Positions 1 through 64,000 of a stretch of DNA of 64,000 nucleotides are shown here, piece by piece. The first letter of the stretch is position 1, and the number at the start of each line of letters is the position of its first letter. The notes beneath the pieces were generated by a model. It was given only the letters and a program-made list of their open reading frames with translations, made no database searches and was not told where the DNA came from. The translations under genes were made by a program, and so were the position numbers. Origin of the DNA: Deroplatys truncata (taxonomy: Eukaryota; Arthropoda; Insecta; Mantodea; Mantidae); assembly GCA_030765065.1 (NCBI GenBank), contig CM060986.1, positions 74,021,573 to 74,085,572 on the forward strand. The letters run 5' to 3'.

Positions 1-14
1 ATAGTTAGGAGTAA

Positions 15-500
15 GGTGTTTTCTTGTAAATTTTTGTGTCGCATTCCTTGAAGGTGCCAAACTTTCTTTTGAGTTATGCTGTTCACATGCGTGCGCGCAC
101 ACACGTACTTTATTCCTAGAACTTTTTGTAGGATTCAGACAGGAGCGTCATTTCAGTTTCTGCTTGGGGGAGCAAGATTGCCTGAAGCAGTTGTCCGAAT
201 TTTCGTATGAATTTTAACGACACTTTTAGCCTAAGAGAAAATCATGGGTTTTTTATATGTGAAATATCCTTATTAAAAGTACAGTTCTCATGATTTTTCT
301 TTTCTAGAGCAATAACTACCAGTGGCCTAATTATTTCCCATAATTTGGGGGACAATTGACCTCTTCTGTACCCCGAAATGACACCCACGGATTCATAGGA
401 CCTGAAAGTGTGCATTTTTGGTGAATCACGATATTGAGTTTTTGGGTGGAATGTAATACTTCCTCTACTTACTCTTGGTACAGAAAGTAATGTGCATTTA
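15..500 (+). repeat. R1 dispersed repeat, partial copy
   Basis: The first 130 bases match the late part of the R1 unit: a reverse-hairpin-free AT-rich tract followed by GAGTTATGCTGTTCACA and a short CA-type run. The final part of R1 (TTTTTGGGTGGAATG, then a CTTCCTCTACTTACT tract) reappears at about 430-490. The stretch between them is unrelated, so this copy is split or rearranged. Family assignment rests on matches to the copies at 16-18, 26-29 and 59-62 kb. Confidence 0.6.
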
Positions 501-1183
501 GCTTAAAATCCGAGATATACTTATGAATTCAAGTAAATCCAGTCTTGCGTAACTTCGAGGAAAAGGTAGGAAATCCGCTAGTTAAGAAGCAGTTATAACA
601 GCGTTGTAAATAATGGGGGATTGCGGTCCTAAAGCCCCATTCAGTTATTATTGTTAACGATTATTAAATATAGCAGTAACATGCTATCATTTGTTTAATT
701 AAAGAGACTGCGCAAACGCATAATTCAGTCATGAAACCATAACGAGGGAATAAATTTGCTAGTATTGCTTTGTGGACCACTTTCTCGTGCTAACCCATTA
801 TTACTATAATACCTACCAAGAAACAGTTATCCGTGTATACATTCCGGCAAGGCCGCATATGTCGATACATATGTGTCTCCGAGAAGTGTTTTGTTTGTTC
901 CCAATACCCTAACAATGTCTTACATATGGTGGGCTTTCCCTACTTAATTTTTCGGTTTCCTCCCTATGTCGTCGCCCTACCCTTCAGTTCCTGGTAGAAA
1001 TGTACGTCTTCATCATGAACCTGGTAAAATGTCGTCAGTGGGAAACCCATTGATTTTCTTTTATGTGAATGTATGTAGAGAGCCAAGGCGCCGTGTGTGA
1101 AGAAATTCACGCGGGTTCCGTACTTTTCTCTATAGTACTCGTAATTTTACCAGACTTTTATATGGAAAATTAAATCAAATTGG
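501..1183. other. No recognisable feature
   Basis: AT-rich DNA with only very short reading frames on both strands. I see no repeat family member or structured element here. Confidence 0.5.
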
Positions 1184-1265
1184 GTTTTATTTATGGAAGC
1201 TCTTTAGCTGGTATGGTTCCTTAGCGTCTCATTCTGCAGTGGGAGTGAAAGACTTAAATTTTGCT
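1184..1265 (-). mobile_element. SINE1 3' end fragment
   Basis: Matches the 3' terminus of SINE1 in reverse: a TTTATTTATGG motif, a CTCTTTAGCTGGTATGG tract and CTTAGCGTCTCATTCTGC. These correspond to the end of the full copies at 16437 and 42413. The tRNA-like head and most of the body are missing, so it is a dead fragment. Confidence 0.65.
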
Positions 1266-2233
1266 TAAAGTGAAGTGGTATTATTTATAAAGTTTGTTTG
1301 TTTGTGTATTTGTTTTACTTCATGTGGAGCCATCTTGTGACGTCATTCATTTGTTCGGTTTGTAGCTCCATCTGGTGTTAGCAATTTGCAGCTGTGTTAG
1401 TGTTGGTTTGAAAACAAATGCTAGTTATTTTATTTAATTTTGGTTCTTTGTCCTCCGGCTAGCTATTATTTCTCGGTCGAACATATCTCTTGATCAGGGT
1501 GTGTAAACGGAAAGGAATCTTTTATCCAAATATAACACTGATGAAGAAATTTGTTTTACACATTTATTGTCGAACACGTTAACTATCACATTTATACATT
1601 GATCTTAACACTCGCCAAACTGAAACTGTTATAACAACTTCTTACTGATCACTTTTAATCCACGTACTTCAACCTTTTGTATAATTAACTTTACCATACT
1701 TTAGATTTTTCATAATTCTGCTGCGCGTAACTTGTGAATCGATACCCAACGTTTGCCGTACAAATACTTTCGACGAACTGACGGGAATGAAGACGACGTG
1801 TAGTGTACACAGATTTTTGATGAACTGACTGCGATCTACCTCTGACTTGGCTTTTTATACTCATACACTCCGATATGCCTAAAGATTATAACTGAACTGC
1901 AATTGGCTAATAAAACGCGCCAACATTAGCGTCTATTTTAATATCCAATGAAAATTATGAATACATATGCTCTAGGGAAACGTTCCAAAAGATTCTCAAC
2001 GGAAAAACGCGCCAACATTACGCAACTTCCTCGTTTCCAATAATGATAAATAGCTCACCCCCTCGCTGCATTATTGCGCGCTATTATTGACAGTTTCAGT
2101 AAGGTCGTATAAACTTACTTCTCAACAATAATTACAGTCAACAAACATCTCAAATCAATGTCATATAAAAATGCATATTCATATTACAATCATTATTTAC
2201 ATTTAAGTAATTTGTGATACAAATTACTGCATC
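1266..2233. other. Unassigned AT-rich stretch
   Basis: No protein similarity seen. The part from about 1540 to 2100 has a run of CCAAT-like and TTTTTATAC motifs on the minus strand and resembles the stretch at 18840-19330 in composition. It might be an old LTR, but no paired end or TG...CA boundary was found. Confidence 0.3.
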
Positions 2234-2411
2234 AAGAGGCGTCTTTATCAGGCTTGGTTTCCTTTTACGTGCCATATATCTTCGACACGGGACCATCGGC
2301 TTTACTTCCCTTCCAAAGGAAGCCATGCTAAGGATTTTTACGCCCGAAAAAATCCATCTCCCTCCGCCGGGTTTGAACCCGTGACCTCGGGAACTAGAGG
2401 CTAGTATGGTA
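2234..2411 (-). mobile_element. SINE1, truncated copy
   Basis: Reverse copy of the SINE1 body and part of the tRNA-like head. It holds the body motif TTACTTCCCTTCCAAAGG, then CGCCCGAAAAAATCCAT and the box-B-like GGGTTTGAACCC. It lacks the 3' tail and the acceptor-stem start. Compared with the full copy at 42413-42705, about 40 percent is missing. Confidence 0.75.
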
Positions 2412-2734
2412 ATATTTTATATAGGAAAGCTGCTTTTGGCGAAACGTGCTAGAACATGTTTTCGTAGCATATAAGATATGACTGCTGCATATGGCATGTG
2501 TTGGGTTTTACAGTTACGTTATACGAGAGTTAGTTTTGTAAAGTTAAGGTTGATGAGTATCCCAAGGTTTTATTTATTTTTAATGGTAACCTTTGTATTA
2601 TTTTAATTTGTAATTTCTTTTCAATTGTGTGTAAATATCTGAATTTTAGACTTCTGTTTGAACAGCTGCGTACACGTTAACAGGTACCGACACAGACATT
2701 AAAATGACTTAATTCACTTGATAGCTCAAAAATA

Positions 2735-3025
2735 AATCCTGTGGCACTACAGCCCGTGAAGAGTATGCCAACCTGATTACCGGCCTCACGCCTACTTACG
2801 CACGGCAGATCATTCAACCGAAACGGAAAGGTGATGTGGCCAGCATCGCGCATCTCCCACCCGGAAAGTTGGTTCACGAAGTCAGGATCGCAGCTCCTCA
2901 CTTTTCTCACGATGCTGATAAGGGATTTAAAATTTGCACCTCTATGTGTGGGATCAAACACGGGTGTATTCCGTAATCGCGAACCAGAGTTCCACGCTCT
3001 AGTCCACTGCGCAGGACACATGGCA
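2735..3025 (-). mobile_element. tRNA-derived SINE, fifth family (SINE5)
   Basis: On the minus strand a tRNA-like head starts near 3020, with a box-A-like GCAGTGGACTAGAGCG and a box-B-like GTGTTTGATCCC. A GC-richer body of about 200 bases follows and ends in an ACGGGCTGTAGTGCCAC motif before an AT-rich tail. The short reading frames on both strands here come from this GC-rich body and do not look like genes. Only one copy was seen in the window, so family status is inferred from the head. Confidence 0.5.
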
Positions 3026-3029
3026 GCTT

Positions 3030-4920
3030 ACTACTGCTAATTCCATTACTGCTAGTTAATCGTCAGAAAGTTACAGAATAAACTATTTATGTGGCTTGTA
3101 CAAAATAATCTCTGCAGTCATAATCTTTCTTGTTCTATTCCATGTACTCTTATCTATGTAATACTGTCTTTTGACATATACAGTCTTGGTTGAAGCACAT
3201 ACAGTACTAGCTACGGACAAACTAATACAATAACTCTAATGTAATAAGATATCTAATTCACAGCTTCTCAGCATCAACACAGTAATAATTTCTTTCTTCA
3301 ATATTTTTTGTTCTAAGTTTTACGCGTTATGCATTTTCTTTGGTAATACTGTACGTATAATAATTAAGAGTATGTTAAAGCACACCTATTCATAATGTAC
3401 ACATAGTAGAGAACAAGTATATAACGTTATAATATGTAAAATATAATATGAGGGAGAAAGGCCATTGTTGGCTATATAACCAATAATATAAAATTACGAG
3501 AAATGCAGTAGTATCTACGTAAGCATATAACGAACTTTGGATTCATAATTAAGGCGATGGAAGTCTGTAAACATGTATATGTAACATAAACTGTTATTGG
3601 ATAGAAGCACCAATCAGATACATTGTTATATACCTATAATTCATATACATATGTTAAGAAGAACGGTTGAAAGGAACACTAACAGAAGCTTGTCTGTGTT
3701 CGAGCAGGAAGGTAGTGTATAATCTCGTCTCTGAATAGACGCTAAAACTACGTATTTAAAGTCTACCAGTTATATATATTTTAACATAACAAATGTAATA
3801 GTGAACTGTGAATATCATGTGTGGTTTATCTAAAATACAAAAAATAATTAACAGAATACGTGTGTGCAAAATATTTTAACGTTCTCCATACCCAACCCTG
3901 ACAAGACACAAGTGCTCTCCGACACAAATACAGCAGCCGTGGTACAATTATAAAAGAATAATTACAACATACTAACACACACACAAGAAGACAGATATAC
4001 GATCATCAGATTCCAGTCTGCGAGTCTACATCACAAGAGTACGGACATCAAGTTGACCTACAGGTACGTAACACAGCATCCATCATCAACGTAGTGGGAG
4101 CATACAAGGAGGAACCGCTACATGGTCATTTCCTAAAATAAACTTATGCCACGTTTTGTTTCTCTAACTTTTGCCTATTCTACTTTGTATATATTTTCTT
4201 CGAATATTCTTAAAAATATTCATTTCCATTTAAATTAAACAACGCCTTGTTATTTAAACGCTAAAGAATAATATTTTTATTTCTACAGCGTCTCTAGATT
4301 GTAAATTGAAGGGAATTTTAAAAAGCTAAAACAAAAAGAAAAGTCTGCATAGTTTAGTTTAAGTTAAAGAAACTTATACAACGGATACAACATGCCCCTG
4401 TCTTGTAACTGGTAAACATATTTGAGAACATCTTTGAATATAAAATGCCAAGGAAATAACCAAATTTAATTATTTAGGTAATAGTTGCTCCTTTAAAAGG
4501 AATAGAGGCATTTATTCTAGCTGCATTAGAGAATACTTCTCTATATTTCATCTAGTTTTAACTGTCTTTCTTAACTATAACTTACACAATCTAGCTCTCT
4601 ATCTCGTTTCCCTCTGTATTATTATTAACAACTTTTAATTGGTATGATGTAAGGTCAAAGAGCACAAAACAAATCTAGAAAATCGATCACACAGACGTAA
4701 GCAAATTGCCAATATAAATGTTCACATTTACGGATAATTCCAAGTAGTTTAAATTGACGATGTTGTTTTTGCTTTGTAGAACAAACATATAAATCTACAA
4801 GTTAAATTATAAGGTCCTTAATTAAAGACAGAGTGTCTGTAATGAGGCTGCATCCATTACAAAGCCACTGATTTGCACACAGTTTAAATATTAATGAAAT
4901 TACTAACACATTGCCGTGTT
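3030..4920. other. No recognisable feature
   Basis: Strongly AT-rich DNA with frequent stops in all frames. No element ends, tRNA-like boxes or protein motifs were seen. Confidence 0.5.
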
Positions 4921-4922
4921 AA

Positions 4923-4959
<37 letters not shown>

Positions 4960-4960
4960 T
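4921..4960. repeat. (TAA)n microsatellite
   Basis: About 13 uninterrupted TAA units. Confidence 0.95.
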
Positions 4961-6224
4961 TAAGAGTAACAATAAACTCAAATAAACATTAAGATTGAGT
5001 TTTATCACTGTTAACCACGGCAGGTGAGAACACTAGAGAGTACGTCAGTTTTAATTTCAATTAATATTCATCCTTTTTCGTGTACAGAAGACACCTGGTC
5101 CAAATTTGCACGTGACAATTATATGCTCAGGGTATTATACGCACGTGATCATTTCGTGCATCCATAGTTCACTCAGTGCGACCTTGGATTGGAAAATGAA
5201 CGAATATTGGTGTTATTTTGGTAGTTATTATGGTGCAATGCATGTTAATACGAATTTTATGTGTAGGTTTCTGTGTCCTAGGCTGTGGGTTCGATCCCAA
5301 CTCAGAGCAATGGCATTTAAGAAGACCAATCGGTGAAAACTGGGCAATTATATTATTAGTAATCCGATGTAGGGCCTTTAAACTCATTATGAAGTCAAAT
5401 TCTTTGGGAGTGTTTTCCTGTAAACATTTTTATTACCTGAGTGAAATTTAGTCAGTCACGTGACGATTGAAATAAACTGACAAGAGGGCTTGGCAGCAAA
5501 TTTGCAGCTTTCTTGGTATTTTTCACTTTTTAAAAACTGTTATAGAAGTATTGTTACAAAATTGAATCCATGTCTGTTAATCATATGATTTTTAAGCAAA
5601 ATATAGACTGCTTTAAAAAAATACATAATCATAATTTCAGATCGGTTAATATGTGCTAAAGTTTGAGCATGCTTTTCTCTATTATAATATTTTAGACATT
5701 CTTCGGCAATCAAAATGCTCCTTACGATGTAATTTTTAAGCTTTCAGAGGGAAATTTAAAAAACTTTTCCCCAATACTTGCTACGTAGTTATTATTGTAG
5801 GTTAAATAAGTGATATCATTACGCTATGTATTTTACAGGAATTGAAACTGACAAATGAACAAAGCTTATTTTTTAAAAAATGTAATTACTCTTAAATGTG
5901 TATTTCTTAGTAAACCTATTTCAATAAGAAACACAGATGTGAACTTTAGTTAAAAACAAATGAAAATTACATCGTAAGTAGCAAATCAACTTAAAATTGT
6001 ATATAAAGTCATAATTCAGAAACACCTTAACGTATATGCACCAAACTTACAGCATTGCTTTATACAGATGTAACATGTGTTCAAATTCAAAATCCTTATT
6101 CATCTATTTTAGGTTTTGGAAAATTCACAAATCGGTGTGTTAAAATGCTAGTCTCGCGTCAGTAGATTTATTAGCATATAAAATACCTCTGAAAGACAAA
6201 TGGCGATGCCGATGTTTCTATATC
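4961..6224. other. Mostly unassigned; one box-B-like motif
   Basis: The only structured element is a GTGGGTTCGATCCC motif near 5287, typical of box B in a tRNA-derived SINE. No clear box A lies at the right distance. Three short overlapping frames at 5106-5451 fall here and show no family similarity. Confidence 0.35.
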
Positions 6225-6465
6225 ACTTCTAGAATCATATGTAAGTTAGAATTACACTGAAAAATTCAATGCTATAGCCGGAATTTGAACCACGTGTCTT
6301 CGGCTTTCCGTGCCGTTAATCTTACCAACTCAGCTTCCATGGCAATATGCTGCATTACATAAAATCCCCCAACTGACTCGCATTTCTCCTCAAACTCGTT
6401 TTGAGATAATATATCCATTGGCGACTGACAATCTCGTAAACACTTTTAAGTCTCGCGTTTTGTAG
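6225..6465 (-). mobile_element. SINE3 (tRNA-like) copy
   Basis: The reverse strand carries a tRNA-like module near 6270-6345 with a TTGCCATGGAAGCTGAGT start and a GTTCAAATTCCGGC box B. It is preceded by a conserved leader containing GAGTCAGTTGGGGG and a GAGACTTAAAAGTG motif. The same leader and module recur at 34162-34415, so the repeat unit is larger than the tRNA-like part. Confidence 0.65.
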
Positions 6466-6735
6466 TTAATCACTATTTGGTCAGTGAATGATAATTAGTT
6501 ATTCTTCCACACAAGTCGTGTGTGGGCTAATTTGAAAATTGTCAATGTGGTAAAAAGGCTCCCTATGCATGCATGCACGCAGAAGGTATATTGTAGTTGT
6601 TGCCTGCTTAATTTCTTAATACAATTAAATTTAGTTCATTAGGATTTATGATTCTCATTCTTCATAATGTGGAGAAAAAAAATGAGGTCTACCTGACCCC
6701 ACCATGCCAGTTGTATTACAAAAACTGCACCCTAC

Positions 6736-7014
6736 TTGTTAAGGGTTAAACGAATAATAGGTACTCCGAAAGCTCGACTTGATTGTAGACCCCTATGGCC
6801 TCCCATTTGGAAGTTTGTACCAGTTTCTGGGGGAGTGAGCAAAGAATCTGCGAGTCGAAACTTAGATGTACTCACTGGTGGTGGCTGTTCCCTATCCGTG
6901 ATGAAGTCATGCTTTCCTCATATACCTGGGAGTCTTCACAGATGTTTACAATATCTTGTTTTGAAACATCTTCTTGGTGAAAGAAGAACAATATCAAATA
7001 AGACTATCATACAG
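6736..7014. other. No recognisable feature
   Basis: Start of a 274-codon open frame that runs into SINE2. The first third shows no known domain and no codon pattern that suggests a gene. Confidence 0.3.
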
Positions 7015-7550
7015 GAGACCACACGAGTTAGCTCCACGCTAACGTGTGAGACTCGCATTTGGGAGGCCCGGGTTCGATTTCCATCAACCGCCACTCTAGC
7101 CTTAGTTTTTCGTGGTTTTCCCTGGTCGGTAGGCGAATGCTGGGGTGATTATTCTTCTAGCACAATTTTCTTTCCCTCATTTCGCTTTCATTCCCTTTCC
7201 TTCCTATATTTCAGGTGTGGTTCCAGGTTTAGTGGCGTGAAGCGGTGCCGGACAGATGGCGGGGATACTTGTTCCAAGGAAAGAATATTCCCTGTGGACA
7301 CCAGAGGCTGGCTGATTGCAAGGGTCGTTCATCGCCCTCTTTGGGCAGCTCCAGTAGTGGGTCGGGTCTTCGAGCCAGGAAATGTCAGGGACTTCCATGC
7401 GTCTCTGTGGCACGTTTGCTTGTGGCCTCCTGAGGTTCCTTCACTTCATCCCTTTCTGATGGCAGCTGCAATAGATCTCACGCAGGTCGCAGTGCACGAG
7501 GTGACCCCTCCGTTGTATACCCTATTATACCCTGTCATACGGGAGGAACA
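7015..7550 (+). mobile_element. SINE2, long copy (about 0.5 kb)
   Basis: The tRNA-like head includes GACTCGCATTTGGGAGG and the box B GGGTTCGATTTCC. A conserved GTGGTTTTCCCTGGTCGG motif and a roughly 400-base GC-richer body follow. The body matches, in the opposite orientation, the copy at 23193-23690, including GCAGCTCCAGTAGTGGGTC. The tail reads TATACCCTATTATACCC. The 274-codon frame over this copy is chance coding through the GC-rich body. Confidence 0.75.
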
Positions 7551-7805
7551 CCAAATTTGATAACGCTACAGAGACGTTTTCCTAAAACCCTCTCCTTATC
7601 TTGATTTGCATATTGCGAAGTGACGTCCGGTTACTTATCACAAATAAATTCTCATAAAGTGATCCGAGAGATTGTAGGCACTATATTGTAATAGAAAACA
7701 AATTGGAACATCATTTGATTTGTCGATTTAACTGTTTAAGTGATCGTATACACATAGGCATCAATGACCATTCTTCTTTGCCATTAAACATTTTTAAATC
7801 GAGAT

Positions 7806-8070
7806 TCCTAGGGCCGCATTATCAACGTTTGTCTAGTTCCAGAGGTCGCGGGTTCAAACCCGCGGAGGGCGATGGATTTTTTTTTGTCTAAAAATTCTTA
7901 GCATGGCTTCCTTCGGAAGGGAAGTAAAGCCGGTGGTCCCGTGTCGTAGATTTACGACACGTAAAAGAGCCTCAAGAGGCCTCGAGCAGAATTTCCGATC
8001 TTACAGGACCAGTATAGAATGGGACACTAACCACCATAGCAGTTAAAGAGCGTCCATAAATAAAACTCAA
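7806..8070 (+). mobile_element. SINE1 copy
   Basis: Carries the box B GGGTTCAAACCC, the GGAGGGCGATGG junction, the body motif GGGAAGTAAAGCCGGTGG and the tail AAAGAGCGTCCATAAATAAAA. The acceptor-stem start is degraded. Full reference copy: 42413-42705. Confidence 0.8.
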
Positions 8071-8344
8071 TTCAGTTTAATTTATCGACGTTTGTTATGT
8101 TTTTGGGAGAGAGAGTGCATTGTTAACTAGGCGTACACGACCCGACCCGAATTATGGATTATTTATATATCCTCAGTAAATTAGTGTGAGGAAAGCGTTT
8201 TGGCATCAACGTCATTTCTGAAATTTCTACCTGCGGGTAGGTCCCCGAGTTAACACGAATTTGTCTAATTTCTGAATAATTTTATAATTATTTCGGAGTA
8301 CATCAATAGCGTGTGTCTGTGTTTATCTATCTGTCTGAATAGCA

Positions 8345-8990
8345 TAACTCAGACATGAAAAATCGGGCAAATACTAAATGTGGTACTTAAGTTTAGAATC
8401 TTCCGAGGATACAGCATGAAGATTTTAAAGAAATTCCCCAACCACAAACTACCTTTTATATGCAACATGTTTCGTTATTTTTAATTTTGTGAAAACGGCT
8501 TTAACGATTTTGATTAAAATGCGCGCGTTTAAAATACTTGCATGGCTAATAAAATGTGATATCTTAAATTGTCTGGGAAGTAGACTGTGAAATCCTCTAC
8601 AATGGGTATTAACTTTTTATTAATTGTATATAACTGTTAAACCATAAGAGATAAACAAAAGTTTACTACACATAAAATGTAGTTCTCTTTAAAATTCACA
8701 ATTTATTTCAAATTACATTTGCGGCATCAGCCGTTTCCGAGATATTCGTAGTTGTTGGTTTTAATTTATCAATGCTTTTACGATTTTTTGAAGTGGTCAC
8801 TATTCAGTTCTTTCCCGATGTCATGGAAAGAGTATGGCATTTGCACTTCAGCATATAAAGATCTGATTATCGCATCAACCTCCTGTATCCAGGTCCTTTG
8901 TACCTACAACGAAATGTGAATGAAACCATTTCCGAATAGTTTGTAGAACGGATATAAAAATAAAGATAGTAGTTAGAAAGTTGTAAATTT
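8345..8990 (-). repeat. R1 dispersed repeat, reverse copy
   Basis: Reverse-strand match to the middle and first part of R1, including the reverse complements of ATTTCGTTGTAGGTACAAAG (near 8900) and of ATTTTAATCAAAATCG (near 8510). It is more diverged than the copies at 59-62 kb. Confidence 0.65.
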
Positions 8991-9715
8991 AAAACACTTT
9001 GTTTTTTGTATTGGTAACACTTTTAGTAGATGTGTCTTTGAGAATCTGAATAATCGGCATTTGTAGCAACTTAAGTTTAAGTTTTCTAATTATACAATGT
9101 AAAGCTTTAACATAGTTATGATCAGACATAGGGATTCTTAAGGTTATCTTCAAGTTATCTACACTCAAGCCATTATACGTATATGTGGCAATACAAAAAA
9201 AATTAAACAGCTGCCAAAGGTCACTGACGACAGCTAAATGCGACTGAGTGCTGTCTGCAAACATCCACAGAGTGTACGATGGATGGGGTGGTTTGTTACC
9301 TGTGACGTCCCTGCATAAGGTCCAGTACTAATTCAACTTTATTTCCTTTCGTCCTGGCTTTAATGCTTAGAAATTCCAATGTCTGGTTATGGCTGATATC
9401 TGCTCTCATGATAACAATGATACCGTAATTATTGACAGGAAGGTATAAATAATTAGATAAAGAAATGATAGTAATATAGAGAAATAATTGCAATAAATAA
9501 TTTCTGTACTTATAATAAATCAATGTATAATGTAAATAAGCTTGAATTGAAAAGATTTGTTCGGAAAAAAAGGTATGTAGCGAGCAAAGTCATTAGTAAC
9601 AGCTGAGGAGTGAACGCGTAAGTATAAAGATTCCTGGAATGCTGTTAACGTTATAAGCTCAGTACGTTTGCAGTCACGTAGACATAAATTCTGTAAAAGA
9701 GAAAGGTAAATGAAA
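8991..9715. other. No recognisable feature
   Basis: AT-rich, short frames only. Nothing matches the repeat families of the window. Confidence 0.4.
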
Positions 9716-10550
9716 TTGAAAGGGGATATCACACACACACATATATATATATACATCCATATAAATCAATATCAAACAAGAATTGTCATAATAATATAAT
9801 TCAGCAAGAAATATGTTAGAAATTTAGCAGCCAAGATATGTGCAAAGCAGATTGTAACTTAGATAAGTAAGTGTCGGGTGAGCTAGCTAATTCCAGGTAA
9901 AGGCAATTCTGAGTGGAAGTACACCTCCTTTCACCAAGCTAATGAGCACAGAACTTGAAGGGATAACAAGAAAGAGACAGATATAGAAAGGAAAGATACA
10001 GAGATACAGAATTTGCTTCCGGGCGCGTCACTGGGGCGCGTGTGCGAAAAATTTTGCTGCAGAATATTTTCATACATAATAAGGTAAAGCAGCCTGAGGA
10101 CCAATTAGAAATATCGTTCATTTTAAGGCGCGAAGGTGAGCGTCAGTAGGCTTAGGTATAAAAGGGAGAAGCAGGCCCCAGATTTTCACTCTCTTATAGA
10201 ATCTCTTCGACACTCAGTGATACTCTGTGGACGACGGATGCACGTGTGTGCATATATGTAGGTGGGGAAGCGTGTGCAGTTAAATTAGACTCCTAATTTA
10301 TTATTATAGTGGGAATTGTAACATATGGAAAAAACTAGCTGCCCATAAGTATCTTATTAATAATAAATCACATTTTAAAGAAAATGCAGTGTATTTTAAT
10401 TTGCCTCACCTACGAAAACCTGAGATCAGTGAAATTAGTTAGATAGGTAATTTATTAGGAATGGAGAAATCATCAGCCGCTGAGCAGAGGTAGGAACACT
10501 GCAGCAGAGGGCATCAACCAAGAAGACCAACGATTTCCCGCTACAAAGAC
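9716..10550 (+). mobile_element. Solo-LTR-like repeat, copy 1
   Basis: About 0.83 kb that is repeated, diverged but colinear, at 51326-52152. It starts with a CA/TA-rich tract. It then has a purine-rich AAAGAGACAGA-type block, a core-promoter-like GGTATAAAAGGGAGAAG with a CTCTCTTATAGAATCTC segment downstream, and an AATAAA signal at 10362. Promoter, transcribed region and poly-A signal in that order is what an LTR shows. No paired LTR or target-site duplication was found, so solo LTR is an inference. Confidence 0.45.
10157..10163 (+). promoter_or_regulatory. TATA box of solo-LTR-like repeat
   Basis: TATAAAA, preserved at the equivalent place in copy 2 (51767). Likely the promoter of the retroelement, not of a host gene. 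Confidence 0.45.
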
Positions 10551-11317
10551 GCTCAACGTTTTGTCGCTACAAAATACTTAAATTCGGGGAAGTGCGGCTT
10601 AGCAGCATACATAGGAAACATCGGAAGTTCGTTATTAAAAGTGACGACCATCGCCCGGCTTCAACAATAATTGCTGACCCACATGGGTTATATAGTACTT
10701 GAATATTAACGGAAGCATCAAAGGAAAAAAAATAATTCTAGCTATCACATAGGAAAATTAGAGACGGGAAAGCATCCGCAACATTGAGTTAGCTAAATGT
10801 ATGGGTGAAGGAAAGAATGTGTCATAAGGTGTGACACAAATATGATAATAGTGAATGGCCTGAGGAGGACTTCGCGGAGTCAGTGACACTACCAATACGG
10901 AAGAAAACCTATGCCGAGAGTTGCACTAACTTCAGGGGTATTACGCTGATATCTCATTTGACAAAGATTCTGGTGAGAGTGCCAAATCTACATCTAGAAA
11001 CTGAATTAATAGAACAACAATTAGACTTCAGAAACGGAAACGTTCCAAGGTATTTAATTGGATTTCTACAAATAGTCAGTGAGCGTTCCTTAGAAAAAGC
11101 TAAAGAAGTCTATGGATCTAAAAAATACATTTAACAGAGTAACTTGGAAGAAATTTAGGAGATTCTAAAGAATAGTGAATATTGTTTGAAGAGAAGTTAT
11201 TTCCATGAAACGACTAATCAAAGTTAGTAGAACAGAAGAATCAGAGGGAATAGGGAAAGACAGGTATATTTGGTGCAAGATTCAGAAGAGGTACAAACCA
11301 TATGCCACTTCTTTGTA

Positions 11318-12040
11318 CAGGGTGACCCAAAAAACTACGAACCGGCTGCGCGGTGTTTTTCCTATCCGCGTCCTCGGCACTCGCTGTCGTCTGTTGCTAT
11401 CATAGAAAGGTGCGGATGGAACCATGCAAAATTTGTAAAACTACTTTTAAAGGCTTTACTTGCCAACTTTATGAAAGGAAATGCTGAAACTGGCCAACGT
11501 CGTTGTCCATACATTTTTGGCACCTCTTTAGGAAACTATCCATCACTCGCCGTAGTTCACATTGAGAAATGCTGACAATTTCCTTGCGGATATTTTGTTT
11601 TAATTCTTCCAGGGTGTGTGGGTTTGTCTTGTATACTTTGTTTTAAGTCACCCCAGAGTTAGAAATCGCAAGGGGTTATGTCGGGGGACCGAGGGGGCCA
11701 CAAATCTGTACTAATAATTGTATCCTCAAACACACTTTCAATTTTTCTCATCGAAATATTGGCTTATAAGCTGTTGCAGTCTTGTTGAAAAAAATGTGTT
11801 GTATTCACATATGTGCGGGCTTCAACTGTTGACTCGAAAAAATTGCCGAGTGATGTATAATTTCCTAAAAAGGTATCTCCTTTCAGAAAGTTGGTAAGTA
11901 AAGCCTTTAAAAGTAGTTTTAAAAATGTTGTATTAATTTCATCCGCGCCTTTCTATGTCAGCGGCAGACGGCAACGAGCGCCGAGGACGCGGAAAGGAAA
12001 AACACCGCGCAGGCGGTTCGTAGTTTCTTGGCTCTCCCTG
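11318..12040. mobile_element. Tc1/mariner-like element A, deletion derivative
   Basis: Inverted ends start CAGGGTGACCC on the left and finish GGCTCTCCCTG on the right, next to TA (left) and TG (right, decayed TA). The outer 75 bases of each end share GCGCGGTGTTTTTCC and CGCGTCCTCGG with elements B and C. The inverted similarity continues inward for about 160 bases and includes AAGGCTTTACTTAC on both sides. Those inner parts encode the C-terminal end of the transposase, so both termini come from the 3' end of the parent element. It lies inside the LINE remnant. Confidence 0.75.
11440..11770 (-). pseudogene. Transposase C-terminal remnant in element A
   Basis: Reading the minus strand, a segment near 11680-11700 has PSVPRHNPLRF, in the place of the RSPDITPCDF catalytic motif of Tc1/mariner transposases. 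It continues to a C-terminal part ending near 11440 that matches element C. Stops and a frameshift break it, and the first catalytic aspartate region is absent. The gene is dead. Confidence 0.5.
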
Positions 12041-12654
12041 TGAGAGGCTATATGCGCAAACTTTCAACAAACCACATGCCATGCCACTTCTTTGTTAGAG
12101 GCTGTAAATGAGCTGTGTCTGTGTTGCATGGGATGGAATCTGTAGTTAAAATAACCCTCATAAATCTTTATGGTCAGGAAAGAATAGGAACTTTTATCAC
12201 TTCTTTTAAGTGGCATACCATTTGAAAATGTTCTAAATGATATATGGCACCTTATCGCCCATTATATTCAACATTTACTAGGGAGTTTTGTGAATCAGGT
12301 GGTAGAAGGAAGAAGAATAAACTGCATAAGATTAATTGCTAATAGTATGGTACTGCTAGCAGAAGATGCTTTTTTGAATACCAAATGAGGTAGTGAAGCA
12401 AGTGGACAGCTGCAGATGTTTGTAACATTCCATAAGTAGTAAGGTAAACTGCTATTAAGAAGTTAAACAGGGGATAATAATATCAAAGCACGCTTTCGAT
12501 AGAAGACTAAGCATTTTCTGTAGACGCCTAAAGAAAGATGCAAGTATACGCAAGTTTTGACTTTGCAAGAGTGAGGAAAAACGCTTGGAAGCACTTGAAG
12601 TATGAATATGAAGAAGGAAGAGAGGGAAATCGTCAGACATAATAGATAATTAAG

Positions 12655-12910
12655 TTGCCACTTGGGTAGGAGTAATGTGTCTCCCTCATATTTAATAGGT
12701 CCGAGTTCGAATCTCGTTTGGGGTGAATGACAGATAAGTTTTCTTCGGGTTTCCGGTTATCCTCCTCATAAGAGGAATGGTAACCAAGTTCTGCATACAC
12801 CGGGATTATTTGAGCATCATTTAACCCATTTCATTCATTCGCCGTCCTATATGGCCTTCACTGTTAAAGAACGCTAAGGTGCAAAAAAAAAAAAAAAAAA
12901 AAAAAAAAAA
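12655..12910 (+). mobile_element. tRNA-derived SINE with poly-A tail
   Basis: Head with a box-B-like GAGTTCGAATCTCG near 12705, then a TTCGGGTTTCCGGTTATCCTCC segment comparable to the SINE2 motif after the head, and a final poly-A run of 28 bases at 12883-12910. The long clean A run suggests a fairly recent insertion by LINE machinery. The target-site duplication is not clear. Confidence 0.55.
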
Positions 12911-14574
12911 GGAATGAAATTGTTTTTGAAAAGAATCGGCGAAGGAAGAAAAATTCTGAAGCATTAGGAAGAGAGAAATGAGAAATAACTATTTAGGACA
13001 CAGAATGAAAAGGAACTGCTTGCCAGAAGACACTGATGAATACCAAAAAGGTCTGGTGTAAAAGACACCAGATGTAAATAGTTACGTATGTGTTGAGGCG
13101 AAGAGTAAGGTTCCTCGGGAGCCTCCCTCCACCAAGCAGTCGACACCCATTTTTGCAGTAAAATAAAAATCTAAAGTTGTAATCCAAGGTGCATAAAATA
13201 TCCGGATGTGCTCGGGCAGCTAAGATCAGTATCAATCATCACGGCCATGTGGCTTCGGGAATGCAGGAAACACATGTGTGTTCTTCACTCACGTAAACAG
13301 AGAAAGTGGCGTGATCCTATGACGCACATAGGAGAAAGACTTTCGTAACGGTTAGCTATTAAACCGTGCAGGCAGGAAATATTCCTCGAATGGTTCATCA
13401 ACTCGCCAGGCATGACGTGCAGAAGTAAGGAAGATTATGATCACTGAATATACAGGATATGGATAAAAAAAAGTCCTTGAAATACTCAGGTGCTGGCTCA
13501 ATCTGCAGTAATAAGGGTTTTTACGCCCACGTCGGTCATTTGAGGAGAACTGGTACCATCAAGTAAATTGTGATGTCGTAAAAGGAAGCTGGTTCAATAA
13601 TCCCAGTCGAAACTATACAGGCCTACGGTCTCCAGAACTTATTCTCGAGTGCATCCCAGAAATGCTCTAAAACTATGATTTTGTTAAGATGCGATGCTGT
13701 AATTGTAGTCTTCTTCTTCCACGAGGTATGGGCCTATCAACCTATTCCGCACGCAAACATTCCATTTCATCTTGTTCTTGGTCTTCCTATTTGGCGATAT
13801 CCTCTAGGTATATAATTTAATACCTTTTTGGGAGGGGGGTATTCTTTCCTCTTTAATCCTTAATATAATCTGGTACCAGTACTTTTATTTTCGTTGATAT
13901 TGTCTCATTTAAGTTATATTGTATCGTTAACTGTTTGCGTATTTACGGATTTCTTCGTTTCTGTGTTGAGGAAACTCGGTAATAATAAAAATGTCCCCTG
14001 ACCGCGTTACGTGCCCTATGCAGGGTTAGGTTTGTGATGGTGCTGCCACCTTTAAGCTTCAAACCCAGCTTTCCTTGTGAATTAACCCCATAAGGTGGAG
14101 TTGCTTGCATACTCCGTTCTCGCCAGTCATACTCGTATTGTTCTTCACCTGGTGCTCAGAGAAGTCGGAGTCTTCACCCCTAACCATGGAGCAAAGGTCC
14201 CTTTACAGGTACTAACCCCACGGGGCAGGGGAATCTGGTGCACCGTAAAGGCAGGGTCGCAAATCCCTGAAATAGGGATATCTGAAAAACGTCCCTACCC
14301 GCTACTGATTTTAGGAAATTGTATATTTGAAAGGTTAAAGAAGCCCTTGAATCCCCTTTCATAAAGAGTGCACTAACAAGTTTCAGAAAGAACTGCCAAT
14401 ATTATTATCCTATTTCTCCTGTGGTTGTTAACTGTAGAAGTCTGATTGGTGTAATGATTGGAAATGTTGCATTGGTTTGAAATCATTACACACAAAAGGC
14501 AAAACTAATTTAAGGGGAGATTAAAATCCATATTCCGCCAATGTTAAGTCTTCTACATTTATGTCTAATTATCT
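12911..14574. other. Unassigned; GC-richer block at 13985-14365
   Basis: No protein family recognised. The block 13985-14365 is distinctly less AT-rich than its surroundings and holds overlapping 89- and 60-codon frames on opposite strands with no recognisable domain. It may be the body of an unrecognised retroelement. Confidence 0.3.
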
Positions 14575-14700
14575 CTTTTTTGGATTCAGAGGGCTTCAAA
14601 ACAAGTATTTTCGGTGAAATCTTGATATCGAATTTTTGGGTGGAATACAATACTTCCCCTTCTTACTATAGTAAAGAAAGTAGAAAATAACATTTTTTTC
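14575..14700 (+). repeat. R1 tail fragment
   Basis: Carries TTTTCGGTGAAATCTTGATA, then TTTTTGGGTGGAATAC and a CTTCCCCTTCTTACT tract, the last part of the R1 unit. Confidence 0.6.
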
Positions 14701-14844
14701 AGGCATATAAATTCGGGCTATATTATTAATTGTGAAGCTCTTAGAAATGTAGATATTCTAATATTCTTTGAAATCAAATATTATCTGTATTGCTTCTTCA
14801 ACGGATTACCCTCCTCTCTGTAGGACTTACAAGCTAAAGCCTTG

Positions 14845-15135
14845 GGTCAGTAGCCTGTGAGGAGCAAGCAAACTTTTCGGATCATATACGGTTATCCAGG
14901 ATGGGTGATCAGCCCAGTGCCTGGTATGACGGCGAAGAAGAGGAAACTGAAATGCAGTGATGAAAGGGATGATAGGAAAATTCGCGGATCCAATTATCGA
15001 CCCGGCATTTGCATAGCGACCGAGGAAAACTGCGAATAACCTTCGGTCAATTTGGTCGGTCCCGAGGGTTTGAACACGGGACCTCCCGAATGCGAGTCAC
15101 ACACATTACCGCGGTACCACCTCGCTCGGTTATTT
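14845..15135 (-). mobile_element. Mosaic SINE: SINE2-type head, SINE4-type tail
   Basis: On the minus strand the tRNA-like head (about 15130-15060) has CGAGGTGGTACCGCGG as box A and a GTGTTCAAACCC box B, close to SINE2. The 3' part contains CCAGGATGGGTGATCAGCCC, which is the 3' body of SINE4 (34459-34752 and 46930-47292). The copy therefore joins a head of one family to the tail of another. Confidence 0.55.
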
Positions 15136-15139
15136 GTAT

Positions 15140-15584
15140 TATAAAGTTTTAAAAATCAAAAAAAAAGAAGATAAAAAGCAGGAATAAAGTTGTTTGGCGG
15201 TTGATTCCAGCAGCCACGCAGTCTGCTGAATCGCGGGGAGTGCATTCTGCGCTCAGTAGAAGATGGATTGTGTTGGGAAGCATGACCTTCGGCGTGACGT
15301 GTGACAGGCAACAGGTGTATTACGTATTGCGAACACTTGTCACGTTACTTCAAGGAGGTTACTGCCATACAAAGCCAAGCAACAATTCGCAATAATTGTT
15401 TTTCCATTCCACTTTTTTGTACATTCATTCTTTGCTAGTGTATGAACTCATTAAGAGGAACGCTTAAACATGATGACCTCATTGTGGATGTTTTTAATGG
15501 GTGACATAGAGCATGAGGAAAATAAAATGTGTGTGAGGTATGAGGTGTTTACCGGAAAGCAGACGGGATTACAGAGACGCACAA
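15140..15584. other. No recognisable feature
   Basis: Short overlapping frames without family similarity. The right end merges into a SINE2 copy. Confidence 0.4.
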
Positions 15585-15940
15585 AGTCCCTATCATTTCC
15601 AGTATGGAACACCCGCACTCGGCCGGTAGACGCGAAGAGTCCCGCGAGAGAGGGCGACGAAGCGACCCTTGCAGGCAGGCCAACGTGCCCTATCGGCGGG
15701 GAGAAATTTTGCAAAGCGCAGCGACCATCATCTATCATCATCTATCATCAGACGAACTACGGAACCCAGAGACACTGCCTGAAATATGAAATGACAGGAA
15801 ATGAGGGAAAGGAGAAATCGTGGCAGAATACACCACCCCAGCATTCGCCTAAGTGACCAGAGGTAAACCTCGAAAAACCCCATGGTCAGCGTGGGCGGCC
15901 ACCGGGAATCAACCCGGACCTCCCGAATGAGGGAGAAAAC
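15585..15940 (-). mobile_element. SINE2-type copy
   Basis: Minus-strand head near 15935-15885 with CATTCGGGAGGTCCGGG and a GGGTTGATTCCCGG box B, followed by the conserved GGGGTTTTTCGAGG segment and a GCGAATGCTGGGG motif shared with the copies at 7015 and 23690. The body includes a short CATCTATCAT repeat at 15727-15750. Frames of 96-128 codons over this region arise from its GC-rich body. Confidence 0.6.
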
Positions 15941-16074
15941 GTGTACACTTTCAGTTATATAATTTCATTAAATGCATTCACACTCCAGTAAATATCCGCA
16001 ACCGTTTTTTGTTTTGGGTGTTTGTTTCGTGTTTTTGAGACCTCTCACCCTTCATTCAATATAAAAAAAAATAA

Positions 16075-17450
16075 TCTGTGTTAAGTTCACATTACCTTTT
16101 CTATACTACCTCCTCTCTACAAACTATTCTTACACAAGGATCCAGCTCACCTTCTGTCTACTTCTTGTTGATCGATATTATACACATTTCTTGTAGATAC
16201 CTATAAGAGAGCTATAGGAGGCTGAAGCGATGGTCAGATCTTTAAAACGCGGAGTGCCTATGTAATGTCTGAAATCCCACTCTTTGCATGACCACGAGAA
16301 AAAAATCTGATGTGTTACGCTCACATGACTTTCTCTACTCTGTATCGCTCATTAGTAGGTTTCTAAATTATTATTATAAAAAGTAATTTTCATATCCACT
16401 TCATATTAATCGAGATAAACCTTTCCGAAATAGCTTTTAATTGAAATTGAGCTTTTTATTTATGGACGCTCTTTAACTACTATGGTCCTTAGCGTCCCAT
16501 TCTATGTTGGACGTGAAAGACCAGTAATTTTGCTCAGAGGCCTCTTTATCAGACTTGGGGTTCTTTTATGTGCCGTAAATCTACGACATGGGACCACTGA
16601 TTTTACTTCGCTTCCGAAGGAAGCCATGTTACGGATTTTTACGCCCGAAAAAATACATCGCCCACCGCCGTGTTTGAACCCATGACCTCGGGAACTAGAG
16701 GCTGGCATGTAACCACTACACCACGGAGGACGACACCGGAAATAGCTGTATTCCACATTTTGGTATATATACAAAGGGAATGGCAATAGTTAAACGTTTT
16801 AGTTTTATGTGGGCTTAAAATTCCATACTCTTTCCATAACATCGCTAGAAACAACTGAAAATCTACAGGACTTTAAAACAATGGCTAACTATTGAACAAC
16901 TCGAACTATTAATAACGGATCTCTCGAAAATGGATAATGCCAAAAAAATTATTGAAAATAAATTGTGTATTTTAAAGAGATCTACATTTTTTTTTCTTTT
17001 GTGTAGTACGTCTTCGGCTGTCGTTTAACGTTTACCAGTTATACACTATTCTCAGAAAATTCAACATATATATTTTATTTGTCATGTAAATATCTTTAAT
17101 ATTTGCTATTTTAATCAAAATTATTATAGCCATTTTTTAGAAAATAAAGAAATTGAAAAATGTTCCATGTAAAGCGTAGTTTGAGGATTATCTCAAAAAT
17201 CTTCGTGTCGCATCGTTGGGAGGTGATGAACCTAGATACCGAGTTATGCTGTTTATACACACACACACGTAACTTTTTTCTAAAAAAATTTCTACTTATT
17301 TTTTGCATTCAGGGGGTTTCAAAACATGTATTTTCGGTGAAATCTGGTTATTAAAATTTTGGGTGGAATGCAATACCTCCTCTAGCTACTATTTACATGG
17401 TAGATAAAGAAAAAAGACGGATAGGGACGGACATAGCACTTGAAAAAATC
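16075..17450 (+). repeat. R1 repeat copy, interrupted by SINE1
   Basis: Near-complete unit. It runs from a CATGACTTTCTCTACTC start at about 16324, through CCATACTCTTTCCATAACATC (16822) and TTTTATTTGTCATGTAAATATC (17073), to a GGGTGGAATGCAATAC end (17361). The next unit begins at 17464 with the same CATGACTTTCTCTACTC start. After removing the inserted SINE1 the start-to-start distance is about 0.83 kb. Confidence 0.75.
16437..16736 (-). mobile_element. SINE1, full-length copy inside R1
   Basis: Minus-strand copy from the tRNA-like start GTCGTCCTCCGTGG to the TTTATTTATGG-type tail. Box B is GGGTTCAAACACGG in this copy. Flanks show an imperfect duplication, CCGAAATAGCT on the left and CCGGAAATAGCT on the right, consistent with insertion by target-primed reverse transcription into R1. 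Confidence 0.8.
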
Positions 17451-18110
17451 ATGTGTTGCATTCGCATGACTTTCTCTACTCACTCTACAGAATATTCCTA
17501 CAAAAGCTTATTATTCTAGCCTCTTCTCATGAATCCAGATAAACTTTCAATTCACATCTACACATTTCGTTGTAAGATACAGTTGGTAAAGCGAAAGTCA
17601 GGTTTTTAAAGGAAGTGTCGGTATGTGATAGCTTTGAAATTCCATGCTCTTTGTTTTACCACGAGAAAAGAAAGGAATAGCGACTTGCTATTTGAGAAAA
17701 ATATAAATATTTGAAAATTCAAACAAAAAACTACAAATATATCGGGAACGGTTAACACAAAAAAAATGTATGCTTTAGCGAGTTCTACAGCTTTGTCGAG
17801 TAATATTTTGTTCATTTCATGCGGTTTACGAATTATGCAAAATTCACACATTTCATTTGTCATGTAAAAATCTTAAACATTATGGTGTCTCTTTTAATCA
17901 AATTCTTAGAGCCATTTTTGAGAAAGTAAAAAATAACGAATACTTTTCCATGTGAGCTATATTTATCGTGGGGGATTTTCTTGAAAATCTTCGTGTCACC
18001 TTCTCGGAAGATGCGTATACCAGGTTTGGCATTAAACTGAATTTTCGTCTTTGTATTATGCTGTTCACACACACGAACACATATTATTCAATTGCTAAGT
18101 CGCTATTCGT
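17451..18110 (+). repeat. R1 repeat, second tandem unit
   Basis: Directly follows the unit ending near 17420. It holds CGCATGACTTTCTCTACTC at 17464, ACACATTTCGTTGTAAG at 17559, CATTTTTGAGAAAGTAAAAA at 17912 and GTTCACACACACG at 18062. Confidence 0.7.
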
Positions 18111-18149
18111 TCTTTTCTTTCTTTTTCTTTAATAAAAGAAGGATTAAGG

Positions 18150-18300
18150 TTTCAAAGCCGCAAAACCACAACACAGCTACGCTTTTAAGATTTGACTACC
18201 GCTTTGAACTCCTGTATTCCTTTGTATCTAAAACGAAATATGATAAAACATTTATGCAAATGTTTATCTCGATTAACAGTGAATAAATAGAAGAGACTGT
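18150..18300 (-). repeat. R1 fragment in reverse
   Basis: Reverse complement of the first third of R1 (match to TTGACTACCGCTT, CCTTTGTATCTAAAACG and GTTTATCTCGATTAA). It faces the forward unit ending near 18100. Confidence 0.6.
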
Positions 18301-18524
18301 TATCTCAACCTAGATAATGTATGTGTAATATAATTACTATAACTATAATATGAGGTGTTTAAATAATAATTATATTGCTGTAGCAGGATTGAAACCAGTT
18401 CTGGCGAATATTTAATATGAATAAATGAAATACACAGGAAAAGAAGCTTTTGAATGAATAAGATTTAGAGAAGCCAATAAATAAATGATAATGGTTAGAA
18501 AATCCTTTATTACACACAGTTTGG

Positions 18525-18562
<38 letters not shown>
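18525..18562. repeat. (ATT)n microsatellite
   Basis: About 12 uninterrupted ATT units. It accounts for the poly-isoleucine run in the overlapping minus-strand frame. Confidence 0.95.
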
Positions 18563-18564
18563 GT

Positions 18565-21500
18565 GGAAAGTTATTTTTAGTTGCTTCACTGTTGGAAAGC
18601 CAATTCGAAGTATTATTATTGCCCCGTATGGTACTAAGTTTCCGGTGGCCTTCGCCCCAAGTTTAGGAATCAAACTTTGTATTTAATGTTTTATTTAAAT
18701 ATTATATATTTATGTTTGCCTCGGCTGCGTCAGTATTAATTTCTAGAAACATGTGTCTCTTTGCAAGGTGTGATGCGGCTAAAGAATGTAGGCTTACACA
18801 AATTATAATTTTTACTTCATTCCATTTATTAATCCTTCACACGATTAAATAACACTTCACTTATATAGAGAGCTGTGAGATTCTTTTATTAATTACGTGC
18901 ACTTTTTAACACGTAAACTTTATAATATTCTCGCCGTGATGAATTTTTGTCTCACACTGAATACGTATTAAACTTCTCGAGGACGCGTCTCGCGTCCGGT
19001 TAGGAACGCTGTCTACTAGCAACTGGCTCCTGAATTTGTACAATTTACTCTATTTCAGTTTCTGATTGGCTAATCCTACTCCAATAGAATACTTTCATTT
19101 AACTTAAGCTTTTTCTGGTTGTTGATTGACTATTTATAAACTGTCTCAAAATTTGCATTATTGTTTCCAAGAATTACTAGTAGCATTATTAAACTTTCCA
19201 ATTCATTATTGCCTCAAGATTACCTCATTGTTACTTCTTTGTTAGCAACTTTTGACCTATATTCTCACAGGTCCTACATTATTAAATTACATAATACATT
19301 CACATAACGTTATTAAACATGTACATAATAATATAAACATAATACAATGACTGCTACATACATTTTATATGTTATTTATACACATATTGCTTTAAGGCGG
19401 GCTTTTATTGAATTTATATATCATATAATTAGACTGAAATCAGTTAAGTGTTAAAAATATTGCCTCAATTATTATTATTATTATTATTATTATTATTTTA
19501 TCAGATGCTTAACTCTGCTCCTATCTCCGTTATTCTCTGACGTTTATAAATTGTAATATAAACCATATGGTTGCCAACAATTTCTCAACTGGTTAAATCT
19601 CCTTTTATTAGGTTATCCATCTTGAACTGTCATTTGTGCTGAATGTGTCATCGAAGCATTTGAACTTGGCCAAAATCCAGAGTCAGTGTAGTCTCATGGT
19701 TTTGTAAGCGTATTTTTAGTATCAAAATGCTCTAAAGTATTAATTTCACATAGTTAAATATGTATCCAGTAAAGCCCAACGTTCCTCCATAAAATCAGTT
19801 TACGGCTGTACGCTGTGTTGACGAGGCAGCGTGCTTCTAGATTCCAGTTTCTGTTTGTTTTTGCGGCACAGTTATGAAAACATCTGTTCCACAGCCTTCT
19901 GTAATCCGTGAGACGTGGTTGCACAAAGTAAACAACAGAACTCTCACACGTCAATCAACCATTGCCTTGCCAAGGACTATGCAAGGATACGGTACAAGCA
20001 AGGCGACAAGCTTCGAAAGCAATACTGCTAACATAGGTGTAAAACAATAATGAAAGGTTTAAAATGCACGTTAGGAGAAAAGGAAAGGAAAGAAGAAAGA
20101 AAAATAGTGTGGTGTGGACGAAAACATCGAAATATAGCTTTGTTTTATAATAAATTGATATAAAAATAGGTAGGAGGAATTTTCCAAATATAGCAAGTTT
20201 ACCAGCCCTGAGGTGACAGGGAAGAAGGAATTAAACAAATGGCAACGTTTATGACTTCTATTGGTAGTTTTAAATGTCTGCAGCATCAAATACTGGAGTT
20301 CGATGTTGCCAATTCTTGCAAGAAAGTAGCCTGTACTTCACAGTTAGCTCAGCCTGAACCCTGCAATGTTTGAATAATGTGTTAGAATTTCGTCCCGTAG
20401 AAATTCTTTTATTGTCAAAGTCTATTCTAGCCTTTCTATCTAAGCATCGTGCTGGATCGCGATTAAATCCACAATCTAAGGCGCTGAAAGCTAGTACCCA
20501 ATCAACAGCGCAATTCAGAACGATCGTACGCATTGGTATGAACATAAAATGAACATAATCTCTAGAACTTTTATCACTATTGTCAGTTTGTGACTGATCT
20601 TAAAACGGTACTGTCTTTCCGGTTAGCAGCCAATTAAACAGATAAGCGACAAGGTGCATCCCAAGCCACTTAAAGCTTCTTGAACTCTTAAGCCGTTACT
20701 TCCACGAATATCAGCACAAACAGCGTTGATATGCTGTCGACTTTTACGCGAAAATTCTTATCCATCTGAAATCTTCATCGGTCGTTGTTTCCTGCTTTTG
20801 AATCCACGTCTTTCTGAAGTCACTCTTTTAAGCTTCTGCTTAATAGCCAATTCGAAGTATTTTCTCCACTTAGGAGAACATCTCGAGAGGTTTACCTGTC
20901 GTTTAGAGAGAAGATGGAAAGACGTGAAACTTAGTCGATTATGAGTGGCTCTAATAACTACTTTAAAACGTATGTGCGCCATACTTATATCTTGTTTTCA
21001 GAGTTGCAGCCGAAGAAAGTATGATTTCTAATGTTGTGTTGGAATGTACGACTTCTCTGTAGTTGTAGATTCTACAAATAACTATCTGAGAAGTTCTCTT
21101 TGAGTGAACACAGTATGCTGATTGGAGCTTATTTCGATATAAATAGCTCTGTGTATCTCCTTAGACTTACCTTTAAGAAGTTTAAGAACCATTTCTTCAG
21201 CTTAGAGGAAGTAAACCATTCATAGTGGAGACAAGAAATGGAAGTGCTAGATTATAATCATACATTTGAAGTGAATTGTATTAGGCCACGACAGGGTCAA
21301 AATAAGTAATACTTTAGTAAGATGCTTAGCTAACGCTATCACTTCTATTGCTTTCAAAGCTTTATTAGCTGGTATTCTAATACTGAAGAATATATTTCTG
21401 AGGTGCTTTTAGACGGTTTTTTGGTGAAGATTCTAACAAAGAACTATAGCAAGCTACAGTTACAATGTAATACTTCCAAAGAAACTTACCGCTAAGTCTT

Positions 21501-22599
21501 CTTGAGATAAAAGGCTGACCAAGAACATCAGAGAACGCTTGGCTACTTTTCAGTTTCACAAGACTACAGAAAACTCCAAGTACAATATGGTATCTCTGGC
21601 ATAAGGAACATAATTGTCAATAATACATCAGTATTGTCTCAATCATTTACTTGAAAAAAGAAAGGTAAATGAGGTTATGTTAAAAAAAACATTTAAAGAA
21701 CTTCCACAAACGATGCTTGTTGTAAAAGGTTGTTTTTATGAACGGCGAAAGCTGAGCAGAAATCTTTAAACTTGTTCTAAGAATCCTTGCAGAAAACACA
21801 TTAGCAGTGTGTAAAAAAACGGTAAGTGGTTTTCAAGCAGTTTGTTTCGATTTTTAAACGCCTTTGAGTGTATGATGGTGTCTAAATTTGTCTGATGGCG
21901 AGTGTCCAAGTGCACAATTACCCAATCCCGGATGTGGCGAGGATTTGACCGAGGAGCGTGTTACGCAACTCCCCTTAGTTACACGTGCCCACGTTCATCC
22001 TCAATCAACTTGTCCATCATCTGGAGTAACTGCCTCCTGTAATTCGCCAGATTGGCGCGACATGAAGCAAAGTATTTGATCAACCCTTGAAGCCACACTG
22101 CATTACGTTGAGGATGTATGAATTCGCCTCGCTGATAGCGCTTGTTTTCATTCATCAAGGAGGGTGGTATAAAACCCTGCTTGTGAAGACATCCATGTGA
22201 GTAAGGTGACCTTCGGTAGGATATATTTCTTCCTCTGCCTTTTTTTCTTTACAACCTAGACTTTTCACAATTTCCGCTTTAGTATGTGTCACTGTGGTCA
22301 TGGATTTTTCCATCCTATATAGGGATATCCTGGTTGTCAACGTCTTACTGTTTTATGTCTTAACGGACTCTTTGGAAAGTGTATTTTATTAATTATTCTG
22401 TTTGCTTGAAACAGTTGAATAATACCATGGGCTTATGCGTATTATATTTGTAAAATAGCACCCTGAAGTATCCTGTGGACAACCCCAGGGCTTTGCGGAG
22501 TTGGACAAATGTAATTCCTTACACTTGTGATCAGTGAACTAACATTATAAAGAATTCTACTTAAAAGTTAACTAAGAAAACACTCACGTTGTAGTTAAG
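18565..22599. other. No recognisable gene; one (ATT)n tract
   Basis: Four kilobases of AT-rich DNA. A second (ATT)n tract lies at 19469-19497. Short frames at 19754-20545 and 20726-20982 have no family similarity. The stretch 18840-19330 has a CCAAT-like promoter-style composition in reverse, but no LTR pair was found. Confidence 0.4.
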
Positions 22600-24060
22600 A
22601 AAGTTGGCAAATTGAATAAATATGAAAAATGGAAGAAATAGGCCAAATAGTACAGTTACAAGAGACTGTTAATTTAGGTGTAAACACTGATGGAGCTATC
22701 AAATGGGAAAAACAAAATAAATTTGTACTGGCAAAAAGAAAAGGGTTATATCAGTTATTAGAAGCTCTAAATGTAGAGTCTCAGACATAAATGTCAAGTT
22801 CTTAGAAAAATCAAACAATATGGTGGTTAAAGTGAAAATGCTATACGGAGTCGAAGTGTTGGGATTGGATGAAAGATAGGAAAGCAGAGATGAGGTGCAC
22901 CGGAATTTCGGCAGGAACATTTTAGGTTATCAGGTGCAACTGTAAAGGAAGTAGCTCAATTTAAATGGGTGAATTTGCAAGGAAAAAAATTATTATGGAA
23001 AAGGCATTCAAATATTGGTTCAGAATTCTAATTTAGTAGTAGGAAATTTGTTAAAACAGTATTTAGAATACCAAGAGAAACGTTTAAAGAACAATGGGTG
23101 GATAAACAGTCTCGAAACGTCTTGGGGAGTAGTAAATTAGGAGAGAAATGGAAAAGTAGGTAGAGTAGTAAGAAAAAAGATGGAGGGTATAGGGTATACA
23201 ACGGGGGGGGGCCCTTCGCTCACTGTGGCTACTACCCACAAGGAGGAAGGGATTAAGTGAAGGAACCACAGGAGGCTACAAGGCGCAAGCAGACATGCCA
23301 CAGAGATACGCGGAAGTCCTCAACAGTTCCTGCCTCGAAGACCCGCACCATTACTGGAGCTGCCCAGGGAGGGCGATCAACAGCCCTTAACCAAGGAGCC
23401 TTCTAGTGTCCATGGGGAGTACTCTTGTCTTTGAGCAAGCATCCGCGCCATCTGTCCGGCACTGCCATACGCTACGAAACCTAGAAGCTCACATGAAACA
23501 TATAAGGAAAGGGAGCGAAAGGGAAATGATGGAAAGAAAATAGTGGTAAATAAGAAACCACCCCAGGATTCACCTACCGACCAGTGAAAACCACGAAAAA
23601 CCCAAGGTCAGAGTGGGCTATCGACGGGATCGAACCCGGGATCTACCGAATGCGAGCTAAACAGTTACCATGGAGTCATCTCTCTCGGTGAAGGGTATAG
23701 AAACACAAAATTATTCAATGGGCTAGCTAAAATGAAGTTTATGTTTTTGTTTTGTTGGTTTTTTTGGGACACAATTGAAAAGCAAAGACCAGCGAGAAGG
23801 TAAACTAAAGAACAAGAGTTAAGGAGATTGAAAGGGTTTATAAATGGTATTCCACAAAGACAGTGTGCTATATGTGCCGAAAATTAATACATAGAACACA
23901 CATTTTATGCGTATAGTAACTGAAATGTGGAGGAAAGAGTTTATAACTAAGAAGGGTGTAAACTAGATAGAAAATAGCTTTAAATGAAGTTTTTGTAAAG
24001 TTAGTAGGAATATAGGACAGTGTTTAAGTAAAACGAAGAGTAAGTGGGCCTGTGCAGTGA
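22600..24060 (+). pseudogene. LINE C-terminal remnant, interrupted by SINE2
   Basis: At about 22815-22930 a frame reads VKVKMLYGVEVLGLDER and then RNFGRNILG, matching the region after the RT catalytic core in insect LINEs (usual pattern Y-G-x-E-x-W-G, then F-x-R-x-I-L-G). Further similarity runs to about 23100. After the SINE2 insertion a cysteine-containing segment near 23850-23900 (Q-C-A-I-C-A-x-N) may be the terminal zinc knuckle. Stops and frameshifts are present throughout. Reading the two flanks as one element is an inference from order and strand. Confidence 0.5.
23193..23690 (-). mobile_element. SINE2, long copy inside a LINE
   Basis: Minus-strand copy matching 7015-7550 over its whole body. 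The head near 23690-23630 contains ACCATGGTAACTGTTTAGC-type sequence, GCATTCGG and a GGGTTCGATCCCG box B. A short duplication AGGGTATAG flanks it (near 23184 and 23692). A nine-G run sits at the tail end. Confidence 0.75.
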
Positions 24061-24361
24061 AAAGAGAAAAATAATAAAACATAAACACGTAGCTGATTAA
24101 ATCAAATTAATTAAAGTAAATAGGTACCTTGATGCAAGAATGTTAGTATAAATTATTATTGTAAGTATGGCTATGACTGGTAAAGAGCCTGGACTGAATT
24201 CCAAATCGTATGCACATGTAATTGCTTATTAGTAAACCAAACTAAAAGGAAACAAAAAGAGCTTTGAATGGAACAAGTACACATCTTTTTATTTTGCTTC
24301 GCTCCCCTATCTGATAAACAGAAATCTGGAGTTGAGTTGCTACCATGAAAAAGTTATTGTT

Positions 24362-24620
24362 AAATTAAATTGAGTTTTATTATGGACGCTCTTTAACTGT
24401 TGTGGTTCTTAGCGTCCCATTCTATATTGAGCGTGAAAGACCGGTAATTTTGCTCAGAGGCCTCTTTATCAGGTTTGACGTTCTTTTACGTGCCGTACGG
24501 AACCACCCGCTTTACTTCCCTTCCGAAGGAAGCCATGCTAAGCATTTTTATCCCCGAAAAAAATCCATCGCCCTCTCGGGTTTGAACCCGCGACCTCGCG
24601 AATAGATGCTAGCATGGTAA
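24362..24620 (-). mobile_element. SINE1 copy
   Basis: Minus-strand copy with tail ATTATGGACGCTCTTTAAC, body TTACTTCCCTTCCGAAGG and box B GGGTTTGAACCC. The head ends at TGCTAGCATGGTAACC, so the acceptor-stem start is lost. Confidence 0.8.
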
Positions 24621-24654
24621 CCCTCCCCCCAAAAAATTTATTGTTGCAGACATG

Positions 24655-24790
24655 CATACACTCGGAATTCTTTTTTATTTATTTAGGGAACCTCAAAGCA
24701 TGTATTTCCCGAAATCTCGATATCGACTTTTTGGGTGAAATTCAATACATGCTTCTACCTACTGTATTAGATGCTGGAAAAAGTAAGCAT
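24655..24790 (+). repeat. R1 tail fragment
   Basis: CCTCAAAGCATGTATTTCCC, then CTCGATATCGACTTTTTGGG and a GTGAAATTCAATAC segment: the final part of R1 directly after the SINE1 copy. Confidence 0.6.
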
Positions 24791-26010
24791 AAACATTCTC
24801 GAAGTCAGACATTGAAACCAGCAGCAGCAATACAGTCATGAATGAAAGTCCTTTTGGTACTTCCCTGGAGCATTCATATCTGGGCACAAAGGTCTGCATT
24901 CACTATTTGTTTCGTAAACCTTGCGGTAGACGACTCCTCGTTGCTGGTAGCCTAACTCGCAGTAGGTTCGCATGTTGATATATTAATATCTGAATTAATA
25001 TATTATTTCTGATGATGATCTTAGCGTTATTAAATTAATGATGGTATGTTTACTTCTTTCCACGGCTGCTGTTGTATGGGTTTATGGTAGATCATGTATA
25101 ACTTATCAGGATCTGGTACGGGAAGGAAAGTTTAGTAACAACGCTAACACATGATTAAGTGGAGGAACAATAATTTAATTACACACACACTATATGCTGT
25201 GGTAATACGTTACACTGTTACTTTAGTAATAACTGAGTTTGATGGAGCTGTAGAAAATGCATTAGCTAGGTCCCTTAGCAATTAACGGATTATTTTTATA
25301 AGTGCGCGATTTACAACAGAATTATTTATCACACCTCGTTTCCCTTGTAGTAACTTGCAATTTTAGATTTATATACTTTTAACGTTCCCGCTACATTATG
25401 TGAGGTAATTAGTAGCTCCGGCTTCGGAGAGCTTACACGTATGTTCTGCTCATCATCGCATTTTACACCCAACTGATTTAGGCGTGGGGATGCTATTTCT
25501 GACTTTCCTGAACTTAAACATTTAAACATATTTTCTTAAGATCTTATTGGCTGCGTTCCTTCAGCTTGGAACTTTATCGAAAACTTAACAATCATTCGCT
25601 GTTTCCGGACATGTGACCTCTCTTCAAAAATATACGTTGAGTTAGCTTGTGTCTTTCACCTACACCAAGAATGGCGAAAATGCCTTCCTTCCTTGAGTCA
25701 CCAAATATGCAACACGCACTGTATCATTCAGCAGCACGTGAAAAGCAAATGGGAATGTGGCAGAGAGGGAACGGCGCGAGTCCCGTTTACGCCACCTCTG
25801 TCCTACACAATGACTCAAAGTTCTGCTATTGTGTCATCCCTCTACAGGTTGGTTCGCCTGCACCCTAATTCTGGCAAAAATGTTGTTTCTCTGCGTTTGA
25901 CAAGTGTCCCACAGCTCCAACTAAACTCCTACACGTATATAAAACTTATCTTAATATCTAATTACACAAGTATTTTGCTTATTACTATATTTTACATTAT
26001 TATTAATATG

Positions 26011-26041
<31 letters not shown>

Positions 26042-26519
26042 CCATAGTTACTGTTTCAACCTTTCAAGTCTTCCACCAAAAAAGGTTTACCGCCCTTCCA
26101 TCTAGGACGAATTTTACAATTTACAAGGCTTTGTCATTTTGACCCATACAAAACCAGTTGACAACACTGGCACACAGCAACAGCAAGACAAATTGACACT
26201 TTGACCTAAGAGGTGTTGATAAATGGTGTCGCATACTGTATGTTGACAGATACACCAAAGGCTCTATTATACCGGACATCGTCCTTGTGCAAACGCGATT
26301 AGACATTTTTTGTTCATTGGAATTCCCAATTAATTTGCATAGAGAGTGAAAAGACGACTTTTTGTAGTTGAGGTATGCTTTGACCCCATTATGTTTGTGC
26401 GTGCGCAGTCTATTCGATGAACTGTTTATAGTTCAGTTATTGGTAATAGTTATTAATCGCCTACTAATACCCACAATCAAGTAATGTAAGGCTTCCATAG
26501 CCGTAGCGATCACAGAATG
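24791..26519. other. No recognisable gene; (TA)n tract
   Basis: A (TA)n run lies at 26011-26041. Frames of 73 and 149 codons at 25647-26142 run through this microsatellite and have no domain. Nothing else was recognised. Confidence 0.4.
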
Positions 26520-27520
26520 TCGAACAAAATACCTGAAAAAAAGTTATGTGTGTTTCGTTCAAACTCACTCTTCCACAAACTATTATTAAAAAAACTTGTT
26601 CTTCTATCTACGTCTTGTTAATCTAGATAAAAGTTTACAGAAATGCTTTTAGGTTGTAGGTACTGGATCGATAAAAATCTTTAAAAGCGAGTCGTTATGT
26701 GGTGGTTTTAAAGCTCAAAATGTACTCTTGGCATGACCACGAGAAAGAAAGAAAGAAAGAGAGGGAGAGAGAGAGAGAAAGAAAGAAAGAAAGAAAGCGA
26801 TTCAGCACTTGAAAAAGAAAATAAAAGTATTTGAAAATTCAAACAAATAACGACTATCTCGCACACGGTAAATGCCACTCAAAAAACCATGTGTGTTACG
26901 GTCACATTACTTTCTCTATCCACTACCACTGATTTATTTGTATATAACTTCTGGAACATTTTCTTTCAAAAGCTTATTTTTCTACCTTCGTATTGATGTA
27001 GATAAACGCTTGCAGAAGAAGTTTGATTACACATTTCGTTGTAGGCACAACAGCGATAGAGCAAACAGAAGTGATAGCCAAGTGTTTAAAAGCGGATCGC
27101 TATATGCTGGCCTTTAAATTCCACTATATTTCCATGAAATCGAAAGAAACATTTGAAAGATGACCACTTCAAAAATGACAAAACTGTTGAAAAATTCGGA
27201 ACAATAAAACGGATATCTGAGAAATGGCTCATGGCACAAAAAAGGTATTTTTTTTAAAAAAAAAAAAGATCTGCATGTTTTATGCAACGTTTCTGTGTGT
27301 CTCTTATGGTTTACCATGTAAATCTTATAATTCACATAAAATAATATATACGTTTTATTTGTCATGTAAATATCACAAATATGCAGTATTTGAATAAAAA
27401 CCGTTAGACCAATTTTTTATTGGTAAATAAAAATAAAAAATAACGAACTATATTCCATGTAAAAGGTAGTTTGGGGTGAGGAGATTTCCTTGAAAATCTT
27501 TGTGTCGTATTTTCGGAAGG
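26520..27520 (+). repeat. R1 repeat copies, rearranged
   Basis: Two R1 starts occur 0.36 kb apart (near 26545 and 26880), each followed by the R1 second segment (CATTTCGTTGTAGGCACAAC at 27034). The rest of the unit follows to TTGAAAATCTTTGTGTCG at 27490. The first of the two is internally deleted. Confidence 0.7.
26741..26797. repeat. (GAAA)n microsatellite in R1
   Basis: GAAA and GA repeats, expanded from an ACGAGAAAG tract that is a normal part of R1 (compare 17663). Confidence 0.9.
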
Positions 27521-27524
27521 TATT

Positions 27525-27775
27525 TTTGGAATTGTTCTTCGCGATGTTATGGAGGAGTATGGAATTTTAGGGCCAGCATATAGCGTACAGTTCCTAAACA
27601 TTTGACTATCGCTGTTCTCTTTGTATCCCAACGAAATGTGTAATATAGCTATTTCTGCAAAGGTTTATCTGGATTAAGATGAAGTAGGTAGGAAAACAAT
27701 TTTCGTAAGATTAATTTGTATAACCACTAATAAGCGATAGAGAGTAGAGATAGTCATGTAAATGTAACATTTCAG
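27525..27775 (-). repeat. R1 fragment in reverse
   Basis: Reverse complement of the first third of R1, matching at GTATGGAATTTTAGGGCC, TATCCCAACGAAATGTG and AAGCGATAGAGAGTAGAG. It sits between two forward copies. Confidence 0.65.
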
Positions 27776-27922
27776 TTTTTTTTAATAAGCTTTCGTCTAT
27801 CTCTGGCGGTTTATAACTTATATTATAAAATTACACAAAATTCATTCAGAACGAAGACGACTTCGCAGGCTGTTCGCTGAAAATTCAAGATATACATTTT
27901 ATTTACCATGTAAGTATCTTAA

Positions 27923-28866
27923 GAGGACAAGGTACTCTGAAATGGTCAAAAACCACATTTCTTGTTTTAAGCACTAATAAAATCGCTATTATTTCCAGCT
28001 TCAGAAAATATATACTTTTTGGGGGTTAAGGGATTTTTAAGACATTTAAATACAATTTAAATGCTAGTCTGCATTCTTTTAAAGCTGTCATGTAACGCCC
28101 CTTTTTAGAACATTTTTGTATGTTTTAACAACGAACGACTATATCATGCCCAGCAGCAGTTCAGCAATTAACAAAAGAGGCCAGGACAAGAGAAGGCAAT
28201 CAGAAAAGCTGAAGCAATCCAGGAATGAAGGTGCAGATGATTATAACCCTGGAATGTACTGAAGTGTGTCAGAATTTTAATGTTCAAACTTTAAATTTAG
28301 TTTTCTCAAAACAACATTTTTGGATACTTGTGTACCTTTTTCTCAGAATGTATGAGAGGTAGAGAGCTGAAATTTTCAGTACATATATACAACACATAGC
28401 TAAACTTTCTGAATCACAATCATACTTTTATAATGTATATTAGTGACTTTAAGAAAGCAACAATATTGCAAATTTTCCACATTTTTACTTTCTTTACTTT
28501 GCAAATAATTGTTTTTCAATTTCTAGTGAACTGATATACATAACTTAATAATTGAGGTTCAGAAGATAGCTGACTATACTAAGAACAAGCATGCAAAAGT
28601 GTGATTCTGTATTGCAAGTAGTATCAGAGAAAAAGGTACATGAATTCACATGTTTTAAGAGAAAGTTTTATTATTTTTCTGCTGGATGAAATAATTTTTA
28701 CGAACTCAACTACATGAGCTATCAATGCAAACAACCACTTGAAATAATTGTCATCATTTATAGAATAATTAAAAAAAGTTCAGGGAAAACCATTGAGAAA
28801 TTTAAGAGCACTGCTAATTTAACACACTTAAGGTGTAATTTCCATTGTTCAGACTACCTTATCCCC
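27923..28866. mobile_element. piggyBac-like non-autonomous element, TTAA-flanked
   Basis: The 944-bp insert is bounded by TTAA on both sides (27919-27922 and 28867-28870), the target preference of piggyBac transposases. Its ends are imperfect inverted repeats of about 20 bases: left GAGGACAAGGTACTCTGAAA, right (reverse) GGGGATAAGGTAGTCTGAAC. The interruption of R1 fixes the borders independently. No transposase coding was found, so mobility would need a helper elsewhere. A palindromic TTAA might also suit another superfamily, so piggyBac-like is an inference. Confidence 0.65.
28146..28262 (+). CDS. Possible 38-aa basic small ORF in TTAA element
   Basis: ATG to TGA frame inside the piggyBac-like element. 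The product begins MPSSSSAINKRGQDKRRQ, is serine-rich at the start, then strongly basic, and ends acidic-aromatic (ADDYNPGMY). It is less AT-rich than the element around it. It could be the start of a lost transposase or chance. No family is recognised. Confidence 0.15.
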   Translation: MPSSSSAINKRGQDKRRQSEKLKQSRNEGADDYNPGMY

Positions 28867-29180
28867 TTAAACATGTAGCATTTTAATTAAAGCCGTTATA
28901 GCCATTTTTATAAAATAAAAAATGGCTACATTTTTTTTCATGTAAAGAATAGTTTGGAGTGGGTTGAAAATGTTCGTGTCATATCTTGGGGGTTGCTGTA
29001 GCTTAAGTTTTGTACTATCCGACTTTCCGTTTCTTACTTATGGTGTACAAAGACACAGACACGCGCGCACGGACTGAAAAATGCTCTTTCTGGGGTTCAG
29101 AGGACCTCAAAAGGCGTATTTCCGGTGAAATCTCGATATGAATTTTTAGTTGGAGTAAGTACATACTCCTTTGTTTACCC

Positions 29181-30545
29181 AAGGAAAGCAGTAGAGAAAA
29201 TACAAACAGTTGAGAAGCGCGTGCTTCACTAGCTACCATAATTTTTGCAACACGAAGAAAATGTGTAATACCATTTTTCAATCGTTTTAAATGTTTTGTA
29301 ATGTACATTTGAAGTTTAAGTTTTAAAACACATTTTTCTTGTAGTTTGCTTAAACAACATTGGTTTCCCATTTAAAAAATAAGGTTGGCCTAAAAGAACA
29401 TAAAAACCTACATACAGTTTAAAATATAGTAGATACTTTTTTGAAAACTCCTTGTTCTATAGATAAAACAGCTTAGAGCTTTTAAAGAACGTACTATGAG
29501 GATGGACAGACACGCGAAACGAAGATACAAATCTAAAAACCGCTCAATTTAAGTTTAAATGGTCGCATCTTGTGCGTTTGAAAGCGTATCAGTTGCATGA
29601 ATTTACAATATCTTCATCACATCGTGTTTCCAAATGATCCTGGAAGGTTAAATCCCAATGAGTCAACTGAACTTCAATTTAGCCCCTGTGAGTCATCGAT
29701 CAACATTGTATGTTTATGGACGCGTCAGTCAAATGTTTAAAAACGGATCTAATTTGGAGCACATTAAGACAGTTTACAGCTAGATGCTGTTTTCGAGCAA
29801 ACCCAAGCATTTAACGATTGTAAACACAGAGCTGTAAACAGAGCGAGGATTTTGTTTTGCAGTTCTAAAAGCTACTAAGTTTACTTTGCGAAAGTTAGTG
29901 CGTAGTTCTGGTAGAAAATGCCTGGGAGAAATGTTTGCTTCTGTGAATAATAAACTTCACGGAATCAAAAAGATCTGGTGCTGAATTTACAATAGGACTG
30001 TGTTCGTATAGCAAATTGTGTTATACTGGTAGAAAATGGGTGTTTTGAATTCACTGTAAAACGTTTAAAATCTTCGTGCTTATAACTGTCATATTCTCTG
30101 AATATGTGTAAACTGTCATCGCTAATGATTAAAATGTGAGGTTAACTGTCAGAGATGGCCATTGATACTTTACATAAATAAATTTGCTGAATGAGATCTG
30201 TAAAGGAACGAGGACACACGTATGCTTTGCATATTACACAGTTTTTTTACAATTTTTCATACTCAGGGCTCCCTTCCAAATAAAAAGGATCACGTCCATT
30301 TCATAAAATTTTCCCATTTATACCCTTTTGTCTGCCACTGTCGACATCTTATTACGCCCCTGATATCAATTTAATCCTCCAGTGCTTTTTTTTTAGAATA
30401 TTAATGCTTAAAATAATGCATTCTCTGCTTAAAGAGTAGTAGTTGCATAGGTTTTCTTTTCAGAAAAACGCCCCATACCACCAACCTGGTATAAACATAA
30501 AACTATAAAACAAGTAACTACTTTAATTACCTAGAGTGCACAATA
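29181..30545. other. No recognisable feature
   Basis: AT-rich DNA with short frames only. No element ends or repeat members were seen. Confidence 0.45.
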
Positions 30546-30547
30546 TG

Positions 30548-31204
30548 CAGGATGTTCCCTTTACAGACTTTGAGGACCTGTAGTGGGCACCAAGACGGTT
30601 AACTTTAGCATAGGAACTCATGTCCGGAAGCATGCCGTTTTCCCGCTCCACGTAAAATACTACCACAATACACATTGCTCTCTCCGACTACTGCTGCCTG
30701 TCGTCTGGACTCACTTACAAAAAGGGCTTGATGTGACGACCACCGACTTCAACACAGATGCGATACCTCCTTACCCTGTTCTGGTATACTCGATCCCAAT
30801 TCTTAGTCCTTCAACATCCACCGCTGCCATAACTAGTGCTAGTAGGTCTTCCTCGGGTACCACAAGTGTCTCGTAAATCAAGGATTGCATGTGACCCCAC
30901 AGGTAGTAGTCAAGCGGAGTCAAGTCGGGAGAACGTGCAGGCCAAGCAATCCGGCCACCACGACCTATCCACCGTTACCCAAATCATTGCTTCAGATGAT
31001 ATAGGTCCGCAAGTGCAAAATGAGCTGGTGCACCGTCGTGCTGGAACTCACTTCTAGTGAGTGGCGCCGAAAAAGATATGTGGTGATTTTGCGTGTATCG
31101 GAAAAACGGTACGTTTCCGGGTACAAGTTCCTATGCTAAACTTAATCGTGTTGGTCCCCACTACAAGTCCTCAAAGTCTATAAAGGGAATTTAGACACAT
31201 CCTG
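30548..31204. mobile_element. Tc1/mariner-like element D (DD41D-type spacing)
   Basis: The 657-bp element has imperfect inverted ends of about 95 bases. Left starts CAGGATGTTCC and right ends ACATCCTG, with a shared inner motif AGACTTTGAGGAC and CTTTAGCATAGGAACT. TA follows the right end (31205); the left neighbour is TG. The inside holds a minus-strand transposase remnant. Its N-terminal half is deleted. Confidence 0.75.
30600..31060 (-). pseudogene. Transposase C-terminal half in element D
   Basis: Minus-strand reading gives QHDGAPAHF (second catalytic aspartate), then WIGRGGRIAWPARSPDLTPL and DYYLWGH (third acidic motif). Counting in mariner style, 41 residues separate the two aspartates, matching the DD41D group rather than D34D mariners. 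Two stops fall between the motifs, and the first aspartate region is missing. The same spacing is seen in element E. Confidence 0.65.
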
Positions 31205-31259
31205 TATAATTACATCAGACATGATACAGATAACATGTCCAAATTGCAATAGTTATGTA

Positions 31260-31700
31260 GAGTACTAAGACGAAAATTGTTAAGAACAGTAAAAAAATTT
31301 GAATATGCTATATTCATTGACTTCCTCTGGCTATAATATTTTTATATTTCTTCTATAAACTATTGTTACAAAAACATATTTTTCTATCTGCTTCAAGTTA
31401 CTGGACATAAAGTTTGCAGAAACGGTTCCATTGCACATTTCGTTGTAGGTACAAGAGGGATACAGGAGACTGAAGCGATATTCAAATGTTTTAAAGCGGA
31501 TCACTCTATGCTGGCCTTGAAGTTTTATGCTGTTTCATGACATCCCGAGAAACAACTAAATGGTGACAGCGCTTCAAAAAAGGACAAAGTATTAAACAAT
31601 TCAAACCAGTAATAACGAATATCTGGAAATAGCTGATGTCCCAAAACAAATTCTCATTTAATGTGTATTCAGATCAATAAATAAAGTTCATATGTAACAG
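31260..31700 (+). repeat. R1 repeat, partial copy
   Basis: Covers the first and middle parts of R1: ATTTCGTTGTAGGTACAAGA (31437), GCGGATCACTCTATGCTGGC (31495), then CCAGTAATAACGAATATC (31606). It stops before the late segment. Confidence 0.7.
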
Positions 31701-32589
31701 GAAAACAGCTATACAACAAGCTGCTCAAAAGTAGAAAATAATATTCAAAATGAAACTGGAAAACCTAAGCTCCGTGATTCGAGTCCCCACCATGCCACTG
31801 AATTTTGCAAGTCTGATCCAGCTTTCCAGACTTAATATTAAAATATTGAATTAAAATAGAAAATTCAATTTAAATAGCAGACAAAACAGTTGGAACATGT
31901 GGCTAAACAACCAAATAGTAACATAAAACAGCTTAATTGAAATCATGATGTAGAAGATCAATTAAGGGATGGATAATAAAGCTGTAATCTTGTGCAAAAG
32001 GCTGGAAGGGGTCATTAACCTAATGCTTGAGGTCAATGATGAAGTATATTGATGATATCTTGTGAGTGCTAGCAGCATCAAGACGTTTTATTTGGAGGTT
32101 TTGCTCGTCCCCTTTTCATTATCCCCAAAGAAGTTGGAGTTACAGATTCTCCCCACTAAATTTCCACAGTCATTCTCGATAATGAAGAAGCAAGTCCTCC
32201 AGCTTTTAATGCCCGGTTCATCAGCCTACCTTGACACGATGACCTTTCACAGTCAAAGATCCAATATTTTGGTCAATTCCCGTAACGATGACTCAACAGG
32301 GCGCTCTGTTTGGGAATCATCTTCAATTGACTCCCGACCCCATTTAAGTTGCTTAGCCCAAAACTTCTTGTATTTTAAAGGTGAATCATCTCGGTGTCTG
32401 GTGGCTTTTGTGGCTCCTCTCCTCGTTCTGTAAGAAATTAAATGACAGAACGATCATCCAATTGCACTAACTCTTATGTAGACGAACAAGAAGATGGTTG
32501 TCTACTTTTTCCCTCTTAGTGCAGTTAGGGGCCGGCCTGGAATTGCTGGAATTGTAATTTCTGGAATTAAAGTTGCTAATATATGTATA
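31701..32589. other. No recognisable feature
   Basis: AT-rich DNA. A 123-codon frame at 32062-32433 has no recognisable domain and no upstream context. Confidence 0.35.
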
Positions 32590-32591
32590 TA

Positions 32592-33470
32592 CAGGGAGAG
32601 CCAAAAGATACGAACAGGCTGCGCGGTGTTTTTCCTGTCCGCGTCCTCGGCGCTCATTGCCGTCTGCGCTCATGGCGCACCATACGCTAATTTTTTCGTC
32701 ACGAAGGGGTACTTCATGAACATTATTAGGTTTGACAGAGCTCCAATAACGATTATTTTGTGTAAACACATATCTAATAAGGTGGAACGAAGCCTCGTCC
32801 GTGAAAAATATTAAATATTTCGCCATTGTGTACACTATTGAGACTCCACTCACAAAATGTGCGCCTAATTACAGGATCACTTGGTTGAAGAGTATGTGCC
32901 ACAGTTATTTTATATGGTTTTAACTTCAGCAATTTGGTAGCTCTTCACGCACAGCCATAAGAAATGTCTGGCTGTTGTGAAAGACGCCTAAGTGATTTTT
33001 GAGGGGAATTCTCCAAACGATGACTGATGTCTAATGTTTCTTTGGTAAGAACCGCACGCCGTCTTTTAGATTGCTTAGCCTGAACACTTCCTGTGGACTG
33101 AAATTTATTGTAAAGTTGATGGATTGTTGTACGCCTGGAGCTTTAACACTTGGAAATCTTTCTGCAAATCGTACTTTCACTTGGCGAGCTGAGTTAACAC
33201 ATACCAATCATAAATAAATACACCCTGTGCAGAGAAAACATATACTGAGCCATAATATACCTTGTGACTAAGTACAGGGCAAAATAACAAATAATTCGTA
33301 ATAACTGAACTACATCACATTACCGTCATTTCAGTACTGAACTTCACACTGCAGAGCAAAACCACACCAACAGCGTGACCTTGTCTATAGCAGCAGTGCG
33401 TTAAATGTTTCCACACGCACAGTGGAAAAACACTGTGCAGCCGGTTCGTAGCTTCTTTGATCTCCCGTTG
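32592..33470. mobile_element. Tc1/mariner-like element B
   Basis: The 879-bp element is bounded by TA (32590-32591 and 33471-33472). The left end starts CAGGGAGAGCC and shares GCGCGGTGTTTTTCC and CGCGTCCTCGG with A and C. The right end, read inward, has AACCGGCTGCACAGTGTTTT and then diverges. It is the true 5' end, just upstream of the transposase start. An internal deletion joins the middle of the transposase directly to the 3' end. Confidence 0.75.
32660..33253 (-). pseudogene. Transposase remnant in element B
   Basis: The start ATG is near 33253. The N-terminal helix-turn-helix part contains VKVRFAERFPS, matching the frame in element C (45576). Further on, IFFTDEASFHL carries the first catalytic aspartate, followed by NNRYW and VWCAMSA, the usual order in insect Tc1/mariner proteins with a DUF4817-type N-terminus. 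Stops and frameshifts are frequent. The region with the second and third catalytic residues is deleted, so it cannot be active. Confidence 0.7.
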
Positions 33471-33472
33471 TA

Positions 33473-34111
33473 TTCCAAGCCGGCAAGTAAGAAAGCTGCG
33501 TGATATTTCGTGGAAATATAAACCAAAATAAATTTAAGTAAACTTTCTCGGGTTTCTAGCCAGATGGTTGATTTGAAACCCACGTTTTAGCTCTTGTTTC
33601 AAAGCAAATTTGTATATGGATAACACTGCTTAATCGTAATGTGTACTGGACTTCAGTTATTTGTTAGGAAAAATACTGGTGTCCCTGTGTACACAAATGA
33701 AAGATATTCCGAAAGATAAATGCCAAACTTGGTAGGCACTTCAGAAAGGCATTAAAGAATCTATCTTAACGAAATACATCAGCGTGGCCATCGATTTTCA
33801 TAGTGTGTTCATAAGAAGGAAATAATTGCGACAATCTACGTATTAGCTTTAGTGGAAATGCCCATAAACAGTTTATGTAAGAAAAGCGTTACAACTAATC
33901 ATTCACTTCACTTCCATTTTCTGTTGCTGAATGAAATAACGTACCATACTTGATGTCTGATTGCACTCTATGAAAACAAATGCTATCCGTATAATGTGCG
34001 AATTTCGTTCTCTGTTAATATCGAGAATTGCGGATATGCAATATACGTGTTTATGCTAATTGTTATTCCACATAAGCGGTATGTAGGCTAACATTGGAAA
34101 GATAGAATCGG
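33473..34111. other. No recognisable feature
   Basis: AT-rich, no element features recognised. Confidence 0.4.
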
Positions 34112-34420
34112 ATTGAAAAATACAATGCCATAGCCGGGGTTTGAACCATTCTAACTATGAAACCCGAGACTTAAAGCACTTACGAGATTGTAAGTCGCCG
34201 TTGGGATGCGTTATTGCAAAATGAATTTGAGAACGCCTTGTGGTTCACCAGGATAAATGTGAGTCAGTTGGGGAATTTAATGTCGTGGCACCATGTTGCC
34301 ATGGTAGCTCAGTTAATTAGAGCAACGACCCAGAAAGCTGAAGATCCATGGTTCAAATTCCGGCTATGGCACTGATGGTTTCAGTCTGATTCTACCTTTC
34401 CAGCGTACATATGAGTTTCT
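34112..34420 (+). mobile_element. SINE3 unit with full tRNA-like module
   Basis: The tRNA-like module at about 34302-34374 has a seven-pair acceptor stem (GCCATGG with CTATGGC), box A TAGCTCAGTTAATTAGAGC and box B GGTTCAAATTCCGGC. A conserved leader from 34162 (GAGACTTAAAGCAC ... GAGTCAGTTGGGG) precedes it. A reverse fragment of the module (CCATAGCCGGGGTTTGAACC) lies at 34121-34142. Similarity to three other copies marks it as a SINE rather than a working tRNA gene. Confidence 0.65.
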
Positions 34421-34452
34421 CTAGCAGGAAGTATTGTATTTCACCAAAAAAA
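34418..34452 (-). repeat. Short R1 tail fragment
   Basis: Reverse match to the end of R1 (GGAAGTATTGTATTTCACC), directly between SINE3 and SINE4. Confidence 0.45.
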
Positions 34453-34458
34453 TTAGAG

Positions 34459-34752
34459 TCCGTCGAGGAGCAGACACTCGTGGATCAGACAGAATATCCA
34501 GGATGGGTGATCAGCCCGATGCCTGGTATGGGAGGAAGGAATTAGATGAAACGAAATTATGGTGAAATGGATGAAAGGAAGGGTGACGATGGAGCAGTTG
34601 GTGGAATGAATGGCGGGGAAACCGGAGAACCCTGAGAAACACACCCAGACGCCGCTTCGTCCACCACAAATCCCATATGCGGGTCCCTGGGATTGAACCC
34701 GGGCCGCTTCGGTGAGAGGCGAGCGGTCTAACCACTCGGCCACGGCGCCGCC
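34459..34752 (-). mobile_element. SINE4 (tRNA-derived), reverse copy
   Basis: The head begins GGCGGCGCCGTGGCCGAG near 34752, with box A TGGCCGAGTGGTT and box B GGGTTCAATCCCAGG. The long-variable-arm look suggests a Leu/Ser-type tRNA ancestor. The body ends in CGGGCTGATCACCCATCC and GTGTCTGCTCCTCGACGG. It is colinear with the copy at 46930. Confidence 0.8.
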
Positions 34753-34754
34753 TA

Positions 34755-36376
34755 ATCTTGACGTTCAAGCCGATTAAAATTAATTGTCGATTGTCCAAGA
34801 CAACGGTATGGCAAACGATCATAATCATAACAATGGTATTATCAACACAGTGATCCTTCCGGCTACTTTATGGGTTTAAACATGATGTGAGGAATGTTGT
34901 TAAGGTCTACTAGAAGTAAGCATTTTTCCACATAATCTTTGAGTCTCTTTCTTTTAATTGACCTGTAAGGAAATTAAAGCATAAACGGATATCATTGCTA
35001 AGAACCAATTTCATCGTGTTTTATTATAATTTTAGGTTATTCAAGCCAGTAATGAAGTGCTTCCCTATCTTAAACCCTGAATTGCAATTTTCACTTGAGC
35101 TTTAAATTGTTGAATTTAAATTTTTAGTTTTCTTACACAAATGTAGCACTAAAGAACGCATTACTAAAATTGTATACTAAATGATGTGTTGTCCTTAATA
35201 CGTTATATACGTATTACGTGTTTAACGAGAAACTATACAAAAAAGAAAAACAAGAGAAGTTCTACAAGCGTGACGTTTGGCAAAGGGGTGGTCTTCGTAG
35301 AACGTAACAGAAAGTGATATGAGGGGAGCTTTTTTTTCTTTCTTCAAAAATTGACAAGCTGCATGATATAATAAATAAAAACTCTGTGAAGGGTACTCTC
35401 AATTGGTATTTGGTCAACATTTTCAAAAAGTTCAAAAATACTTAGGACCTTTAGCTTCAATTACTATGGCGTTTGCTCTTAAATCCTTTTAAAACCTTCA
35501 ACACGTGACCATTTAAATAGCTATGCTGACACGCGCTAATGGTCCGTATTTGATTTCAATGCCTCTTAATCTACTTCGATTTTTCTTACACTTTTGCTTA
35601 TTAAAATGTTCCATACGATGTAGTTTGTAACCAATCTTGTTAAAATTTTCAACAGAAACTCAAAGAGAATGAAGTTAAAAAACCTGGCATATAGTTTTTG
35701 CTACACTTTTAAAATTGTTCAAGATTTATGACATAATTAGTAATTCGACTAGTGAGGATGAATTCTTACGAAATTACATTTAACGTTTAAACCATTTTTT
35801 TAAGTAACCAGATGAGTGAACAAATTTTGTGATTTGTTTATCAGTATTTAGATAATTCGGCAGTAGTTTTCCAAAATTACATAATTGTAGTAGAGCAGCA
35901 TGTGACCAAATTTTGAAAGCATTTGGATGAAAGCTGTAAGATTTAGAATTTTCACCTATGGGTACCCTTGACATCCTCCTCAAATAATGGGTTTTTAGCA
36001 TAGTCACAAGGTATCAGTTGTCACCTTATTGAGTCTACTTTCTTCATCAGTAGCACTAACAGGAAACAATAATTCACGCAAGTGGAGTGCTCAAATTCTT
36101 GGAGAGTGAACTTGTATGTCCTTGTTCCTTCCGGTAAGTCACGATGCTCATTTGTTACTTTGAACGCGATATGCGTCACACTTTTTCATGTTAGCTCATT
36201 ATCATCTTTGGTTCACCGTTGACACCATTCTCAGCATGTCACCTAGTTTTCGCTTTCTACACCAGCATCATTTTATCACATTTTGGTTATTATGCATCCT
36301 TTTCATTATCATCAACTCTGCTTACGTCAAATCACTCTTCCAGCAAGTTCACATATTTTAAAATGAACCGCTCATT
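34755..36376. other. No recognisable feature
   Basis: AT-rich. No protein motif, element end or repeat family match seen. Confidence 0.4.
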
Positions 36377-36438
36377 ATAATCCTTTGGCATTTTAAGCTG
36401 TTACTTCTGGGTTAATAATAACAAGGAGTTGCAAATTA
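36377..36438. repeat. 62-bp direct repeat flanking LTR element (left)
   Basis: Starts ATAATCCTTTGGCATT and ends GGAGTTGCAAATTA, immediately before the left LTR. The same 62 bases follow the right LTR at 41412-41473 without a visible mismatch. LTR-element integrases usually leave duplications of 4-6 bases. Confidence 0.95.
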
Positions 36439-36933
36439 TGCCGCGTACCTCAATAATTATTTGTATTTAATTATTTAACTACAGAAGGGAGCTACTCGCT
36501 GCGAGAGGTATCGTTATTCAAACACAGGAAACTTTAATTTACGAGGCACCGACAAGGGACGCAGCTAAAGTTAAATTCACAAAATATTCTTACACTGACA
36601 TAATTCCTGGCTGAAGGAAGAGGCAAGGATTCTATACTACCATAATTGAAAGTCAAGGAAGAAGATTAATTAGAAGAGATTTATTATAATAACTTACCCA
36701 TGTGTCTGCCAGGACAAGGACGCCATACCGTTGCGCAGTTATCCTTACATGTTTACAACGCGAAGACTAGACACTGACTCTCTCTCGAGAAAACTCGTTA
36801 AGCTTGGCGTCCTAACGCCATATCCCCACCAACAAGACTATTTCCCCTCAAACGCCCCTCCTCGGATAAACTGCCAACCTTCCTTGGGTAACCAGAGGGC
36901 ACCGTTAAAGTTATAATCTGTGCACATGCCACA
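36439..36933 (-). repeat. 3' LTR
   Basis: 495 bp, TG...CA. On the minus strand it contains an ATAATAAATCTC motif that may be the poly-A signal. The 61-codon plus-strand frame inside it is repeated exactly in the other LTR and is not a gene. Confidence 0.9.
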
Positions 36934-36942
36934 TCTCCCCCT
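36934..36942 (-). other. Polypurine tract
   Basis: AGGGGGAGA on the minus strand, directly against the TG of the 3' LTR. This is the expected primer site for second-strand DNA synthesis and fixes the element on the minus strand. Confidence 0.8.
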
Positions 36943-37234
36943 GGCCACCCAAGTCGACGTCCTCGGCGACAGAAAGAATATAAGTACAAAATACAGGAAA
37001 AAGACAAAAGAAAGACATACATAGTGACATGTAGTGACATAAAAGTGACATAGAAATGTGTGATGTAAAATAACAGAGCAATACATATATGGGGTTGCAC
37101 CCAGCCGAAGACAATGGTGCTGGGCGATGAGGCAAGAGAGGAGCGATGTAAGTGCAGTCGACGAAATACTGTTAATGCACTAGCTTTGGCATCCCGCACA
37201 CGCACACACCACGCTGCCTTAGTTCACAGGCACA

Positions 37235-37678
37235 CTACACTGCGCAAAAGGGTGATGAACTGCCGTAACTGTTTGTGGGTGGTTTAGACAGTGCCCACAA
37301 CGACGATTTGTCCTGGTGTAGAATTAGCACCGCAGGTCTCTGGTGATGACAACAGGGTGGGCAGTCGCTGGCTTGGACTGCCCCCCGACATGGTGGCTCC
37401 TTATGCCACGGCAGTGTAGTGGCTGCCCGACAGCTTCCCTGTGGTGTTTCTTGACTCCTGGTGTGCTCTGGGGATGCAGGTGCATCTGCTCGCTCTCTGC
37501 TCAGTGCAATACTAAAACAAAACCACCACACAATAAACAGGATGCTCCCACAAAGAATCACACATAAAAGAAGGGTATGTCCTTTACAATTAAAGATTTT
37601 AAAGTATGAAAAGTGAACACTAAAAATTCTTTTGACATGGGCAAGTAAAGAGAAAAGAAAATTAGAACAAATTGGCAT
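37235..37678 (-). CDS. 147-aa ORF with one membrane segment, in LTR element
   Basis: The ATG frame lies near the 3' LTR on the element's sense strand. Residues about 33-58 form one strongly hydrophobic segment (TLLLCVILCGSILFIVWWFC), followed by a charged, proline/serine-rich tail of about 85 residues. The DNA for the tail is clearly GC-richer than the rest of the element. A single-pass segment followed by a tail just before the 3' LTR is where retroelement envelope genes end, but no envelope motif is visible and an upstream stop closes the frame. It could also be captured sequence or chance. Confidence 0.2.
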   Translation of the reverse strand: MPICSNFLFSLLAHVKRIFSVHFSYFKIFNCKGHTLLLCVILCGSILFIVWWFCFSIALSRERADAPASPEHTRSQETPQGSCRAATTLPWHKEPPCRGAVQASDCPPCCHHQRPAVLILHQDKSSLWALSKPPTNSYGSSSPFCAV

Positions 37679-38596
37679 AAGAAAGAAATTTTACATAGTT
37701 GCCATCCAAAATTGAACTTACAATGCTTCATAAGGCAAATAACAGTAAAACAGACTCAAAATACATAAACATGACAGAAATGAAACATAACCTTATCTTG
37801 GGATCCCAATATTACAACTCAATAACCAGCTGGTATCACTAACAAAAGAAAGTAAGTGCACTTACAAGACAATCACACATGACGACGAAATGAACACATT
37901 CACACTGACCATGGCCACAAATTACACACAACACTGACTTAACTATCTACTCAAACTAGTGCATACATCACTACAAGCTACATCCACAATACATTTCTAA
38001 ACTACGCCACGTGACATGCTTTCAACTACTAGTGTCCTACTCTTGTCATGAATACAATTTGTTGTCCACATCATTGTCTTTCATCGCAGTATGAGCATCA
38101 ACTCAATCATAATCATCATGAACATCATCAGCAGAAATAGTGCAATCTCGATCATTACTTCAAGCATCATCGTCTTTCAATTTTCTCTCCAAAACAAAAC
38201 ATCTGCACTTACATCTCTCATTTAGCATGCTGCAAATTCAAAACATCTGACATAGGCATAACCTTCAAGAAATCACATTAACAATTCAGGAATGACACAA
38301 ATAACATGACACTATAATGTTGCATCTACATCCTCAAAATGAAAATTTAAGCTGGAAAACGGGTGGTATTAACATTTGCTATCTAAGATGGTAATAAACT
38401 TGTTGCATAAACAGAAAAAAAAATTATTTTCATTACATTCACTTCCATCTATTTAATCTCTCGTGTGAATTCATCACACACGCTATACTGGGCACGTTAC
38501 AGCAACACCAATAAGCAAAATCAGTACAATCATCACATCAACTTTCCAGGTACATGTAGCCCTCCTGAAAAATCAACACATTCATACACTTCAACT

Positions 38597-38805
38597 ATCG
38601 GGGTTACACTGTGGCATTTCCACCGAAGCTGACATCATCTCATCTCTTCTCATCTCTCCTCATCAACACCGTCGGGGTTACTCTTTCGCACATCCACCGA
38701 GGCAAATCTCAACTCACATTTCTCACATAACCTCACACTACGCCATCGGGGTTACTCTTACGCACATCCACCGAGGCAAATCTCACCTATATCACATAAC
38801 CTCAA
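38597..38805. repeat. 74-bp tandem repeat, 2.8 copies, in LTR element
   Basis: Units start at 38597, 38671 and 38745, exactly 74 bases apart, each opening with TCGGGGTTAC and sharing GCACATCCACCGAGGCAAAT (the first unit is more diverged). Confidence 0.85.
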
Positions 38806-39212
38806 ATACACACACACATACACACACTATTCATGCAACAAATTTCTGCAAATAAAGATCACAGCATCATTATGGAAATCAAATAGTCAAAATCAAATCG
38901 AGTCATATCATATCAAACCAAATCATATCAAATCAAATCGAATGCAACAAAACAACATCACATCATTATTCAAAACAATATTGTCACATAACATTCCTGA
39001 AAATGAAAGCTCAATTAAGCATATAGTACCCCCGAAACACATTCCTGCAGCATAATACAACAAAACAAATGATTTGCAATTATCAAAACACAATTCAAAA
39101 TTTAGATTACACCCACAATAATAATACACTCGTAATTTAGCAGAGACATTCATATCACATATTCCTGAAAAACAAAGCTTAATTAAGCATCAGTCAGCGA
39201 AACAATAAAAAT

Positions 39213-39401
39213 TTAGCATACCTGTGTGAGTCGTAAAACTGTTTCATTCATCCAAACTTTAGCACTCACAATGTTTACATACTTACGGGTGATTTTTTTC
39301 TTTTCTCTTACTCGTTTACCACAAAATTCTCGTGCAAATTGTCCAAAATCTGGTAACACACGTACAGCTGGTTCATCAACATCCACATCGTACTGGTCCA
39401 T
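39213..39401 (-). CDS. 62-aa acidic-start ORF ending at a splice-donor-like site
   Basis: The frame begins MDQYDVDVDEPAVRVLPDFG and turns basic (K-R-V-R-E-K-K-K). Near its end the minus strand reads ACACAGGTATGC, a good match to a splice donor. A polypyrimidine-AG acceptor-like TTTCAGGGG and another donor-like CATGTAAGT lie just upstream on the same strand (about 39450-39475). It may be an exon of the element or a captured host exon. No family is recognised. Confidence 0.2.
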   Translation of the reverse strand: MDQYDVDVDEPAVRVLPDFGQFAREFCGKRVREKKKITRKYVNIVSAKVWMNETVLRLTQVC

Positions 39402-40895
39402 ATTAGAAGCACATCAAACCTAATTAGGTGCAGATACTGGCAAGGTTGGTAGCCCCTGAAACTTTTACTTACATGAGTAACTGCGATAGATTTTTCCTTA
39501 AAAATATGCATTGCGGAATTAAACCAAACTTGGCAACGGTAAAGCAAAATTATCATCATTCTCAGAGCGGCCAATAGCAGTAGTAGCCAACATTGCAACA
39601 GTCTAAAGTAACTTATACGCTGACAACTCGCTGGAATGCTCCATGTGAGAGGGGTCAATGACCGGCGGCAGCCAGCTGATAACTGAGCAACCAGACGTAC
39701 CAACACTGGACAGATTCCACCACACTGTGCTCGCCAACTGGAGCAACTACTATATCAACTTTCTGTGCAGTACGTCGCTTATGCATGATTGCAGCACAAA
39801 AGATAACGCAACCAATAAACAAACCGTAGGACCAAGCAATTCAGATTACACCACACTAAACACTTATAGCAACACATGAACGTAAGTAGCAAGAGTAGAA
39901 CATAACCAAATAAAACAGTTGCAGAAAGAATACAATTAAGCGCCCGCGGCGAAATATCAGAAAATTAAACTAACACACGGCTACACAAGCCACTTGGACA
40001 CAATACCAAGATTTTTAAGCAGAATGGACATATGGAAGAAAGCCAAAATGATAGCTGCAGTGAGAAACCTCGAACTGGAACTTAAAACTACGTCACACTT
40101 ACTGTGACCACCACGAAGATTCTCAAAAGGAGCAGAATACAAACTTGTAATTTAAACTAGCACACAAAACTTCTCTTTTTTTTTTCTTCTAAAATCAAAT
40201 CTATATAATCTGATATGCACACGCAAAGAAACGCGCCAAAACACGTGCTGAGGAAGACTGGTTTCACAAGCTAAAAATTGTTGCTGAAATGCACGACACG
40301 CGGGAATTACACAACACACGTGCGTACATAAAAGTTACACGAAAAATAACTCAGAAAAGTGCAGTAAATAGCTAGAAATCACAATCACTGGAATATTAAG
40401 TTATACATTTCCAAACCACTGCGAATATGCACAGAAAACAAGATTTGCAAACGGATAGCCAACACGTGACGAGCACATTTGAAAACACCTATCTCGCTCG
40501 TTTCTTCTCAAATTTCACAAAAACATTTTTTTCTTTTTTTTTTTAAATAACCAGCACAAAGAACGGAACACAGTGATATAATTTAAAGGAAATGAAGCCA
40601 AACACAAGGGGAAAATGGAGTAGAAGTTTTTAGCGTCACCCGGCAGACAATGGGAAAATATGCAAAAATGAACTCAAAATTGAAATTTCGACACCAAACT
40701 TTCAGAAATGATGGAAACAAAATTTAGAAGAAGAGAACCACAAATAAAAGTATAAAAATCCTTACCCTTCAGCCAGAAAGAACTTTACATTTTTCACGAC
40801 CACGTGGAGCACAAACCGTTACATTTGGAGGGAAAAAAAAATTTTGCACTTAAAATCTCAAAACAATTCAATTCTACCTGGCGCCCCCCACCAAT

Positions 40896-40913
40896 TTCCC
40901 AGCGACTCCACCA
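40896..40913 (-). other. Primer-binding site
   Basis: Minus strand TGGTGGAGTCGCTGGGAA, three bases inside the 5' LTR. It starts TGG, complementary to a tRNA 3' CCA end. The exact tRNA was not identified. Confidence 0.75.
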
Positions 40914-40916
40914 ATT

Positions 40917-41411
40917 TGCCGCGTACCTCAATAATTATTTGTATTTAATTATTTAACTACAGAAGGGAGCTACTCGCTGCGAGAGGTATCGTTATTCAAA
41001 CACAGGAAACTTTAATTTACGAGGCACCGACAAGGGACGCAGCTAAAGTTAAATTCACAAAATATTCTTACACTGACATAATTCCTGGCTGAAGGAAGAG
41101 GCAAGGATTCTATACTACCATAATTGAAAGTCAAGGAAGAAGATTAATTAGAAGAGATTTATTATAATAACTTACCCATGTGTCTGCCAGGACAAGGACG
41201 CCATACCGTTGCGCAGTTATCCTTACATGTTTACAACGCGAAGACTAGACACTGACTCTCTCTCGAGAAAACTCGTTAAGCTTGGCGTCCTAACGCCATA
41301 TCCCCACCAACAAGACTATTTCCCCTCAAACGCCCCTCCTCGGATAAACTGCCAACCTTCCTTGGGTAACCAGAGGGCACCGTTAAAGTTATAATCTGTG
41401 CACATGCCACA
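40917..41411 (-). repeat. 5' LTR
   Basis: 495 bp, no difference from 36439-36933 found by eye. Confidence 0.9.
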
Positions 41412-41473
41412 ATAATCCTTTGGCATTTTAAGCTGTTACTTCTGGGTTAATAATAACAAGGAGTTGCAAATTA
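41412..41473. repeat. 62-bp direct repeat flanking LTR element (right)
   Basis: Second copy of 36377-36438. The mariner left end starts 10 bases further on. Confidence 0.95.
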
Positions 41474-41549
41474 TATTCGTGCACGAGGGCTGTCCCAGAA
41501 GTACTCGACCTAACAAAGAAAACACAAAATGTTGGGAAAAAAAACATCT

Positions 41550-42900
41550 TTATTTCTCTAGATAGTCTCTTTTCAGCTCGATACACTTTTCCCAGCGATG
41601 TTCAATAGTTTCGATACCCTGTTTACGGTGAGAATCGTCGAGTTCTGCAAAATATCCAACAACTGCAAACTCCAGCTCTTCATTGTTGGCAAATCTTTTA
41701 CCACCAAGCCATTTCTTCAATTTTGGAAACCGAAAATAATCAGAGGGGGCTATATCTGGCGAATAGGGTGCATGAGGGAGCAATTCGAACTTTAACTCAT
41801 TGAGTTTGGCCATGGCGATAATGGATGTGTGAACTGGTGTACTGTCTTGATGAAACAAAACTTTCTTTTTCGCTAAATGCGGCCGTTTTTCCTTGATTTC
41901 ATCATTCAAACGTTGCAATAAGTTTGCATAATACTCGTCATTGATTGCTTTTCCGTTTTGAAGAGAATCAATGAAAATTATCCTACGCGCATCCCAAAAA
42001 ACTGACGCCTTGACCTTGCCTGCAGATAGAACTGCCCTCGTCTTCTTTGGAGCCGATTCTCCCCTTTCAATCCACTGTTTTGATTGTTTCTTCGTCTCAG
42101 GTGTGAAGGATGGACCCATGTTTCATCCATGGTTATGACTCGACGCAAAAACTCGGCTTTATTGCAGCGAAACATCGCCAAACACTCGATTTAAACATCC
42201 TCACGACGCTGCTTTTGTTCCATTGTGAGTAAACGCGGCACCCATCTTGCGCACAGCTTTCTCATGTCTACATTTTCAGTTAGAATGCGATGTACAACAC
42301 TTTTTGAAATTCCTATGATGTCTACTAGCTCGCGCACTTTCAGTCGACAATCATCCAATACCATTTTGTAGATTTTCCTCAATTTCTGCGTGGTCACCTC
42401 ATTTGGTCGACCTGTCGTCCTCCGTGGACTAGTGGTACCGTGCTAGCCTCTAGTTCCCGAGGTCGCGGGTTCAAACCCGGCGGAGGGCGTTGGATTTTTT
42501 CGGGCGTGAAAATCGTTAGCACGGCTTCCTTCGGAAGGGAAGTAAAGCCGGTGGTCCCGTGTCGTAGATTTACGGCACGTAAAAGAACCTCAAGCCTGAT
42601 AAAGAGGCCTCTGAGCAAAATTACAGGTGTTTCACGCCCAATATAGAATGGGACGCTAAGAACCATAGTAGTTAAAGAGCGTCCATAAATAAAAAAAAAA
42701 AAAAAATTTGGTCGACCACTGCGATGTTCATCTTGCGGGCTCGTACGGTCTTGCTTAAACGAAGCCACCCGATATTTTACTGTTGTAAACGAAGGGGCAG
42801 ACTCCTCCAGAGTACAATCTAGCTCAGCATTAATATTAGTTGGACTAAGACCTTTCAAGTGAAAGTACTATATCACATAACGATGACCAGTTTTATCCAT
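41550..42900 (-). pseudogene. mariner transposase pseudogene
   Basis: The probable start ATG at 42900 is followed by a stop at codon 11, then YFHLKGLSPTNINAELD, the N-terminal helix-turn-helix region. SINE1 is inserted after HRSGRPN. The frame resumes with the second helix-turn-helix (LVDIIGISKSVVHRILTE), meets a stop near 42189, then has MDETWVHP with the first catalytic aspartate, a frameshift near 42120, LFHQDSTPVHTS with the second aspartate, and YSPDIAPSDYFRF with the third. The last two are separated by 34 residues, the D34D signature. About 348 codons without the SINE fits the family's usual 345. Two stops, a frameshift and the insertion make it dead, but all three aspartates survive. 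Confidence 0.85.
42413..42705 (+). mobile_element. SINE1, full-length copy inside mariner
   Basis: Reference copy of the family. The tRNA-like head has CCTCCG pairing with CGGAGG, box A GTGGACTAGTGG and box B GGGTTCAAACCC. Then comes the body GGGAAGTAAAGCCGGTGG and the end AAAGAGCGTCCATAAAT plus poly-A. Flanked by a perfect 12-base duplication ATTTGGTCGACC (42401-42412 and 42706-42717). The perfect duplication shows that it is younger than the mariner it interrupts. Confidence 0.9.
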
Positions 42901-43035
42901 GTGTACAAATTCGCTGAGATTCGCTACTGATGGCTGCCAAACAAGTGCTAAACAACGTAGCATCGTCAAACTTCAAACATAAGCTTTATGAGGTTGGTAC
43001 TTTCTACCATAGTCATTTGTTTGAAACAACAACCG

Positions 43036-43068
<33 letters not shown>
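43036..43068. repeat. (TA)n microsatellite
   Basis: About 16 TA units just inside the right end of the mariner. Confidence 0.95.
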
Positions 43069-43069
<1 letters not shown>

Positions 43070-43102
43070 GTCAGATCGGCTACTTCTGGGAATGCCCGCG
43101 TA

Positions 43103-43921
43103 TATGTTAATGCTTTAATGAAGCTTCAAAGATACTCCTGAGTTATACCTACTCGTGAAAAGATGTCAATCCTTCCTGAGTTTCTTCGAAGTATACAAAA
43201 GTAATTAGAGAGCATTTCTTTCTAGTACTGCATTTTTTAAAAATGCACTTGCTTGCCAATCAGTGATTGTTCCGGTAACAAATACTATACATTCGTATTT
43301 GTTTTTAAGACGCTGTTTTATGAGCTCACTAGCCGAAATATCCGGTGTTGCTTTAAACTTTAGCGGTTTTGGTAAAACATCAATTTTCCAAAATATTTGT
43401 TTATTTACACTTAAATGAATTAAAGAAGTTACAGTTCTTTTAGTTCAGCACACCTTCATTGTGCCAAATTTCACATTCGTGCTGAAAATCTTAAAAATTG
43501 CCTCTCATTCAACATTTTACAACGCTATTCTCCAAAAGCGGTCATTTTTCTCATTACCAGCACTCAAAGAATGACGTAAGCAACATTTAACCTTTTATTG
43601 TTGAAAAAACCAGCCCGTTCTGAAAATAAGTTTTCTCAAGATTGCCCTCCGCCGAACATTTTCCATCCCCTCTGTGTAGTGTGGCTTTTGTCATACCACC
43701 CCGTTTTATAGCCCGGCCCAGATCGCAGATGGACGCCATTTTCAACATCACTTATAGCAAGCTTGGTGCTCATTATAGTGCATATTAGTATTACTCAGGA
43801 GTAGGGCTGCGACATCGGAGTCGTTACGTTTGTTTAGAGGCTTCCTGTCGACTGTTTACAGCGAGAGGAGTACCTGTGAAATTGACTCAAGTGCATTCCC
43901 CACAGTGTTCACGTAGACCAA
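43103..43921. other. No recognisable feature
   Basis: No repeat or protein match. The last 200 bases are less AT-rich and may be the 5' flank of the pseudogene that follows. Confidence 0.35.
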
Positions 43922-44269
43922 ATGCCAAAGGAAAGAGTACGAAAGTTCACAACGTTGCAAAATTATATATTGGAGTCTGGGGAAATTGTTTTCTGTATTA
44001 TTAATGAATATCTTTACTGCAAACCGCGCAATAGCACAATTGCTTCTGCGTATAGTAAAGTCGAGTAATATGCGAAGACTGTCAACACAGAAACATACAA
44101 GCGTTGTATTGCAAAATGTGAGAATAAATTGTTACTGCAAGAGTCACCTACATCAAATCAAACGTTTAATGAGAAACTATGCGCGGTATTTTTTTCTGCC
44201 GATATTCCGTTATAGGAACTACAGGACACAAAGTTGCGGCTAGTAATTCATTGCAATAAACTGACATAG
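43922..44269 (+). pseudogene. CGBP1/hAT-like zinc-finger protein pseudogene
   Basis: One frame of 115 codons holds with only two internal stops. It begins MPKERVRKFTTLQNYI, similar to the start of CGBP1-like proteins (MPK-basic, then a Y-rich helix). A C-x2-C-like area is degraded (EYLYCKPRN), followed by a K-T-V-x(6)-K-R-C segment in place of the zinc-finger histidine helix. It ends with FNEKLCAVFFSADIPL and ELQDTKLR, close to the usual F-N-x-D-L-C-x-A-x(5)-I-P-L motif. These proteins derive from hAT transposases. Two in-frame stops and no frameshift suggest fairly recent loss or a processed copy; AATAAA-like signals follow near 44320 and 44378. Homology is judged by eye. Confidence 0.5.
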
Positions 44270-44707
44270 AATCTTATCCATGTGCACATTGTGACCAACG
44301 TTTTGCATTATTGATTTAATAAAGACATTTCGGTTATATAAGTTAGCTGTATATGTTATAAATAATATTGCATAAATAAAGTAAATGTTCACGAGACATG
44401 CGTAATTCTTCTTGTATAGACTGTATCGCGCGGGGTCAATGTCGGTCCTTATCGCTACACCCTTACCTTCCTATTCTATACGCTATACTTTATACACATG
44501 ATGGTATTTGTATCTCGCTAACTGTAGGTTTTTAACGTTTGTTGTATTAATCTTCGCTAAACACCTTCACATTCACTCCTCCAAACTCTGCGGAGCGTAG
44601 GGATTAATTCTAATTAAATAACAATTAACCCTCCAACCAGAATACTGACCACTGGACCACAAACACAGTCCTTCAAATTCTTGATAATTTTAAAAAATTC
44701 TGTTTAC
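44270..44707. other. No recognisable feature
   Basis: AT-rich, with poly-A-signal-like motifs in the first 110 bases only. Confidence 0.35.
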
Positions 44708-44900
44708 AGGTAGAGTCAGACTGAAAACTTCAATGCCATAGCCGGGATTTAAAACACGGATCTTCCGATTACGTTGTTGCTCTAAGCAATTGAGCTACCA
44801 GCAACATGTCGGCACGACAGTAAATTCCCTTACGGACTCGCATTTTTTTCGCTAAACCATAAGGCGTTCTCAAATTGATTAACATTGATTGACCTCACCA
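44708..44900 (-). mobile_element. SINE3 copy
   Basis: Minus-strand module with GTAGCTCAATTGCTTAGAGC (box A) and a decayed box B, then the leader motif AACGCCTTATGGTTTAGCG. It is colinear with 34162-34415 in reverse. Confidence 0.65.
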
Positions 44901-45180
44901 CTGTGAGGCCAATCATTGTTAATTAATCGTCCTTAATTCTAACTACTTTGTTTATTGTAAAATACATAATACCGGATTAGCCCAAATATTGCATCAAATC
45001 AGTTGTGAAATGATCAAATTAGTCATGTACAGAGTGAGCCAAAAGACTCCGAACCGCCTGCACGGTGTTTTTCCTGTCCGCGTCCTCGGCGCTCGTTGCC
45101 GTCTGCCGCTATCATAGAAAGGCGCGGGTGAAACCATACAACATTTTTAAAACTATTTTTAAAGGCTTTACTTACGAACT

Positions 45181-45375
45181 TTACGAAAGGAGATGCTGAA
45201 ACTGGCCACCATCGTTGTCCATACATTTTTGGCGCCTCTTTAGGAAAGTATCCATCACTCGCCGTAGTTCACGTTGAGAAATTTCCTGGCGGATATTTTG
45301 TTTTAATTCTTCCAGGGTGTGTGGGTTTGTCTTGTACGCTTTATGCTTTAAGTTACCCCGGAGGGGTATTTTATG
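45181..45375 (-). pseudogene. Transposase C-terminus in element C
   Basis: Minus-strand reading KAYKTNPHTLEELKQNIRQE followed by ISQRELRRVMDTFLKRRQKC. This matches the terminal helix of insect Tc1/mariner proteins (usual pattern T-x-x-E-L-K-x-x-I-x-x-E, then L-R-R-V-M-x-x-F-x-x-R). Open in this part, but lacking the catalytic core. Confidence 0.65.
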
Positions 45376-45575
45376 AACAATATTACCGGCTGCGCGGTGT
45401 TTTCCACTGGGCGTGTGGAAATATGATAAAAACATGATAACGCACTGCTGCTATAAACAAAATTACGCTGTTGACGTGGTTTTGCTCTGCAGTTTTGAGT
45501 TGACGGTGATGTGATGTAGTTCAGTTATTACGAGTTATTTATTATTTTGTCCTGTACTTAGTCACAAAGTATATT

Positions 45576-45857
45576 ATGACTCAGTATATGTTTTCTACTG
45601 CACAGCGTGTATTTATTTATGATTCGTATGCGTTAACTCGGTCAGCTCGCCAAGTGAAAGTACGATTTGCAGAAAGATTTCCAGTTGTAAAAGTTCCAGG
45701 CCAAACAACAATCCACGAACTTTACAGTAAATTTCAGGCCACAGGAAGTGTTCAGGCTAACAGATCTAAAAGACTGCATTCGGTTCTTACCGAAGAAACA
45801 TTAGACGACATCGATTATCGTTTGGAAAATTCCCCCCAAAAATTCCATCATGGATAG
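45576..45857 (+). pseudogene. Transposase N-terminal helix-turn-helix in element C
   Basis: The ATG frame reads MTQYMFSTAQRVFIYDSYAL, then SARQVKVRFAERFPVVKVPG and TTIHELYSKFQATGSVQ. This is the DUF4817-type DNA-binding domain (F-x-x-x-F-P-x-V-x-x-P motif). It runs directly into the last coding bases of the C-terminus, so about 200 catalytic residues are deleted. An open frame of 93 codons would encode a DNA-binding domain alone; whether it is made is unknown. Confidence 0.65.
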
Positions 45858-45966
45858 TTTCCTAAAGAGGTGCCAAAAATGTATGGACACAGACGCAACG
45901 AGCGCCGAGGACGCGGACAGGAAAAACATCGCGCAGGCGGTTCGGAGTCTTTTGGCTCACTCTGTA

Positions 45967-46913
45967 TAATCTACAGCATTGCTAAACAATATTTGAAATC
46001 TACGAGCATTGGGACTTTAACATACATATGAATCGGTTCGGAATTATTCGTACAGCTGTAACCTGTAACATTTAATGTCATGCTTTATTTTTCAGAGCAA
46101 CTTCTCCAGCTTGATGAATGAGCCTTCTGGTTTAACTCTTGCGTTTGGGAAAAGGCTGTTTTATTGGTATGCTAGCATATACATTTAGCAATTCATCTTT
46201 AGCTCTTGACAACACATTGTCAAATACGATTTTCACTGAATTTTGCTCATAAACAAAGGACATCTAAAACGAATATCACATGTAGAAAGAAAACTGTTAC
46301 ATAATTTATTTTGCTCACCCAATAAATTGCCTTTCAGTCAAGTGCAGGCATAATGCCAAAAACGAAAACACCTGTTACAACACCGCATTAGCAAATACAC
46401 ATTCTGGAACCTCTTGTTGATGACATTGTCAATTGGTGTTGCCAACTGTGTGCATAATTACTCGCCAACAGTGGCGTATAAAAGTTAAAAAAAATAAAAA
46501 ACACGTGGAACCCAAAAAGGTCTTAAACCTCGATGCAATTTTATCTCTCTATAGCTCGGAGGAGAGCTTATGGAATTATTATAACTTATTATAAAAGTAT
46601 TTGTAAAAACCTTAAGACTATCTCTGCCGTAATTTTATTTTCATCGCTATTCCATAAATGAATCATACAAAAACGTGTTAACCAAACTACAGGATTTCAC
46701 TCTTGTTGACTGCAACGTGGTTTAAAAGGTATACATTTCAGCTGTGTTAAATTATAACTACGTACCCTAGGAGTTCGGAAAAAGATTTGCAGACTCGAAA
46801 GAAGAGGAAGAAGAAGAAAGCAGAGCAAAGTGAGTTTTTCTTTTGTAGCTGAGATTCTGCAAAATATTTCACAAATTTGTATTGTGCAGCGAATTTATGT
46901 TTTTCACAGTCGT
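45967..46913. other. No recognisable feature
   Basis: AT-rich, no element features. A short GA-rich run lies at 46797-46826. Confidence 0.4.
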
Positions 46914-46929
46914 ATATTCTGAAATTATA

Positions 46930-47292
46930 GGCGGCGCCGTGGCCGAGTGGTTAGACCGCTCGCCTCCCACCGAGGCGGCCCGGGTTCAATCCCAGGGACC
47001 TGCATGTGGGATTTGTGGTGGACGAAGCGGCGTATGGGCGGGTTTACTCCGGGTTCTCCGGTTTCCCCCGCCATTCATTCCACCAACTGCTCCATCATCA
47101 CCTTTCCTTTCATCCATTTCACCAACATTTCGTTTCATCTACTTCCTTCATCCCAATACCAGGCATCGGGCTGATCACCCATCCTGGATGCTCTGTCTGA
47201 TCCATGAGTGTCTGCTCCTCGACGGGCCTCTGACCCCAGGCACGCGCTTGTAAGTCCTGGGGGTGTAAGTCCTACATAAGAGGAGATAATGA
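46930..47292 (+). mobile_element. SINE4, full-length copy
   Basis: Head GGCGGCGCCGTGGCCGAG, box A TGGCCGAGTGGTT and box B GGGTTCAATCCCAGG. Body of about 290 bases ending in a GTAAGTCCTGG repeat and AGAGGAGATAATGAA. A perfect 15-base duplication TATTCTGAAATTATA flanks it (left ending at 46929, right starting at 47293). Frames of 64-123 codons over this copy are chance. Confidence 0.85.
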
Positions 47293-47307
47293 ATATTCTG
47301 AAATTAT

Positions 47308-48094
47308 ATATGTGGTAACAGCCGAATAACGATAAACACTGATTTGCGTATGTAAATTTATATATGTATGTTCTCCCTATGGTTTGAAGGGAGTAGAGTC
47401 TCCGAAGTTCGTGGAAGGCAACACAAATAATGGGGCATTAACAACATAGTCATGCAAGCTGACAACATGAAGCTGACATGTGCAAAATGTGCTTCCTAAG
47501 CAACCTTCCCCCAAGGAAAACAAACTGTGAAAAATGATATTGAGGATGCTTTTTTAGAATGTTCGTGTATTATATAGCTTCGTCAGCATTTAATTTATCG
47601 CGATCCACGTGGGCGAAATCCTGCATTCGTACAACTTCCTGTTAATTATGATAAACGTTCACAAGGTTTCACTTATATAATATCAGGAAAATGCAAATTT
47701 TATATTCTGAGGTGGTTATTAATGTCGACATAAATTATTCTATTCATATTTCTTGAGTCGACATATTAACACAACTTAATTCGCGTAAAATTCTTAACTT
47801 CGCTTTTATCAATACTTTTAATGTGTTTGTGTTTTATAAATTATTCTGCTATCCATAGTTCAAAGTATTTACATTAGCTCATAAAAAATTAAAGTGTGGC
47901 CACTTAACACTTCAGAAAATAGTATTTTGATTTATAGCAAAACAATACCAATTAGGTTTAATTTTATTTTATAAAATCGAAAACATTAAAAGAAAAATAG
48001 CAATTTATTTGGAAGTTTTTAGAAAACCTGCGACTTTCTAAGTAAGGTTTACGGTTTTGCATTTACCTAAATGAGAATTAATGTGACTTCACAC
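47308..48094. other. No recognisable feature
   Basis: AT-rich DNA without matches. Confidence 0.4.
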
Positions 48095-48260
48095 CATATA
48101 ATTATAGGCAAAACACTTCGAGCCCTTTGTTGAGAAAATATAGAAAGTAATGTAAATTTTTCCTGTAAAAGTTTACCTATTTGAGATTGGATTAATTCCT
48201 TGAAAACTTTTGCCTTGCATCTCTAGAAGCTGCCACACCAAAATGGCAGTAATCCAACTT
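48095..48260 (+). repeat. Old R1 fragment
   Basis: Follows the late-middle R1 order (TTGAGAAAATATAGAAAG, TTTTCCTGTAAAAG, TCCTTGAAAACTTTTG), but is clearly more diverged than other copies. Confidence 0.4.
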
Positions 48261-48710
48261 GGATTTACTTGGATTTTATATTTTCTTCTAAACAGTTTAC
48301 TGACTTATCAAAATACTATGCTTTCATTCATTAAGAGCAGACTTCTTTTGATGCAGCAATTATGAAATATTGTGGGATATTTTATATAATATAGGTGCAC
48401 CACCATACCTCATTGAAATAATTTACAGCTTATATAAAATAAAAATAATAAATTTAAAATAAAAGAAAAATAGCTGAAATAAATGAAGGAATTCAACAAA
48501 CATGGCCTCTTTCTCCCACACTTTTTAATGATTACATATTATTTCCGTGTACATAGATGAGATGTTTCTCTTAAATGATGCGACTGGGAGAACGACTGCT
48601 TCCAAAGTCTGCTATACTAGCCATTCGTGCAGTAGCGGCGGACCGGTCTGCTGTTTCTCGCCTAGATCATGTTAACGATCAGAACAATATGAATATTATC
48701 TTTCTTTAGA

Positions 48711-49345
48711 AGGTGTTCCAAATAATCCCCCTCTGCCGCTATACAAGTCTGGCACCATTATTAAACACTCTACGAATTTATGTAATCAAAAAATTGGATA
48801 CTGTCCTCTAATTCGTCGAACATATTGGGGATTTATTGCATATACTTTCTTTTTAAGCGTTTATTACAGATAATCACATGAACTTAGATCTGGAGAGCGA
48901 ACAGGCCAGTAAATTATTCCGTCATTAACCTTCTGTTGTAGGGCAAAATTTTTCTTGGACTTCTTTTCACAACAGCCCTATCTCGTATAATTTTTCGTCG
49001 GTTAGTATGATTGTTATCTGTTGTTTGTCTAACACGGACCCAGTCTGTTTAAATTTTTTAAATAACGTATAAATTCTGAATTTGTTAGGAATATTGGCTC
49101 AGGGAGTTTCTGTATAAAGTCAAGCTGACAGTTCACATATGACTCCTTTCGAGAAAAACTTAACGCAATAAACACTGTTCTGCAGTACGTCATGATAATT
49201 ACTCACAGTAAACACAATCAACAGACACCTTCAATAACGTTAGGTATTTCCAACATACACCATGTCAAAAAAACGTTAGATCGAATTACAAATGCCATTA
49301 TCCTTCCTAGGTGCGTGAGCTAAACTACCGCAGAGGGAGGTCAGT
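48711..49345 (-). mobile_element. Tc1/mariner-like remnant, element F
   Basis: Minus-strand reading near 48925-48880 gives YWPVRSPDLSSCDYL, the third catalytic motif of Tc1/mariner proteins. The proposed ends share only CCTCTGCNGTA inside about 30 bases (48738 and, reversed, 49330). Borders are uncertain. Little other coding remains. Confidence 0.4.
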
Positions 49346-49559
49346 CAACCCGATACATACTACGAATTAGAACTGGCGCCCACCAGTTGCAGCATTCAAG
49401 GTAAACCCGAAAATAAGAATTGCTTAATTGAGAAACTGAGAAATCCTACATTTTAATCATGGCAATGTAAACTTTACAGCTCTTGTTCGCGGACAATTGG
49501 GTAGATATTATCAAAAATTAAAATTATTTACAGACAACAGTTTTTAAACTAATAAAGCG

Positions 49560-50145
49560 GCCACAGGTTTCAACACAGTTATATTCACTGATAAAGTTAA
49601 AACCATAACTTTCATAGAACTTGATCCGATAAAAATGTGGCTATGAATTATAAAATACTGCAATCTTCAGATATCTTGGGTACTTCGGAAAGAATCATTA
49701 AGTGGATGAAAAGCCGAACTCTTTTAATTATTTTTGAGAGACCATATGTCATATACAGAAAAGTTCTGAAGGATCACTACTGAAATTTTATAAATTGATG
49801 GGCTTTTCTGGGTCTTAAAGAAAGACCTAAGAAGAATTGAAACCGCAGAGAGGTGGTTTGTTAGATTTAGATAACTATGCAGATTACAGTAGGAGAAACA
49901 TTTAGATATAAGATGTGAACTAAATATATGAAATATTATAGGCATAAACTCAGGCTATCTAGATAGATGTAGAGAAAAAATACAATTATACCAATGACAA
50001 CAGTTAAAAGACTAATACTATATAATTGCAAAACTTGAGGTAGAAGAAAGCTGGGAAAACTCAAGAAGGGACGGTGAGATCATTCCTGAGATAATATTTG
50101 ATTGGAGAAGGAGCAGATGTTTAGGTCCATACCGTAATGCACATG
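49560..50145 (+). pseudogene. LINE 3' end remnant
   Basis: Near 49594-49640 a frame reads DKVKTITFIELDPIKM, matching the K-T-x-x-F-x-G-x-D-P-I-R segment after the RT core of insect LINEs. Frameshifted pieces give QISWVLRK in place of FRYLGC, then RRIETAERWFVR and DIRCELNI in the order of the C-terminus, and LGPYRNAHDDNN at the very end. Order and strand agree across 550 bases. Multiple stops. Confidence 0.55.
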
Positions 50146-50149
50146 ATGA

Positions 50150-50870
50150 TAATAATTAATTTTTTAGTTATATTGTTCAGTAAAACATACACGCGCGCGT
50201 GGATTTTTTGTTTTATTCATGTGAGCTATACTGCGTATTCCTTGTGGTATCTTGCTACTCAAGGGCATCTACATCAGCTCAGTAGTAGAGAAGAATTTAC
50301 ATGTTATAAGAAAGGATCATAATAAAGTGATTTGTGTAGTTGAACCGCTTATTTGCCTATTTGTCACTGTTGTTTCGAGGGAAAATATGGGCAACGTGTG
50401 AACGTGTAAAACATAGACGCGCACTTTGACGTCAACGCATATTGCGCTGCTTGTCGCTCAGAAGAATAATGAGGGTAGGCTTGCATGTTCGTGGGATCCC
50501 ACCCCTCGTCATTTAAGATCAAAGGGCCTGATTCATAATGTAGTATATAACTCTTGCAAAAGCAGTAACGTCATTGCGAACGCTTGCAGTTCCCATCTAA
50601 ACAAACCTTGCCGCTTGTTTGTGTCGGAACGTTTTCGGGATCCTTGAGAGCGACATAAACAGTTGACTGTCGAGGCAGCGCACATCTTCCCCGCAAGGAC
50701 GGCTGTTGATATAATTTACATACAACACTTCCGTCTGGTTTTACGGCTCGAGCTGCGGAGATCTGCACATAACGAAACAATGCAGTTTAGTGTTATCTTG
50801 TAGAAATAATGTTTTCATTGTCTGTCTGAGGTTCCCCATGGAGAATAAGCTCTGTATTTTCTACGTAAAT
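50150..50870. other. Unassigned, GC-richer in part
   Basis: From 50400 to 50780 the DNA is less AT-rich and has 69-73-codon frames on both strands with no domain. A GGGCCTGATTCATAATGTAG motif at 50524 resembles Harbinger ends but has no partner. Confidence 0.3.
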
Positions 50871-50875
50871 GTTCA

Positions 50876-51240
50876 TGGTCCGGTATTATAAACGTAGTTT
50901 GACTGAAGGTTTAGTTAAACTGAACCAAAAGTTGTCCTTTCTTAACCTGCTGGTTAAGTTAAACCGCAGCACATTGGTGTTGGTATACCTGAAGGCTGAG
51001 AAAAGAAAACGCTCACTAATGTTATTCTTTGTGAACCTCACTATATGCTTAGAAAAAAAAAAGACGATAGATAGATGTTTGTTTATGTAGTTGAAGCGAA
51101 AATGGCTGAAAAAAAACGAAAAGATAGGGAAGAGATGCGCAAACTTTTCCAGAGAGTGGTAGATAAACGTTGGCCGAAATGGAACATTTTTTCCTTCTTC
51201 TACAGAACATGTAGGAGGCTAGGCGACAGGTAAATCTTTT
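50876..51240 (+). mobile_element. Possible PIF/Harbinger-like end with short ORF
   Basis: Starts TGGTCCGGTATTATAAACG, similar in style to Harbinger terminal repeats, followed by alternating GTTTAGTTAAACT and GGTTAAGTTAAACC subterminal motifs (50909-50972). A 43-codon ATG frame at about 51101 begins MAEKKRKDREEMRKLFQRVV. No matching right end was found before the LTR-like repeat at 51326, so the element is truncated or misassigned. Confidence 0.3.
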
Positions 51241-51325
51241 AAAAAATGATGTCCCTTCTGTTTAAGTGATGCATGGGACAGTTGCATTACGTGGTCCCTA
51301 GGAAATAAAAAGTCAGTTGAAAGGG

Positions 51326-52152
51326 AATATACCACACACACACACACACAGACACATATATATATATATATACATATTCACATAGACATATAAATCAATA
51401 TTAAACAAGAATTGTACATAATAATATAATTCACCAACAAATATGTTAGAATATTTAACAACCAAGAATTGTAACTTAGAAAAGTAAGAGACGGGCGAGC
51501 TAGCTTATTCCAAGTAAAAGATAATTCTAGGTAGAGCCCACCTTTCACCAAGCTAATGAGCAAGGAACTGGTAGCAATAAGGAGAAATAGAAAGAGACAG
51601 ATAAAGAGAAAGGAAAGAGACAGAGATGTTGAATCTGCTTCCGGACGCGTATGCGAAATTTCTTGGAGCAGAATATTCTCATACATAATAAGGTAACGCG
51701 ATCTGAGGAACAATTAGAAGTATCGTTACATTTTGAGGCGCGGAGGTGAGCGTCACTAGGCTTAGGTATAAAAAGGGGAAGAAAGCCCCAGATTTTCCCT
51801 CTCTTATAGAATCTCGTCGACACACAGTGTTACTCTCTGGACGACAAATGCATTAGGGTGGGAAGCGTATGCAGTTAGTTTAGGTCCCTAATTTATTATA
51901 ATGGTGGAAATTGTTACAATGGAAAAAGCTAACCGCCCATAAGTATTTATTTTATAATAAATCACGTTTCTTAAGGGAAAAGCAGTGTATTTTAATGTTT
52001 CTCACCTACGAAAACCCTGAGAACCGTGAAATTAGCTAGATAGGTAATGGTGGAATGGAGAAAACAGCAGCCGACGAGCAGCAATAGCCGGAGACAAGAA
52101 CACTGCAGCAGAGGACATCAACCAGAGGAACAACGTTTTCCAGCTACAAATG
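51326..52152 (+). mobile_element. Solo-LTR-like repeat, copy 2
   Basis: Colinear with 9716-10550 through the CA/TA tract, the purine block, TATAAAA at 51767, CTCTCTTATAGAATCTCGTC, AATAAA at 51956 and an end near ACATCAACCAGAGG. The two copies differ by many substitutions and small gaps, so they are old and independent rather than a recent pair. Confidence 0.45.
51767..51773 (+). promoter_or_regulatory. TATA box of solo-LTR-like repeat
   Basis: TATAAAA in the same context (GGCTTAGGTATAAAA) as at 10157. Confidence 0.45.
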
Positions 52153-52853
52153 CGCAGCTGGAAGTTCCAGTTAAGTTAAAGTGAAGTTCTACTGAAGATT
52201 AAAATTTATAATGCGTAGTAAAACTAAAAACTATAGCTTAAACCCAATCCAGGTCGTCTATAATAACGGCCCTTAAAGATATTAGCAAGTCATATTGTTA
52301 AGTCGCATTTCAGTTATTTTCCCCTCACGATGGTTGAGACTTAAGAATCCAAAATACATTCGCACTATCTTCAAACGTGTCTTCTTCACTTTGCAACATA
52401 TTCAGGCAGCTGTCCAATAGAATATAAGTAATTACGGACACGCGAAACCGCCAGCCAACCCGACTAAAACACAAACCACCTCAGTATATTGTCTTTCTAA
52501 ATGAGGTTCCAAGTTCAGACTCGGACATCTAAATGTCTGAAAGCTTTTCTGTTTTCTCAGTGAATAATAATAACAACAACAGCAAATGTTGACCTTCTTT
52601 ATCAGTCCGGTAATATAAAAAATGCATTTGATCAAAAAATTCACTATCGAAATTTTACAGGATCACAGAATCCGACAGAGCTCAAATATAGAAGCTCAAA
52701 ATAAAGGGGGGGGCAGTGTTACGGAGGCAGACTTCCCTATACAGGGTGTAAATAAATATAGATAGATAAGGTATCTTTATTAGTTTCAAATTACTGAAGT
52801 TATTATATAAGTATTTAGTGCATGGATCATTGACCGTACATGCATATTTAAGA
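52153..52853. other. No recognisable feature
   Basis: AT-rich; an eight-G run at 52707 only. Confidence 0.4.
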
Positions 52854-52855
52854 TA

Positions 52856-53749
52856 CGAGGGCTGATCAAGTAAAGACTGAGACTGATTTTTTCCTGTAGC
52901 TTCCGTGATAGTTTCGTATCTGTAACATAAATATTTGAAAAGAGCGGGTTTTTATGTATAATGTTGGTAGGCGGCAGCACTCTCGTATTGGTAGGTTGGT
53001 AGTAATGCTCTATTTTGTAGACCCTACGTGTATTTCGCATACCAGCTGCGTCTCTTTGCTGATGGTGGGGATGCATTTTTTAAATCGATTATCACCGGTG
53101 ATGAGTCATGGCTGCATCATTATGATTCTGAAGGAAAACAAGCCAGTACAGTGTGAAAATCGCCAGGTTCTCCAACACCAAAAAACGCAAAAGTTGTTCC
53201 ATCTGCAGGGAAAGTGATGGTGATCACATTTTTTTGACTGTAATGAAATGATTTACCAGCATGTAGTTCCCCCTCACACTACTGTTACAGCAGCATATTA
53301 CACGTCAGTATTGGCTACACTGAGGAAGCACATTGCAAAGAAACGATCAGAGCTTTCTCGGACTGGGTGGCGACTTCATCATGACAAGCACGGTCTCACG
53401 TCGCAAATCAAGCCATGCAGTTTCTGGCTCGATTCAACATTACCTGTGTACCACATCCACCTTATAGCCCCGATCTTGCACCCTGTGACTTTTTTATTCC
53501 CATCACTAAAGGCAAAGCTTAGGGGTATTCGATTTGAGAACTCTGAAGCAGTGCTCAAGAAAAGTGAGGCGATGCTCAAGGACCTGACAAAGAATGGTCT
53601 GCAGCACGTGTTCAAGGACTGGTAGAGACGCTATAAAAGTGCATTGAAGTAGGAGGGGACTACTTTGAAAAAGATCATGTAAACATTGAATTGGAGTAAT
53701 AAACATCTGTGAAAAAAAATCAGTCTCAGTCTTTGTTGATCAGCCCTCG
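52856..53749 (+). mobile_element. mariner element G, deletion derivative (894 bp)
   Basis: TA on both sides (52854-52855 and 53750-53751). Inverted ends of about 32 bases: left CGAGGGCTGATCAAGTAAAG, right in reverse CGAGGGCTGATCAACAAAG, then ACTGAGACTGATT in both. The N-terminal half of the transposase is deleted. Confidence 0.85.
53050..53699 (+). pseudogene. mariner transposase remnant in element G
   Basis: Begins in the middle of the protein: FKSIITGDESWLHHYDSEGK carries the first catalytic aspartate, followed by a stop where tryptophan is usual (V-W-K-S-P). Then VPPHTTVTAAYY and LHHDKH, frameshifted around the second aspartate. PHPPYSPDLAPCDFF in another frame has the third, and the end is KAKLRGIRFENSEAV to a TAA at 53697. 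At least two frameshifts and one stop. Confidence 0.75.
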
Positions 53750-53859
53750 TACAAGGTATGGTGACAAAATAAACAACAGAAAAAGAAACAAAAACGAAAG
53801 AAAAAGGAAAATAGAGATAAATTACTTTTGACTAACTAAACATATTTGACCTAGCTTCG

Positions 53860-54140
53860 CGCACTTTAGCCAAGCCCATGTTTTGCCAGTTCCTCTGGTC
53901 AGCCAGTAGATCCCAACATGCCAATCTCCTTCTAGAAGGACTTAAGAATTTTTCTCTGAGTTTAATTGTTCGCTGGTTCTCCCACTGTGCGCATTCCGCC
54001 AAAATATGTACCTAGTCCTCATCCAAATCACAGAATGGGCAGATTCTCCTGCCAGAACGTCAATATATACAAGGCACGGTGGTAGAGGGCTACCATGTAA
54101 TCATATTTTCTGAATGAACTCATGTCCAGAAGTGCTTTGT
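53860..54140 (-). pseudogene. Retroelement zinc-knuckle remnant
   Basis: Minus-strand frame near 54050-53970 reads RRICPFCDLDED, a stop, then VHILAECAQWENQRTIKLRE. C-x2-C followed by H-x4-C is the zinc knuckle at the end of many LINE polyproteins. Nothing upstream could be matched. It could instead belong to another retroelement class. Confidence 0.4.
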
Positions 54141-55389
54141 TTACGTGCTAGAGTCTCTGAAGTAGAGAGGATGATGTAGTCAGTACAGGTAATAAAACAA
54201 AAGAAAGAAGTAAAAAAGGAAGGCTGAAATACTGTAAGTAAACAGATAATATTTTAGTCAACTATCAGGAAGCTGCTCAAAATACCTGCCGTCAACTGTG
54301 ATACGTTTGATGCATCGCTTGGTTATGTGATGTCGAACTCTAGGAAAGAGCTCAACGGACTTTCTCAAGGATGTTTAACGCTTCTCCAATCTTGGAAATA
54401 TGATGTAGGCTGGGTGACAATAAGGTGCATATCTGCGACGCGTTTCTAAAATTAATTATGAATTACAGATGAAACTTCATAATTATTTTCTTGTTTAATC
54501 AAGCCGAACCCTACAAGCATATGTCAGTTTAAGCCTGAGGACCTTCTTTATTCGTGTAAACGCCTAACAACAGAGGCGATTAGTTACTCTTATATCAACC
54601 CTTTGCACTACTTACAATTGACAACTCAGTGTTGGATCGCAACTAGCAACATATACTATTAAGAACATACTCATTTGAAGAGTAGCGTTTAATAAAACGT
54701 TGCCGCTGCCTTAGTTTTCGTCTTGGAATTGATAACCCTCATTGTTGAATCACCCGGTATGGCTGTAGGTTCATCCCTGAGAAGTAAACCATATAAGTGC
54801 ACTTTGCTCTAAACGCTTGACACTATTGCCATTTCAGCTTCGTGCGTCGGTGTTTACAGATTATTTTGACCACTTGCAAGTATTCAGTAACGTCATAGCA
54901 GAGCATGTAGCGCTTATGCCTGTTTGGTAAATGAAGGTTATTTCAAGAGACCACTGGTCTAGTCAATGTCTGCGCGGAAATGCTGGAGCTGGTGCTGCAT
55001 GTGACGCGCAGTTACATCGTAACTTTCCTTGACATTTTGTGTGCAATCCAACGATCCGTACCACGTAAGAGACATGGGACGGTTCGGGTCGCTTGAATAC
55101 AGGCGCCGTTATGCCTAATGTACTGGCATATAGTCGAAAAAATGAGCATTATGTGTACTTAGTTCATCTTGATAACATTTCCGGTTAGTAACAGCTGTTG
55201 TCTGTTATTCTTTCATTTCAGACGGCTTGGCGAAACAAATGACGCGATATTGTGCATATGCCCAACTGTACAACCTTGACCTGACCGTCATAGATCTGCA
55301 AATCTTTATGGGAAAGAGAAATCAGTTTTGTTAAACTATTAGGGAGACAGTCTGATAGGTCTTTTTTCATATTGACCATATGTAGGCTT
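54141..55389. other. No recognisable feature
   Basis: Moderately AT-rich; no motif or repeat family found. Confidence 0.4.
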
Positions 55390-55580
55390 AAGGTTAGAAA
55401 TCTGAAAACCTTGTACCACTGGCGGTAATCGAACCATGGATCTTCGGCTTCTAGATCATTGCAATACCGCTAGCTACCCTGACGGGACACCTGCATCACA
55501 TTAAACATCCCTCATCTGGTTCGACTATTCTGGTGAACCTCCAAAGTGATTTCAGTTATTGCTAGATATTACGCCGAATC
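55390..55580 (-). mobile_element. SINE3 copy, diverged
   Basis: Minus-strand module with GTAGCTAGCGGTATTGCAAT and box-B-like TGGTTCGATTACCGCC. Its leader CTTTGGAGGTTCACCAGAAT matches the GTGGTTCACCAGGATAA leader at 34240. Confidence 0.55.
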
Positions 55581-57031
55581 TGGACATGCAATACTGAAAG
55601 TATATCTATTAGCATACTATTAAGGTTAATTCATATCCGATAATTCTCTACACACTGGCCGTCTGGCTAAGGTTTTAAAATTAGACCATGTTTGAAAAAA
55701 AATAATGCCAGAGTCAAGATTCTTAACAGCTTTCTGTGTCGATATATAGATACACCGCTGAGCAGGAAGAATATGCATTAAATTTCTTTCATCTCATTCA
55801 TGTGTCCTACTGAATCTCGAAAGAGGTCTCAATTACTCCGACGTATCTTAGTTTAAATGCGACTTGCAGAGTTTCAGAACCATTTCTTTAGAGTATTTAA
55901 GAAATAGCTTCCTCTCCCATTGTGGGCAACTCAGTAGAATTCAGTGTGCTCTCAGATTTAGGTTCAATGAAAGGTGTAAATAATACCGGCTGAAAAGAGC
56001 AGAGATGTCATCCTTTAAAACAGAGATCTCAATGAGTACATTGAGAAAGTTTATGAACCATTTTGATCTATCACAGATTTCTTGAAATACGCTTTGAAAT
56101 GCACAGAGATTTGTTAACAGCACTAAGGTGGGAAAATCCAAGCTTGACGGGTAAGATCAGAAAAGAATGCGCGCTTCGTCTCCGATGCCGCTGTGGATTA
56201 GTTTCTGCATTTCGTGAAGTATAAACTTTGCTAGTAGTGTTTAATTACCAATACATGTCTTTCATATATGTTTAGCGGAATGCTAAGTGTTAAATGAATG
56301 CAGCTAAAAGCAAAGCACGTCTGGATTTACTATCTGATACAAAACAGTTGTGCTTATCGAAGTGTTCATTGAAAGTAATTAAAAGGAACCTTGACAATTT
56401 TATCCAAGAATTTAAGAAAATGCAATAAAGCAAAGTAAATTATTTTATTTAAATCTTTAATAAACGAGACTAGCTCCTAACCTGTCTTATTTTTATTTAA
56501 ACATACAATTAATGAAATAAAAATTGCATACAATCTCGGTAACGACTTTTATACTGAAGATATGATTGTGTGATACCAAAGGGGATGAGAGACACCATAG
56601 CTGCGTGAGACGTGTGTGTGTGGTCCATTACTAAGCCGCAATTAAGCGGCATCGTAACTACAGCGTAAATTCCGATTTGTATGAAACGAAGAAATTAGAT
56701 TGTGGCGAAACGAGGCTCTTTAAGGAAAATAGAGAAGAGTGCGTAAAATATAAATCAGCGCTGTTCTATAATACACTTAAATATTACTTTTTTAATCGTT
56801 CCATTTGTGAATTGTTATAATGCGACGAAAAGTGCAGAAAGCTTATTTTTTGTCTGCTGAAATAAGCGTTCGCAGACTAAAATGGTAGATATAATTTTTC
56901 ATGCGTCTTTATACATAGAATTCCCTCCGAGGAGGTAATCCCTTCTACCCGGTATAAGTATGAGCTGAAAATTCTACGCCTGAGATAAATACGCAAATAA
57001 AACTGTTGCATTATTTTCCTGATATGTGATT
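55581..57031. other. No recognisable feature
   Basis: AT-rich DNA with short frames only. Confidence 0.4.
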
Positions 57032-57077
57032 TATTTTTCTTTCTTTCTTTCTCTCTTTCTTTCTTTCTTTCTTTCTT
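57032..57077. repeat. (CTTT)n microsatellite
   Basis: About 11 CTTT units with one CTCT interruption. The lysine/glutamate-rich minus-strand frame here is an artefact of it. Confidence 0.95.
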
Positions 57078-57486
57078 CAAAGGTCCAATTGATACTTTAC
57101 ATTTAGGATAAGCCTACTGTAAGATATCCTGAACTTAGGCCACCATTTACACTTGAATACATTGCAGGGGTGGAAGGCTTCACCGTCCAACTGCACTCCT
57201 TTATCGACTTCACTACTATCTAAACAATGAACATTGACCTTTCATGTTACGAAACGTCAACATAGTAAAATGCGTAAGGACTTTAGCGCTTCACAGATCA
57301 TCCGATTTTGATAAATGTTTTCGAGGCCTTTATTGCGAATGTGACAGCGTAATGACATTAGCTGCTCTGCCCGAAAGTAGATTCAAATACCTTTAGGCGA
57401 GGCAGTGTTTCGTAGGATGAGAGTTCAGACGGAAGCCTTTAAACCATTATCAACGCCCCCACCCCTACTGATAATCTAACTCGGCT

Positions 57487-57720
57487 GTGGTAACATTTGA
57501 AGCTTGCATTCAGCAGGTTCAGGTTAGATTCCCGTTGGGTCGGCTACATTGACCTTGTTTTTCTGCGGTTTTCCCTGGTTGGTAGCCGAATGCTCGGTGG
57601 ATTATACCTATAAAGGTGCGCACTTTCCTGTCGCCCATTTCGTGGAGTCCGGTATGGGACCGGCCTTCTGAGAGACCTCTCCATGGGGAGAGTAGGCCTG
57701 TGTTAAGAGGCCTGCACGGG
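57487..57720 (+). mobile_element. SINE2-type copy, partial
   Basis: Head GTGGTAACATTTGAAGCTTG and degraded box B GGTTAGATTCCCG, then GCGGTTTTCCCTGGTTGG and GCCGAATGCTCGG, as in the copy at 7015. Confidence 0.6.
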
Positions 57721-57917
57721 CCTAAATTCTTAGGTCCAGCCCGAGTATGAGAATAGGTTATACTGTACCACCCGTCCCGGACCCGATTGTGTCACTTTTG
57801 TTTTAAATAACATTATTTTGCAGTTGTTATTATTGGTCCACGAAGCGCTGCTGCCTGCAGGCAGCAGCGAAGGACCCGAGTTCGATTTCCAGTACCAGCT
57901 TTTTCCTCTGCTTGGGG

Positions 57918-58205
57918 TCGTCCTCCGTGGTGTAGTGGTTACCATGCTAGCCCATAGATCCCGAGGTAGCGGGTTCAAACACGGCGGAGGGCGATGGATT
58001 TTTTCGGGCGTAAAAATCCTTAGCATGGCTTCCTTTGGAAGGGAAGTAAAGCCGGTGGTCCCGTGTCATTGGTTTACGGCACGTAAAAGAACCTCAAGCC
58101 TGATAAAGAGGCCTCTGAGCAAAATTACCAGTCTTTCACGTCCAATATAGAATGGGACACTAAGGATCACAGCAGTTAAAGAGCGTCCATAAATAAAACT
58201 CAACT
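57918..58205 (+). mobile_element. SINE1, full-length copy inside an older SINE
   Basis: Complete from GTCGTCCTCCGTGG to CATAAATAAAACTCAA. Flanked by an imperfect duplication, TTTTTCCTCTGCTTGGG on the left and TTCTTCCCCTCTGCTTGGG on the right. The interrupted sequence carries a box-B-like GAGTTCGATTTCC at 57880, so it was probably another SINE. Confidence 0.85.
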
Positions 58206-58331
58206 CTTCTTCCCCTCTGCTTGGGTGCCTGGTAAGGGATGTACTCAGGTCTTTGGGACAAATTAAGGAGCCGCTTTACAGAAATAGTAGTGGTGAGACC
58301 TGCATTTTGCATGTAGTAAGCGGAATGTTGA

Positions 58332-58790
58332 CCGAGCGGGATGGCTCAGGCGGTTGCGTCTGTGGCCCGCATTCGGGAGGTCGTGGGTTCAATTCCTGCG
58401 GCCGACCTTCCTGACCCATGGTTTTTTTTCGGGGTTTTCCCGGATCACTAGGCGAATGCTGAAAAGGCTCATTGACTCCCCCGAATCTCTTCCCTCGTTT
58501 CATCTTCCTTTTTTACTTTGCAGGCTGGCTCCAAGGCTGTGTGTCGGACGACTGCGGGCAATTGGCGTAGATGGCTTGCGTGTTGGAATTTCTTTTCGGT
58601 CCCGTCAGATGGAGGGCGCTCGAGTGTCCGCTGCTGGTTCGAGCTTTCCCCGGTCTCCGCTGAACGGGGCCTGAGAGTCATCCTCCGGTGGTTTGAGAGG
58701 GTTGCCTTGAGCGCTATACGATGGGTGGTCAAGCTTGTAACTGTGCGTCTCTGTCGCCTGCGTCGGCTGGTCCTATAGTCCATAAGTCAC
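58332..58790 (+). mobile_element. SINE2-related copy
   Basis: The head CCGAGCGGGATGGCTCAG, CATTCGGGAGG and box B GGGTTCAATTCC are followed by GGGGTTTTCCCGGATCACTA and GGCGAATGCTGAAAAGG. The body beyond about 58500 differs from the other SINE2 copies, so this is a sister subfamily or a mosaic. The ORFs of 86-106 codons here are chance. Confidence 0.6.
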
Positions 58791-59598
58791 CTGCGGTTCC
58801 TTCATTACAACCGTTCGTCCTGGGGTGTTTGCACAAAAGATTCCTGTGTGGGTCGAGATTTTAGGTGTCCCCTGCGTAGCGTAATCGCAATCCTAAGCGT
58901 CATGTTGACATCTGCTTTATTGACCACATACAATCCCTATTACTGCACTGCTCTCTCTGGCCAGGACGGAGGAATGTGGGCGCAATCTGCAATTGGCCAA
59001 AGCGAGCATTTATTTATTATTACTACTGCGATGAATGTGCATGCTCCGATGATTCTGCTATTCCGGGCATCTTAACATCGCGGACCAAAAAAATGCGACA
59101 ACTTAATTGTATTTGTCTTTATTTTCCATTTGTATATAAACGTTGTCGTTAGTTTTTATGTTCTCTGATTAAAATAACATACATGACAAATAAAATGCTA
59201 TGTTAAAAGTGAATAAATTAATTTTTTCGAGTTTATGTTCAAGCCCGAACCCAGCCCAACAAACATTTTTCAAATTAAGTGCGAATTCGGCCCGAGGGCT
59301 TAGCCCGAGCCCTGCACATCTCTGCTGTTTGGGAGGTCTCACCAGCCTCAGGATGTAATATCTGGAGGCCTTAAAGATCCCGCCTGTGTCCCCGAATCTC
59401 GTCGCCCTCTGTGTCCTCTTCACCGCTTCCTCTTGAACGTTTTCAGAATCTCAAAAGGCGAAGCTGTGCGCTTAAGTGTCAAATGCTCCTCAGCTACCGG
59501 ATAACCAACTCGACTCTCTTTGTATGCTAAGCCAGGAGCGCTGATCTCCAATATGCAGTGTAAACATCTGATTTGTTAATCTCCAACCTACAGTGTAA
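58791..59598. other. Unassigned; hAT-like terminus at about 59300-59332
   Basis: GGCTTAGCCCGAGCCCTGCA followed by CATCTCTGCTG reads in reverse as CAGAGATGTGCAGGGCTCGG, the style of a hAT terminal repeat. A weaker opposite-facing match (CCTGCACGGGCCTAAATTC) lies at 57710. No eight-base duplication was confirmed. Confidence 0.25.
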
Positions 59599-59599
59599 A

Positions 59600-60307
59600 T
59601 ATCTGATCTGTTACGTTGATATCATCTTCTCTAGCACCATCGTTTATTTGAAGCAACTTCTACAAACTATTCTTGCTGATGCTTATTTGCTATGCTTAAG
59701 TTAATCGAGATAAACGTTTGCAGATACATTTTCATTATATATTTCGTTGTAGGTTCAAAAGAGATACAAGAGCCTGAAGCGGCAGTCAAATCTTTAAAAA
59801 GCGGGTCACTCTATGCTGTCTTTAAAATTCCATACTCTTTTCTTGACATCGCTTTTCAAAAAAATGGTAATATTAGAAATTCAAACCAATAACAACGAAT
59901 ATGTCGGAAATGGCTGATGCCACAAAAAGTTACTTGAAACAAATAGTGTGTTTTAAAGAAATCTATGTTTTTGTGTAATACGTTTATATCTCTTATAGTT
60001 TAACAATTATACAAAATTAATTCAGAATGAAGGGGATTTCACAGTCTAATCGCAGAAATCCAAGTTATACATGCTATATCTTAAAACGTATAATCAAAAT
60101 CGTTAGAGCCATTTTGAGGAAATAAAAAATAGCGAAACGTTTTCCATGTAAAGGGCTATTTGGGATGGAGGATATTCTTGAAAATCTTCGTGTTGCATCC
60201 TTAGAATAAGCTGAACCTAAGTATGATGTTTGGTATTTATCTGACTTTTCCTTTTTGAGCATATTTTCCAAACACATACACACCACACATACATGGACGT
60301 TTTTCTA
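59600..60307 (+). repeat. R1 repeat copy, up to element E
   Basis: One of the least decayed copies: CTACAAACTATTCTTGCTGA (59659), TATTTCGTTGTAGGTTCAAA (59740), CGGAAATGGCTGATGCCACA (59905), GTTAGAGCCATTTTGAGG (60101). It stops where E is inserted and continues at 61766. Confidence 0.8.
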
Positions 60308-60309
60308 TA

Positions 60310-61765
60310 CAGCATGCTTCAAAAATACAGGGCATAGGTTCAGGTATGCATTCCCCATATGTAGACAATAAAAACGGCCATTACAACACATGTCCGGAAA
60401 TGCTTGGTGTCAGTTATAGCCTTCAAAACAGTGATCTTCACCGGAACGTTTTTCTTCCCATAGGTAATTGCCGTGACAGAAGGTATTAACAGGACACACT
60501 GACAGTTCATCTCGAGGCGAAGGGTACATTGAGTGTTGTGTTTGGCGTTCGACTGAACAACATCTACACAAATCAGGAGCCAGCAGAAATGCGCTTCATA
60601 TACCTACGGTAAGGCGGACGGCAATGCTGCCTTACCTCGTCGCTTGTACAGATAACCACAGCGAAGATGTCCAGATCGGAAGACATTTGCACGTCTCCAT
60701 TGCCGTCTGTGCGCTCATGGGAAGTTTACATCTCCTGGTTTGGGAGGGGAAGATCTACAACTCCAGATGTAGAGGAGGAGATTCTGGATTTTGTGCACCA
60801 CTCCTCCTATCAGTACACGAAGGTTAGCGTTGTAAGTGAATGTTCCTCATACGACTGTCTGGAGACTGTTGCGAGAGCAACAGTTGTATCCTTATCATTT
60901 GGAACGTGTACAGGCCTTGTCACCAGCAGATTACCCTACTCGACTGATGTTCTGCCAGTGGTTCGCGCAGCAGTGTGCTACAAATCCGAACTTTCCTGGC
61001 TCAGTATTATTTACAGATGAAGCACAGTTCACACGAGATGGCATTACACATTTTCACAATCAGCAAGTATGGGCATGAGAAAACCCACATGCAATTATTC
61101 CATCTCATCACCAAGTGCGGTTCACTCTCAACATGTGGGCCAGTATCATTGGTGATCGGTTAGTTAAATCCCTACTAATCTTGTAGGGGTACTTGTGAAC
61201 AGATTATGGGGCAGGCGTACAGATACATTATGTGTATGAAGACACTCCACTGAGCATTCGTCAATAAGCTCACTTCTTGCATGATGGCGCTCCTGCACAC
61301 TTCAGTCGTACCGCCTGCCGGTTCTTGGAGAAGGTTTCCTGATCGATGGATAGGTAGAGATGATCCAATTGCTTGGCCACCAAACTCACCTGATTTGAAT
61401 CCTGTCTAGTTCTATTTGCGGGAACATTTAAAAGCGTTGGTGTATTCGTCTCCGGTGCCTGAAATGGAATCCCTTCAGAATCGAACTGCGGCAGGTTGTG
61501 AGGAAATACACAATACTTCTGGAATTTGTTAACGTGTACGCAAGGCCATAGACGTCGATGTGAGGCCCGTATTCAAGTAGGAAGTGAACACCTTGAAGTT
61601 TTTTGTAAAGAAAATTCCCTGGCTGAGAAATACGTTCCGGTAATTATCACTGTTTTGAAGACCATAACTCAGAAACCAAACATTTCCAGACACATGTTTA
61701 GTGGATTTCTTTTATTGTCTACATATGGGGAATGAGATTATGCCCTCTATTTTTGAAACATTCTG
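60310..61765 (+). mobile_element. Tc1/mariner-like element E, near full length (1,456 bp)
   Basis: TA on both sides (60308-60309 and 61766-61767). Inverted ends of about 90 bases: left CAGCATGCTTCAAAAATACA, right in reverse CAGAATGTTTCAAAAATAGA, then CCCCATATGTAGACAATAAA in both. It interrupts an R1 unit, which fixes its borders. Confidence 0.8.
60630..61560 (+). pseudogene. Transposase pseudogene in element E
   Basis: After a degraded N-terminus, one frame reads VPHTTVWRLLREQQLYPYHL, then FPGSVLFTDEAQFTRDGI with the first catalytic aspartate, NQQVWA, a stop, ENPHA and VRFTLNMWASIIGD. FLHDGAPAHFS holds the second aspartate. After a frameshift, IGRDDPIAWPPNSPDLNPV is the third motif, but the terminal acidic residue is lost. 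The spacing between the second and third motifs equals that in element D, so both belong to a DD41D-type group. Several stops and at least two frameshifts. Confidence 0.7.
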
Positions 61766-61767
61766 TA

Positions 61768-62219
61768 TATGCATTTTGAATTAAGGGCATCTCAAAACAT
61801 GTATTTCCGGTGAAATTTCGATATCCCATTTTTTATGATATGCAATACTTACTATAAATAGACAGAGAAAATAAAAGTCTGATGTTATACTTTCATGTGA
61901 CATTCTCTACCCTCTATCGTTTATTAGTGAGTGTACAAACTAGTTTTACTGAACCTTATTTTTATATCTACTTCATTTCAATCCAAATAAACCTTTGCAG
62001 AAATGGTTGCATTACACATTTGGTTATAGATACAAATGGAACAGCGATAGCCAAATGTTTAAGAACTGGACGCTAAATGCTGGCCGTACAGTTTCAATGG
62101 AATCGCGAGCAACAATCAATGTTGATAGGACTTTAAAAGAATGACTAAGTATTGAACAATTCGAACCATTAATAACGGATATCTCGGAAATGCCTTATGT
62201 CTGTTTTAAAGATGCTGTT

Positions 62220-62279
<60 letters not shown>

Positions 62280-62354
62280 GAGTTTTTCTGAAAGCTTTTT
62301 TATTCAGGGGCCTCAAAACATGCATTTGCCGTGAAATCTCGGTATCGATTTTTT
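61768..62354 (+). repeat. R1: end of one unit plus start of the next
   Basis: The left part completes the unit broken by E (GGTGAAATTTCGATATCCC at 61810). A new unit start follows at 61894 (CATGTGACATTCTCTACC). It loses the middle of R1 at about 62215 and ends with CGTGAAATCTCGGTATCG at 62330. Confidence 0.75.
62222..62278. repeat. (CA)n microsatellite in R1
   Basis: About 28 CA units, an expansion of the short CA run that is a standard part of R1 (compare 17258 and 18062). Confidence 0.95.
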
Positions 62355-62935
62355 TCCACTCAAAAAATCAATTCAAGAAAATCCCCCCACCCCAGACCGC
62401 CCTTTACATGGAAGATTTTTTGAAATTTTTTGAAATTTTTTAAAAATGGTTTTAACGATTTTGATTAAAATGCCATATATTTAAGATATATTTACATGAC
62501 AAATATAATGTATATTTTGAATCTTCTGGGAATAGCCTGCGAAGTCCTCTTTATTCGGAAGGAATTTTGTATATTCTTGTATAACCGGTAAACGTTGACA
62601 GAGGAAAACGTACTACACAAAAAGTATAGATCTCTTTTAAAACACACAATTTATTGCAATTGACTTTCCGTGGCAACAGCCATGTACGAGATATCCGTTA
62701 TTAGTGGTTTGATTTGTTCAATATTTTGTCATTCTTTGTAAGTCTCATCGATTTTCAGTTGTTTCTGGCGATTGCATGGAAACAGTATGTAGCTATTTCT
62801 GCAAAAGTTTATTTGGATTAAAACATTGTAGATATAAAAATAAGCTTTAGTAAGAATAGTTTGTGTATTTAATAATAAAACGATAGAGGGTAGAGAAAGT
62901 CACGCGAATGTATCACATAATATTTTTTAACCGAA
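62355..62935 (-). repeat. R1 copy in reverse, head-to-head with the previous
   Basis: Reverse complement of R1 from the late segment (CCGCCCTTTACATGGAAG at 62399) back to the unit start (TAGAGGGTAGAGAAAGTCACG at 62884). The junction with the forward copy is at about 62350. Confidence 0.75.
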
Positions 62936-64000
62936 ATTATTAGACAAAATTTCCACATGGCTTCATGCATATTGTGTATGTAACTATATTTTTTAGAAAC
63001 TCCTGAAGAATAGAGTTTAAAACTTAATAATGAACCCCAGATAACCCAGCTAGTATACACGTGCCCCATGATCGCTGCCTATTGCTGCAAACTGAACTGT
63101 AATATTCCCAGAAGGCTCACCTGTCATGATGAATGCATTTTATAGAATTTCAGAGGTGTATTTATAACCCTTTTATATTCCTTCATAGAAAAAGTGTCTT
63201 GGAAAGTCACTACACCCCTTTTGGATTTTTGTACATTCGGAAGGGGCATGGGCTATCACACTGTAATCAGAAGCCTCATCTGGATAAAATACATGTCATT
63301 GGTCATGTGATATCTCACATTGGGCAAGGATTAATGGAATCCAAAATAAATGCATCAGCTTTCAAAATATTATAGTGTTTCTTTTAATTTGCTTCCAGCT
63401 CATGCTATCATGTATGAGAATTTGAAATTCCTCCGCTCATGAGTTTTGCATTTTACTCCAGATGTTAATAAAATATATTCAATCCTCCGACTATTGATGT
63501 GTATAATATTATTTATTGTTGCAGATATGCAATACAGTCATATTTGATAGTTGATTTTTACCATTTAAATCTTGCCATCTTTACTTTCCTTTATTTGATA
63601 GCATACTCTTACGATTTAATTCATACAGCATTTAAATATAACTCGTTCGGTGCAAGCAGCCAACTAACTTTTATTTGTTGACTGGTTGGTCAACACTACC
63701 AGGCGTGACTAGTCGATCATCATTTCGTAGGGACCAGCGTGGTCGACCTCGATACTGCTTTTGAACAGCTGACGGTGATTAATTTTATTTTCGCGTAAGT
63801 ATTTCTATTATTCACTGCGGTCAAAAAAGTAGTATGTAATAATATGCGTTAAGTGCTTTGCAGAAACTCGGAGGAGAAAATACTCGAGTTTGTCTTGTAT
63901 TTTCAAACTTCTTCGCCGTTCTGCAAAGATGCAGTCACCGCAGTTGTATCGCAATATACTATTTCTCTGACTGTACCAAGTCGTGTAACAAATATTCAAA
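62936..64000. other. No recognisable feature
   Basis: AT-rich with short frames only. The last 300 bases are less AT-rich, without a recognisable element. Confidence 0.4.

Follow-up and report, generated by a model that had tools for sequence, protein, structure and literature searches.

Structure of the element

An LTR element lies between two 62-bp direct repeats in the 64-kb window (the whole stretch of DNA analysed). Its features are as follows.

36377..36438, no strand: 62-bp direct repeat, left copy (apparent target duplication), 62/62 identity to 41412-41473, flush with the LTR
36439..36933, minus strand: LTR (3' LTR of the minus-strand element), 495/495 identity, TG...CA ends
36934..36942, minus strand: polypurine tract-like AGGGGGAGA, 9/9 purines, adjoining the LTR
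36934..40916, minus strand: 3983-bp interior, without a recognised coding domain in the stretches scanned
40897..40913, minus strand: primer binding site-like TGGTGGAGTCGCTGGGA, starting with TGG, 3 nt inward from the LTR
40917..41411, minus strand: LTR (5' LTR of the minus-strand element), 495/495 identity, TG...CA ends
41412..41473, no strand: 62-bp direct repeat, right copy, identical to the left copy, exact match running to 41474

As stated in a preliminary description of this DNA, the LTRs are identical and have TG...CA ends. Orientation, which the preliminary description does not give, was assigned from the positions of the polypurine tract (PPT)-like and primer binding site (PBS)-like tracts. 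Read on the minus strand, the purine run abuts the left LTR; a run like this precedes just 0.6% of positions, and a plus-strand reading gives no purine run at the right LTR. The PBS-like tract is weak taken alone, since TGG occurs within 8 nt at 7.3% of positions, and an ARAGORN scan of the window gave 0 tRNAs to compare it with. Both tracts lie between the two LTRs on one strand, the minus strand, in keeping with the PBS and PPT of the preliminary description. No other copies of the LTR were found by BLASTN of the 64-kb window.

Flanking repeats

The identical repeat announced for the borders was recovered in full, and both copies abut the LTRs with zero spare bases between. The maximal exact match comprises 63 nt (36377-36439 and 41412-41474), since the right flank continues with a T, the same base that opens the LTR's TG. 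Past this match the bases disagree on either side (T/A and G/A). Only the LTR pair forms a longer exact direct repeat in the window, and this rank together with the flush fit to both LTR ends excludes a chance origin. A misdrawn LTR that should include the 62 bp was rejected, as BLASTN placed the 62-mer only at the two outer sites in the window. The norm for target site duplications (TSDs) of LTR elements is 4-6 bp (PMC5041404, PMC2857682, PMC3276498), in agreement with what had been assumed for LTR integrases; the flanks of the present element hold 62 bp instead.

Coding capacity

The interior contains 59-83 stops per frame in all six frames, and its longest stop-free stretch is 151 aa. Twelve interior stretches were submitted to a Pfam domain search. 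No match above cut-off was obtained in the nine that were scanned, and one sub-threshold match (E 0.029) was returned. The gag-pol region (protease, RT, RNase H, integrase) of an autonomous gypsy, Pao or copia element was thus not found in these 9/12 stretches, and since they showed no coding domain, the element looks non-autonomous. Rfam gave no matches on 36300-41600. LTR-end patterns had no exact matches in viral and prokaryote collections, which would not be expected to hold an animal element.

By its looks, the element is young, recently inserted, non-coding and LARD-like, and so non-autonomous in appearance. LARD-type non-autonomous LTR elements are the class that we take to be its nearest fit. 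Common to both are LTRs, PBS- and PPT-like tracts and a long interior without recognised coding domains.

Origin of the duplication

Uncoordinated joining of canonical LTR ends 62 bp apart, then fill-in, may best explain the repeat, with a probability that we place a little short of even. The integrase of an autonomous relative, acting in trans, presumably mobilised the element. The two cDNA ends would have been joined to opposite target strands 62 bp apart, versus 4-6 bp normally, and long-gap fill-in would have copied the 62 bp, giving the duplication. We infer all three: integrase action at both ends, uncoordinated joinings and copies made by gap repair. At its outer borders the element runs exactly to TG and CA, and the AAT that separates CA from the PBS-like tract is absent at the insertion, as predicted by integrase end-processing; end-joining of unprocessed cDNA was rejected, as these 3 nt are missing. 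The identity of the repeats and their flush position at both LTRs also argue for uncoordinated joining. Retroviral precedents are a 273-bp duplication at 1 of 15 XMRV sites, for which its authors suggested uncoordinated joining (PMC2857682), and aberrant HIV integration with impaired integrase, where host DNA was most commonly duplicated, usually over much more than 5 bp (PMC5041404). The earlier proposal of widely spaced nicks followed by fill-in fits, and is less unusual than was claimed, because large duplications at aberrant retroviral integrations were already described. Against uncoordinated joining, such events are rare under normal integrase (0/85 aberrant among HIV proviruses from PBMCs, PMC5041404); correct sites cited in the XMRV paper are 15/15 for HIV, 8/8 for MLV and 7/7 for SNV (PMC2857682). 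The precedents usually have one aberrant end, whereas both are intact here, and the present case is a single one, from a single copy of the family. For a variant with host polymerase, short homology would be usual at the aberrant end; here the U3 end has 0 nt of it and the U5 end 1 nt.

Nearly balanced with uncoordinated joining is an assembly artefact, which we regard as a serious candidate although clearly below an even chance. One homologue of the individual would carry an ordinary insertion, its TSD 4-6 bp long, and the other would be empty. In a de Bruijn graph with k = 63, the assembler would have ended the LTR contig where the LTR ends, and the empty-allele contig, starting with the 63-base branch word, would have been placed next with the overlap untrimmed. 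If the right 62-bp copy were such an artefact, the usual 4-6 bp duplication would apply to this element as well. The 63 nt of the maximal exact repeat point to the artefact and count against uncoordinated joining, as this k-mer size is in real use: SOAPdenovo with k-mer 63 was used for tobacco, gap-closing artefacts being filtered afterwards (PMC4024737). False duplications at heterozygous boundaries are likewise documented (PMC9516828). A toy graph of the empty and the normally occupied allele was built from flanks, LTR, 200-nt interior stubs and a postulated 4- or 5-bp TSD, and evaluated at k = 55, 61, 63 and 64. The LTR contig ended precisely at the LTR border, and the right junction of the window was reproduced by k = 63 alone (2/8 evaluated combinations). 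However, a match of 63 nt already imposes k = 63. The 64-kb window contains no N, and a complete young element between identical LTRs suits long reads; both suggest a long-read assembly, where a k-mer artefact would be unexpected, and so favour uncoordinated joining. Nor does the 64-kb window hold a second repeat of such kind. The misjoined empty and occupied haplotypes of the preliminary description are sharpened by the two-allele graph, which at k = 63 gives both length and border, but a simple switch alone fails. With one normal-TSD insertion, the left and right junctions indicate different target positions, so that the structure needs either a join that carries the overlap along or two insertions.

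Two insertions 57-58 bp apart in homologues, with normal TSDs and a crossover within the element, would duplicate the intervening sequence and account for flush repeats and canonical ends with an ordinary integrase. Both tetramers next to the junctions, ATTA and ATAA, consist of A and T alone, which would suit AT-rich target motifs, and LTR families with such motifs are described (PMC3276498). Allelic crossover is nevertheless improbable, as it requires two independent insertions of the same family and orientation within 60 bp. The equivalent event on one chromosome would leave extra outer LTRs; unequal exchange between two elements of one chromosome was rejected, since the window has none. 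A tandem duplication already present in the target had also been considered. For a stagger t, a flush repeat would need a target repeating every 62-t bases and a 62-mer whose first t bases match its last t; the ends disagree (1, 4 and 3 mismatches for t = 4, 5 and 6), so the exact form fails, in favour of uncoordinated joining. A 58-bp tandem duplication in the target, entered by the element with a 4-bp TSD and followed by one mutation in a TSD copy, would agree with the one-base difference between the 4 nt at either end of the 62-mer (ATAA/ATTA). We hold this for very unlikely: the mutation must fall in the TSD though no other change is seen at 495 LTR and 62 flank positions, the insertion is needed exactly at the duplication centre, and the exact forms at t = 4, 5 and 6 are already excluded. 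The earlier interpretation is partly supported: its account of the structure holds, nicking with fill-in fits, and the exact tandem target fails. There is also a slim chance that the element family, or the integrase moving it, regularly leaves long, variable duplications. In three Drosophila LTR families, somatic median TSDs are 23 (opus), 26 (Tabor) and 25 bp (mdg1), but that report itself calls its numbers low and leaves their biological relevance open (PMC8090852). One TSD survey and one LTRharvest run stop at 20 bp, so that longer duplications were uncountable there. Off-mode TSDs made up 1.8% in a Drosophila survey that pools LTR and TIR families for this figure, and, up to the survey's limit of 20 bp, they mostly deviated by 1 bp (PMC3276498); the family-wide reading is moreover drawn from one element copy. 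Equally faint is the prospect of a germline family with routinely uncoupled ends, giving long, LINE-like duplications with TG/CA intact that 20-bp-limited surveys and annotation would have missed.

Significance and comparison with known systems

If real, the structure would be an inherited case in which an LTR retrotransposon, its two ends intact, integrated without coordination. Its 62 bp would more than triple the 18 nt named in one paper as the maximum on record for a TSD of an LTR element (PMC7465170). Among the titles and abstract starts of the literature matches listed, no inherited TSD of such length appeared for an LTR retrotransposon, and one could still exist in print. The finding exposes a blind spot of TSD surveys and settings that stop at 20 bp. 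If an artefact, it is a warning that an LTR-flush duplication of assembly k-mer length can mimic biology.

Precedent for long joining is less strong among LTR retrotransposons (18 nt; somatic medians of 23-26 bp) than among retroviruses. The Drosophila long-TSD families are likewise insect LTR retrotransposons with TSDs >10 bp, among them aurora-element (17-18, 2 sites) and rooA (13, 1 site), but all stay below 62 bp, with few sites each (PMC8090852, PMC3276498). Aberrant HIV-1 and ASLV integrations, obtained when integrase was impaired or the viral end was poor, share a host duplication far >5 bp, which can reach hundreds or thousands of bp versus 62 bp here. They mostly have one aberrant, often truncated end, usually with short homology there; the present element has neither (PMC5041404). 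In XMRV clone C-3, as in the present element, the flanking repeat is tens of times the 4 bp usual for the virus, but the left LTR (U3 end) lacks 5 bp including CA, whereas both ends are intact here. Clone C-3 is a retrovirus in cell culture, whereas the present element is genomic and non-coding (PMC2857682).

Flanking duplication and LTR pair

Features of the LTR retrotransposon and its surroundings are listed below.

36377–36438, left 62-bp copy, outside the element, flush with the LTR border
36439–36933, left LTR, 495 bp, identical to the right LTR
Nine bases adjoining the left LTR, minus strand, polypurine run AGGGGGAGA (9/9 purines)
Starting 3 nt inside the right LTR, minus strand, PBS-like tract TGGTGGAGTCGCTGGGA
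40917–41411, right LTR, 495 bp, identical to the left LTR
41412–41473, right 62-bp copy, flush with the LTR border, identical to the left copy
41550–42119 and surroundings, minus strand, mariner/Tc1-type transposase stretch just right of the element (Pfam Transposase_1, E 3.2e-21)
42401–42717, SINE-like repeat with A-rich tail, beside or inside the mariner/Tc1-type copy

The preliminary description of identical 62-bp repeats bordering a 5-kb element with identical LTRs was confirmed for the coordinates and for 62-mer and 495-bp LTR identity. The longest exact match between the flanks was 63 nt, because the base after the right copy equals the T of the LTR's TG; beyond it, both sides mismatch. 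This pair ranked second among exact direct repeats in the 64 kb, behind the LTR pair, and the window held no other exact repeat longer than 62 nt. The flank and LTR structure is truly present in the sequence and non-random.

Orientation, coding content and age of the element

The element lies on the minus strand. Background rates were 0.6% of positions for a preceding 9/9 purine run and 7.3% for a TGG within 8 nt. TGGTGGAGTCGCTGGGA would presumably pair with a tRNA-Ala-like 3' end; ARAGORN found no tRNA genes in the window. Stops occur throughout the 3,983-bp interior (59–83 per frame; longest stop-free stretch 151 aa), and the nine scanned of its 12 stretches of at least 70 aa gave no Pfam match above cut-off; the element therefore appears non-autonomous. 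The copies did not differ at any of 495 LTR and 62 flank positions, so the element is young, with an age ceiling of approximately 0.24–0.96 million generations under assumed mutation rates of 1.1e-8 and 2.8e-9.

Strand bias was strong over most of the interior, from 37500 to 40916 (plus strand A- and C-rich, GC skew to -0.50, AT skew to +0.35), with no coding sequence to explain the bias; in the first part of the interior (37000–37750) GC skew was positive instead. At 38592–38788 a 49-nt sequence recurs in direct orientation as three diverged copies, spaced 74 bp apart.

Neighbouring repeats

An end-like sequence, CGAGGGCTGTCCC, which we take to belong to a mariner/Tc1-type transposon, starts at 41484, 10 bp past the right 62-bp copy. 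The mariner-type transposase stretch, together with the overall character of the repeats, suggests an arthropod source for the window. The SINE-like repeat was flanked by a 12-bp duplication, ATTTGGTCGACC (42401–42412 and 42706–42717), and relatives or pieces of it were located at approximately 1170, 2235, 7832, 16450, 24370 and 57914. No exact inverted repeat in the window was longer than the 62 nt shared by two SINE-like copies (2297–2358 versus 57993–58054).

Origin of the 62-bp duplication

For a tandem-duplicated target, proposed in the preliminary description, a flush repeat needs a period of 62-t (t, integrase stagger in bases) and identical first and last t bases of the 62-mer. The self-border of the 62-mer was only 1 nt, with 1, 4 and 3 mismatches at t = 4, 5 and 6; the exact forms fail, and t = 4 survives only with a later mutation of the target site duplication (TSD). 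Unequal exchange between two same-chromosome elements was rejected, as the extra LTRs expected outside the element were not found, the window containing no LTR copy beyond the pair. Joining of raw unprocessed cDNA was excluded: it would have carried over the 3 nt that separate CA from the PBS-like tract, and these are absent at the insertion. LTR-end patterns gave no exact matches in viral and prokaryote collections, a result that says nothing on animal genomes.

A long duplication made at integration, which is quite possible though slightly short of an even chance, would arise if integrase joined both element ends to the target 62 bp apart and fill-in then duplicated the 62 bp. Since both ends are canonical and element-end/host homology at the junctions was 0 and 1 nt, this course is favoured over extension of one end by a host polymerase. 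Graph assemblers turn a heterozygous insertion into contigs overlapping by the k-mer size k, and such contigs, placed end to end around an insertion with an ordinary TSD, could have created the repeat instead; we consider this only slightly less probable than a duplication at integration. In a toy graph (flanks, LTR and 200-nt stubs; postulated 4- or 5-bp TSD; k = 55, 61, 63 and 64), the LTR contig stopped precisely where the LTR ends, and the contig of the empty allele had, for k = 63, exactly the same starting point as the right 62-bp copy. Contig placement reproduced the right junction at k = 63 only (two of eight evaluated combinations). A 63-nt match necessarily calls for this k, and the argument lies elsewhere: both borders follow without extra assumption, and k = 63 has been in real use, in a tobacco SOAPdenovo assembly from which, according to the available text, gap-closing artefacts were filtered (PMC4024737). 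Against an artefact, the 64 kb contain no N, the young element is fully resolved, a second repeat of like kind is absent from the window, and known false duplications, in the portion of the survey available, are most often gap-separated (PMC9516828). The weights given to the long duplication and the artefact are nearly equal on the sequence at hand; they are judgements and were not computed. A long stagger throughout the element family would be striking if true and is very improbable.

Comparison with known integration sites

The literature values below are from the available portions of the cited papers. According to a survey blind above 20 bp (PMC3276498), Drosophila TSDs are 4 bp in gypsy-group and 5 bp in Pao-group elements; 1.8% of cases (LTR and TIR families pooled) were off-mode, as a rule by 1 bp. 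Twelve plant genomes gave 4–6 bp, the only lengths reported (PMC6911290). For LTR retrotransposons, 18 nt was termed the largest TSD ever reported (PMC7465170); somatic TSD medians of 23–26 bp were given for three families, their biological relevance being left open by the authors (PMC8090852).

Uncoordinated integration is known, but rare with normal integrase: aberrant sites numbered 0/85 among HIV proviruses from PBMCs (PMC5041404), and 0/15 (HIV), 0/8 (MLV) and 0/7 (SNV) as cited in the XMRV paper (PMC2857682). With weakened integrase, host duplications at aberrant HIV integrations are usually much longer than 5 bp, up to thousands (PMC5041404). The flank structure has a precedent in kind in aberrant retroviral integration. 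XMRV produced a 273-bp duplication at 1 of 15 sites, where the U3 end was truncated (PMC2857682), and in most aberrant HIV cases a single end was aberrant, the other being normal (PMC5041404), whereas both ends of the present element are canonical.
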